41,694 nucleotides of DNA from an uncultured cyanobacterium (GTDB lineage: Bacteria > Cyanobacteriota > Cyanobacteriia > Thermostichales > Thermostichaceae), in NCBI GenBank assembly GCA_937944885.1, contig CALFBB010000058.1, forward strand, positions 1 through 41,694. Direction: 5' to 3'. Made by a program: the position numbers and the translations under genes. The notes beneath the pieces were generated by a model. It did no database searches and was not told where the DNA came from. It was given only the letters and a program-made list of their open reading frames with translations. Positions within the stretch are counted from its first letter, which is position 1. Each line of letters begins with the position of its first letter. Shown here in pieces: positions 1 to 41,694 of this stretch.

Positions 1-100
1 GGCTTGAAGTCGTTGTATGGTTTGACCATACCAGCAGACGCCAGGCTGAAAAACCAAAGACAAGGACGGCTACGCTGTCCGCGCTATCCTTCCTCGCCCT

Positions 101-144
101 GTTAGCTTGCTCCCGCGCAGCGGTAGAGCGGGGCTTGCCGCGCA
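101..144 (+). repeat. Dispersed repeat, copy A
   Basis: Partner of the copy at 37785-37832, in inverted orientation. CCCGC and GCGGG within it can pair around CAGCGGTAGA. It lies downstream of the pentapeptide pseudogene. The first 100 bases of the window show nothing else recognisable. Confidence 0.5.
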
Positions 145-149
145 CCGGG

Positions 150-480
150 TCAATCCGCCTCCTGCACATGGGATCCCCGTAGACAGCTGTGACTGAGATC
201 GGCATAGCTGAGGATGGCTCCACTCAACCGAGCACGCCACAGGTTAGCCTGACGCAAGTTGGCTCGATAGAGATGGGCTTCCCAGAGGATGGTTCTTACC
301 AAAACAGCCCGGTAGAGGACAGCCTTCCACAGACAGACGTACCCCTGAGAGATCGGCTCCACTCAGGTTGATCTCGTGCAGATCGGATCCTTTTAAGCTT
401 GGTTGGCTCAAGTCCCAGCGCTTGAAATCTCGCTTCCCCTGAGCGTAGTGGTGCAGCAGTTGCTGAGCAGAGCTGAACAT
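150..480 (-). pseudogene. Pentapeptide-repeat protein, frameshifted
   Basis: Two overlapping minus-strand frames together make one pentapeptide-repeat protein. The first begins at the ATG at 480, two bases after the stop of the DCC-family gene, and contains repeats of the A(D/N)LxX kind such as NLSGADLSG. The second frame, from about 325 down to the TGA at 150, continues with RANLRQANLWRARL and LSYADLS. A single-base shift near 315-330 separates them. Pentapeptide proteins fold as right-handed beta helices; no function can be assigned. The joined product would be about 110 residues. Either this is a recent pseudogene or a sequencing error. It is the last gene of the def run. Confidence 0.7.
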
Positions 481-482
481 AG

Positions 483-902
483 TCAGGGGGCGACCAAGGG
501 ATCCCAGCAGCGGTCGCAAATGGGATAAGCAGACCGGTACAAGGTATCTCGGCGGCCAAACCAGGCGTAGCGGTGATCGCGGATTTGTGCGTAGCCTCGA
601 TCCGCCAAGGTTTTCAAGCCCGGCAAGCCACGGTAGAAGGCCAACCCCAGGTCTCCACCAGGTAGGAGAGCAGCGATCTGTTCAGCAGCGGCGGCTCCCT
701 GCCAGCGTCGTTCCGGTTGCTGCAAGTCGATCAAAATCATACCTAGCTCCACGTCCGCCGGTTGGATCCCCCACCGGGATAAGACAGAGACATCTTGCAT
801 AGGGGCATAACAAAACCGTTGTCCCCGATCCAGTTGTTCTAGCAGCTTCACCCCATTGGCGCAGAGGTTGCACAGCCCATCGTAGATGATCAAATAATTC
901 AC
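483..902 (-). CDS. DCC-family thiol-disulfide oxidoreductase (DUF393)
   Basis: 139 residues. The N-terminus carries the family's hallmark YDGLCNLC: Asp8, Cys11 and Cys14 form the DxxCxxC motif of DCC-family proteins, which have a thioredoxin-like redox motif. A second pair, Cys-x2-Cys, lies near the C-terminus (PICDRCWDP). Proteins of this family are predicted thiol oxidoreductases of unknown substrate. There is no signal peptide, so the protein is probably cytosolic. It starts 11 bases after the deformylase stop and is followed within 2 bases by the pentapeptide-repeat gene, suggesting one transcript. Length is typical of the family. Confidence 0.85.
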   Translation of the reverse strand: MNYLIIYDGLCNLCANGVKLLEQLDRGQRFCYAPMQDVSVLSRWGIQPADVELGMILIDLQQPERRWQGAAAAEQIAALLPGGDLGLAFYRGLPGLKTLADRGYAQIRDHRYAWFGRRDTLYRSAYPICDRCWDPLVAP

Positions 903-913
903 GGTGCGGATCC

Positions 914-1456
914 CTATGCGGCAATGACGGGTTGACCCAAAATTTGCACTTGATACTCAGCTTCCGAAAGCAGCTGCTGCGGATGCCGCTGCAAAAACAC
1001 TTGACCGTTCAGGTGATCATACTCATGCTGAAAAATCCGCGCCGGAAAATCCTGCCAAACCACTCTCTCTCGGGATCCCTGTGGTGTGTGGTACTCCACT
1101 TCCACTGCCTGCGCCCGGGCCACCAAACCGCGCCGATCCGGCACACTCAAACAGCCCTCCCACCCCAGCACCTGTTCAGGACTGGCGGCCACTAGGCGTG
1201 GGTTGATCATCACCAAAGGTTGCATCTGCGGTGCATCCGGATAGCGGAGGTTGGGACGAGAAGCCACAATCAGCACCTGCAGCAGGGATCCCACCTGCGG
1301 AGCGGCCAACCCGACCCCGTTAGATTTCTTCAAGATGCTCAACATGCCCTCGATCAGGTGGTCTAGAGTGGGATCCCGGAAGTCACTGACCGGTTTGGCC
1401 ACCTGAGTCAGGATGGGATCCCCTATCTGCCGTAAGCTCAAGGTCATCTGGGCCAT
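914..1456 (-). CDS. def: Peptide deformylase
   Basis: 180 residues. Removes the formyl group from the N-terminal Met of new proteins at the ribosome exit; metal-dependent. All three motifs are present: GVGLAAPQVG (residues 47-56), EGCLS (100-104, metal ligand Cys102) and QHEYDH (143-148, ligands His144 and His148, catalytic Glu145). Two in-frame ATG codons, at 1456 and 1447, are possible starts; neither has a clear Shine-Dalgarno sequence. It is first in a likely minus-strand operon with the DCC-family gene. Upstream, a 13-base unit is tandemly duplicated. Confidence 0.95.
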   Translation of the reverse strand: MAQMTLSLRQIGDPILTQVAKPVSDFRDPTLDHLIEGMLSILKKSNGVGLAAPQVGSLLQVLIVASRPNLRYPDAPQMQPLVMINPRLVAASPEQVLGWEGCLSVPDRRGLVARAQAVEVEYHTPQGSRERVVWQDFPARIFQHEYDHLNGQVFLQRHPQQLLSEAEYQVQILGQPVIAA

Positions 1457-1469
1457 CGCAGGAGACGTA

Positions 1470-1495
1470 TTTTCAGTGTAGCTTTTCAGTGTAGC
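1470..1495 (-). repeat. 13-bp tandem duplication upstream of def
   Basis: A 13-base unit occurs twice without a gap, at 1470-1482 and 1483-1495, 14 bases before the def start. Read on the minus strand each copy contains TACACT, which resembles a -10 box. Whether either copy is a promoter is inference. Confidence 0.55.
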
Positions 1496-1544
1496 TGGGA
1501 GGAGGAGCGGCGTCCTGTTGGTGACGGTGGAGTAGCCTTCTCAT

Positions 1545-3119
1545 CTAACGCTTCTTGCCGGCAGCAGCCGGTTCGAGCATCAGTTTGGAGCGTTTTAAGC
1601 CTTCTGGGATCGGGATGGGATAGTTACCGGTAAAACAGGCAGAACAAAAAGAATCGGGATCCCGACCGGTAGCAGCCAGCATACCTTCCCAACTTAAGTA
1701 AGCCAAAGAATCGACACCAATTTTCTGGGCAATTTCTTCCACAGAATGGTGAGCCGCAATCAACTGATCTTGAGTATCCGTATCGATGCCATAGAAGCAA
1801 GGATGGGTAACCGGGGGGCTAGAAATGCGCATGTGCACCTCAGTGGCCCCCGCTTGACGTAGGGCTTTAACAATTTTCTGGCTGGTGGTACCCCGCACAA
1901 TCGAGTCATCCACAATTACCACCCGCTTACCCCGCAAGATATCACTCAAGGGGTTCAGCTTCATGCGAATGCCCCGCTCCCGCATCGACTGGGTAGGCTG
2001 AATAAACGTACGGCCTACATAACGATTTTTGATTAACCCCTCCGTGTAAGGGATCCCCGATTGGCGAGAAAACCCAATCGCTGCCGGTGTACCAGAATCC
2101 GGAACCGACATCACCCAGTCCACCTCCGCCGGAGCTTCTTTGGCCAGTTGTTCCCCGAGGCGTACTCGGTAAGCATAGAGGCTTTCCTCCTGCATCCAGC
2201 TATCGGGGCGAGCAAAGTAAATCATCTCAAAAATGCAAAGCTTGGGGGTTGCTTCCGCCCAGCGCTGGACTTGCAGCCCCTGTCGAGTAATCCACACCAG
2301 TTCCCCTGGCTCCACCTGCCGCAGATAGTCGGCCCCGATAATGTCGAGCGCACAGGTTTCTGAAGCCAAAACGTAATGGAGGGGACCTGCTTCTGGGTGA
2401 CTCAGGGTGCCATCACTACAGATGATCTCCCGTTGCAACAGGTCATCGAGGGCAGGGTTGTTGCTCAATAAACCCAACACCAAGGGCCGTACCCCATGGG
2501 GATCCCGTGCCCCAATTAGCCCTTCTGGAGTACCGATCACCAGGCTAAAAGCGCCCCGACACCGCTGGAGAGCCTGTCGAGTTGCCCCAATCCAATCCAG
2601 CCCTTGATTCACAGCCTGGGCAATGGCATGGGCAATACACTCAGAGTCGGTACTACTAACCAGATGGCGATCCTCAGCCTCCAATTCTTGCCGCAGTTGC
2701 TCAGCATTCACCAGATTGCCATTGTGAGCTAAAGCCAAGGGCCCCAGACGGGTTTCGACAATCACCGGTTGAGCATTGGCTACGCGGCTGCTGCCAGTAG
2801 TGGAATAGCGGGTATGGCCAACCGCCAAATCCCCTGTCAGTTGAGCCAGATTCACTTCATCAAACACCTGGGAAACCAAGCCCATTGCCTTGTGCACTCG
2901 GCAAAATGCTCCCTCGAAGGTGGCAATTCCAGCCGATTCCTGGCCGCGATGCTGCAGCGCAAACAGGCCAAAATAAGCTAGCTTAGCCACATTTTCCCCT
3001 GGAGCTAGGGTGCCGAATACTCCACAAGCTTCCTGTGGCCCTTCCTGAGCAGACCAAAATTCAGCAGGTTGCGCCTGGCCTCTGCCGTTGGGGGGTTCTG
3101 CTGCTGCCCTTGCTGCCAT
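1545..3119 (-). CDS. purF: Amidophosphoribosyltransferase
   Basis: 524 residues. Catalyses the first committed step of purine synthesis, PRPP plus glutamine to phosphoribosylamine. The N-terminal glutaminase domain begins at Cys32 (ACGVFG), which is exposed by propeptide cleavage in this family; the phosphoribosyltransferase domain has the PRPP loop VVIVDDSIVRGTTS. Cysteines in ETCALD, THPCFYG and FCSACFTG match the ligands of the 4Fe-4S cluster of Bacillus-type PurF. The frame is open to 3239, but the ATG at 3119 has GAGGGG just upstream and gives a normal length with a short propeptide, so I prefer it. Monocistronic by appearance. Confidence 0.95.
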   Translation of the reverse strand: MAARAAAEPPNGRGQAQPAEFWSAQEGPQEACGVFGTLAPGENVAKLAYFGLFALQHRGQESAGIATFEGAFCRVHKAMGLVSQVFDEVNLAQLTGDLAVGHTRYSTTGSSRVANAQPVIVETRLGPLALAHNGNLVNAEQLRQELEAEDRHLVSSTDSECIAHAIAQAVNQGLDWIGATRQALQRCRGAFSLVIGTPEGLIGARDPHGVRPLVLGLLSNNPALDDLLQREIICSDGTLSHPEAGPLHYVLASETCALDIIGADYLRQVEPGELVWITRQGLQVQRWAEATPKLCIFEMIYFARPDSWMQEESLYAYRVRLGEQLAKEAPAEVDWVMSVPDSGTPAAIGFSRQSGIPYTEGLIKNRYVGRTFIQPTQSMRERGIRMKLNPLSDILRGKRVVIVDDSIVRGTTSQKIVKALRQAGATEVHMRISSPPVTHPCFYGIDTDTQDQLIAAHHSVEEIAQKIGVDSLAYLSWEGMLAATGRDPDSFCSACFTGNYPIPIPEGLKRSKLMLEPAAAGKKR

Positions 3120-3545
3120 AGCTCCCCTCGTCGGTCTCCTGATTAACAGTTTAACTTGACAGGCTAGCCGATACCTGGATCTCTGAACGGGATCCCACAG
3201 GGGATCCCCAAAGCAAGGATCAAGACGGCACGCCGACAACAGGCAACAACCTGCAGTCGAGATCTCTAGAGACTCTCCAGAGAGCCTAAAGATCGCCAGA
3301 GATTTTAGAGATTTTCACATAACCTCCTACCCCGAGGGGAAGCCATCGGGGATCCCTAAGCAAATCGACCAAGCAAGACAAACACTAGCCCCAGTGTTTA
3401 CAAAGAGCTAATGCTCTATCTATAGTGTTAGCAGCCCATTCAAGCCATCTGCTTTCCAGAAAGCAGGAGGTTGTTGTTTTGAGATCAGCCAAGGCTAGCG
3501 CAGCAGCCCGAGCAACCCCAGCCAAACTGTGAGGAGTCAGAACCG
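3120..3545. other. Intergenic region between purF and the lipoprotein gene
   Basis: 426 bases between divergent genes. It should hold the purF promoter. The stretch 3258-3316 is dense in AGAGA/TCTCT words: AGAGATCTCT and CTCTAGAG are perfect palindromes, followed by AGAGATTTT-type direct repeats. No coding frame looks real; the 66-residue frame at 3385-3585 has no recognisable features. No confident promoter was found for the lipoprotein gene. Confidence 0.5.
3258..3316. repeat. AGAGA/TCTCT inverted and direct repeat cluster
   Basis: Overlapping palindromes AGAGATCTCT and CTCTAGAG at about 3259-3272, then further GAGAG words and two AGAGATTTT-like units near 3297-3315. It lies about 140-200 bases upstream of the preferred purF start. 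It could be an operator, a leader structure or chance sequence. Confidence 0.4.
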
Positions 3546-4265
3546 ATGAAACTGCAGCCTTTTCAACTTTTTCAACGGCACCCACGCAAAACGTTGATCA
3601 TCTCTTGCATCAAAGCCAGTGTAGCCGCTCTTGTGCCCTTATCACTCCTGGCCTGTCAAGAAGATGCGCGTGAACAGCCCACCGTTACCATCACGCCTGT
3701 ACCGATAGTGGCACCACCGCCGACCCCAATTTTGACCCCCAACCCGGTACCTTCCGCAACACCGACCCCCTTTCCTACCCTCAGTCCCTCTCCTTCCCCT
3801 AGCCCCTCCCCTACTCCGGCAGAACCCCCCTCCATTGCCATTGTGGCTCTGACAGATGCTCGGCAGACCGTACCCTTCAATGTGTTGGCAGCCGTTACAA
3901 CTCCTGCCGGCTTAGGCACCGGGATCAGCTTCCGGGTTGAGATCAGACAGAGCCCCATCACCCTGACATTTGATTTCACTGCAGCTGCCGTTGGCTGTCA
4001 GGCCAATAGCAAAACCTGCATCGGTACCATTCCAGTGACGATTCCTACTTCAGTGCCGACGGGAGCCTATGAAGTTACAGTTATGGTAGCCGACACCCAG
4101 GGCAGAATTGCCTCGGCCAAAGCTCCCCTGACAGTGTTACCAGCCCCGAGTGCTGCCCCAACCCCCACCAGTACCGGCACCCCCAATCCCTTTCCTGTGG
4201 TGTCGCCTTCTCCTAGACCCAGTCCTACAATCAGTCCTTCTCCGACGCCTCGCCCAAACCCTTAG
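3546..4265 (+). CDS. Putative lipoprotein with Pro/Ser/Thr-rich linkers
   Basis: 239 residues. The N-terminus has a basic stretch, a hydrophobic segment (about residues 17-35) and a lipobox LLAC with Cys37 as the lipidation site, so a membrane-anchored exported protein is predicted. Residues 50-90 are a low-complexity Pro/Thr/Ser linker with PTP and SPSPSP units; residues 92-195 look like a compact beta-rich, Ig-like domain containing one Cys pair (GCQANSKTC); a second Pro/Ser/Thr linker ends the protein. Such linkers usually separate or span wall layers. No specific function recognised. It is followed by decayed DNA, so the original C-terminal domain may have been lost. Confidence 0.65.
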   Translation: MKLQPFQLFQRHPRKTLIISCIKASVAALVPLSLLACQEDAREQPTVTITPVPIVAPPPTPILTPNPVPSATPTPFPTLSPSPSPSPSPTPAEPPSIAIVALTDARQTVPFNVLAAVTTPAGLGTGISFRVEIRQSPITLTFDFTAAAVGCQANSKTCIGTIPVTIPTSVPTGAYEVTVMVADTQGRIASAKAPLTVLPAPSAAPTPTSTGTPNPFPVVSPSPRPSPTISPSPTPRPNP

Positions 4266-4388
4266 GTTGCCGGCTGGTCTGGTTTTTGCGCGAAATTGGG
4301 TAGCCTATGAAAGTAAAGTCATGACTCTAAATCAACTACTCCAGCGGGAGTCCCGGGCTCTACTTGCCCAAAATTTGCCATCTGAGCT

Positions 4389-4583
4389 ATGAGCAATGTT
4401 CATCACTACCTGTCTTGTGGCTGGGTGGGAGATGCTGATCTAAATGGGGCTACCAACACCGCTACATTGAGGCGACTTGTCAACTCGCCTGTAGGTTCGG
4501 GAAGAATGTCTTGTTCTTTCAAAACGTTGTTTTCAGGGCTGTTGCAAGCCCGCTCTGTATTGCGTAGCAATCACAGTTGGTAG
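4389..4583 (+). pseudogene. TnpB (IS200/IS605 family) C-terminal relic
   Basis: A 64-codon open stretch contains SCGWVGDADLNGATNTATL, which matches the end of TnpB proteins: the second half of the zinc finger (CGW) followed by the last RuvC motif (DADxNGAxN) and a tail. Everything upstream (first zinc-finger half, RuvC I and II) is missing or unreadable, so this is only the 3' remnant of an insertion element. Its final codons overlap a hairpin at 4555-4576 that looks like the element's right end. TnpB is an RNA-guided nuclease ancestral to Cas12; this copy cannot be functional. Confidence 0.6.
4555..4576 (+). repeat. Right-end hairpin of the TnpB relic
   Basis: CTGT and ATTGC pair with GCAAT and ACAG around a GTA loop, leaving one bulged C. 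Position at the very end of the tnpB remnant is where IS200/IS605 elements carry their imperfect right-end hairpin, the region that also forms the 3' part of the omega RNA in functional elements. Confidence 0.45.
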
Positions 4584-4666
4584 TCTACTTTCTGCCTCGA
4601 TCTCCTGCCCAAAGCCAGCTCAGCTGTAAGCAACGGCAACATCCTGCGCAGATAGGATCCCCCTCA

Positions 4667-5405
4667 TTATGGAATCTCCTCATTCACCTGTTCTGCACTG
4701 ATCGGGGCCAGTTGGCGTAGCTCCGCATCGAACAAGCCAAACTGCGGCTGAGCTGATAGGTATGGGTAATGATATCCCCCGAGCGCAGACGATCCAACCA
4801 ACACTCCGTCCATCGGGAAAGGACCTAAGTGAATCGTAATTGGCAGGTGATACTCCTCCGCCCGAATGAAATGGGGGTCGGGCTTGACGGTGGGGCGAGT
4901 CTCGAGCCAGTAATGAAGGGATAGTCTTCAATAGCCTGACGCACCCAATCCAAGTCTTGATTTTTTGGATCCACCGCAAAGCCAAGACAAGGGGCAATGA
5001 AATCTGAAGTAGCAACGTAAACCAGGGAAGGAAGGATCCAGCAGAGCCTATACCCCTGTGCGAGTAGTTTGCGCCGCCGTTTCTCGAAGGGCCAGGAAAG
5101 TAAGGGCGCCAGCTGCATCCACCACCATTGTTACACCGGATTCGGTGCCAACCTCATCGGCAGGTAGACAACAATTCCCTAATGCCGCGAAGGCGTGGGT
5201 ATGGATATCGAACCAGCCAGGGGTGAGCAGCCGTTCTTAGGAAATCGACCACCTTCGCTCCTGCTACAGGCAACCGGCGGCCAAGGGCAGCAATCTTTCC
5301 CTCTTCAACTTGTCTTTGTCCCAGCTCATTCAAACCTTGGGCCAGATCCAGTCAATGGGCATTGACGAAAAGTGGGGCAGCCACTTGTAAACCCACAATC
5401 CAACC
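4667..5405 (-). pseudogene. Amidohydrolase (dihydroorotase-like deacetylase family), decayed
   Basis: Minus-strand fragments in different frames line up as one metal-dependent amidohydrolase. In order: VAAPLFVNAH then a stop; LAQGLNELGQ and VEEGKIAALG (N-terminal beta sandwich); PGWFDIHTHAF with the HxH metal motif near 5200; GTESGVTMVVDA; a long stretch with LGFAVDPKNQDLDWV; LRSGDIITHTYQ near 4790; and finally LFDAELRQLAP ending at a TAA at 4667. At least one stop and several frame changes break it, and the total is shorter than the roughly 400-residue family. It is inactive. The 5' end reaches close to the ppc start. Confidence 0.75.
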
Positions 5406-5478
5406 GTAATGCCGACTACATCTGCTGTCCCGGCGAACAGGCTCTAATATTGGGATGGTTGTTCCAGGAGCTACCTTC

Positions 5479-8412
5479 ATGACCTCTTCTCCTCGCCTGA
5501 CTACCCCAAAACGGACTGTGAGTCCTGCCAACGGGCTGGAGGAGACTCCCCTGCTTGTCAAGCGGGATCCCTTCGTTCAACCGGTTACAGCCCTCAACCC
5601 AGAAGGAGGAGATGGCCTTTTGGGTCGGCGGCTGCAATTGGTGGAAGAACTGTGGGAGTCGGTGCTGTTACAGGAGTGTGGCCAGTCGTTGGTGGATTTG
5701 CTGCAACGGCTGCGCTCCATGTGTTCCCCAGAAGGGCAGGCTCTGGAGTACCCGGTGCCGGAGGTACTGCAGATCGTTGAGTCCCTCAGCCTCGATGCTG
5801 CCATCCAAACCGCCCGCGCCTTTGCCCTATTTTTCCAACTGATCAACATTGTGGAGCAGCACTACGAACGTGCAGAACCCTCCGACATGCGTATGGTGGA
5901 TAGCCAACAGCGAACCGTGCGGGAAAACGAAAAGTTTGAGCGACTGTTTCCCTATCTGCGGGCCCAGGGAGTGCCACCGGGGCTGTTGCGCCGGTTGCTG
6001 AATCGACTGCACATTCGCATGGTCTTCACTGCCCATCCCACCGAGATTGTCCGCCACACCATTCGGGAAAAGCAGCGGGCCTTCTCCCATCTGCTCAGTC
6101 AACTGGACTTGGCGGAGCAGTCTTCGCCTGTGCAGGCTGCCATTCTAAAGGAGCAAATGGCAGAAGAAGTCTTACTTTGGTGGCGCACCGACGAGCTACA
6201 CCAGGCCAAACCCACGGTTCTCAACGAGGTGGACTATACTCTGCACTATTTTCAGGAAGTGTTGTTTCAAGCCATTCCTTTGCTGCAGGAGTACCTGAGC
6301 CGTAGCCTCAAAAATTCCTTCCCAGAGCTGGATCCCCCGCCGGCCAGTTTTTGTAATTTCGGCTCTTGGGTGGGAGCCGACCGCGATGGCAACCCTTCTG
6401 TAACCGCGGATGTAACCTGGCAAACAGCCCGTTACCAACGCAATTTGATCCTGGGCAAGTACATTGAATCGGTAAAATCGTTAACCAAAACCCTGAGTAT
6501 CTCCTTGCACTGGGGAGATGTGGATAGCCAACTGCTGGATGCCTTGGAACAGGATCACCGCCTGTTACCGGAAGTGTACGAGTCCTTCTCAGTGCAATAT
6601 CGTCAGGAACCCTATCGCTTGAAGCTGAGCTATATTCAGCGGCGGCTGGAGTTGACCCGCGAGCGCAACCGTCAACTGGCCGATTCTGCCTGCCTGCCCA
6701 GCCCCTTGCCTTTGGCCAATGCCTATGCCAATGCCGAGGAGTTTTTGGCGGATCTGAGATTGATCCAAAGCAGCCTGAAAAACAGTGGCTTGGCTTGTCG
6801 GCAACTGAACCACCTGATCCACCAAGTGGAGGTCTTTGGTTTTCACCTGGCCCACTTGGATATTCGCCAAGACAGCGGCTACCACGAAGCAGCCCTCACG
6901 GAAATCTTTGAGTATTTGCGCATTTTGCCTCGCCCCTATAGCGAAATGACCGAGGAGGAGAAAACAGCCTTTCTACTCCAGGAGTTGCAAACCCGTCGCC
7001 CGCTCTTGCCTTTGGAGGCCCCCTTTTCGGAGAAAACAGCAGAATTGATCGCCACTTTCCGTACCCTCCGCCGCTTGCAGCAGGAATTTGGTCTGTCCAT
7101 CTGCCAAACCTATGTCATCAGCATGAGCCAGCAGCTCAGTGATCTGCTGGAGGTGCTGTTGATGGCCAAGGAGGTCGGCCTTTACGACCCAATCAGCGGC
7201 CAGGGATCCCTGGCGGTGGTGCCCTTGTTTGAAACGGTAGAAGACCTAAAGCGAGCCCCGGAAGTTCTGCAGGCAGTGTTGCAGATCCCGTTTTATCGGC
7301 AGTACCTCAGCCAGCAGGAGGATCTGCAGGAGGTGATGCTAGGCTACTCCGACAGCAACAAGGATTCTGGCTTCTTAAGTAGCAACTGGGAGATTTACAA
7401 GGCGCAACAGAGGTTGCAACAGGTGGCGGAGTCCTTTGGGGTTAAGCTGCAGATCTTTCACGGACGCGGTGGATCGGTTGGGCGTGGGGGTGGACCGGCC
7501 TACGAGGCAATCCTGGCCCAACCGGGGCGCAGTGTGGGGGGGCGCATCAAAATTACTGAGCAAGGGGAGGTGTTGGCTTCTAAGTATTCTCTTCAGGATC
7601 TGGCCATTTTTAACCTGGAAACGGTAACCAGTGCTGTGATCCAGGCCAGTTTGTTGCGCACCTACCCCAATGACTTGCATGAGTGGTCGCGCCTGATGGA
7701 ATCTTTGGCGGATCGTTCCCGCCAGGTGTATCGCAGCTTGGTTTATGAGCAGGAGGGCTTTGTAGAGTTTTTCCACGAGGTCACCCCGATTGAAGAGATC
7801 AGCCAGCTGCAGATCAGTTCCCGCCCGGCTCGCCGCAACGGCAGCAACAAAGATATTGGATCCCTACGGGCCATCCCTTGGGTTTTTAGCTGGACCCAGA
7901 GTCGCTTTTTGTTACCGGCTTGGTATGGGGTGGGCACTGCCCTACAAGAGTATGCGGCCGAAGGGGAGCACAACCTCGACCACCTCCAACATCTGTACCG
8001 CGAGTGGCCTTTCTTCCGCATGGTGATCTCAAAAGTCGAGATGACCCTGGCTAAGGTGGATCTGCAAATCGCGCGCCACTACGTGCGGGAGATGAGCTCT
8101 CCCAAAAACCTAGAGCGAGCAATGGAATTGTTCGAGTGCATTGCCCAGGAGATGTACCGCACTCGTGAGATGGTGCTGAAAATTACAGGGCACAGCGAGC
8201 TACTGGAAAATGATCCCTACCTGAAGCGCTCTGTACAGCTGCGCAACCGCTCAATTGTGCCGCTCGGCTTTATTCAGGTTTCCCTGCTGAAGCGGCTACG
8301 AAAAAATCAGGGATCCCGAACGGGACGGACGCGCTACAGTCGTGCCGAGCTCTTGCGGGGGGCCATGCTCACCATTAACGGTATTGCTGCTGGGATGCGC
8401 AACACCGGCTGA
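5479..8412 (+). CDS. ppc: Phosphoenolpyruvate carboxylase
   Basis: 977 residues. Carboxylates PEP with bicarbonate to oxaloacetate, feeding the incomplete or modified TCA cycle and amino-acid synthesis. Signature blocks are all present: the catalytic His in VFTAHPTE (about residue 186), [23 protein letters not shown], the glycine loop [20 protein letters not shown], and the C-terminal [11 protein letters not shown]. The ATG at 5479 follows AGGAG with 8 bases between and is preferred to the upstream GTG-type start at 5455. Single gene, convergent with ycf66; upstream is the decayed amidohydrolase. Confidence 0.97.
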
Positions 8413-8446
8413 GGCAAAGGTCAATTGGTCAACTCCTTCACCTCAG
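8409..8446. terminator. Interrupted hairpin between convergent ppc and ycf66
   Basis: CTGAGG (8409-8414) pairs with CCTCAG (8441-8446) and AAGG with CCTT inside, separated by symmetric CA/CA. It sits across the ppc stop in the 41-base gap of two convergent genes, a typical place for a two-way terminator, but no U-tract follows on either strand. Confidence 0.35.
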
Positions 8447-8453
8447 TACTGCG

Positions 8454-9224
8454 TTACATCAAGTCATCTTCGTACTCATCGGCATCCACTTCCTCAACCT
8501 CTACGGATTCCACTTCCACAACTCGGCGAGGGGGACGAGGGGGTGGCTCCTGCCTGTAATCCTCCTCTCGGGGCAACCGCGGTGGGCGGCGGGTAGCGAT
8601 ACCGGTGCTGCTGCGGTCTTGGGGCTCATCCTCGGAGTAGCTATCGGTAGGACGACGGGGGCGGCGCGGGGGCGGTGGAGCCGACTCCTCCGAATAGTCA
8701 TCGTAGTCCTCTGCTTCCGGTCGACGGCGGGGACGGGTATCACTGGTCAATTGCGGCCTCGAGCGGCGAGCTGATCCGGGGTCAGGCTCTTCACTGCGCC
8801 CGGGAATCGACCGGCTGTAACTAGAAGTATCGCGGATCCGGGATCCGGCAGTACGAGTGGCAACCCGGCGCCCTGGCTCGTATTCATCCGGTTGATAGGT
8901 ACGCGTAAAACCCTGCCGACGGGTGGTTGGACGAACACCCCCTACTTGCCGTGCCTTCTCACTCAAAAGAATGCGCAAGCGAAAGGTTTCTATGGCAAAC
9001 CAACCTGCCATTACCGCCAAGAGCACTTGGGCAAAAAACAGCAGGGGAATGAGACGCTGACCCTCTAGCAGTAGGCAGAGGGAGTAAATCAGGCCCATCG
9101 TTGCGAAAATTACATCGTACTCGGCGGAAGCTTCTCGCTTGATGAACCGGACTGCAAAAATAGCTCCACTGGCAATAGCCACCAGCGCTGCCATCAAAAA
9201 ATAAGGGCTTTGGGTGAGAAACAT
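8454..9224 (-). CDS. ycf66: Ycf66 family membrane protein
   Basis: 256 residues. The N-terminal 85 residues hold three predicted membrane segments (about 8-27, 36-55 and 58-81) that match the Ycf66 N-terminal domain, found in cyanobacteria and some plastids; its role is unknown. The remaining two thirds is a disordered, highly charged tail rich in Arg, Glu, Asp and Pro with RRPRRP-type clusters and an acidic end (DADEYEDD). Such tails vary in length between species. Convergent with ppc; starts at the ATG at 9224. Confidence 0.85.
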   Translation of the reverse strand: MFLTQSPYFLMAALVAIASGAIFAVRFIKREASAEYDVIFATMGLIYSLCLLLEGQRLIPLLFFAQVLLAVMAGWFAIETFRLRILLSEKARQVGGVRPTTRRQGFTRTYQPDEYEPGRRVATRTAGSRIRDTSSYSRSIPGRSEEPDPGSARRSRPQLTSDTRPRRRPEAEDYDDYSEESAPPPPRRPRRPTDSYSEDEPQDRSSTGIATRRPPRLPREEDYRQEPPPRPPRRVVEVESVEVEEVDADEYEDDLM

Positions 9225-9391
9225 GCCAGGGATCCCTACAACAATAAAAACGGGAGAGGGTCAGTCACCGCCCATTTCAAAGCCGATCCTAACACTGATT
9301 CCCTCCCTCAGTCCCCCCAAATTGGGTAAAAGAGCAGGAGCAGGATCCCTTGAGGCCATGCTAAGATCCCACTGCTTCTTCCACTATCTTC

Positions 9392-9796
9392 ATGCTGTAC
9401 TTAGCACGGGTACACAAGAAAGGGCTATTTGGTCAAGCGGAGCTGCAACTGTTGGCATACCAAACTCCGGATCGGGTTTGGTCTGCGGTTCGTAGGCCAG
9501 AGCTCCTAACCTGCAAAGAGGCCAGTGCTTACAATGTCGGGGTGTTGCTCCTGGTGGAAGTCTCAGAGGAGCGCCAGGTGCAACATCTGGAAGAAGCAGC
9601 CATTAAACTGGTAGAGATGCTCCATAGCTTATCCCAGGCGGGCAGCCTAATCGATTTATCAGAAATTGAGAGCTGGCGGCAATCCTTAACCCGGCAAAGT
9701 CAGGAGCTCAGCCGCCGGGAAGCTGAGATAGCTGCTCGCCAAGATCAGTTGGAACAGTGGGAACTCAAGCTGCGACAACAAAAGGGATCCCTTTAG
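9392..9796 (+). CDS. Short HmpF-like protein (N-terminal domain only)
   Basis: 134 residues. The opening MLYLARVHKKG, the block FGQAELQLLAYQ and the later SWRQSLTRQSQELSRREAEI resemble the N-terminal globular domain and start of the coiled coil of HmpF, a cyanobacterial protein needed for type IV pilus motility and taxis. Full-length HmpF has a long coiled coil of several hundred residues; here the coil stops after about 35 residues at a TAG, and no continuation is seen in other frames up to 9990. It is thus either a truncated gene or a separate short paralogue. The family match is from memory of the sequence pattern. Confidence 0.6.
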   Translation: MLYLARVHKKGLFGQAELQLLAYQTPDRVWSAVRRPELLTCKEASAYNVGVLLLVEVSEERQVQHLEEAAIKLVEMLHSLSQAGSLIDLSEIESWRQSLTRQSQELSRREAEIAARQDQLEQWELKLRQQKGSL

Positions 9797-9996
9797 CTCC
9801 CCGTCACCTGCTTTTTTTGAATATCCCCGGTCAGAAGGCTAACCTAGCCTGTCTTGACAGTGGCTACTCCCTTTAGACTCACATAGCTTAGCCTCACACA
9901 GTCACCGCCTTTCTGCTTTGAGTTGGGATCCCTGCCCCTAGCGGAGCAAAATAGGCATAAGCAGAGGATCCAATCCAAGACTCAACCCTCTCTGGG

Positions 9997-10374
9997 CTAC
10001 CCAACTGGACTGAGATCCGGTCTCAGTTCCCGTGCCCCTCCCAAGTAAACATGCTGTATGTCGGTTTGATTCAAAGGCGTATTCAGCTGGATTAACACCC
10101 GAATGCAGCGAGGCAAGTCACCCGTCACCTCCATTTGCTGGACATCCAGCAGTGGTACCAACTCCCAGCCTGGACGACGACGAGCAAATTGAGCTGGAAA
10201 AGCCGCATTCAGATCGGGTGTAGCAGAAAACACAACACTGACCAGATCTGCCGGGTCAAAAGCATTACGATGTTCCAGGGCATCCAGTAACTCGGTAACC
10301 GCGGCGCAAATCGCCTCGGCACTGTTGCAGGGAACGGTTATGGCTCCGCGAATTGCTCTGACACGCCACCCCAA
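9997..10374 (-). CDS. aroH: Chorismate mutase, AroH type
   Basis: 125 residues. Converts chorismate to prephenate for Phe/Tyr synthesis; trimeric barrel-like family first known from Bacillus subtilis. RVRAIRGA at the start, SATPDLNAAFPA, the Glu in MEVTG, Arg in RCIRV, Tyr in HVYLG and the Arg of LRPDLS correspond to the active-site residues of the Bacillus enzyme. I prefer the TTG at 10374 (MGWRVRAIRG) with GAGG nine bases upstream over the TTG at 10383. It lies at the downstream end of the V4R operon and supplies substrate for the pheA product encoded at 29.5 kb. Confidence 0.9.
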   Translation of the reverse strand: MGWRVRAIRGAITVPCNSAEAICAAVTELLDALEHRNAFDPADLVSVVFSATPDLNAAFPAQFARRRPGWELVPLLDVQQMEVTGDLPRCIRVLIQLNTPLNQTDIQHVYLGGARELRPDLSPVG

Positions 10375-10459
10375 TGACCACAACCTCGCTCGCTTGAGCT
10401 CATCTGGCTTTCAGAAGATTATACAGATTCATCCTCCCTTTTGTGAGCTCCCGGCAGGA

Positions 10460-11149
10460 TTACCCAGCTTGGTTGGGTTGCAACAGCTTCTCCAGGACTT
10501 GATCATGGCTGAGGCCGGAGTCCACCCAAGCTTCTCCATCTTTAAGGCGGGCAGCAGAGGAGACAACAAACAAATTGCTTTTGGCTCCTAAAGCCTCACT
10601 GGTGGTCTGTACACAAAGTAGGTCCTGACCGGTTAACTGGCTAAACCAAGCACCTAGCAACCCCGCCTCCAAAAAGCCCATTGGACGCTTAAAATGAGCC
10701 GGTGTTAACGCAGCAAAGGGGGAGTTGCGAATGGACACCACCAAAACCCCTTGATCCTTGTAGGTCCAGTCAATCTCGATCAATCCCCAACCATGGGTCT
10801 TCCAAGCTTGCTTCAGATTTTGCAAAAAAATACCCATCTCCAGTTCAGCTAGGGGCTTTTGGTAGTAATCCGAAAGCTCCTGGGCAAACCGGCGAAAAAA
10901 CTCTTTCCCCCACATGCGGCCACAGTTGCGCAACACCAAGCGAGCTGCCTGCCCAGTCTCGTATTCCAGGCCACTGTAAATCCCCCGCAGCAATGCCTCA
11001 GGCAGGGCAAGGAGACGCTCACCATGACGACTTTGCAGCAGGCCTGATTCTAGATCACCCTGGAGATAAGCACTGGGGGTGTAGTAGTTAGCCAAAACTG
11101 GGGTGTAAGGGTCAAAGCTGACTGAGGGACTGGAGGCAGAGGTAACCAT
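10460..11149 (-). CDS. V4R-domain (4-vinyl-reductase-like) protein, second copy
   Basis: 229 residues. Resembles the other V4R-type protein of this cluster in size and fold pattern: ALLRGIYSGLEYETGQAARLVL in the N-terminal half, a conserved aromatic WGLIEIDW block, and a hydrophobic C-terminal third. It lacks the C-x7-C pair that the first copy has in its V4R domain, so it may not bind the same ligand. V4R domains bind small hydrophobic molecules or metals. Position and order match Synechocystis slr0147, part of an operon linked to photosystem II assembly; that homology is inferred from order and domain type. Confidence 0.7.
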   Translation of the reverse strand: MVTSASSPSVSFDPYTPVLANYYTPSAYLQGDLESGLLQSRHGERLLALPEALLRGIYSGLEYETGQAARLVLRNCGRMWGKEFFRRFAQELSDYYQKPLAELEMGIFLQNLKQAWKTHGWGLIEIDWTYKDQGVLVVSIRNSPFAALTPAHFKRPMGFLEAGLLGAWFSQLTGQDLLCVQTTSEALGAKSNLFVVSSAARLKDGEAWVDSGLSHDQVLEKLLQPNQAG

Positions 11150-11235
11150 AAGAGCGTTTGTAGCGTTTGTGAGTTGGTTGTGTTTCTAGATCGATGGTGT
11201 TCAAGGATAGATAGGGAGAGCAACCGGCTAACCCC

Positions 11236-11694
11236 CTAAAACAGCAAAGCCACCTGAACCTGAGTAATCAAGGGGCGAATGAACTCCAACTCCCCAGGAG
11301 CAAGGTGCTCTCTAAGTTCCTGCTGAAAGATCCGGTAGGCAATTTCGTAAACGCTCTGTAGCCCATACAGCTGTACCTCTTCTTCCACCCACTCGATCAA
11401 CCGCTCCTTGAGTAGCTCTTCATCCTGAAGCAACATGGCCATGGCGCTGTGGCGCAACAACAACAGCAGATGCCGCTGACAAAGCTCCAGCACCTGTCCT
11501 GAAAGGCTAGGCATCTCCTGCTTGAGGGTGTTCAAGGTGCGGCTGACGATCTGGCTTTCCCGTTCCCGCAGAACCTGGTAAACATGCTTCCGCTTTGGCC
11601 AGCCGAGAACATAAGACTTCAATTGCCTCAGTTCATCTGGCTTGAGGTAGCGTGCTTCCGCTTCAATGAGCATCTGTTCAAGAGCACTAGCCAT
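11236..11694 (-). CDS. Conserved cyanobacterial hypothetical protein (slr0146-like position)
   Basis: 152 residues, predicted almost entirely alpha-helical, with no signal peptide or membrane segment. It begins MASALEQMLIEAEARYL and contains a leucine-rich block LCQRHLLLLLRHSAMAMLL and an acidic helix EWVEEEVQLYGL. No catalytic motif is evident. It lies between two small genes and two V4R genes on one strand; by position it would correspond to slr0145 or slr0146 of Synechocystis, where the operon affects photosystem II assembly. The assignment is by context only. Confidence 0.65.
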   Translation of the reverse strand: MASALEQMLIEAEARYLKPDELRQLKSYVLGWPKRKHVYQVLRERESQIVSRTLNTLKQEMPSLSGQVLELCQRHLLLLLRHSAMAMLLQDEELLKERLIEWVEEEVQLYGLQSVYEIAYRIFQQELREHLAPGELEFIRPLITQVQVALLF

Positions 11695-11724
11695 TCTCGC
11701 TTCTCCCGATGATCCTGCAAGGGG

Positions 11725-11976
11725 TCAAAACATACTGAAGAGATCTGCTAGGGTGATTGGGTCTTCTTCTGGTGGAGGTTCTGCTCCTGCCGACAGGGAT
11801 CCCAAAGAACGCGCCACCAAAGCCGAGGGATCCCCGGCCCAAGGGATGGAGCCGAATTGCTCTCGCACCAACAGGAAGGGCATAGGCAACGACCGAACGT
11901 CGAGAGAGCGATTATCCCAATTCAGACGGGCAAAAAAGCCCTGCACGGATTCTTCTAAAGGAATCTCTAAGCTCAT
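11725..11976 (-). CDS. Small conserved hypothetical protein in V4R operon
   Basis: 83 residues. The start at 11976 overlaps the end of the upstream V4R gene by 4 bases, an arrangement typical of translational coupling and the best evidence that it is a real gene. The N-terminal half has SVQGFFARLNW and RSLPMPFLLVREQFG; the C-terminal half is acidic and Pro-rich (PPPEEDP) and ends in DLFSMF. No known domain recognised. By position it would match slr0145. Confidence 0.65.
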   Translation of the reverse strand: MSLEIPLEESVQGFFARLNWDNRSLDVRSLPMPFLLVREQFGSIPWAGDPSALVARSLGSLSAGAEPPPEEDPITLADLFSMF

Positions 11977-12656
11977 GCTTTGGGTACTCCCTCGCCAGAA
12001 CGCAACTTTTGGGTAATTTCGGCAGCACTGGCCCCTTCATTGAGCCAGAAGGCAGCAGCATCAATGCGATCCTTGCTACCAAGCAAAAACTTACAGTAGC
12101 TCTCCCCCATGGAGTAGCACTGGATCTCAATACAGTTAAGCTGCCGTTCTACCATGCCACTAAAAAAACCGGCAAACAACCCCGCATAAAGATGACAAAC
12201 AGGCTTGCCCACGTCTCCCAGGGTGCGCGCTACAGCTGAGTCAAACAGGTTGATGAAAATAAATCCCTGCCGCCGACTTTCGGTATCTACTTCCCAGCGC
12301 CCCCATCCTTGGGAGGTTAAGGGCCACCACCAGGTTTCCAGCAGAAACATGAGGTTGCTTTGCTTCGTCTTACGCCGATATTCTTCCTCATACCAACGGG
12401 AAAAGTGAGCGGCATCAGCACGGCCCCACTCTTTACCGATGGTGTACATCAAAGAGGCAGAAGCATCCCCCACTTCCTCCTCTAGACCCTGCTGTAAACC
12501 CAGGATAAAGTCTTCACTCACTAGGACATTGCGTCCCCCGGTCCAATCCACAAGGGAGCCCTGTTGGCGGTTGAAGCGGAAAAAGTCTTCCCGGCTGTAG
12601 TGATTGTGCCGCTGGGCAGCAGGCTGAAGGGGTAACTCGATAGGGGTAGCTGTCAT
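11973..12656 (-). CDS. V4R-domain (4-vinyl-reductase-like) protein, first copy
   Basis: 227 residues. The C-terminal third is a recognisable V4R domain: GFFSGMVERQ then CIEIQCYSMGESYCKF, where the C-x7-C pair (CYSMGESYC) is the family's conserved site. The N-terminal half includes LVSEDFILGLQQGLEEEVG and a Trp-rich stretch ETWWWPLTSQGWG. V4R domains are known from bacteriochlorophyll 4-vinyl reductase BchJ and from regulators. First of a four-gene minus-strand operon. The ATG at 12656 is preferred; a GTG at 12689 and a five-codon frame (ATG 12700) lie upstream. Order V4R/small/small/V4R matches Synechocystis slr0144-slr0147. Confidence 0.75.
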   Translation of the reverse strand: MTATPIELPLQPAAQRHNHYSREDFFRFNRQQGSLVDWTGGRNVLVSEDFILGLQQGLEEEVGDASASLMYTIGKEWGRADAAHFSRWYEEEYRRKTKQSNLMFLLETWWWPLTSQGWGRWEVDTESRRQGFIFINLFDSAVARTLGDVGKPVCHLYAGLFAGFFSGMVERQLNCIEIQCYSMGESYCKFLLGSKDRIDAAAFWLNEGASAAEITQKLRSGEGVPKA

Positions 12657-12813
12657 GGTTGTATGAGGAGAGAGTACGTTTTTTAACACTCTTTAATCAT
12701 ACTCTTCTCCTCAGGCGCTTTTACCGGAAGTCAACTGCCTGTGGAGTCGAGCAGGGGGATCTCTTTAGGTTTTGCAAACAGAGGAAGGCCCAAAGGCCGA
12801 TCCTCACCGGGTT

Positions 12814-13032
12814 CTACGGATGCGATTTGACCTTGATAAAAGCAATGGCAGAGCGCCACAGGAGGGATTCTTGCCCGCCAGAATCCACCAGACAGAGGCA
12901 ATCAGGATCCTGCCAGCGCAACTGACCCACGAAAGTATCCCCTGTAGTCAGCTTGATCTCAAAGGTTTCGCGATCTTTAATCCCCTTTTGCAAGCGGCGC
13001 ACGCTCGGGATCCCGGTATTCAAATCGGCCAC
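12814..13032 (-). CDS. hfq: Hfq, cyanobacterial type
   Basis: 72 residues from the GTG at 13032, which has GGAG five bases upstream; a TTG at 13053 would add seven residues. The pattern LNTGIPSVRRLQ, then TFEIKLTTGDTFVGQLRWQD (Sm1) and AIAFIKV (Sm2) matches the short cyanobacterial Hfq. In Synechocystis Hfq binds the type IV pilus base protein PilB and is needed for motility and transformation, with little of the RNA binding of enterobacterial Hfq. Transcribed away from gvpA. Its presence next to an HmpF-like gene region and comM is consistent with a piliated, competent cell. Confidence 0.85.
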   Translation of the reverse strand: MADLNTGIPSVRRLQKGIKDRETFEIKLTTGDTFVGQLRWQDPDCLCLVDSGGQESLLWRSAIAFIKVKSHP

Positions 13033-13082
13033 AGTAGCTCCACAGGTGGGCAAGTAGGGTATAGCTGAAACAGGATGGCTCT

Positions 13083-13088
13083 AGTATA
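13083..13088 (-). promoter_or_regulatory. Putative hfq -10 box
   Basis: Minus-strand TATACT about 50 bases before the hfq start. No good -35 hexamer at the right distance. Confidence 0.35.
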
Positions 13089-13211
13089 AGGGATCCCTGC
13101 TGATGGGCTCACTGCCCTTACCGGTTCAGTCCGGGAAACCATTTCACCAGTTTTTCCCGATTAAGAATCCAAATACTACGGTTGTAGGGGCTGGCTGCTG
13201 CAAAAAAATGT

Positions 13212-13239
13212 TTGACCTGTCTGACTTTAAGCATATCTA
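13212..13239 (+). promoter_or_regulatory. Putative gvpA promoter
   Basis: TTGACC (13212-13217) and TATCTA (13234-13239) are separated by 16 bases. The -35 is close to consensus, the -10 weak. Transcription would give a leader of roughly 155 bases. Confidence 0.4.
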
Positions 13240-13401
13240 CGGATGATTTTGTGAAAAAGGGTATCAGAATGAGATTTGGGGTGGCAAAAAGTACGGTTCG
13301 TCACCTGGCCAGAAATGGATTTGATTGGGACCCTTTCTGAGCAGTTTTTGCTTCCCGCTTACTTGTCCTTCTGAACTTGCATTCTATTAGGAGTCGTTGT
13401 C

Positions 13402-13620
13402 ATGGCAGTTGAGAAAGTAAACTCTTCCTCGAGCTTGGCTGAGGTGATCGATCGCATCTTGGATAAAGGGATCGTTGTCGATGCCTGGGTGCGGGTTTCT
13501 TTGGTCGGGATCGAGCTGTTGGCGATTGAGGCTCGTGTTGTTGTCGCTTCTGTGGAAACCTACCTGAAGTATGCTGAGGCTGTGGGTCTGACGGCTACTG
13601 CGGCTGCTCCTGCTGCCTAA
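13402..13620 (+). CDS. gvpA: Gas vesicle structural protein GvpA
   Basis: 72 residues. The main shell protein that forms the ribs of the gas vesicle. The sequence is nearly the cyanobacterial consensus: [54 protein letters not shown], then a short Ala-rich tail. ATG preceded by AGGAG (TTAGGAGTCG) eight bases upstream. Only one copy is seen in the window, whereas many planktonic cyanobacteria have tandem copies. It begins the plus-strand cluster gvpA-gvpC-gvpN-gvpJ and is followed by a 287-base spacer. Confidence 0.97.
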
Positions 13621-13907
13621 ACCGGAGGTTCTTCGTTAAGAGCTGCATCGACTCATTGTTGCCCGATGAGGTCGTGAGTATCTGAGACTCATGCCTGTTG
13701 GGTTAGGGTTCCGGTGCAGCTGCACAAGGGAAGCTCCTGTGGAATCGGGCAGGGGTCCGTTTGGGCTTCTGCCTTGTTCTAGACCAGTCCAGTTGGTATA
13801 GCTACTTTGTCTTCAAGGATTGGGTCTACTGGTTACTTGCTGCGAGATCAGGCTTGCTCGACCTAGGCACTCACCTTCTCTAGATTGAATACAAGGGGTT
13901 GAACACC
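13621..13907 (+). other. Spacer between gvpA and gvpC with inverted repeats
   Basis: 287 bases without a coding frame. Just after gvpA, GACTCAT and ATGAGGTC (about 13649-13672) pair with one bulged base around a 9-base loop; TGAGT/ACTCA follow at about 13676-13692; GTGCAGCTGCAC at 13714-13725 is a perfect 12-base palindrome. None has a U-tract, so these could be partial terminators, processing sites or mRNA-stabilising structures that let gvpA be expressed above the downstream genes. Confidence 0.45.
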
Positions 13908-14867
13908 ATGAGTTTGCAGGAACAATGGGTTATGGCCCGAACCCAACGGGCGGCTCAAAACCAAAGTCTACTAAGTCGATCCCGTCAGCAACGCCTTGAG
14001 TGTCATCAAGCGCTGATGGCCGAGTTGAGCCAGCAACGTCAACAGCGGCAGCAGACGATGCAGCAGCAGAGGGAGCAAACCCGGAACCATCTGCGCAAGT
14101 TGGAGCAGGCACGGGCGGCACAGCGGGCCTTAGATGAATACTCGCGGACAGAAATTGCTCGGCAGCGGGCCCAATCGGTGACAGACCTTCTTTCCAGTTT
14201 GGGGCAGGAACGGGCTGCTCAGTCTGAAGCAATGCAGCAGCAACTGCAGGCTTTTCGGGCCAATCTGGAGTTGGAGGTGGAGAGTTTGCTGGCATCCTAC
14301 AGCCAAGTGCAGCAGAACCTGGCCAATGCTGCCCGGCAAGTGCGGCAGGCATTTTATGCTGAACTTCGCCAACAAGTACAAACCTTGCAACAGCTGGCTC
14401 GGCAGGAGCTGGCCCAAATGGCGGAGGAACGACAGGTTATGGCCCAAAGGCTGCAAAGTGAACTGATCGCTTTCCGAGCCCGCCTATGTGAGCAGGTGTG
14501 GGGCAACGGCAAGCCGGTCCCAGAGCCGCCGAAACCCATCGAGTCTGAAACTGGCTCCGCTCCAGAACCGGCCCCACCGACGCCACCCTCTAAGCCATCC
14601 TCTACAGAAGAAAAGAAAATACCCCCTGTTGAGCCTACTAAACCTGTTGAGCCTACTGAAGAAGAATCAGGTCGTATTCTTGCTTATGTGAACAAGTACG
14701 TGGAGGCTTTACAGGTACAGGACCCGGGTTTAACGCTGTTGCAGGTGATTGGTAATCGCGAACAGGTGCGGGATCTGTTGGCCCGGGGGGCAGTGGAGCT
14801 AGGGGTGGATCCCTCGGAGATCCTGAGCACATTGCGGCAGATGGTTTCAGAAACCGTTGCAGTTTAG
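13908..14867 (+). CDS. gvpC: GvpC-like gas vesicle protein with added C-terminal domain
   Basis: 319 residues from the ATG at 13908, which follows AAGGGG; a TTG at 13899 would add three. Residues 1-197 are Gln/Arg/Ala-rich helix with degenerate repeats of about 33 residues of the GvpC kind (SVTDLLSSLGQERAAQ, LQAFRANLELEVESLL). GvpC coats and stiffens the vesicle shell. Unlike the short classical GvpC, this protein then has a Pro-rich linker (about 200-252, including two PVEPT units) and a 65-residue helical domain (254-319) with ILAYVNKYVEAL and ARGAVELGVDPSEIL. Identity as gvpC rests on repeats and on its place between gvpA and gvpN. Confidence 0.75.
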   Translation: MSLQEQWVMARTQRAAQNQSLLSRSRQQRLECHQALMAELSQQRQQRQQTMQQQREQTRNHLRKLEQARAAQRALDEYSRTEIARQRAQSVTDLLSSLGQERAAQSEAMQQQLQAFRANLELEVESLLASYSQVQQNLANAARQVRQAFYAELRQQVQTLQQLARQELAQMAEERQVMAQRLQSELIAFRARLCEQVWGNGKPVPEPPKPIESETGSAPEPAPPTPPSKPSSTEEKKIPPVEPTKPVEPTEEESGRILAYVNKYVEALQVQDPGLTLLQVIGNREQVRDLLARGAVELGVDPSEILSTLRQMVSETVAV

Positions 14868-14932
14868 GGTGGGCTCGAGCCGCCAGGTAAGGATCCCGGT
14901 TATAGTCAAGGCAAAAGAGGTTGAGTACTCCC

Positions 14933-15820
14933 ATGGCCACTGTTTTGCAGGCGCGTCCACGCCAGTTTGTCAATACTGCCTACACGGAGCGAATTGTCCG
15001 CCGGGCTTTGCGTTACTTGCAATCGGGCTTTGCGGTTCACCTGCGCGGCCCTTCTGGCACAGGCAAGACCACCTTGGCTATGCATCTGGCGAGTTTGATG
15101 GGCCGCCCAATCATGTTGATCTATGGGGATGACCGGTTTGATTCCTCTGACTTAATTGGGGGACGCACCGGCTTTACCCATCGGCGGGTGGTGGATAACT
15201 ACATTCACTCGGTGGTGAAGACGGAAGAGGATGTGCAACAACGCTGGGTAGATGCTCGATTGACCTTGGCTTGCCGGGAAGGGTTTACCCTGATCTACGA
15301 CGAGTTCAATCGCTCTCGCCCTGAGGCCAACAATGCTTTGCTCAGTGCTTTAGAAGAGAAGCTATTGGTCATGCCGCCGGACAGCAACCGGTCGGAATAT
15401 TTGCGGGTGCATCCTCAATTTCGCGCTATTTTTACCTCCAACCCGGAGGAGTACACGGGGGTTCACAAAGCTCAAGATGCACTGCTTGACCGGATGATTA
15501 CCATTGATATCGGAGAGCCGGACATTGAAACCGAAAAAGAGATCCTCACTTCACGGGTGGGCTTATCCACGCCGGATGCTCTCAAAATTGTCCGTTTGGT
15601 ACGGGCCTTCCGCCGCAAGTTGGAGCTCACTCAGCATCCCAGTCTGCGCAGTTGTCTGATGATTGGTCGCATTGTTAAGGAGCATGAGCTGGCCGTCAGC
15701 AAAGAAAATGCTGATTTTCGTGCCCTCTGTGCAGATGTCTTGCTGGCTCGTGCCGGCAAGCGTCAAGAGGAGGAGGCAGCTCAAGTGCTCAATTATTTGC
15801 TAGACCAACTGCCTAGCTAG
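14933..15820 (+). CDS. gvpN: Gas vesicle protein GvpN (AAA+ ATPase)
   Basis: 295 residues. MoxR-like AAA+ ATPase required for enlargement of the initial gas-vesicle bicones into cylinders. Walker A GPSGTGKT at residues 39-46, Walker B LIYDEFNR with Asp123-Glu124, and a sensor-1-like FTSNPEEY block. The start MATVLQARPRQFVNT at the ATG at 14933 fits the usual GvpN N-terminus and has AAGAGG 12 bases upstream; a TTG at 14921 is less likely. Full length. Lies 65 bases after gvpC and 52 before gvpJ. Confidence 0.95.
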   Translation: MATVLQARPRQFVNTAYTERIVRRALRYLQSGFAVHLRGPSGTGKTTLAMHLASLMGRPIMLIYGDDRFDSSDLIGGRTGFTHRRVVDNYIHSVVKTEEDVQQRWVDARLTLACREGFTLIYDEFNRSRPEANNALLSALEEKLLVMPPDSNRSEYLRVHPQFRAIFTSNPEEYTGVHKAQDALLDRMITIDIGEPDIETEKEILTSRVGLSTPDALKIVRLVRAFRRKLELTQHPSLRSCLMIGRIVKEHELAVSKENADFRALCADVLLARAGKRQEEEAAQVLNYLLDQLPS

Positions 15821-15872
15821 TGCCTAGGTCTCTGTTTTGTCCCCTTGCCAGTTTAGGAGCGTTATCCACCCT

Positions 15873-16214
15873 GTGCCTATTACCTCTCAACCTTTAACCA
15901 CAGCTACCCACGGCTCCTCCTTAGCGGATGTGCTGGAGCGCGTGTTGGATAAGGGCATTGTGATTGCGGGGGATATCACCGTTTCTGTGGGCAATGTGGA
16001 GTTGCTGAATGTACGAATTCGCCTGTTGATCTCTTCGGTGGATAAGGCTAAAGAAATCGGTATTAACTGGTGGGAGTCGGATCCCTATTTGAATAGTCAA
16101 GCGCGAGAACTGTTGCAGGCCAACCGGGAACTGATGCAGCGGGTGGCCTACTTAGAGGGTCAGTTGGCCCAAGTCTTGCCCAAAGGGGGAAATGGAACGG
16201 CGGCCACAGGCTAG
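15873..16214 (+). CDS. gvpJ: Gas vesicle protein GvpJ
   Basis: 113 residues. A GvpA paralogue thought to be a minor shell or nucleation component. It has the same core, SSLADVLERVLDKGIVIAGD and VELLNVRIRLLISSVDKA, extended by a C-terminal helix (GINWWESDPYLN onward) not present in GvpA. I chose the GTG at 15873, in frame, with AGGAG 13 bases upstream; the TTG at 15837 is an alternative. It is the last recognisable gvp gene here: no gvpK, gvpF, gvpG, gvpL, gvpV or gvpW follows. Confidence 0.92.
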   Translation: MPITSQPLTTATHGSSLADVLERVLDKGIVIAGDITVSVGNVELLNVRIRLLISSVDKAKEIGINWWESDPYLNSQARELLQANRELMQRVAYLEGQLAQVLPKGGNGTAATG

Positions 16215-16250
16215 ACTGGCTGCTGTGGTGGTTTGGTTGGGTGGTGGGGC

Positions 16251-16655
16251 ATGACGTTAGCCAAAAAATGCTGCCGGAACCCTTTGGGTGGGCTGCTGGT
16301 ACTGGGTTTGCTGTTTGCAGGGATCCCGGCTTGGGGTGAGAATCCTCGTGCTATTAGCATTAATGCCGATGCGCAGGAGGCCAACGCTAATACTGGGGTG
16401 TTTACGGCTATCGGCAATGTCACCCTCAATTTTCCTGCCGAACGCATTACTGCTCGTGCCCAGAGGGCGGTTTACTACAGCCGGGAACAGCGCATTGAAC
16501 TGGAGGGTCAAGTTGTTATCCATCAAGGGGAGAATCGACTGCAGGCGGAAAAGGTTATCTACCACATCGACCAAGGCACAATCCAAGCTGTTCCGGTGGC
16601 GGGGCAACAGGTGGAGTCCATTTATGTTTTGCCGGAACCTGTCCCAAACCCTTAG
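16251..16655 (+). CDS. LptA/OstA-like periplasmic protein
   Basis: 134 residues. Residues 1-30 are a signal peptide (basic start, hydrophobic LLVLGLLFAGIPAWG, cleavage probably after AWG). The rest has the repetitive beta pattern of the OstA/LptA domain: ISINADAQEANANTG, VTLNFPAERITARAQRAVYY, IELEGQVVIHQGENRLQAEKVIYH. LptA-like proteins bridge lipopolysaccharide from inner to outer membrane. ATG at 16251; it starts 36 bases after gvpJ in the same direction and may share its transcript, though it has no known link to gas vesicles. Confidence 0.8.
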   Translation: MTLAKKCCRNPLGGLLVLGLLFAGIPAWGENPRAISINADAQEANANTGVFTAIGNVTLNFPAERITARAQRAVYYSREQRIELEGQVVIHQGENRLQAEKVIYHIDQGTIQAVPVAGQQVESIYVLPEPVPNP

Positions 16656-16698
16656 TTGCAAGCGTGAGTTCTACACTACGGACTTGTGAGGATTCGGT

Positions 16699-16980
16699 TT
16701 AGACGGACAAAAGTAGTTGCTCTTGTTGGCCGTCCTGACCGGTTGAGGCTTGTTGGATGCTACCGGTGAGCCAGTCTGAAGCTTGCTTCCACGTCTGTGT
16801 TGCGTCCTGCCTGGCTGTATCCATGGCTTGCCCACTCCCAACTTTGCTCCCTGGAAAATAGAAGCTTTTGAGCTTGATTGGTACCGGTAGCGGCATTCCC
16901 ATCCCGAGTGGCTCTGCACTGGGAGCACCTTTGCTAGCCCTGTTTGTTGGCTGAATCTTGCTATGGCCTGGTTCGCCCAC
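16699..16980 (-). CDS. Possible small hypothetical protein downstream of ferredoxin
   Basis: A 93-codon frame starting with GTG, 16 bases after the ferredoxin stop on the same strand. The product has a Pro/Lys-rich first half and a helix DATQTWKQASDWLTGSIQQA. No known domain; no good Shine-Dalgarno sequence, and another frame of similar length overlaps it. It sits where slr0149 lies next to the ferredoxin gene slr0148 in Synechocystis, which is the only reason to keep it. It could equally be noise. Confidence 0.3.
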   Translation of the reverse strand: MGEPGHSKIQPTNRASKGAPSAEPLGMGMPLPVPIKLKSFYFPGSKVGSGQAMDTARQDATQTWKQASDWLTGSIQQASTGQDGQQEQLLLSV

Positions 16981-16996
16981 AGGAGGAGATGTAGGC

Positions 16997-17485
16997 TCAA
17001 AACTCTTGGCTGCTTTGGCTCAAAGCTCGTTGGATGTCGAGGTCTAATCCTTTCACCGATTCCAAGACCGAACGGGTGATTAACTTGCCTTCCTGCACTA
17101 GGGTCACCCCCGTTACAGGGTGCAACAATGGCTGCTCTGCCCGCCGGCCAATAAGAGCTTCAATATCCTTGAAGGCATTGATGTACATCCCTGCTGGCAG
17201 TTCCACCACTACCCCTTCTCCTAGGACACGCGCTTGACAGGCAAGGCGAGAATTGGGCTTGCAGGTGGTGATCACCTCTAGGGTGCGTTCTTCCCGCTTA
17301 GTTATGGGTGATAAAGATTCCATCCCTTCTTTGACGTAGACGTGACAGGTAGCACAGAGACCGCGCCCGCCACATTCTTTCAGGACATTCAGCTCCTCCT
17401 GCAGAAGCACCGAGAGCAAGTTGCTATTGGTGGCAATCTCCGATACCTGAGCAATCGGATCCAACCGCACGCGTTTGACCATCAT
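16997..17485 (-). CDS. 2Fe-2S ferredoxin, adrenodoxin-like
   Basis: 162 residues. Cys38, Cys44, Cys47 and Cys83 (ECGGRGLCATC and RLACQ) give the C-x5-C-x2-C-x35-C ligand pattern of vertebrate/bacterial-type 2Fe-2S ferredoxins rather than plant-type PetF; Cys75 is extra. A 70-residue C-terminal extension (IEALIGRRAEQPLLHPVTG) is conserved in cyanobacterial homologues as I remember them. This type corresponds to Synechocystis slr0148, a member of the slr0144-slr0152 operon. Here it is on the same strand as the V4R operon but 4.3 kb away, with hfq and the gvp genes between. Confidence 0.85.
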   Translation of the reverse strand: MMVKRVRLDPIAQVSEIATNSNLLSVLLQEELNVLKECGGRGLCATCHVYVKEGMESLSPITKREERTLEVITTCKPNSRLACQARVLGEGVVVELPAGMYINAFKDIEALIGRRAEQPLLHPVTGVTLVQEGKLITRSVLESVKGLDLDIQRALSQSSQEF

Positions 17486-17643
17486 CCCTCCTCTGTGATG
17501 TTTCTTAACATTAGCTTGCCCATGGGTAGGGATCCCGTTAGCCTTCGCCTCGTATTATTGACTACTCTAATTTGGCCTGTTTTCTGGGGATCTTGACGGG
17601 GAGCAAGCTAAGTTGGAGTTCTCTGTTGATTGTTCATGGCACC

Positions 17644-18489
17644 ATGACGGCTATTCAGTGGTATCCCGGCCATATTGCCAAGGCAATCGGCCAGTTGCGG
17701 GAGCAGTTGCAGCGGGTGGATGTGGTCATTGAGGTGCTGGATGGGCGGATCCCGTTGGCCAGTCGTCACCCTGAGTTGCAGCAGTGGATAGGGGAAAAAC
17801 CCTGTCTCCTGGCCTTAAACAAGGTGGATTGTATTGGCGCAAAGGATTTGAGGGCTTGGCAAGATTGGTTTTTGCAGCAAGGGATCCCGGTGTATCCCAC
17901 CCAAGGTCAGTCGGGAGAAGGGGTGAATCACCTCAGGCAGGCGGCTCTGGAATTGGGAAAATCGGTTAACGAACGGCGCAAGCAGCGGGGGATGCGACCG
18001 CGGGCGATTCGGGCTGTGGTGGTGGGCTTCCCCAATGTCGGTAAATCCGCCCTGCTCAACCGGCTGTTGGGACGGCGGGTGGTGGAAAGTGCGGCTCGAC
18101 CGGGGGTAACACGACAGCTGCGCTGGGTGCGTCTGGGGGGAGAGCTGGATCTTCTGGATTCGCCGGGCATTATCCCTCCTGTTCTGCCGGATCAGCAAGC
18201 AGCCTTTCTCCTGGCCATTTGTGATGATATTGGTGAGGCAGCCTATAGGCCAGAGCGGGTGGCCGCCTATTTTTTGGATCAGGTGCGGGCGGTGCAACCG
18301 CAAGCTGAGGGGATTTTGCAAAAGCGCTACGGCTGGTCGACAGGGATCCCAAGCGGAGAAATGGCCCTGCAGGAGTTGGCAGAACGTCAGTATCAAGGGG
18401 ATCCCGAGCGAGCAGGACGACAAATTCTCAATGATTACCGCAAGGGTCTGTTGGGATCCCTAGCGCTCCAACTCCCTCCGGATGCTTAG
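17644..18489 (+). CDS. rbgA: Ribosome biogenesis GTPase, RbgA/YlqF type
   Basis: 281 residues. Circularly permuted GTPase that acts late in 50S subunit assembly. Motif order is the permuted one: G4 NKVD at 59-62, then G1 GFPNVGKS at 128-135 and G3 DSPG at 172-175. The N-terminus MTAIQWYPGHIAKA is the family signature and fixes the start at the ATG at 17644 rather than 17572. The C-terminal 80 residues form the usual helical domain. Stand-alone gene; the next gene follows after 72 bases. Confidence 0.93.
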   Translation: MTAIQWYPGHIAKAIGQLREQLQRVDVVIEVLDGRIPLASRHPELQQWIGEKPCLLALNKVDCIGAKDLRAWQDWFLQQGIPVYPTQGQSGEGVNHLRQAALELGKSVNERRKQRGMRPRAIRAVVVGFPNVGKSALLNRLLGRRVVESAARPGVTRQLRWVRLGGELDLLDSPGIIPPVLPDQQAAFLLAICDDIGEAAYRPERVAAYFLDQVRAVQPQAEGILQKRYGWSTGIPSGEMALQELAERQYQGDPERAGRQILNDYRKGLLGSLALQLPPDA

Positions 18490-18561
18490 GTAGATAATGC
18501 CCTTCCGCCTAGTGCCAGGTGGGAAGTCGAGCCCGAGGCTTGTGCAAGCAGGGGCTGTACC

Positions 18562-19920
18562 GTGAGTAACAGCTCTAGAATAGAGATTGAGACTATCTTG
18601 GGATCCTTCATGCTCCCTTTGCACATTCCTGCCCTTTCATCTGCTCTTGACTTGGATCAAGGCAAGTGCCAATCCGACCGATGGGATGTTGAGGTGGCAA
18701 TCGTTGGGGCCGGTATGGTGGGATGCACCCTGGCAGTTGCCCTGGGACAAGCTGGTATTCGAGTTGCCTTGATCGAGAGCCGCGATCTGAGTCAAGGTGT
18801 CAGGCCGGATGAGCGGGCTAGTGCTTTGGCCTTAGGTACAGCGCGTATTTTGCAGCGGATTGGAGCTTGGCCCCTGATGCAATCTTGGGGGGTTGCGCCG
18901 GTGCACCGCATTCAGATTTCGGATGGGGAGAGCCTGCTGCGGGTGCAGTTGTGCCGGGAAAGGCTGCAAGCGCCAGCCCTGGGTTACATCGTAGAAAACC
19001 AGATCACCCAAAAAGCGCTATGGCAACGGGTTCGGGAGTGCCCTTCCGTCCAGGTTTTCAGCCCTGTTCAGGTACAAGGGTTTTCTGCCCACCCCGATCA
19101 CATGCAGGTGGAGCTGGCTTGGCAGGGATCCCGGCAAACGTTGCGCACAGCGCTGCTGGTGGGAGCAGATGGAGCCCGTTCCCGCTTACGAGAATGGGCA
19201 GGGATCCGTTCCTCTGGCTGGGGGTACGGTCAGGTGTGTATTGTTTCCACCCTCACCCACGAGTACCCCCATGCCCAGGTAGCCTACGAACGTTTTCATG
19301 CTAGGGGGCCCTTGGCCATTTTGCCCACCACCCATCCTTACCGTAGCTGCGTGGTTTGGACCGTTCCCCAAACGGAGCAAGACCGGGTGATGGCCCTATC
19401 GGAGGTGGAGTTTTTAGGAGCCATTTACCCCTTCTTCGGAGCCCAGTTGGGGGCTCTGCTAGCGGCTTCTCCCAGAACCTGTTATGAACCGCAGCGTTCC
19501 CATGCCCACACCTACATTGCCCCTAGGTTGGCCCTGATTGGGGATGCCGCCCATACCACTCACCCTTTGGGAGGGCAGGGGGCAAACATGGGTATGCGGG
19601 ATGCGGCGGCTTTAGCAACCCTGCTGATTGAGGCGAAAGCTGCAGGTCGGGATCCCGGTGCTCTGGATCTTTTGCAAACCTATGAGCGCTGTCGCCGCCC
19701 AGATAACGCGCTGGTCCTATTCGGAACAAATCTTGCGAATCGCCTCTTCTCCAACCAGGTCTGGCCACTGCTGATTCTGCGTCGCCTGGCCTTGTGGAGT
19801 TTAGAAACTTTGCCTTTACTCAAGCCGGCGTTGATGCGTCAGGCCATGGGGATCCGCTCTCAACACCCGCAATTGCAGGCTCTCCCCCTCTGCAAGGAGC
19901 CCCTGCCCACACTTGTCTAA
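18562..19920 (+). CDS. FAD-dependent aromatic hydroxylase, UbiH/COQ6 family
   Basis: 452 residues. Rossmann FAD motif VAIVGAGMVGC at 46-55, the DG motif LVGADGARSRLR about residue 210, and the GD motif LIGDAAHTTHPLGGQGANMG near 324-343 are complete. The family hydroxylates quinone-precursor rings; cyanobacteria make plastoquinone and tocopherol, so a ring modification in prenylquinone synthesis is likely, but the exact substrate cannot be read from sequence. GTG start at 18562 adds about 45 poorly conserved residues; the ATG at 18610 is an alternative. Soluble or peripheral. Confidence 0.88.
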   Translation: MSNSSRIEIETILGSFMLPLHIPALSSALDLDQGKCQSDRWDVEVAIVGAGMVGCTLAVALGQAGIRVALIESRDLSQGVRPDERASALALGTARILQRIGAWPLMQSWGVAPVHRIQISDGESLLRVQLCRERLQAPALGYIVENQITQKALWQRVRECPSVQVFSPVQVQGFSAHPDHMQVELAWQGSRQTLRTALLVGADGARSRLREWAGIRSSGWGYGQVCIVSTLTHEYPHAQVAYERFHARGPLAILPTTHPYRSCVVWTVPQTEQDRVMALSEVEFLGAIYPFFGAQLGALLAASPRTCYEPQRSHAHTYIAPRLALIGDAAHTTHPLGGQGANMGMRDAAALATLLIEAKAAGRDPGALDLLQTYERCRRPDNALVLFGTNLANRLFSNQVWPLLILRRLALWSLETLPLLKPALMRQAMGIRSQHPQLQALPLCKEPLPTLV

Positions 19921-20090
19921 CCCCGCCTGCTTAAAGGCCCGGAGCGACAAGCCAGTCCTCCAAAAAACCGCCTCATCATCCTTCCCCAGCATTTTGGGTC
20001 AGAAGTGGGGTTAAGCCGCAAAGTTGGGAAAGCCATGGATCCCTGATACAACAGAAACAGTCTTGAGAAACAGTTTTTCCACCCTCCTCC

Positions 20091-20636
20091 ATGCCGGCTA
20101 TTCTTTTGCTCTCGGGTAGTCCTAACGCCAACTCTCGTTCAGAAGCCATTTTGCACCATGCTGCCGGACTCCTACCCGGTCAGGACTTTACCACTTCATT
20201 TGTCTCAGCACGAGATCTCCCCCCTGAGGATCTGGTGCTAGCTAAGTTTGATAGCCCACAGCTTAAGCAGATTCAGGCCCAGGTGGCCCAAGCCGACGGG
20301 ATTCTGATTGCCACCCCAGTTTACAAAGCTTCTTACCCCGGTGTGTTTAAGGCCTTGCTGGATCTGCTTGATCAAGATGCTCTAACAGAAAAAGTGATCC
20401 TACCAATCGCTACGGGGGGAACCTTGGCCCATTTGCTGGCCATTGACTTTGCCATGAAGCCTGTGCTCTCGGTGATGGGAGCAACTACAATCTTGAAGGG
20501 GATTTATATTCTCAGTGCCCAAGTTCAGTTTGGGACAGACGGAAAGCTACAGTTGGAAGCAGAAGTTGAGGAACGGCTGCAGGCAGGCATCCAATCTTTG
20601 GTGGAAGCACTGCAGCGGAATAAAACCGCTCGGTAG
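20091..20636 (+). CDS. ssuE: NADPH-dependent FMN reductase, SsuE type
   Basis: 181 residues. Flavodoxin-like fold: the phosphate loop LSGSPNANSRSEAIL at the N-terminus and the flavin-ring loop TPVYKASYPGVFKALLDLL at about 79-97 match SsuE. SsuE supplies reduced FMN to the alkanesulfonate monooxygenase SsuD in sulfur scavenging. No other ssu gene is in the window, so the partner enzyme is unknown and the symbol is by family. ATG at 20091. A decayed transposon follows 35 bases later. Confidence 0.85.
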   Translation: MPAILLLSGSPNANSRSEAILHHAAGLLPGQDFTTSFVSARDLPPEDLVLAKFDSPQLKQIQAQVAQADGILIATPVYKASYPGVFKALLDLLDQDALTEKVILPIATGGTLAHLLAIDFAMKPVLSVMGATTILKGIYILSAQVQFGTDGKLQLEAEVEERLQAGIQSLVEALQRNKTAR

Positions 20637-20669
20637 CCCCGAGTACGGAGCGGAAAATCTTACCTCACA

Positions 20670-21364
20670 ACGGCTGCTTTTACCTGGAGTATGTGTACGA
20701 AACAACTGGCGCAGGTTGATCTACAGCCCTTGGGATTGACCGCGGCATTGGTAATTGGCTAACTTACATTAATAATGTAGGGACATCAATAATGTAGGGA
20801 CTGGCTCTAGATAGGCGGCATTTGAAGTTGAACAATCCGTGGTACAACAGGAGAGTAGCTATTCTTAGGGAAGGGCAACCCCAAGGTTTTGGGTCAAAAC
20901 AACTGGCGGCAATCACTGAAAAACGCAACTGCCAAATGCGGGATGCTACCCACAAAGCAGCAAGATTTATTGTCAACCACTGCTTGGAGCACTCAATCGG
21001 CGCACAAATCGGCACAATTGTCTTTGGTTGGAATCCCCGGCAAAAAGATGGTGCAAATATAGAAGCCAAAACCAATCAGCAGTTTGTTCAGATTCCGACC
21101 CGTCGGCTAAAGGAACGGATCTGGCAACTCCGCCAGCAATACGGAATCCGGTTTATTGAAACGGAAGAATCTTACACTTCCCAAGCCAGTTTTCTCGATA
21201 ACGATGTTCTTCCCAAATGCAGTAAAAGATCCGACGGATGGAAACCATCAGGTTGTCAAGAAAAACAAGAGTTGTATCTTACTTGCTGGGGTTGGCCTAT
21301 CAACGCTGATGCCAACAGGGCAGCCAATATCTTGAGGAAAGTAACAGCAATGCAGAGTCATTAG
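20670..21364 (+). pseudogene. TnpB (IS200/IS605 family), truncated and frameshifted
   Basis: The first readable part is LGIDRGIGNWLT (20730-20766), the RuvC I motif with its catalytic Asp. Reading then breaks at a 17-base tandem duplication. A 180-codon open stretch from 20822 continues with KAARFIVNHCLEH, IETEESYTSQASFLD (RuvC II Glu and first part of the finger) and WGWPINADANRAANILRKV (RuvC III Asp). The N-terminal half of TnpB (about 180 residues) and the left end are missing. Without tnpA nearby it cannot move by itself. Confidence 0.8.
20765..20800 (+). repeat. Short tandem duplication inside the TnpB relic
   Basis: The block AATAATGTAGGGAC occurs twice, about 17 bases apart, between 20768 and 20800, introducing the frame break between RuvC I and the rest of the gene. 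Confidence 0.6.
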
Positions 21365-21407
21365 AGGCGCATTGACAGGGCCTTTGAAGGTCCATCTTGG
21401 GTCTGTT

Positions 21408-21443
21408 CAAGAATCCTCGGCACTTTAGTGCGGGGAGTGTTAA
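21408..21443 (+). repeat. Right-end hairpin of the second TnpB relic
   Basis: CCTCGGCAC and GTGCGGGG pair around TTTA (21415-21435) with one G-U wobble and one bulge; the flanks TCAAGAAT and GAGTGTTAAG resemble the right ends of cyanobacterial IS200/IS605 elements. In an active element this would be the 3' scaffold of the omega RNA and the guide would begin directly after it. It lies 44 bases after the tnpB stop. Confidence 0.55.
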
Positions 21444-21509
21444 GTTCTTTCCACCACACCAGTGGAGTTCCGATCGATATTACCCACTCACCGAGATTAA
21501 CGACAGCCT

Positions 21510-22460
21510 GTGCAAATTCAAATTCGTCACCGACTCGAATATCGCTACAGCAGCCCAGTCCAGTTGGAACCGCACACACTGCGACTGCGACCTCGCTGCG
21601 ACGGGATCCAAACCCTCTTGGCCTTTGAATTGCAAGTGGATCCCCTCCCTGTTGGTCGATCTGCACTGGTGGATTTAGAGGGTAACAGTACCGACCAAGT
21701 TTGGTTTGGGTATCCGACGGAATACCTGTGTATCCAGGCCCAGGCTGCCGTCCAAACTTGGCGACACAATCCCTTTGACTACCTGCTGTTGGACTGGGCC
21801 ACCCACCTGCCCATCGACTACCCAAGTACCCTGGTAGCTCAGCTACAGCCCTATCTCATCCGGCCAACTGAGGCGACTGTGCAAGCCCTTGCCTGGGAAG
21901 TTTGGGATCAGGTGCAGGGAAACAGCACCGCTTTTTTGCAGCAGTTGAACCAACGTATCCACGGCGAGTGCCGCTATATTCTGCGGGAAAAAGGGGATCC
22001 CTGGCCGGCTAGCCTCACCTGGCAGCGGAGAACCGGCTCCTGTCGCGATTTGACCCTGCTGTTTATGGAAGTATGCCGCACGGTAGGCTTGGCAGCCCGA
22101 TTTGTCAGTGGCTATGTTGCTACGCAACAGCAGCCCAGCCAAGCAAGCGGGCCAGAGTTGACCGAAGACGCTGATCAAACCCAATCGGATCCTACTTCTG
22201 GTCATCTCCATGCTTGGGCAGAAGTGTATTTGCCAGGGGCAGGATGGCGAGGGTTTGACCCCACTCAGGGGTTAGCGGTTGCCGATCAACACATCGCCTT
22301 GGCTGCCAGTGCTTATCCCGCTGGTGCGGCCCCCATCAGTGGTCATTGGTTAGGACGGGGCATTCAAAGCAACCTGCACTACAGCATCGACCTGAAAGTT
22401 AACAGCAATGCTCATAGCCAAGTCCAACCGGCTTCCAGAAGTGGTTTACCTCCAGCTTAA
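21510..22460 (+). CDS. Transglutaminase-like (papain-fold) protein
   Basis: 316 residues. The N-terminal half is the beta-rich domain found in bacterial transglutaminase-like proteins (QIRHRLEYRYSSPVQLEPHTLRLRPR). The catalytic core follows with a full Cys-His-Asp triad: Cys178 in TGSCRDLT, His234 in LHAWAEVYLPG and Asp250 in GFDPTQG. Such proteins are probably proteases or amidases; substrate unknown. No signal peptide, so cytosolic. GTG start at 21510. Between the relic element and this gene no promoter was evident, so the element may have landed in its upstream region. Confidence 0.85.
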   Translation: MQIQIRHRLEYRYSSPVQLEPHTLRLRPRCDGIQTLLAFELQVDPLPVGRSALVDLEGNSTDQVWFGYPTEYLCIQAQAAVQTWRHNPFDYLLLDWATHLPIDYPSTLVAQLQPYLIRPTEATVQALAWEVWDQVQGNSTAFLQQLNQRIHGECRYILREKGDPWPASLTWQRRTGSCRDLTLLFMEVCRTVGLAARFVSGYVATQQQPSQASGPELTEDADQTQSDPTSGHLHAWAEVYLPGAGWRGFDPTQGLAVADQHIALAASAYPAGAAPISGHWLGRGIQSNLHYSIDLKVNSNAHSQVQPASRSGLPPA

Positions 22461-22591
22461 TTTAATAAAGCATAGAAAAATTGGAGCCTGACCGGAGGTT
22501 TTATCTGAAAAAGTGTCTGGCTGGATCCCAAAGCGACGGTGTAAGATAACGAAGTTTAGTCAAGCTTTAGAGAGTTTGTCGAGGGATCCCG

Positions 22592-23098
22592 TTGACGCCG
22601 TCTATTGATGTTTTTCCCAGTGTCGATACGTTTTTACAGGAGCTGGCTGCTATTCAGCAGGTGGGGCCGAAGCGAATTGCCATCCTGGGCAGTCGTCATG
22701 TGCCCATTACCCACCAGTATTTGATTGAGACCCTTAGCTATGCTCTTGCCCTGACCGGTAATCACATCCTTACCTCGGGGGCAATTGGCACCAATCTGGC
22801 AGTGATCCGTGGGGCAATGCGAGCGGATACGAAGTCCCTAACCGTAATCCTGCCCCAGAGTTTGGAACGTCAGCCGGCGGAGTCGCGGGCCAGCCTAGAG
22901 CAGGTGCTGCACCTAGTAGAGCATCCAGAGAATGACCATCTGCCTTTGGCAGAGGCCAGTCACCTGTGCAATCTCGAGATCATCAGCAAGTGTCAGCAGT
23001 TGATTTGCTTTGTTTTCCACGACAGTGTCACCCTGTTGGAGGCCTGTAAGCATGCAGAAGATCAACACAAGTTGGTAACCCTTTTTTATTTCGATTGA
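22592..23098 (+). CDS. DprA/LOG-like Rossmann protein
   Basis: 168 residues. A Rossmann-type fold with RIAILGSRHVPI near the start and LTSGAIGTNLAVIRGAM in the middle matches the core of DprA/Smf and the related SLOG-type nucleotide-binding proteins. It lacks the extra domains of full DprA (about 300-370 residues), so a role in loading RecA on incoming DNA is uncertain. TTG start with GAGGGA upstream. Convergent with the DHH-CBS-CCA gene, the two stop regions overlapping by 13 bases. Confidence 0.7.
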   Translation: MTPSIDVFPSVDTFLQELAAIQQVGPKRIAILGSRHVPITHQYLIETLSYALALTGNHILTSGAIGTNLAVIRGAMRADTKSLTVILPQSLERQPAESRASLEQVLHLVEHPENDHLPLAEASHLCNLEIISKCQQLICFVFHDSVTLLEACKHAEDQHKLVTLFYFD

Positions 23099-25818
23099 TA
23101 AGACTGCTGCTGTGGGGGAGGAAAGTGCTTCTTAACCCAGTTTTCTGCCTCTGCCGGGGTGGTCAGCCGCCCATCTAGGGTGTGGTAGCGCAGCTGATCC
23201 AGCATCTCTTGGAAATGCTGACCTGGTGGATACCCCAGCCGACGCAGATCATGGCCATTGAGCAAGGGCTTCACCCCCTGCCACCGGCGCAAGTAGCAAT
23301 AGATCAACCGCCGCACCGATTTGGGGGCAATCCCGACCAGTAGAAGGAGCGCCGGGATCCGCAGCGGCTGCAGGATCTGCACCACTTGACTGGGGGACAG
23401 TTCCGGATGAAGCTGAGCCAATACCTTTTGGTAGTACGGGTAGTGGCTAAGGCGTTCAATGCCTGCCTGAGTCAGGTGCAGTTGGCTGGCCACTTGTGGG
23501 GCTTGCGGCAAGGTCAATAGCAGAGCTTCTAGGCGCAGCTGCCAGATCTCATGGGATCCCAGCTCCGGATAAAAGCGGCGAAAGTGATGGGCCCAAGCCC
23601 CAACCCGTTGTAGCCGCTGCTGCAGGGAGGGATCCCACTCCAAATCGGGGTGAATACAACGCAAGGCTCCCCATTCCGATAGCTGCTGAAAGGCTGTGGG
23701 CCAATCCCGGGATTTGAGAATATAGGCCAACTCCTGCTTAAGGCGATCCCCTCCCACCGCATCATGCAAGCCACTGGCCACAGCCGCACGGATACGCTCC
23801 TCGGTGCTTGGCTCCAGCGAAAAGCCCAGGCGCACGGCAAAGCGTACCGCCCGGTAGATGCGGGTGGGATCCTCAATAAAGCTGTTGGGATGTAACACCC
23901 GGATCAAGCCCTGTCGCAAATCCGCTTGGCCGCCAAAAAAATCCAGCAATTGTCCCCGCTGGGAGCCGTTTAGGCGCAGGGCAAGGGCATTGATGGTAAA
24001 GTCCCGCCGATACAAATCCTGCTGGATGGATCCTATGGCCACCTCCGGGGGGGAGGCCGGATAGGGGTAGAACTCCGTACGGGCACTGGCTATATCCACA
24101 CAGAACCCCCCCGGCCAGATGAGGGCAGCCGTCTGAAACTTGCCGTGGATTTGTAGACGGGCTTCTGGGAAGTGCTGGTGGAGAGCCTGCCCTAAAACCA
24201 ATCCCCAGCCGGTTGTGTCTGCTCCTGGAGGGTAAGGGCCATCCACCACCAAGTCCAGATCCAGCCGCTGCAAATCTGGCAACGGCTGTCGACCCCACTG
24301 CCACAAAAGCAGATCCCGTACCGCTCCCCCCACTAAGTACAGCTTCAGACCCCGTTCATCGGCAATTTGGGTAGCCCGTTGCAGCAGCTGCCGGTGTTGC
24401 TCCGATAAGTTAGCAAAGTTGAGATCCAAGCTGGCAGAGGGATCCCCCTTGAGGGCGGGCCCTGAGGAAAAGGAGGGCAACTCATGCAAGTGACGCAGCA
24501 CATCGGTGCGGGTAACAATGCCTACCAGTTGGCCATCTTTGAGCACCGGCAGCCGACCGATATCCCAATTCACCATCATCTGCTGGATTTGAGGTAGGGG
24601 TGTATCGGGCGAGAGGGTTTTCACATCCTTGGTCATGTAGCCCTTGACAGGGGCATGGCCAAAACCGTGGTGCAGGGCAATGTCAATATCCCGCCGCGAG
24701 ATCACCCCCACCGGTTTGGCTTCTGCTTCCACCACCACCAAGCCGGAGTGGCCGTAGCGCAACAACACCCGCTGCGCCTCATCAATCGTGGTATCGGGAC
24801 GAATCGTCCGCACCGGGCTGGACATCAAATCTTGGGCAGTAACCGGCGCCGGGATCCGCTTTTCTAGGGCGCTCATCAGCTCTTGGGCCACCTCCTCTGG
24901 GTTGGGTAGAGGCTGCTCTGGGGTAGCTTTTAGGGTGGCCGCTGCTGCACAATCATGACCACCCCCCCCATAGCGGCTCATCAGTTGACCCAGCTGAGCA
25001 AAATCCTGCCTGGCTCGCCCAATGATACTCAGCCGTTCCCCCTGCCGCGCCACCAGGATCAAGACATCCACATCCGTTAGATCCATCAGCCGCATCACCA
25101 AACCGGCCAGACCCGGCACAAACTCTGGTAAATCCAGCCGCCACTCTGCTAACCGATAACCCCTTACCTGGCGCACCTGCATCTGGGTTAGGCCCTGGCC
25201 GAGCAACTCCCGCATCTCTGGGGTAAGGCCATCCCCCAAAAAGCGCCGCAACAGGATCAAATTCACCCCCTGTCCCAGCAACCAAGCCAGAGCCTCAGCA
25301 TCCCGCACCGTGGTCTCCGGAAAGGTCAGGGATCCTGTATCCATGTGAATGCCCAAGGCCAAGGCCAAGCGCTCGAACGGACTGAGTGGGATCCCGGCAG
25401 CTCGGATCCGCTCCACCAGCAACGTACAGGTTGCCCCTACCGCTTCCATGTGGCTAAGCACCGTTTGATGGGGCCAGAAAGCTTCTGGGGGAGTTGTTGG
25501 ATCCCCGACATGGTGGTCGAAAATCTCAATCACCGCTCCAGGAGCACTTAACCAGGAGGCAACTTTGCCCAGACGATCCGGATCATGACAATCCACCAAA
25601 ATCCAGCGTCGCACCTGCTGCGGATCCAGGGAACGCAGCTCAATGAGGGGAAATTCATCCCGGTGTAAAGCTAAGAACTCTTGCACCCCCGGCAGGGATC
25701 CCCCAGTCAAGGCAATCCGCGCCCCTGGAAACAGCCGCGCTGCCCCCACTGCCGCTCCCAGAGTATCGAAATCCGCCGACTGATGGCAGAGGATCAAGTC
25801 CATAGATAACAAACTCAT
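23086..25818 (-). CDS. DHH phosphoesterase - 2xCBS - CCA tRNA nucleotidyltransferase fusion
   Basis: 910 residues. Domains in order: DHH phosphoesterase with CHQSADFDT, LVDCHD and IFDHHVGD; DHHA1 with SRYGGGGHDCAAAAT; two CBS motifs at about 325-385 and 390-445 (adenine-nucleotide sensors); and a class II nucleotidyltransferase with LVGGAVRD near residue 490, LDLDLVVDG and RRDFTINALAL, followed by the helical tRNA-binding part. The last part adds CCA or A to tRNA 3' ends. This fusion is known in cyanobacteria. I prefer the ATG at 25818 (GGAGAG upstream); the ATG at 25836 is possible. The CBS pair may couple tRNA maturation to energy state, which is inference. Confidence 0.9.
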   Translation of the reverse strand: MSLLSMDLILCHQSADFDTLGAAVGAARLFPGARIALTGGSLPGVQEFLALHRDEFPLIELRSLDPQQVRRWILVDCHDPDRLGKVASWLSAPGAVIEIFDHHVGDPTTPPEAFWPHQTVLSHMEAVGATCTLLVERIRAAGIPLSPFERLALALGIHMDTGSLTFPETTVRDAEALAWLLGQGVNLILLRRFLGDGLTPEMRELLGQGLTQMQVRQVRGYRLAEWRLDLPEFVPGLAGLVMRLMDLTDVDVLILVARQGERLSIIGRARQDFAQLGQLMSRYGGGGHDCAAAATLKATPEQPLPNPEEVAQELMSALEKRIPAPVTAQDLMSSPVRTIRPDTTIDEAQRVLLRYGHSGLVVVEAEAKPVGVISRRDIDIALHHGFGHAPVKGYMTKDVKTLSPDTPLPQIQQMMVNWDIGRLPVLKDGQLVGIVTRTDVLRHLHELPSFSSGPALKGDPSASLDLNFANLSEQHRQLLQRATQIADERGLKLYLVGGAVRDLLLWQWGRQPLPDLQRLDLDLVVDGPYPPGADTTGWGLVLGQALHQHFPEARLQIHGKFQTAALIWPGGFCVDIASARTEFYPYPASPPEVAIGSIQQDLYRRDFTINALALRLNGSQRGQLLDFFGGQADLRQGLIRVLHPNSFIEDPTRIYRAVRFAVRLGFSLEPSTEERIRAAVASGLHDAVGGDRLKQELAYILKSRDWPTAFQQLSEWGALRCIHPDLEWDPSLQQRLQRVGAWAHHFRRFYPELGSHEIWQLRLEALLLTLPQAPQVASQLHLTQAGIERLSHYPYYQKVLAQLHPELSPSQVVQILQPLRIPALLLLVGIAPKSVRRLIYCYLRRWQGVKPLLNGHDLRRLGYPPGQHFQEMLDQLRYHTLDGRLTTPAEAENWVKKHFPPPQQQSYQSK

Positions 25819-25836
25819 GGTGATCTCGCTCTCCAT

Positions 25837-26327
25837 CCTGACTCACCGGAGGAGATTTCCAGCCCAGGCAAGCCTTCAGCAAGAGCCTCCCCTTCAAGGC
25901 TTGCCCTTGGATCCGTTACATGGCTCTGCCCATGCCTATGAGGGGGTGTGGTAGCAGCAGTCTGGCCTCAGGAAATAGAAGAATTGAGCAGGAACTGGCT
26001 GAGAAACACTTCACACGTTGGAAGGGCACAAATGGATTTTGCCAGCCGGGATCCCGAGTCCCCTAAGACCGGCAGCGCCAGGAGAAGATGGCAGTGTACC
26101 ACTGAGTGATCGGCGTTGGAGCTCGCTGACCGGGAGGCAGGAAATTGGCCGGAGGAGCTGCCCAAAAGGACAAACGCTGGAGAAGATCAGCTCCGCCCAC
26201 CCCCCTCTTTAGCTGCCGGCAAAACATCCCCAATCCATAAGCCACCGCTTGCCGCTCACCTGGCAAGCTCTCCAGAACCCTGCTCCCCGCCTTAACAGAG
26301 CCAGCCCCGGGAGCAAGCTGGGAAAAA
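25837..26327. other. Long intergenic region without recognised gene
   Basis: 491 bases between the fusion gene and tRNA-Ala. Short frames on both strands have no recognisable features. I looked for tmRNA, SRP RNA, RNase P RNA and 6S RNA landmarks and saw none. A GGGATCCC at about 26049 is the only motif. It would hold the promoter of the fusion gene (minus) and the 3' end of the tRNA transcript. Confidence 0.5.
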
Positions 26328-26400
26328 TGGAGCTTAGCGGACTCGAACCGCTGACCCCTTCAATGCCATTGAAGTGCTCTACCAGCTGAGCTAAAGCCCC
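26328..26400 (-). tRNA. tRNA-Ala (anticodon GGC)
   Basis: 73 nt cloverleaf on the minus strand. Acceptor stem GGGGCTT/AAGCTCC (one G-U), D arm GCTC...GAGC, anticodon stem CTTCA/TGAAG with loop ATGGCAT (anticodon GGC), five-base variable loop, and T arm AGCGG-TTCGAGT-CCGCT. The discriminator base is A; CCA is not encoded, so it must be added by the CCA transferase, an activity encoded next door. Confidence 0.97.
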
Positions 26401-26473
26401 AAAAACCTCGCCCAAGAACAGCCCCTCTTGGCTACTGCCACAGAAACTACCTTGGGGAAAGCACTGGATATTC

Positions 26474-26502
26474 ATCCTAAGAAGGTGTTGCGTTCCTGTC
26501 AA
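26474..26502 (-). promoter_or_regulatory. Promoter of tRNA-Ala
   Basis: Minus-strand TTGACA (26502-26497) and TAGGAT (26479-26474) are separated by exactly 17 bases: a perfect -35 and a good -10. Transcription would start near 26467, leaving a leader of about 67 bases before the mature tRNA. Confidence 0.7.
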
Positions 26503-26607
26503 TAGCCCAGATCAGGGGCGGAAAAGCCGAATCTTGGCCACCAACCTGTTTGCTACCGGAAGGACCCAGCCGGTGGTAGAACAGAGTCAGTAGCCGGCGA
26601 GGGGATC

Positions 26608-27636
26608 ATGACACAAGAGAACCAGCTCAACCGCATCTTGGCAGCCTCTTTGGTGGTGATCTGCTTGATTGCAACTATTGTCGGGGGAACCCAACCGCTG
26701 CGGGGGAGTATCCGCATGGAAGCAGCGCGGGGAGGGGAGCGCATCCAGGTAGTGAGCCTAGAAGGAACTATAGGGGCAGCTCGTGGCTCAGGGTTGGTTG
26801 GTTTACCTGCCTCCCCTTTGGAGCAACTCCGGGATGCAGTGGAGGATAGCTCCGTGAAAGCAGTGCTACTGCGCATCAACAGTCCAGGTGGGACGGTGGG
26901 ATCCAGTCAAGAACTGTATCGAGCCATCACAGCCTTGCATGCGGTGGACAAGCCGGTGATTGCCATCCTGGAGGATGTTGCCGCCAGTGGTGGCTACTAT
27001 GTGGCCAGTGCTGCCGATAAAATCTATGCCAATCCTGGTACCCTTACCGGCAGCATTGGGGTGATCATCAGTGGCCTCAGCTTTGGCGAATTGCTGGAAA
27101 GATACGGTGTGGAGCCCCAAACCTTCAAAACCGGCGAATTTAAGGATATTCTTTCTCCTTTCCGCAGTCCTACGCCTCAGGAGCGACAGCTGCTGCAAGA
27201 GTTGGTGGACAGCACCTTGGATCAGTTTATTCAGGATGTGGCCCGAGGCCGGCAGCATTTGCCGGAAGCAGGAGCAGAGGAGATTCTGGATGCCCAGATG
27301 ATTGCCCGGCGGCAAAGCTTGGATGAAGCACGGGTACGACAACTGGCCGATGGCCGCATCTTTACCGGGGCGCAGGCCTTGGAAGTGGGTTTGGTGGATG
27401 CTTTGGGAGGCTACAGCGAAGCGGTGGAGGATTTGCGGTTGATGACCGGGGATCCCTCTCTGTCTCCGGAGGGGGAGGCAGATACCTTCCAACGGGCACT
27501 GCGGCGGTTGCTCAGTCAGGGGGTAGCGACAGCAGGGCAAGGCTTGGGTTTAGCTAGGTGGTTTGAGGGTCAGGAGGCAAGGGGGATCCCTGCTGTGCCC
27601 CTGTTGTGGATGGCGCCGGAGTGGGCTTTGCGCTAG
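26608..27636 (+). CDS. sppA: Signal peptide peptidase SppA (short form)
   Basis: 342 residues. Membrane-anchored serine protease that degrades cleaved signal peptides. One N-terminal membrane anchor (about 9-30). Catalytic Ser127 in AASGGYY and Lys179 in GEFKDILSPFR; their spacing of 52 residues equals that of the Bacillus enzyme. ATG preceded by GAGGGG. The short, single-domain form contrasts with the doubled E. coli protein; cyanobacteria often have both. Next gene alr follows on the same strand after 36 bases. Confidence 0.93.
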   Translation: MTQENQLNRILAASLVVICLIATIVGGTQPLRGSIRMEAARGGERIQVVSLEGTIGAARGSGLVGLPASPLEQLRDAVEDSSVKAVLLRINSPGGTVGSSQELYRAITALHAVDKPVIAILEDVAASGGYYVASAADKIYANPGTLTGSIGVIISGLSFGELLERYGVEPQTFKTGEFKDILSPFRSPTPQERQLLQELVDSTLDQFIQDVARGRQHLPEAGAEEILDAQMIARRQSLDEARVRQLADGRIFTGAQALEVGLVDALGGYSEAVEDLRLMTGDPSLSPEGEADTFQRALRRLLSQGVATAGQGLGLARWFEGQEARGIPAVPLLWMAPEWALR

Positions 27637-27672
27637 CCTCACTGAAGGGTGTTTGGATGTGAGGGGTGACAG

Positions 27673-29001
27673 GTGAATCAAGTGGGGGTGGTGGCAGATG
27701 CAGGGGTGCAGAGCAAGGGGGCAAGGCTGGCTACAGAGGCCTCGGCAGATGCCTCCGTGGCCCAAGCTGGCTCAGAGAGCAAGGGCCACAAGGGGTCAGA
27801 TACACAGCCATTCCGTCTCAACCAGTCTGATTTATCCGATCTGCCGCAACTACCTAGCTCTGATCTGCTCACCAGTCGAGCCTGGGTAGAGGTTGATGGG
27901 GCCCAGTTGCGAGAAAATCTCCGCCGCTTGCAAGCTCGTCTTTCTCCAGGCACAGAGATTTGGGCAGTAGTCAAGGCCAATGCCTATGGCCATGGGGCAA
28001 GGTTGGTGGCGCCCCTGGTCATTGCCGCTGGAGCAAAGGGCCTTTGTGTGGCAACCCTAGCAGAAGGGATGGAGTTGCGCCAGCTAGGGCTGCAAGCTCC
28101 GATTCTGGTGTTGGGAGCTTTGAACACTTGGGCCGAATTACGCCAGGCACTGGCAGCTCAACTGGAGATTAGCCTCACTTGCTCGCAACAAATCCCTCTT
28201 CTGTGTCAGGTAGCCCGCTTGGCGGGGCGGCCTGTGCCGGTGCATGTAAATGTGGATACAGGCATGACCCGGCTGGGGATCCCTTGGACAGAAGCAGCAC
28301 GGCTGTGGGGAGAGATTTGTCGGATCCCTGAGTTGCAAGCATGTAGCTTGTTTTCTCATCTGGCCACAGCCGATGAACCCGGCTCACCGGCTCTGGAGCA
28401 GCAACGGACTCGCTTTGCTCAGGTGGTTGCCCAGATTCAACAGGCAGGGGATCCCTTGCCAATCCTGCATCTGGACAACTCTGCTGGGGCATTGAGCCAC
28501 TTGCAGGGCCACTATACCCGGGTGCGGCTGGGCTTAGCCCTCTACGGCTTACCCCCCGCTCCCCATCTGCAGGTGCCGGGGTTGCGACCCATCCTGCGGC
28601 TTAAGGCCCGATTGACCCATATTCAAACCGTTCCGGCCCAAACCGGGGTGAGCTATGGACATCGCTATGTAACCCATCGAACCAGCCGCATTGCCACTCT
28701 GGCGATTGGTTACGCCGACGGGATCCCACGGCGGTTGTCCGGCCGGCTGCAGGGATGGGTGGGTGGTGGTCTCATCCCTCAAGTGGGAACAATTACCATG
28801 GACCAGTGCATGTGGGATGTAACGGAAAGACCGGATATTCAGGTGGGAGATGTGGTAGAGCTGCTGGGTCCCCACCTGGATGCAGCCCTCTCCGGTTTAC
28901 AAGTCCAAGCCTGGGCCGATCAACTGGGCACCATCCCCTATGAGTTGCTGTGTGGCCTTTCTGCCCGCTTGCCCCGCTTGCTGGTGAATCCTGGGGTGTA
29001 G
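27673..29001 (+). CDS. alr: Alanine racemase with N-terminal extension
   Basis: 442 residues. PLP enzyme that makes D-alanine for peptidoglycan. Lys101 in VVKANAYGHG binds PLP and Tyr328 in GVSYGHRY is the second catalytic base; their spacing (227) fits the family. IATLAIGYADGIPR follows. The first 66 residues are a low-complexity Ala/Ser/Gly-rich extension before the normal start region SRAWVEVDGAQL; no internal Met offers a conventional start near residue 66, so the GTG at 27673 is retained but a downstream start cannot be excluded. Confidence 0.92.
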   Translation: MNQVGVVADAGVQSKGARLATEASADASVAQAGSESKGHKGSDTQPFRLNQSDLSDLPQLPSSDLLTSRAWVEVDGAQLRENLRRLQARLSPGTEIWAVVKANAYGHGARLVAPLVIAAGAKGLCVATLAEGMELRQLGLQAPILVLGALNTWAELRQALAAQLEISLTCSQQIPLLCQVARLAGRPVPVHVNVDTGMTRLGIPWTEAARLWGEICRIPELQACSLFSHLATADEPGSPALEQQRTRFAQVVAQIQQAGDPLPILHLDNSAGALSHLQGHYTRVRLGLALYGLPPAPHLQVPGLRPILRLKARLTHIQTVPAQTGVSYGHRYVTHRTSRIATLAIGYADGIPRRLSGRLQGWVGGGLIPQVGTITMDQCMWDVTERPDIQVGDVVELLGPHLDAALSGLQVQAWADQLGTIPYELLCGLSARLPRLLVNPGV

Positions 29002-29176
29002 GGGTTGATTCACAGCTGTCCCCCTCTGTTTTGATGCTCCTTCATCTTCCGGCTCTCGGCTCGGGTCAGGTTGGCTTGACGGCGGGGTGAAGATGGCGCA
29101 GCATCAGAGTTAATTATCTACAGCAGTGGTTAGGATTGAGTGCAGTTGAGGACTTAGTTCAGGGTAGGAGACAGAA

Positions 29177-29542
29177 ATGGAGGCTCGTAAATCTCTAAAA
29201 GGCCTGGAAAATCAGATGGAGCGGGCTGTTTTGGAGATGGTGAATGAAATTTCGCTAATGGAAACCCAGCAGCGCTACTGCATCTGTGAGAAATTCTGTA
29301 ACGATGCCGCCGCTTTGGCCTTAAACAATCTCCAGCCCCGTTACACCACGAGCCTGCAAGGTTCTCTTTACACGCTAGAAGCCATCCAAGCCGATCAAGA
29401 GCTCCAGACCTTGATCCGATTGCAGGTGGTCAAAGCAATGGAGACGGTGGCGGCGGATCCCCGTTGCTCAGAACCGGAGTGTCCCTTAAAACTCCGCCAG
29501 CTGGAAACGGTAGAGTTAGAGTTGGCCCCCAACAAGGATTGA
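29177..29542 (+). CDS. ComFB-domain protein
   Basis: 121 residues. Matches the late-competence protein ComFB family: ENQMERAVLEMVNEI, then YCICEKFCNDAAALALNNLQPRY. Cysteines 34, 36, 41 and two more near the C-terminus (RCSEPECPL) could bind a metal. ComFB-domain proteins in cyanobacteria have been reported as cyclic dinucleotide receptors, which would make this a small signalling protein; that is from recent literature as I remember it. ATG with AGGAG seven bases upstream. The pheA start follows its stop by 4 bases. Confidence 0.8.
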   Translation: MEARKSLKGLENQMERAVLEMVNEISLMETQQRYCICEKFCNDAAALALNNLQPRYTTSLQGSLYTLEAIQADQELQTLIRLQVVKAMETVAADPRCSEPECPLKLRQLETVELELAPNKD

Positions 29543-29546
29543 AGGA

Positions 29547-30455
29547 ATGACCTTCCTCTCTCCATCTTCTCCAATTGCTTTCCTCGGCCCTGTTGGAACC
29601 TATACGGAATTGGCAGCTCTTTTGGCTTGCCCGGAGCACCCCCATCTGCACAGCCAAAGATCCCATCCCTTGGTGGCCTACCCGACGATTAGCGCCTGCT
29701 TGGAAGCAGTGGCTGCCGGTCAGCAGCAGTGGGCGGTGGTACCGGTGGAAAACTCGGTGGAGGGAGGGGTCTCCATGACCCTAGATGCCCTCTGGCAGTT
29801 GGAGGGGTTGAGCATCCGCCAAGCCCTGATCCTGCCGATTCGCCATGCTTTGATCGGACGTGCCCCCCAGTTGGCGCAGATTGAGCAGGTGTATTCTCAT
29901 CCACAGGCTTTGGCCCAGTGTCAAGTTTGGTTGCGCTCCTATCTGCCCCAGGCTACTTTAATCCCCACACGCTCCACCACCGAAGAATTGGAGCGGGTGC
30001 AAACACAACCAACGGCTGCGGTGATTGCCTCAGAACGAGCCGCTGCCCTCTACAACCTGCCGATTCTGGCCTGCCCGATTAATGATCACCCCGATAACTG
30101 TACCCGCTTTTGGGTAATTGGCCGCAGCCAAGCTGGCGCTGACTTAGCTTCGCCAGGGGGATCCCACACCTCTTTGGCCTTCAGTCTGCCGGAGAATGTG
30201 CCAGGGGCCCTGCTCAAACCCTTACAGGTGTTTGCGGAGCAGGGCTTGAATATGTCCCGCATTGAGTCCCGCCCCACCAAAAAATCTGCCGGTACCTATG
30301 TATTTTTTGTGGATTTGGAAAATGCTCCCACACAGCCCTATCTCAGCCCAACAGTGATTGCCTCCATTGAACGGATTGCAGAAACCTTTAAGTTGCTCGG
30401 TAGCTACCCTGTTCATGATCTCTCCAAACAGGGGGGCATCCTCTTGCCTAACTAA
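29547..30455 (+). CDS. pheA: Prephenate dehydratase
   Basis: 302 residues. Makes phenylpyruvate from prephenate, the last specific step before phenylalanine. Catalytic domain: IAFLGPVGTYTE at the start, PVENSVEGG, and the TRF motif in NCTRFWVIG. A C-terminal ACT domain with SRIESRPTKK gives phenylalanine feedback control. It is monofunctional; the chorismate mutase is encoded separately at 10 kb. It starts 4 bases after the ComFB stop with GAAGGA upstream, so the two are probably translated from one message. Confidence 0.93.
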   Translation: MTFLSPSSPIAFLGPVGTYTELAALLACPEHPHLHSQRSHPLVAYPTISACLEAVAAGQQQWAVVPVENSVEGGVSMTLDALWQLEGLSIRQALILPIRHALIGRAPQLAQIEQVYSHPQALAQCQVWLRSYLPQATLIPTRSTTEELERVQTQPTAAVIASERAAALYNLPILACPINDHPDNCTRFWVIGRSQAGADLASPGGSHTSLAFSLPENVPGALLKPLQVFAEQGLNMSRIESRPTKKSAGTYVFFVDLENAPTQPYLSPTVIASIERIAETFKLLGSYPVHDLSKQGGILLPN

Positions 30456-30646
30456 GCTACAGACAAGGAACACTTCCCCTTGGGCGATCCCACGCTAGCT
30501 TTCCTGAACAGAAAATCCTCCTTTTGCATGGCTAAGAGGATGACCCCATCAGCCTCCTGCCAACCCGCCTCCATACCCGGTAACACATGGCCATCCACCA
30601 GACGAAACTGCCTCTCCGAGTTAACAGAGAAGAGCAGGCCGCTCAT
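30452..30646 (-). CDS. Possible small hypothetical protein
   Basis: 64 codons from an ATG at 30646 preceded by GTAGAG. The product, with FRLVDGHVLPGMEAGW and DGVILLAMQ, reads like a soluble folded peptide rather than random translation, and a -10-like ATACT lies about 55 bases upstream. No family recognised. It overlaps the pheA stop tail-to-tail by 4 bases. Confidence 0.35.
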   Translation of the reverse strand: MSGLLFSVNSERQFRLVDGHVLPGMEAGWQEADGVILLAMQKEDFLFRKASVGSPKGKCSLSVA

Positions 30647-30743
30647 CTCTACACCTGACAAGTGGGCACCGTCGGCTGCCGGCAGTATATCTCAGGCGCT
30701 GCAGGGATTGAGAGGGATTACCTGACCCGGATCCCAAGCAGGT

Positions 30744-32294
30744 TCAGGGCTGAGCCCGATCCAAACTACGGTATTGAATGGCCTCGGCAAGGTGGGCGGG
30801 GGCAATTGCTTCAGCCCCTGCTAGATCGGCAATGGTACGTGCCACTTTCAGAATGCGGTCACTGCCCCGGGCAGATAGGCCCAGCTTGCGAATGGCTTCC
30901 TCCAGTAATCTACGACAGGGATCCGACAGCTGACACCACTGCCGCAAATGGCGAGGTTGCATCTGGGCATTGCAATGCAGCCCTGGCTCCTGCTGAAACC
31001 GCTGCCGTTGGTATTGACGGGCTTGTTCTACCCGTTGTTGCACCCGCTGGGAAGATTCTCCCGTTTGGGCTTGCAGAATTTCTTCCGGCTTGAGGCGGTT
31101 CACCCGCACTTGTAAATCGATGCGATCCAGCAGTGGGCCTGAGAGTTTGGCCCAGTAGCGCTCCCGTTGTTGCGGGGTACAGCTACAAGGCTTGACCGGA
31201 TCCCCGTAGAAGCCGCAGGGGCAGGGGTTGGTGGAAGCCACCAGCGTGGTTTGGGCCGGAAACTCCAGCGTAACGCGGGCGCGGGAAATGGTTACCTTGC
31301 CATCTTCAAGCGGCTGGCGCAACACCTCTAGCACCTCGCGGCGAAATTCCGTCAGCTCATCCAGGTAGAGAATGCCGTGATGGGCCAGTGAGATCTCCCC
31401 CGGTTTGGGATAGGGCCCCCCGCCTACCAAGGCCACAGAAGAAGCCGAGTGATGAGGAGCGCGAAAGGGGCGCTGGGTGATCAAGGCGGTTTGTCCGCCT
31501 AGGTGCAAATTTTGTCGTAATAGGCCGGCTGCAGAATAAATGCGGGTAATCTCTAAAATTTCCTCCCACTGCAGAGCCGGTAGGATCCCTGGCAACCGCC
31601 GCGCTAACATGGTTTTACCGGCTCCGGGACTACCCACCAGCAACAAGTTGTGCCCACCTGCCGCTGCCACTTCTAGAGCCCGACGGGCATGCTCCTGCCC
31701 CTTGATATCTGCTAAATCCAAGATGGATGTCGGGTTTGTCCTCTGTATCTGCTCCGGTTGTAGCTGTACTGGCTTAACTGTTTGTGGATTTTGCAGCCAG
31801 TTCACCACTGCTGGCAAAGAAGGTAACCCATACACCTGGATGCCAGACACCACAGCTCCTTCCAGGCTATTCTCTTGCGGCACCACCAAGCGGCGGATCC
31901 CCAACTCCGCTGCCGCAGCGGCAATTGGCAAGACCCCTGCCACGGGGCGTAGCTTTCCATCCAGAGCCAATTCCCCAACCACAAGGGTTTCCGGCAAGAC
32001 TGCAGGATTGATCACCCCTGAGGCAGCCAAGATCCCGAGGGCAATCGGCAGATCAAAACTAGGACCTTCCTTGCGCAGATCGGCAGGGGCCAAGTTAATG
32101 ATGATCCGCCCCTGGGGCAAGGCAAAGCCAGAGTTTTTAATCGCCGCCCGCACCCTTTCTTTGGCTTCTGTTACCGCTGTATCGGGTAAACCGACAAGAG
32201 TAATCTGGGGCAATCCACCGCCAACATCTACCTCCACCGTGACCCGTACCGCCTTTAGTCCCAGGAGGGCAGCCGAAAAAACTTGGGCAAACAT
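30744..32294 (-). CDS. comM: ComM/YifB-type AAA+ ATPase
   Basis: 516 residues. N-terminal Lon-protease-like (ChlI) domain with VEVDVGGGLPQITLVGLPD, then AAA+ core with Walker A GSPGAGKT at 221-228, RAPHHSAS and Walker B GILYLDE, and the C-terminal domain with CNAQMQPRHLRQWC and RGSDRILKVARTIADLAG. ComM is a hexameric helicase that promotes branch migration during natural transformation. Together with the DprA-like and ComFB genes and Hfq it suggests transformation or pilus biology nearby, although these genes do not form one operon. Confidence 0.93.
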   Translation of the reverse strand: MFAQVFSAALLGLKAVRVTVEVDVGGGLPQITLVGLPDTAVTEAKERVRAAIKNSGFALPQGRIIINLAPADLRKEGPSFDLPIALGILAASGVINPAVLPETLVVGELALDGKLRPVAGVLPIAAAAAELGIRRLVVPQENSLEGAVVSGIQVYGLPSLPAVVNWLQNPQTVKPVQLQPEQIQRTNPTSILDLADIKGQEHARRALEVAAAGGHNLLLVGSPGAGKTMLARRLPGILPALQWEEILEITRIYSAAGLLRQNLHLGGQTALITQRPFRAPHHSASSVALVGGGPYPKPGEISLAHHGILYLDELTEFRREVLEVLRQPLEDGKVTISRARVTLEFPAQTTLVASTNPCPCGFYGDPVKPCSCTPQQRERYWAKLSGPLLDRIDLQVRVNRLKPEEILQAQTGESSQRVQQRVEQARQYQRQRFQQEPGLHCNAQMQPRHLRQWCQLSDPCRRLLEEAIRKLGLSARGSDRILKVARTIADLAGAEAIAPAHLAEAIQYRSLDRAQP

Positions 32295-32427
32295 AAAAAA
32301 GCCGCTGGTCTCTGTTATCTGCTCCGCTTATCTATCCTGACAAACCCTTGAGGAGGGGAGGACTCAGAAAAATTAACCGCTCCATCCTCAGCCAATAGAA
32401 CCCAGCAACTCCCCTGAAAAGAGCCCA

Positions 32428-33345
32428 TCAAGCAGTAAAGACCCTGGGCAACCAATTCAAAATTAACGGATTAACTATCTCTGGCCGTTCATCATGGGGG
32501 CAGTGACCGGTCTCAGGGATGGGCAGAAATTCGTAGTCGATCCCGCCGTTGACATGGTTTTGAAAGCCCCAACCCCGTTGAATCGGTGTCCAAGGATCTG
32601 CCTCTCCCCAGAGCACCAAAAGTGGGCAGCGCACCTGAGGTAACAGAGATTCAGGAGTCGGGCCGGCAGGGGCAGTGAGAATCGAGGCAAACACTTGCTG
32701 AGCGCCGACATCGCAGGAAGGAACGTAGAGAATGTCCACCAGCTCATCGGTAATGGCAGTAGGATTGCGGTACACCTGTTTGAGGGTTGCCCGAATGCGC
32801 TGGCGCTGACGCAGGCGATCAAATAAAAATGGCCCGGTAACCGGGGAGGCTGCCAGAGCCGTAAAGGTGCCCATAATCAACCGAAATAGGGGGTTGAGCT
32901 CGTGAGAACGGTGGTTCAACCCTCCAGCACAGTTAAGCAATACGGCTCCTGCTGTCAGATCCGGATGTTGAGCCGCCATCATCAAGCTGAGGAGGGCACC
33001 AATGGAATTGCCAATAAACACAGCCGGTTGCTGAATGTGCTGCTGCCAAAAATCCACCAGCAACTCCACCCACAAATCCAAAGAGTAAGGCAAATTGGGT
33101 TTGGCAGAGCCACCAAACCCCAGCAAATCAAGGGCATAAACCCGATACCCTGCTGCCGCCAGAACGGGGATGTTGTGCCGCCAGTGGCCAATCGAAGCCC
33201 CAAACCCATGGACCAGCACCAACGGGGATCCGGAACCTTGTACGACATAACGAATGAAATGTCCGCGCCAGCTCCAGGTCTGGGGAGCAAAAGGAGCAAT
33301 GGCATTAGTCGCCAAGCCAGCAGGAGAAGCAGTGAACACAGTCAA
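32428..33345 (-). CDS. Alpha/beta hydrolase
   Basis: 305 residues. Complete fold: VLVHGFGASIGHWR (oxyanion HGFG), YALDLLGFGGS, nucleophile Ser in FIGNSIGA, LWGEADPWTP (acid Asp) and the final His in PETGHCPHDERPE. No signal peptide. Such enzymes in cyanobacteria hydrolyse esters of lipids or chlorophyll-derived compounds; the exact substrate cannot be read from sequence. ATG at 33345. No gene partner is close. Confidence 0.85.
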   Translation of the reverse strand: MTVFTASPAGLATNAIAPFAPQTWSWRGHFIRYVVQGSGSPLVLVHGFGASIGHWRHNIPVLAAAGYRVYALDLLGFGGSAKPNLPYSLDLWVELLVDFWQQHIQQPAVFIGNSIGALLSLMMAAQHPDLTAGAVLLNCAGGLNHRSHELNPLFRLIMGTFTALAASPVTGPFLFDRLRQRQRIRATLKQVYRNPTAITDELVDILYVPSCDVGAQQVFASILTAPAGPTPESLLPQVRCPLLVLWGEADPWTPIQRGWGFQNHVNGGIDYEFLPIPETGHCPHDERPEIVNPLILNWLPRVFTA

Positions 33346-33490
33346 AAGATGTAGAAATGTTGCAAGGTCAGTATCTTCATCTTACTGCTTCTCTCTCGAA
33401 GGGTCTTGTTGGTGCACCGCTGCTGTTGCAATTTCCTCCTGTGACCTGCAATCTGCATCCGCTCACCCTCTGTTGAAGGAAGACCCACTC

Positions 33491-34273
33491 CTAACTCGAA
33501 GCACTGGTGTAAAACCGCAGGGCAAAGCGCCAAAAAGCACAGGATGCCCAGAATAGCCCTACTGCCAACAAAGTGGATCCCAGTAACCATTCCCACTGCA
33601 CCCGGCCGAGCAAGGTTTCCGCAGGGATTGTTGTTAAAAAGGCTACGGGCACGATGAACGTAAAAAACACACGGTAGGCTGCCGGGTAGGCAACAATTGG
33701 GAATCGCCCTGCCTCCACCAAGCCCCGTAACACCTCCGTGACATTGTAGATTTTTACAAACCAAACGCTAGTTGCCCCCAACATAAACCAAAGGCTATAG
33801 AGAATTACCAGCCCCGACCCCAGCGGCAGCAGACCTAGCCCATAGGCCCAAATCGGTAACTCCAGCTGGATCCCTGCGTATAGAATCACCAGCAGCCCGA
33901 AGCCAATATCCGTCAGCCCCCAAGGGGAGAAGACCCTTGCCGAAAGCCAGAACTGGCTGCTCATTGGCTTGAGCAAGACAAAATCCAGAGTGCCTTCTTG
34001 AACCTGTTGCACAATACGGTTCAAGTTGACGTTGAAACTGCTGGCTGCTACCCCCTGTAGGATCGTGAATATCCCCAACACCATCAGGGCTTCCGGCCAA
34101 CTCCAGCCGCCCAACTGATGCTCCTGCTGATAAAACAGTGACAAACCCAACAGGGCTGCTGCCAATCCGCCGATACTGCTGAGGCTGGCAAAAAGAAAAT
34201 TGGCTCGGTATTCCATTTCAGCGGCCATCGAGGTGCTCCAAAATAACCCCAATACCTGCCAGTAGCGCCTCAT
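33491..34273 (-). CDS. ABC-2 type transporter permease (DUF990 family)
   Basis: 260 residues with about six membrane segments, including LAAALLGLSLFY, MVLGIFTILQGVAAS, LTDIGFGLLVILYAG and VFFTFIVPVAFLTTIPAETLLG. The sequence VQEGTLDFVLLKPMSSQF is typical of the DUF990 ABC-2 permeases, which work with a second permease and an ATPase. Neither is present here. Its ATG overlaps the methyltransferase stop by 4 bases (ATGA), so the two genes are coupled. Confidence 0.85.
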   Translation of the reverse strand: MRRYWQVLGLFWSTSMAAEMEYRANFLFASLSSIGGLAAALLGLSLFYQQEHQLGGWSWPEALMVLGIFTILQGVAASSFNVNLNRIVQQVQEGTLDFVLLKPMSSQFWLSARVFSPWGLTDIGFGLLVILYAGIQLELPIWAYGLGLLPLGSGLVILYSLWFMLGATSVWFVKIYNVTEVLRGLVEAGRFPIVAYPAAYRVFFTFIVPVAFLTTIPAETLLGRVQWEWLLGSTLLAVGLFWASCAFWRFALRFYTSASS

Positions 34274-35061
34274 GGCCCATCTTCCCGCAACGAAGCAGAC
34301 AACTTACGGTAGCAGCGGCTGGTGATTAAGTAGGGGTGAAACACCTCTAAAAACCAGCTCTGCAACACCTGAAAAAACCTCTCGATCACCTGGGGGTCAT
34401 CCAGATGAAAGGGAAACTCCCCCTGGAAACCCTTGAAAAAGTACCAATTGATCAAAAGCTTGCCCTCCGGTCTAAGCCACTCGTGAAACTGCCGCAACTG
34501 CCCCACCGGATCCGACAGATGTTCCATCACATCCAAACAAACCAGCGTGTCGAAGGAGATCCCTTGCGGGAAAGTATCTGGGCACCAGATCCGTTCGGTC
34601 AAACCCAGCTTTTCTGCTCGCAGCTTCATCAACTGCCGATGGATCGGGTTGAGATCCCAGAAGATCACCTGTTCTACGTCCGGACACAAGGCTGCCCCGA
34701 TCGCATGGGTACCGATACCACCGCCGAAATCCAACACCACTCCCTGTGCATGATCTGCCAGTAGGCGCAATGTATCGCCGATGTAGTCTCTGCTGCTCAG
34801 ATGCCAGGCTGCCAAATCCAGCAGATAGGCGGATCCCACCTGATCACGATAAAACTGCTCCGCTTGATCCCAACGAAAGTCCCGCCGACCCAACTCTGCT
34901 AGCTGTTGTTGTCCTAGCTTAAGCTTCTCCTGCAAATCTGCCGCCTCAAGGCCAAGAAAGGATCCCAGGTGGGCTTCCAAGTCAAAAGCGTTTTCCCAAA
35001 AGGGGCGCAGAGCAGGTGGGATTGGGGACACAGCTATCTGCGAGAACTCGACATATTCCAT
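34270..35061 (-). CDS. SAM-dependent methyltransferase
   Basis: 263 residues. Class I Rossmann methyltransferase: motif I VVLDFGGGIGTHAIG (about 108-122), FWDLNP as motif II, and FDTLVCLDVMEHLSDP as motif IV/V. The N-terminal 100 residues (FWENAFDLEAHLGSFLG onward) are helical and of unknown role. The substrate is unknown. Coupled by an ATGA overlap to the ABC permease, which might export a methylated lipid or glycan, but this is only suggested by the pairing. Confidence 0.85.
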   Translation of the reverse strand: MEYVEFSQIAVSPIPPALRPFWENAFDLEAHLGSFLGLEAADLQEKLKLGQQQLAELGRRDFRWDQAEQFYRDQVGSAYLLDLAAWHLSSRDYIGDTLRLLADHAQGVVLDFGGGIGTHAIGAALCPDVEQVIFWDLNPIHRQLMKLRAEKLGLTERIWCPDTFPQGISFDTLVCLDVMEHLSDPVGQLRQFHEWLRPEGKLLINWYFFKGFQGEFPFHLDDPQVIERFFQVLQSWFLEVFHPYLITSRCYRKLSASLREDGP

Positions 35062-35134
35062 TCATAGATGCATAGCATAGATAGAGATCTGAATCAGATC
35101 CGAGTCCTTGCGGGTAAACCCTTGCTGGAGCAAA

Positions 35135-35599
35135 TCAAGCAGCTGTAAACCCTTTGGCTTCTTTGGTATCCTTAGCTTCCTCCAAAGCTGTACTCCCCGT
35201 TAGAGAAGGCGGCTGCAACAGATTTGCCAAGGTTTCTGGGCTAAGGCGGTCGGTGGTTTCCACGATGGCTGTTACATTCGGGCCAAAGCCGATCTTATCA
35301 AACGGCTTGAGGCGGTGAGACAAAACCGCTTTGCCATTGACAAACAAACCGTTGGTGCTGCGGCGGGATCCAGGACTGCCATCAAATACCATGTAACTGT
35401 ACCCCGCCTGACTTTCTCCCGGAATGCGAATGATCAGAGCATGTTCCCGAGAGACACAGGAATCGTAGAGGCGAATGTGGTTGGTTGGGGAACGCCCTAC
35501 CGAGTAGTAGATATTATTTAGCACCACACCGCGCTGGCCCAGCTGATCCGTGAAGATCAACACCAAACGAACAGGGCTAGAGTGAACAGAAGCATCCAT
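35135..35599 (-). CDS. FHA-domain protein
   Basis: 154 residues. Residues about 15-115 are an FHA domain, with YYSVGRSPTNHIRLYD, CVSREHALI and TNGLFVNGKAV, containing the Gly-Arg, Ser-x-x-His and Asn-Gly residues that bind phosphothreonine. The C-terminal 35 residues are low complexity. It would read Ser/Thr kinase signals; no kinase is in the window. ATG at 35599. Confidence 0.85.
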   Translation of the reverse strand: MDASVHSSPVRLVLIFTDQLGQRGVVLNNIYYSVGRSPTNHIRLYDSCVSREHALIIRIPGESQAGYSYMVFDGSPGSRRSTNGLFVNGKAVLSHRLKPFDKIGFGPNVTAIVETTDRLSPETLANLLQPPSLTGSTALEEAKDTKEAKGFTAA

Positions 35600-35937
35600 A
35601 ATATTCGGGCAGCCAACGCGCCAGGTAGGGGCAAAGATGGTGTCCTGAAGTCAATAGTCCAGCAATTGAACCAGCAATTCCAGTAGACAATCGCAACAGA
35701 ATGCAGGAGTAACCGCCCTTCTCCCTTGAAACCTATTATATGCAGCCCTACCCCTGCTAAGTGTTTTCAGAGGTACTGTTCCGGTGGGGAGAGGCTTTTT
35801 CGGAGCTGGTTGTTGCAGAACTGGCAACCGTCCAACCTCAGCCTGCCCCTTCTTTTAGGTTGGGAATCAGGGCAGTAGCGGCAGCCAAGAGGTACAAGAC
35901 GATGATGAGTGCCTGTAAATCTGGGGGAGGGTACAAG
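35600..35937. other. Divergent intergenic region FHA gene / DUF3038 gene
   Basis: 338 bases. A -10-like TATTAT at 35734-35739 on the plus strand may serve the DUF3038 gene. The frame upstream of 35938 is open back to a GTG at 35761, but its translation is unlike the family. Nothing else recognised. Confidence 0.4.
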
Positions 35938-36678
35938 ATGCTTTTCCCAGAAAGGGGACAGGTTGCGAGTTTAGCTCAGACAGGAGATCATAGAGTTTTG
36001 TCGAAACACAATGCTCCCTTTGACAGCGTGACGGTGGAACACAAGCACACTCTTTTGGACAATGGGCCCGATGGTCTGAGCGCAGCCACCGGTACCATCA
36101 AAGCTCACTTGGATTTGTTACTGCTGGGGTTGGAATCCCTCAGTGGGGAAAGCTCCGAGGCGGTTTTGGCTGCTGCCCAAGCTCTCAACTTGCAAGACCG
36201 AATTGCAGATCGGGTGGCCCTGTGGCGGCTTCGCAATGCTAACCCCTTACGCCGCAGTAGCGGTGGGCGCAAAAAGGTAGATATCGAGGAAGCCCGTGCT
36301 TTGGTACTGGTGATCGGTCACTTGGCTGCTCAGCAACAGGCCCGTATCCGCAGTACCCTCGAACAGCTGGAGGCTGCTGTTGAACAGGAGCGCAACCCTT
36401 TCCGTCAACCCCTTGTGGGAGACTACTTGGATGAATTTCTCTCCCACTACCGCAGCCGTATGGTGGATGGAGATGTGCGAGATGAAAACAGCATCACAGA
36501 ATTGGCCCTGCGCATTCTGATCGAGCTGATGTTTTACAGCAGTCCTAGGGGTACCCAGCGGCTGTGGACGGCCTTGCTCAACCGCCCGGCCATGGATTTT
36601 CCCCCCAATAGCGAGCTGCAAGAGGAAGATGTGGCCCAAGCTGCCAATTCCGGTTCCGATACCTTCCCGGCTTCCTAA
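35938..36678 (+). CDS. DUF3038 protein
   Basis: 246 residues. Contains the DUF3038 core, KAHLDLLLLGLESLSGESSE through VALWRLRNANPLRR, a domain restricted to cyanobacteria and of unknown function. The start is set at the ATG at 35938, which has GGAGGG six bases upstream; a GTG at 35761 would add 59 residues unlike the family. The second half (QQQARIRSTLEQLEAAVEQE, FLSHYRSRM) is helical. It precedes a DUF4335 gene on the same strand; the two are commonly adjacent in cyanobacteria. Confidence 0.85.
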   Translation: MLFPERGQVASLAQTGDHRVLSKHNAPFDSVTVEHKHTLLDNGPDGLSAATGTIKAHLDLLLLGLESLSGESSEAVLAAAQALNLQDRIADRVALWRLRNANPLRRSSGGRKKVDIEEARALVLVIGHLAAQQQARIRSTLEQLEAAVEQERNPFRQPLVGDYLDEFLSHYRSRMVDGDVRDENSITELALRILIELMFYSSPRGTQRLWTALLNRPAMDFPPNSELQEEDVAQAANSGSDTFPAS

Positions 36679-36736
36679 ATGTCTTTGCATGTCTAATCAT
36701 TGACTGATTGTTTCTTGTTAGGTCTGTACCGCCGTC

Positions 36737-37636
36737 ATGCCCAGTATTAGTCATACTTATCAGCAACCCACCTCTACCCTCACGGTGCAGGGGGAAACAT
36801 CCAATCCCATTGAGGACAGTACCACTCCACCTGTACGAGCCATCCAGCGTGGGTTTGAATGCCAGTTGGAAATCCGCCAGGGGGAAACCAGCAAAATCCT
36901 GCGGGGGGATAGCGTTTGGTTGAGCGACTTGATCACTGTGGTGGAGCGCTATGTGGGATCCCAGTTGCAGGGTGAGCCGAAGGGAACTTTTAGCGGTAAA
37001 GCTGCCATTCGTCCGCTTGACTTTATTTCCCATCGTCTTACCGTTCGGCAAGGAGAAGAAGGGATTGCTCAGGTGGATCTGTCCATGACGCAGTTGTACG
37101 ACCTCCTGGAGAACCTGACCCAGGTGGCGGCGGACATACCCCATCTCAGCAGCCTGAAACGCCAAGTGGTGCGGGCTTGGTATCGTCAACCTGCTGGCAT
37201 TGCTGCCCTGCTGGTAGGTGGCATTGTGGTTGTGGCCGGTGTGGGGGTCTGGGTCACCCGAACTCCTGAAGCTGAGGAGCAACTAACCAATCGGGTGCAA
37301 GAGCAGCTCACTACCCCTGCACAACCCCTAACTGCTGCTCCACCCCAAACAACCGACCAGGCGGATTTGGATTTGCTTAGCCGTTTGCAGGAGCAATTGG
37401 CGGAGCAGTGGCAATCCCCTCCTGATTTACAGGAGAGCCTGATCTATCAAGTGACAGTGGATGCAACCGGATCCCTGCTGGCTGCCCAACCGACCAATGT
37501 GTTGGCCCAGGAGCGGATCGGGCAAACCCCCCTAGCGGATCTGCCCCAATTGCCGCCGGATCCCTTGCCAGAAGGTGCGCAGCAGTTTCGTGTCAGCCTA
37601 GAGCCGGATAACCGGTTGGAAGTGACCCAAGAGTAA
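36737..37636 (+). CDS. DUF4335 membrane protein
   Basis: 299 residues. The first 145 residues match DUF4335 (HTYQQPTSTLTV, CQLEIRQGETSKILRGD, IRPLDFISHRLTV), followed by one membrane segment (about 152-171, GIAALLVGGIVVVAGVGVWV) and a Pro/Gln-rich exported or lumenal tail with a second small domain (LIYQVTVDATGSLLAAQP). Function unknown. It follows the DUF3038 gene after 58 bases, and the two probably work together. Confidence 0.85.
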   Translation: MPSISHTYQQPTSTLTVQGETSNPIEDSTTPPVRAIQRGFECQLEIRQGETSKILRGDSVWLSDLITVVERYVGSQLQGEPKGTFSGKAAIRPLDFISHRLTVRQGEEGIAQVDLSMTQLYDLLENLTQVAADIPHLSSLKRQVVRAWYRQPAGIAALLVGGIVVVAGVGVWVTRTPEAEEQLTNRVQEQLTTPAQPLTAAPPQTTDQADLDLLSRLQEQLAEQWQSPPDLQESLIYQVTVDATGSLLAAQPTNVLAQERIGQTPLADLPQLPPDPLPEGAQQFRVSLEPDNRLEVTQE

Positions 37637-37685
37637 TACCTCCCTTTCGTGGCTTGCACCCTAGCTCCCCGGGACATACCTCTGT

Positions 37686-37749
37686 CCCTCAAGCAAAAGT
37701 CCCTAGCGGGATGGGCCTTGCCCCAAGGTGGCGCCACCGCATTTGAGGG
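37686..37749 (+). repeat. Nested inverted repeat downstream of DUF4335
   Basis: CCCTCAA (37686-37692) pairs with TTGAGGG (37743-37749); inside, CCTTG/CAAGG (37716-37728) forms a tight hairpin and GGTGGCGCCACC (37727-37738) is a perfect palindrome. It may be a terminator-like structure or part of a mobile repeat. Confidence 0.5.
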
Positions 37750-37784
37750 TAAGTCAATGCCGCAGGCCCACTTCACCGCTACAG

Positions 37785-37832
37785 AAAAGCGCTGCAAAGC
37801 CCCTCTCTACCGCTGTGCGGAAGCAAACAAGT
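37785..37832 (-). repeat. Dispersed repeat, copy B
   Basis: Its reverse complement reads TTGCTTCCGCACAGCGGTAG then AGAGGGGCTTTGCAGCGC and resembles the sequence at about 101-144 (TTGCTCCCGCGCAGCGGTAG, AGCGGGGCTTGCCGCGC), roughly 30 of 36 bases alike. Two such copies 37 kb apart point to a genome-wide repeat. Confidence 0.55.
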
Positions 37833-37870
37833 CGAGTGGGGAGTCTGTCAATCTACAGTGGAGGCAAATA

Positions 37871-37897
37871 AATTAAGAAAGACGCGGGCCTTCCCGC
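37871..37897 (-). terminator. Rho-independent terminator of ilvE
   Basis: On the minus strand GCGGG-AAGG-CCCGC (37897-37884) is followed by GTCTTTCTTAATTT. It lies 8 bases beyond the ilvE stop. Confidence 0.75.
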
Positions 37898-37904
37898 CCC
37901 GTTG

Positions 37905-38819
37905 CTAATCCAAGCGAATCACCTTCACCCAATGGGGATAGTCGGGATCCCGGTTTTCTGTAATCGCCGTCAATTTTTGCCGCAGCTGCTCGGTAATAGG
38001 GCGGCTGGCAGGCATCTGGTATTGCTCGATTTGTCGAATCGGCGTGATCTTGGCAGCTGTACCGCTTAGAAATGCCTCATCGGCAATCAACAATTCCGAC
38101 TTGTCAATGGGGCGTTCTTGGGTCGGGATGCCCAAGTCGCGGGCCAGCGTCAGGATGCTGTCGCGGGTGATCCCTTCCAGAATGTCTTGATCAAAGCTGG
38201 GCGTGATCAGAACACCCCTGCGCACGATGAAAACATTCATGCCGGAGGCTTCACTCACTTTGCCCTGGGAATTCATCAGAATGGCTTCGTCGTAGCCAGA
38301 CTGGATGGCCTCTGTTTTAGCCAGGGAGGAAGTAATGTAAGCGCCGCTGATTTTGCCCCGCAAGGGCAGGCTGCGATCCTCTTGCCGGGCCCAGGAGCTG
38401 ATGCGACAACTCACCCCTTCTGGCGAGAGATAATCCCCTAGTTCTAGGCCGTAAACAAAGAAGTCTTTCTCAATGTTGTGCAGACGAGGTGAGATACCCA
38501 AGTCTGAAGTGTAGACCAGGGGTCGGATGTAAAAGGAAACAGAAGGGCGGTTCTTTCGGATCAGCTCCACAATTACCTGCTCAATCCGCTCGGCAGGCAG
38601 ATCAAAACAGAGCAGACGGGCACTTTGGCTCAGCCGTTGGCAATGGCGATCCAGGCGGAACACCAGAACCTGGTCAGGATTCTGTGGATCTGGGATGCCG
38701 CGCAAGCCGCCAAATGCTGCCGTCCCGTAATGCAAAGCATGGGTGGCAATGGAGATCTTCGCCTCAGCAAAAGGGACAATCTGGCCCTGAAAATAGGCAT
38801 AGGGCAGAAAATCTGGCAT
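37905..38819 (-). CDS. ilvE: Branched-chain amino-acid aminotransferase
   Basis: 304 residues. PLP fold-type IV transaminase for the last step of Leu, Ile and Val synthesis. THALHYGTAAFGGLRG, FRLDRHCQRL, the catalytic Lys in LRGKISGAY, GYDEAILMNSQGKVSEASGMN and FLSGTAAKITPI are as in IlvE. The ATG at 38819 gives the usual MPDFLPYAYFQG start; a GTG at 38828 is less likely. Transcribed divergently from fabG and ended by a good terminator. Confidence 0.94.
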   Translation of the reverse strand: MPDFLPYAYFQGQIVPFAEAKISIATHALHYGTAAFGGLRGIPDPQNPDQVLVFRLDRHCQRLSQSARLLCFDLPAERIEQVIVELIRKNRPSVSFYIRPLVYTSDLGISPRLHNIEKDFFVYGLELGDYLSPEGVSCRISSWARQEDRSLPLRGKISGAYITSSLAKTEAIQSGYDEAILMNSQGKVSEASGMNVFIVRRGVLITPSFDQDILEGITRDSILTLARDLGIPTQERPIDKSELLIADEAFLSGTAAKITPIRQIEQYQMPASRPITEQLRQKLTAITENRDPDYPHWVKVIRLD

Positions 38820-38905
38820 GGTCGGCACCCATTACGGTAGGAACAACGAGTAAAAACATTATCCCTGCAAACCCTACCCTGCGCATCAGTCCCCCCAAAG
38901 CGTCC

Positions 38906-38911
38906 TATACT
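38906..38911 (+). promoter_or_regulatory. Putative fabG -10 box
   Basis: TATACT 37 bases before the fabG ATG in the divergent ilvE/fabG gap. No clear -35. Confidence 0.4.
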
Positions 38912-38930
38912 GTTGCGGCTGTTGAAATGA

Positions 38931-39710
<780 letters not shown>

Positions 39711-39794
39711 CAGCCCACAACCGGCTGAGAACAGGAGCAACCCTCAACCCGCCGGGATGCTAGCCCAATAACTGGGAACTGTTGGGAAACCTAC

Positions 39795-41330
39795 TCAACT
39801 TTTCTTGATTTTCTCAGGTAAGGAGGCGGAAACTTTGCTGTGCTCAGAGATCTGGCCTTGGGAATTGCCCTGCATCGGTTCGGATCCCCTGTCTGTGGAT
39901 ACAGCTTCTTGAGGTAGCAACGGCAGGTTGAGAATCAGCTCGTACATGCGCAGGTACTCCCGAGCCGATTGCTGCCAACTGAAGTTGGTGGCCATAGCCC
40001 GCTTCTGGAGCGCTTGCCAAGTTTCTTTGTGTTGAAAGGCCTCCCAAGCCCGCGCCAGGCAAGTATAAAAATCCAGGGCTTCGTAGCGATCAAAACAATA
40101 GCCGGTACCAATGCCCTTGCTGGGTATATGATGGCTCACGGTATCCACCAGCCCACCGGTGCGCCGTACAATCGGCACACAACCGTAGCGCATGGCAATC
40201 ATCTGACTGATGCCACAGGGCTCAAAACGGCTGGGCATGAGAAACGCGTCTGCTCCCCCGTAGATCAATTGCGCCAGCTTGGGTTGATACCCCTGCTGAT
40301 AGGACATTCTGCCGGGATGCCGCTCGGCTATTTCCCGGATCCGCCCCTCATAATAGGCTTCACCACTACCTAGGACCACACATTGAGCATCGCTGTAGAG
40401 TAAGAAGCGATCCAAAGTTTGAATGAACAGATCAATCCCTTTTTGTTCCACCAAACGGGCCACCATACCCAGCAGGAATACATCCGGGTTGGTCGGTAAA
40501 CCCGTACGGGCTTGTAGGGCTGCTTTATTCACAGCTCGTCCCCTTAGATCCCTGCTGCTAAAAGGAGCTTCCAAAGCTTGATCGGTGCTCGGATCCAACT
40601 TTTCCAAGTCGATGCCGTTCAGAATACCCCGCAGACGATCCCCTTTCCAGGCCAGCAATTCGTGTAAGCCCTCCCCATGTAATGGGGTGCGAATCTCCAT
40701 CGCATAGGTGGGAGACACTGTGTTCACCTGGTCAGCGTAGAGGATCCCGGCAGCCATGACGTTGTGGGCCGAGAAATACCAGGGCACCCAGGTCATGCGC
40801 TCCAGTTGCCAGCGCCAAGGCCCTTGATAGGCTAGGTTGTGAATGGTGAAGACCGTGCCAATATCAGAGGTCTGGTGCATCCAGGCCGGGATCATGCCTG
40901 TGTGCCAATCGTGGCAGTGGATAATATTGGGTTTCCAGGGGTAGTAGGTCCAAGCAAATTCGGCCACCGCATTGGCAAAAAAGGTGAAGCGCCAAAACTC
41001 ATCCTCACCGTAGTAAATGCGATGGGGAGCAAAGCAATAATGGCTGACTAAATATAAAGGCACATCTGTTCCTGGCAGAACGCTTTCATAGATTTCTGCC
41101 ACTTGGCCCATCACCACTTTGGCCCAAATCGGCTCCTTAGAACGCCGGTACTGCCCCGGCTCTTCGCCAAACTGCTCCCAGAGAAAGCCATAGAAAGGCA
41201 TGATGATGCGCACATCCTGGCCCAAACCCCGCAACACAGAGGGCAGGGCTCCCACTACATCCGCCATCCCCCCCACCTTGGCTAGTGGTGCTGCCTCTGC
41301 TGACGCAAACAAAATCTTGGCTTGAACCAC
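39795..41330 (-). CDS. glgA: Glycogen synthase (ADP-glucose)
   Basis: 511 residues. GT5 family enzyme that elongates alpha-1,4-glucan from ADP-glucose. KVGGMADVVGALP (Lys18, substrate-binding KxGG) at the start, CHDWHTGMIPAW, FTIHNLAYQG, and the C-terminal PSRFEPCGISQMIAMRYG and RRTGGLVDTV. GTG start with GGAGGT five bases upstream. The last 35 residues are a disordered tail beyond the usual length. Cyanobacteria often have two GlgA types; I cannot tell which this is. Confidence 0.94.
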   Translation of the reverse strand: MVQAKILFASAEAAPLAKVGGMADVVGALPSVLRGLGQDVRIIMPFYGFLWEQFGEEPGQYRRSKEPIWAKVVMGQVAEIYESVLPGTDVPLYLVSHYCFAPHRIYYGEDEFWRFTFFANAVAEFAWTYYPWKPNIIHCHDWHTGMIPAWMHQTSDIGTVFTIHNLAYQGPWRWQLERMTWVPWYFSAHNVMAAGILYADQVNTVSPTYAMEIRTPLHGEGLHELLAWKGDRLRGILNGIDLEKLDPSTDQALEAPFSSRDLRGRAVNKAALQARTGLPTNPDVFLLGMVARLVEQKGIDLFIQTLDRFLLYSDAQCVVLGSGEAYYEGRIREIAERHPGRMSYQQGYQPKLAQLIYGGADAFLMPSRFEPCGISQMIAMRYGCVPIVRRTGGLVDTVSHHIPSKGIGTGYCFDRYEALDFYTCLARAWEAFQHKETWQALQKRAMATNFSWQQSAREYLRMYELILNLPLLPQEAVSTDRGSEPMQGNSQGQISEHSKVSASLPEKIKKS

Positions 41331-41553
41331 AATGACCTCCGTGTTGTTGCGGATCCTAGCTCAGTTGCCTGCAGCCAAAACCTTTCCTATCCTAAAACAG
41401 AAGGGATCCCTACACCGGTTGGGCTACTACAAGGCACAATTCTGAGATTGTGTTGTAATTTCTTGATATTTCGTAAGATAGAAAAAGGGCATTGCCTGCA
41501 TGGGTATTGTCTGATTGCACTTTATCCGTTGTTATTTCGGAGAGATTCATTCT
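41331..41553 (+). promoter_or_regulatory. psbD upstream region and leader
   Basis: The A/T-rich stretch around 41445-41480 is the likely promoter area: TTGTAA (41454-41459) and TAAGAT (41475-41480) are spaced 15 bases, a poor fit. GGAGAG lies ten bases before the ATG. Tight light control of psbD is known in cyanobacteria, but no specific site can be named here. Confidence 0.35.
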
Positions 41554-41694
41554 ATGACCATAGCGGTAGGACGCGTGCGTCAGGAGCGGGGATGGTTTGA
41601 CATCGTCGACGACTGGCTCAAGCGGGACAGATTCGTGTTTATTGGTTGGTCGGGGTTGTTGCTGTTTCCCTGCGCCTTTTTGGCCTTGGGGGGC
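41554..41694 (+). CDS. psbD: Photosystem II D2 protein (5' end only)
   Basis: First 47 codons, cut by the window end. The residues begin [16 protein letters not shown] and continue to [15 protein letters not shown], matching the N-terminus of D2, one of the two reaction-centre core subunits that bind P680 and the quinone QA in the thylakoid membrane. ATG with GGAGAG ten bases upstream. In cyanobacteria psbC usually follows and overlaps it. Divergent from glgA. Confidence 0.97.

Follow-up and report, generated by a model that had tools for sequence, protein, structure and literature searches.

A conserved and apparently undescribed C-terminal domain on the gas vesicle protein GvpC of one cyanobacterial clade

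The GvpC protein of an uncultured cyanobacterium ends in a small domain, predicted to be helical, that is real, conserved and, apparently, undescribed. We analysed a stretch of 41,694 nucleotides (the window; contig CALFBB010000058.1 of assembly GCA_937944885.1). Its gvpC gene lies at positions 13908 to 14867 on the forward (+) strand and encodes 319 amino acids, from an ATG at 13908 to a stop codon that ends at 14867; a TTG 9 bases 5' of the ATG is a possible alternative start. The C-terminal domain (type 1, hereafter CTD) takes up residues 253 to 319 (67 residues; 14664 to 14864, +). We put at about even the probability that the helical repeats of this protein clamp the GvpA ribs of the vesicle while the tethered CTD docks a protein, most likely GvpN or another GvpC.

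Judged from its sequence, the product of this open reading frame is a real GvpC, because it passes the cut-off of the cyanobacterial GvpC repeat model, lies in the order gvpA-gvpC-gvpN-gvpJ and has repeats that score above all shuffles. The repeat model (TIGR02641) passes once, at residues 85 to 116, with 19.8 bits (E = 6.5 × 10−4), only just over its cut-off of 18.8 bits; the same model reaches up to 44 bits in the GvpC of one congener. On the 5' side lies gvpA, for the major shell protein (13402 to 13620, +; 72 amino acids; PF00741, 60 bits; NCBIfam PRK09371, 138 bits, cut-off 100). On the 3' side are gvpN, for an AAA+ ATPase (14933 to 15820, +; TIGR02640, 363.5 bits, cut-off 266.8; alternative start TTG at 14921), and a gvpJ-like gene for a second GvpA-family protein (15837 to 16214, +; PF00741, 60 bits), whose best NCBIfam match, halobacterial GvpJ, is under its cut-off. 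This gene order recurs in all 12 of the CTD-type (type 1) regions that we took in full. With a composition-corrected position matrix built from 52 Nostocaceae-type repeats, the top four repeat windows of the protein sum to more than in any of 1000 shuffles of the same residues. The original prediction of a GvpC-like protein was thus well placed on the sequence, and the strings that it quoted (ILAYVNKYVEAL, GVDPSEIL and two PVEPT units) are all found in the translation. It had named membership of an unrelated coiled-coil family as the finding that would overturn it. Such a protein, sitting by chance in a gvp cluster, could account for the weak repeat signal, for the sub-threshold matches of this Q/R/A-rich sequence to SMC and PspA models and for the lack of any Pfam family over its cut-off across the whole protein. 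We consider this very improbable, given the TIGR02641 matches here and in the congener, the repeat register, the gene order kept across regions and a basic repeat region (pI 10.3).

Other genes of the window and of its genome (2.8 Mb, 62 contigs) were also noted. The gvp genes are spread across five contigs; many cyanobacteria have a single cluster. The window (C58) carries gvpA-C-N-J, C33 a gvpK fusion, C62 and C27 gvpF/L, and C47 gvpG. The fusion (C33, 7925 to 9208, −) is a single chain of 427 residues with three parts: a HAD-like hydrolase domain, for which the Pfam match is sub-threshold, GvpK at 102 bits and, at 50 bits, a domain of the GvpA/J family. In the window, an LptA/LptD-N-like protein is encoded 3' of gvpJ on the same strand (16233 to 16655, +). 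Two V4R-domain proteins (10460 to 12689, −) surround a small protein of the phycobilisome family (PF00502, 48 bits; the ApcA model is far under its cut-off) and an 83-amino-acid open reading frame without a match. The match of a 134-amino-acid open reading frame (9392 to 9796, +) to HmpF (NF038350, 121 bits, cut-off 200) is confined to the first 134 of the 553 positions of that model; this is a short or cut form.

Three degenerate 33-residue repeats are clear in the rod. The first (residues 84 to 116; 14157 to 14255, +) is found by both TIGR02641 and the position matrix. The second (residues 117 to 149; 14256 to 14354, +) and the third (residues 157 to 189; 14376 to 14474, +), which is offset by 7 extra residues, are found by the matrix at positions shared with congeners; in the 3 congeners scanned, all three strong repeats stand at the positions seen here. 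Degenerate repeats had been predicted over residues 1 to 197. This is borne out within residues 84 to 189, whereas residues 1 to 83 give a weak repeat signal. The repeat region is gap-free and 61 to 88% identical among six species of the genus, and the rod closes with a VWG motif (residues 197 to 199; 14496 to 14504, +). A VW or IW motif occurs in most tailed GvpC proteins, whichever of the two tail types they carry. In Anabaena, GvpC binds helix alpha-2 of GvpA, and the docked model uses GvpA Glu52 and Glu59 (PMC9994262); the GvpA of the window, read from its translation, has E52 and E59. By homology, the repeats would be placed along the GvpA ribs on the outside of the shell and stiffen the vesicle as in Anabaena.

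Past VWG lie 120 of the 319 residues, a departure from the almost repeats-only form of Anabaena. They begin with a fast-evolving, proline-rich linker (residues 200 to 252; 14505 to 14663, +) of about 53 residues, 32% of them proline, in which both of the predicted PVEPT units are present. The linker is gap-rich and 30 to 58% identical among the six species, and those of relatives are often longer. Within the protein, constraint is strongest in the CTD, which is gap-free and 75 to 96% identical over its 67 residues among the same species. In this comparison, dN in the CTD ranges from 0.03 to 0.18 and dS from 0.25 to 1.8, with a dN/dS of about 0.1 in most pairs. These substitution patterns indicate that the CTD is under purifying selection and the linker far less so. 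Single residues are strongly kept over distant families, among them the arginine of an [ND]R motif and the D-P pair in DPSEIL. A CTD that has no specific partner and merely gives the coat protein bulk, solubility or a folding cap would fit with the existence of tail-less GvpC in Nostocaceae. It would not be expected to keep single residues in this way or to have so low a dN/dS, and we regard it as quite improbable.

The CTD was modelled with AlphaFold2 from an alignment of 23 domain sequences. The model is a single unit of four helices (domain positions 2 to 19, 25 to 30, 32 to 46 and 50 to 65), has a mean pLDDT of 86.5 and lacks a beta wing. The domain is acidic, with a pI of 4.65 here and of 4.1 to 5.2 in 22 of 23 members, and residues 253 to 319 contain neither Cys nor His. 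Searches of Pfam and NCBIfam with the single sequence and with the 23 members gave scattered sub-threshold matches and no relative. A Foldseek search of the PDB gave no match at E ≤ 0.001, and comparison with the GvpN C-terminus showed no similarity. The top PDB matches by sequence profile were short alignments to designed repeat proteins around VRDLLARGA, which we rejected as chance. Structural comparison of the model (VIA) aligned it with homeodomain and SarX chains at Z scores of up to 5.2, which are common for small helical folds. We found no description of the domain in the open-access literature, the part of the literature that our search covered. The prediction that this is a new C-terminal domain therefore agrees with its distinct predicted fold and with the lack of an above-threshold counterpart in Pfam, NCBIfam and the PDB (Foldseek, E ≤ 0.001).

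A search for the same domain in other gvp clusters, as the original prediction had proposed, did find it, on GvpC. The CTD profile (A1) matches 38 of 390 genomes sampled from the larger class, exactly once in each; these tallies rest on profile matches and on the reading of a subset of loci. The hosts are Thermostichus-type Synechococcus (the family of the window), a second family that named loci identify as Pseudanabaenaceae, and a third family. An alignment scan of genome contigs found 22 named CTD loci (a single-protein scan gave 0), and a plasmid search gave no match. Because the domain is, in every locus read, the C-terminus of a GvpC-like protein (277 to 456 amino acids), after a linker and at the very end, the sequences indicate that the CTD is the standard GvpC ending within one clade. 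A domain standard in GvpC at large would have argued against novelty; this one is standard inside that clade and only there.

The gene directly downstream of a CTD-type gvpC is gvpN in 12 of 12 regions and in 22 of 22 named loci, two sets that overlap. The GvpN proteins of the CTD clade (about 293 to 327 amino acids, stop to stop) bear no added domain and nearly always end in LLDQ[IL]; that of the window, which ends in LLDQLPS, likewise has no added C-terminal domain. In a GvpN tree of 38 rows, a branch with a support of 100/100 has the CTD-associated proteins on one side and separates them from the winged-helix group described below. The type of GvpC tail is therefore inherited with the GvpN lineage. 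Two genes of a single cluster are expected to be inherited together in this way even if their products do not touch.

The other recognised cyanobacterial GvpC proteins that we sampled fall mainly into two groups. Nostocaceae-like GvpC (two families, so named from their Anabaena-like repeats) have no tail, whereas the GvpC of many other families has a similar layout and ends in a winged-helix domain (A2). This domain is recognised by TrmB and MarR models, and its best Pfam match is TrmB (E = 1.6 × 10−6). The A2 profile matches 118 of the 390 genomes, mostly twice per genome. In all six tailed type-2 regions that we took in full, GvpN (405 to 503 amino acids) ends in the second copy, and one Nostocaceae-like genome has A2 on GvpN and not on GvpC. 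In many families, the winged-helix domain of GvpC and of GvpN is borne on a long linker. GvpC40 of Planktothrix is reported to share 60 C-terminal residues with the GvpC of Geitlerinema and 28 residues with GvpN (PMC5259702); the C-terminus common to the two GvpC proteins is probably the winged-helix tail. Since GvpN usually also bears A2 where GvpC does, with two matches in most A2 genomes, GvpC tails appear to be tied to GvpN.

The CTD might itself be a remote, divergent form of this winged-helix tail that does the same protein- or nucleic-acid-binding job. It holds the same place after VWG and a linker, and A1 and A2 occur together in no genome; the genome of the window and the other type-1 genomes have no A2 match at E ≤ 0.001. 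Furthermore, hhalign aligns the helices of the two domains in the same order (P = 0.0027), above 197 of 200 column shuffles. However, the hhalign probability is just 11%, and 3 of the 200 shuffles score as high. The CTD model is without a beta wing, the CTD is acidic, in contrast to the near-neutral or basic winged helix, and all Foldseek matches of the CTD are non-significant. We therefore think a shared origin unlikely.

We favour a CTD that acts as a protein-protein docking module on a tether. The flexible linker, attached to the end of the rod, would keep this small, acidic domain of four helices at a distance from the shell, where it would most likely bind GvpN, the product of the adjacent downstream gene, or its own counterpart on a neighboring GvpC. 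This docking would couple the assembly or spacing of the coat to the growing vesicle. GvpN and GvpC are the likeliest partners because of the analogy with halobacterial GvpC, and the acidity of the CTD makes protein contacts more suitable than DNA contacts. More tentatively, and with a probability well short of even, the CTD may be a docking domain, specific to GvpC and as yet undescribed, that brings the GvpN ATPase to the vesicle surface or bridges GvpC molecules. In other cyanobacteria, an unrelated winged-helix domain common to GvpC and GvpN would take its place, and there would then be two independent ways of linking the coat to the assembly ATPase.

The main rival to docking on GvpN or GvpC is the original proposal that the domain reaches out from the vesicle. 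The CTD could self-associate across vesicles, bundling them into gas vacuoles, or anchor vesicles to another part of the cell. A long, variable linker and a separately predicted domain suit such a tether, and the C-termini of halobacterial GvpC interact with themselves (PMC9372576). Against this, the genomes offer no link between the CTD and any partner other than the gvp genes, and Nostocaceae have GvpC without a tail; because they manage without it, gas vesicles do not in general require a tail. We judge bundling or anchoring to be possible, although somewhat doubtful. On our analysis, binding to GvpN or to another GvpC is, by analogy, better supported than binding to another vesicle or cell component.

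The CTD may bear on what GvpN and other minor proteins do to a vesicle as it grows, and on why species differ in GvpC length and in vesicle width. One clade has this tethered domain, many others carry a different one in its place, and the laboratory model Anabaena has none. Its position is a natural site at which to add functions to engineered gas vesicles.

Three known forms of GvpC offer a comparison. Like that of Anabaena flos-aquae, the GvpC of the window is a basic rod of 33-residue helical repeats with an L/F/R pattern, encoded between gvpA and gvpN. Anabaena GvpC consists of five repeats and short ends (PMC10185304), whereas in the protein described here three degenerate repeats are clear, and a linker rich in proline and a further folded domain come after them. 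The original description of classical GvpC as essentially only 33-residue repeats fits the Nostocaceae type; it is not general for cyanobacteria, because many other GvpC proteins carry a linker and a domain. GvpC with a winged-helix tail shares the degenerate repeats, VWG, the linker and a C-terminal domain of about 60 residues. The CTD differs in being a different, all-helical domain, of which GvpN bears no copy. In halobacterial GvpC, too, a globular domain at the C-terminus comes after the repeats; it contains a zinc-finger motif and binds to itself as well as to GvpN and GvpO (PMC9372576). Because that motif is absent from the CTD, the analogy with halobacterial GvpC is one of position only.
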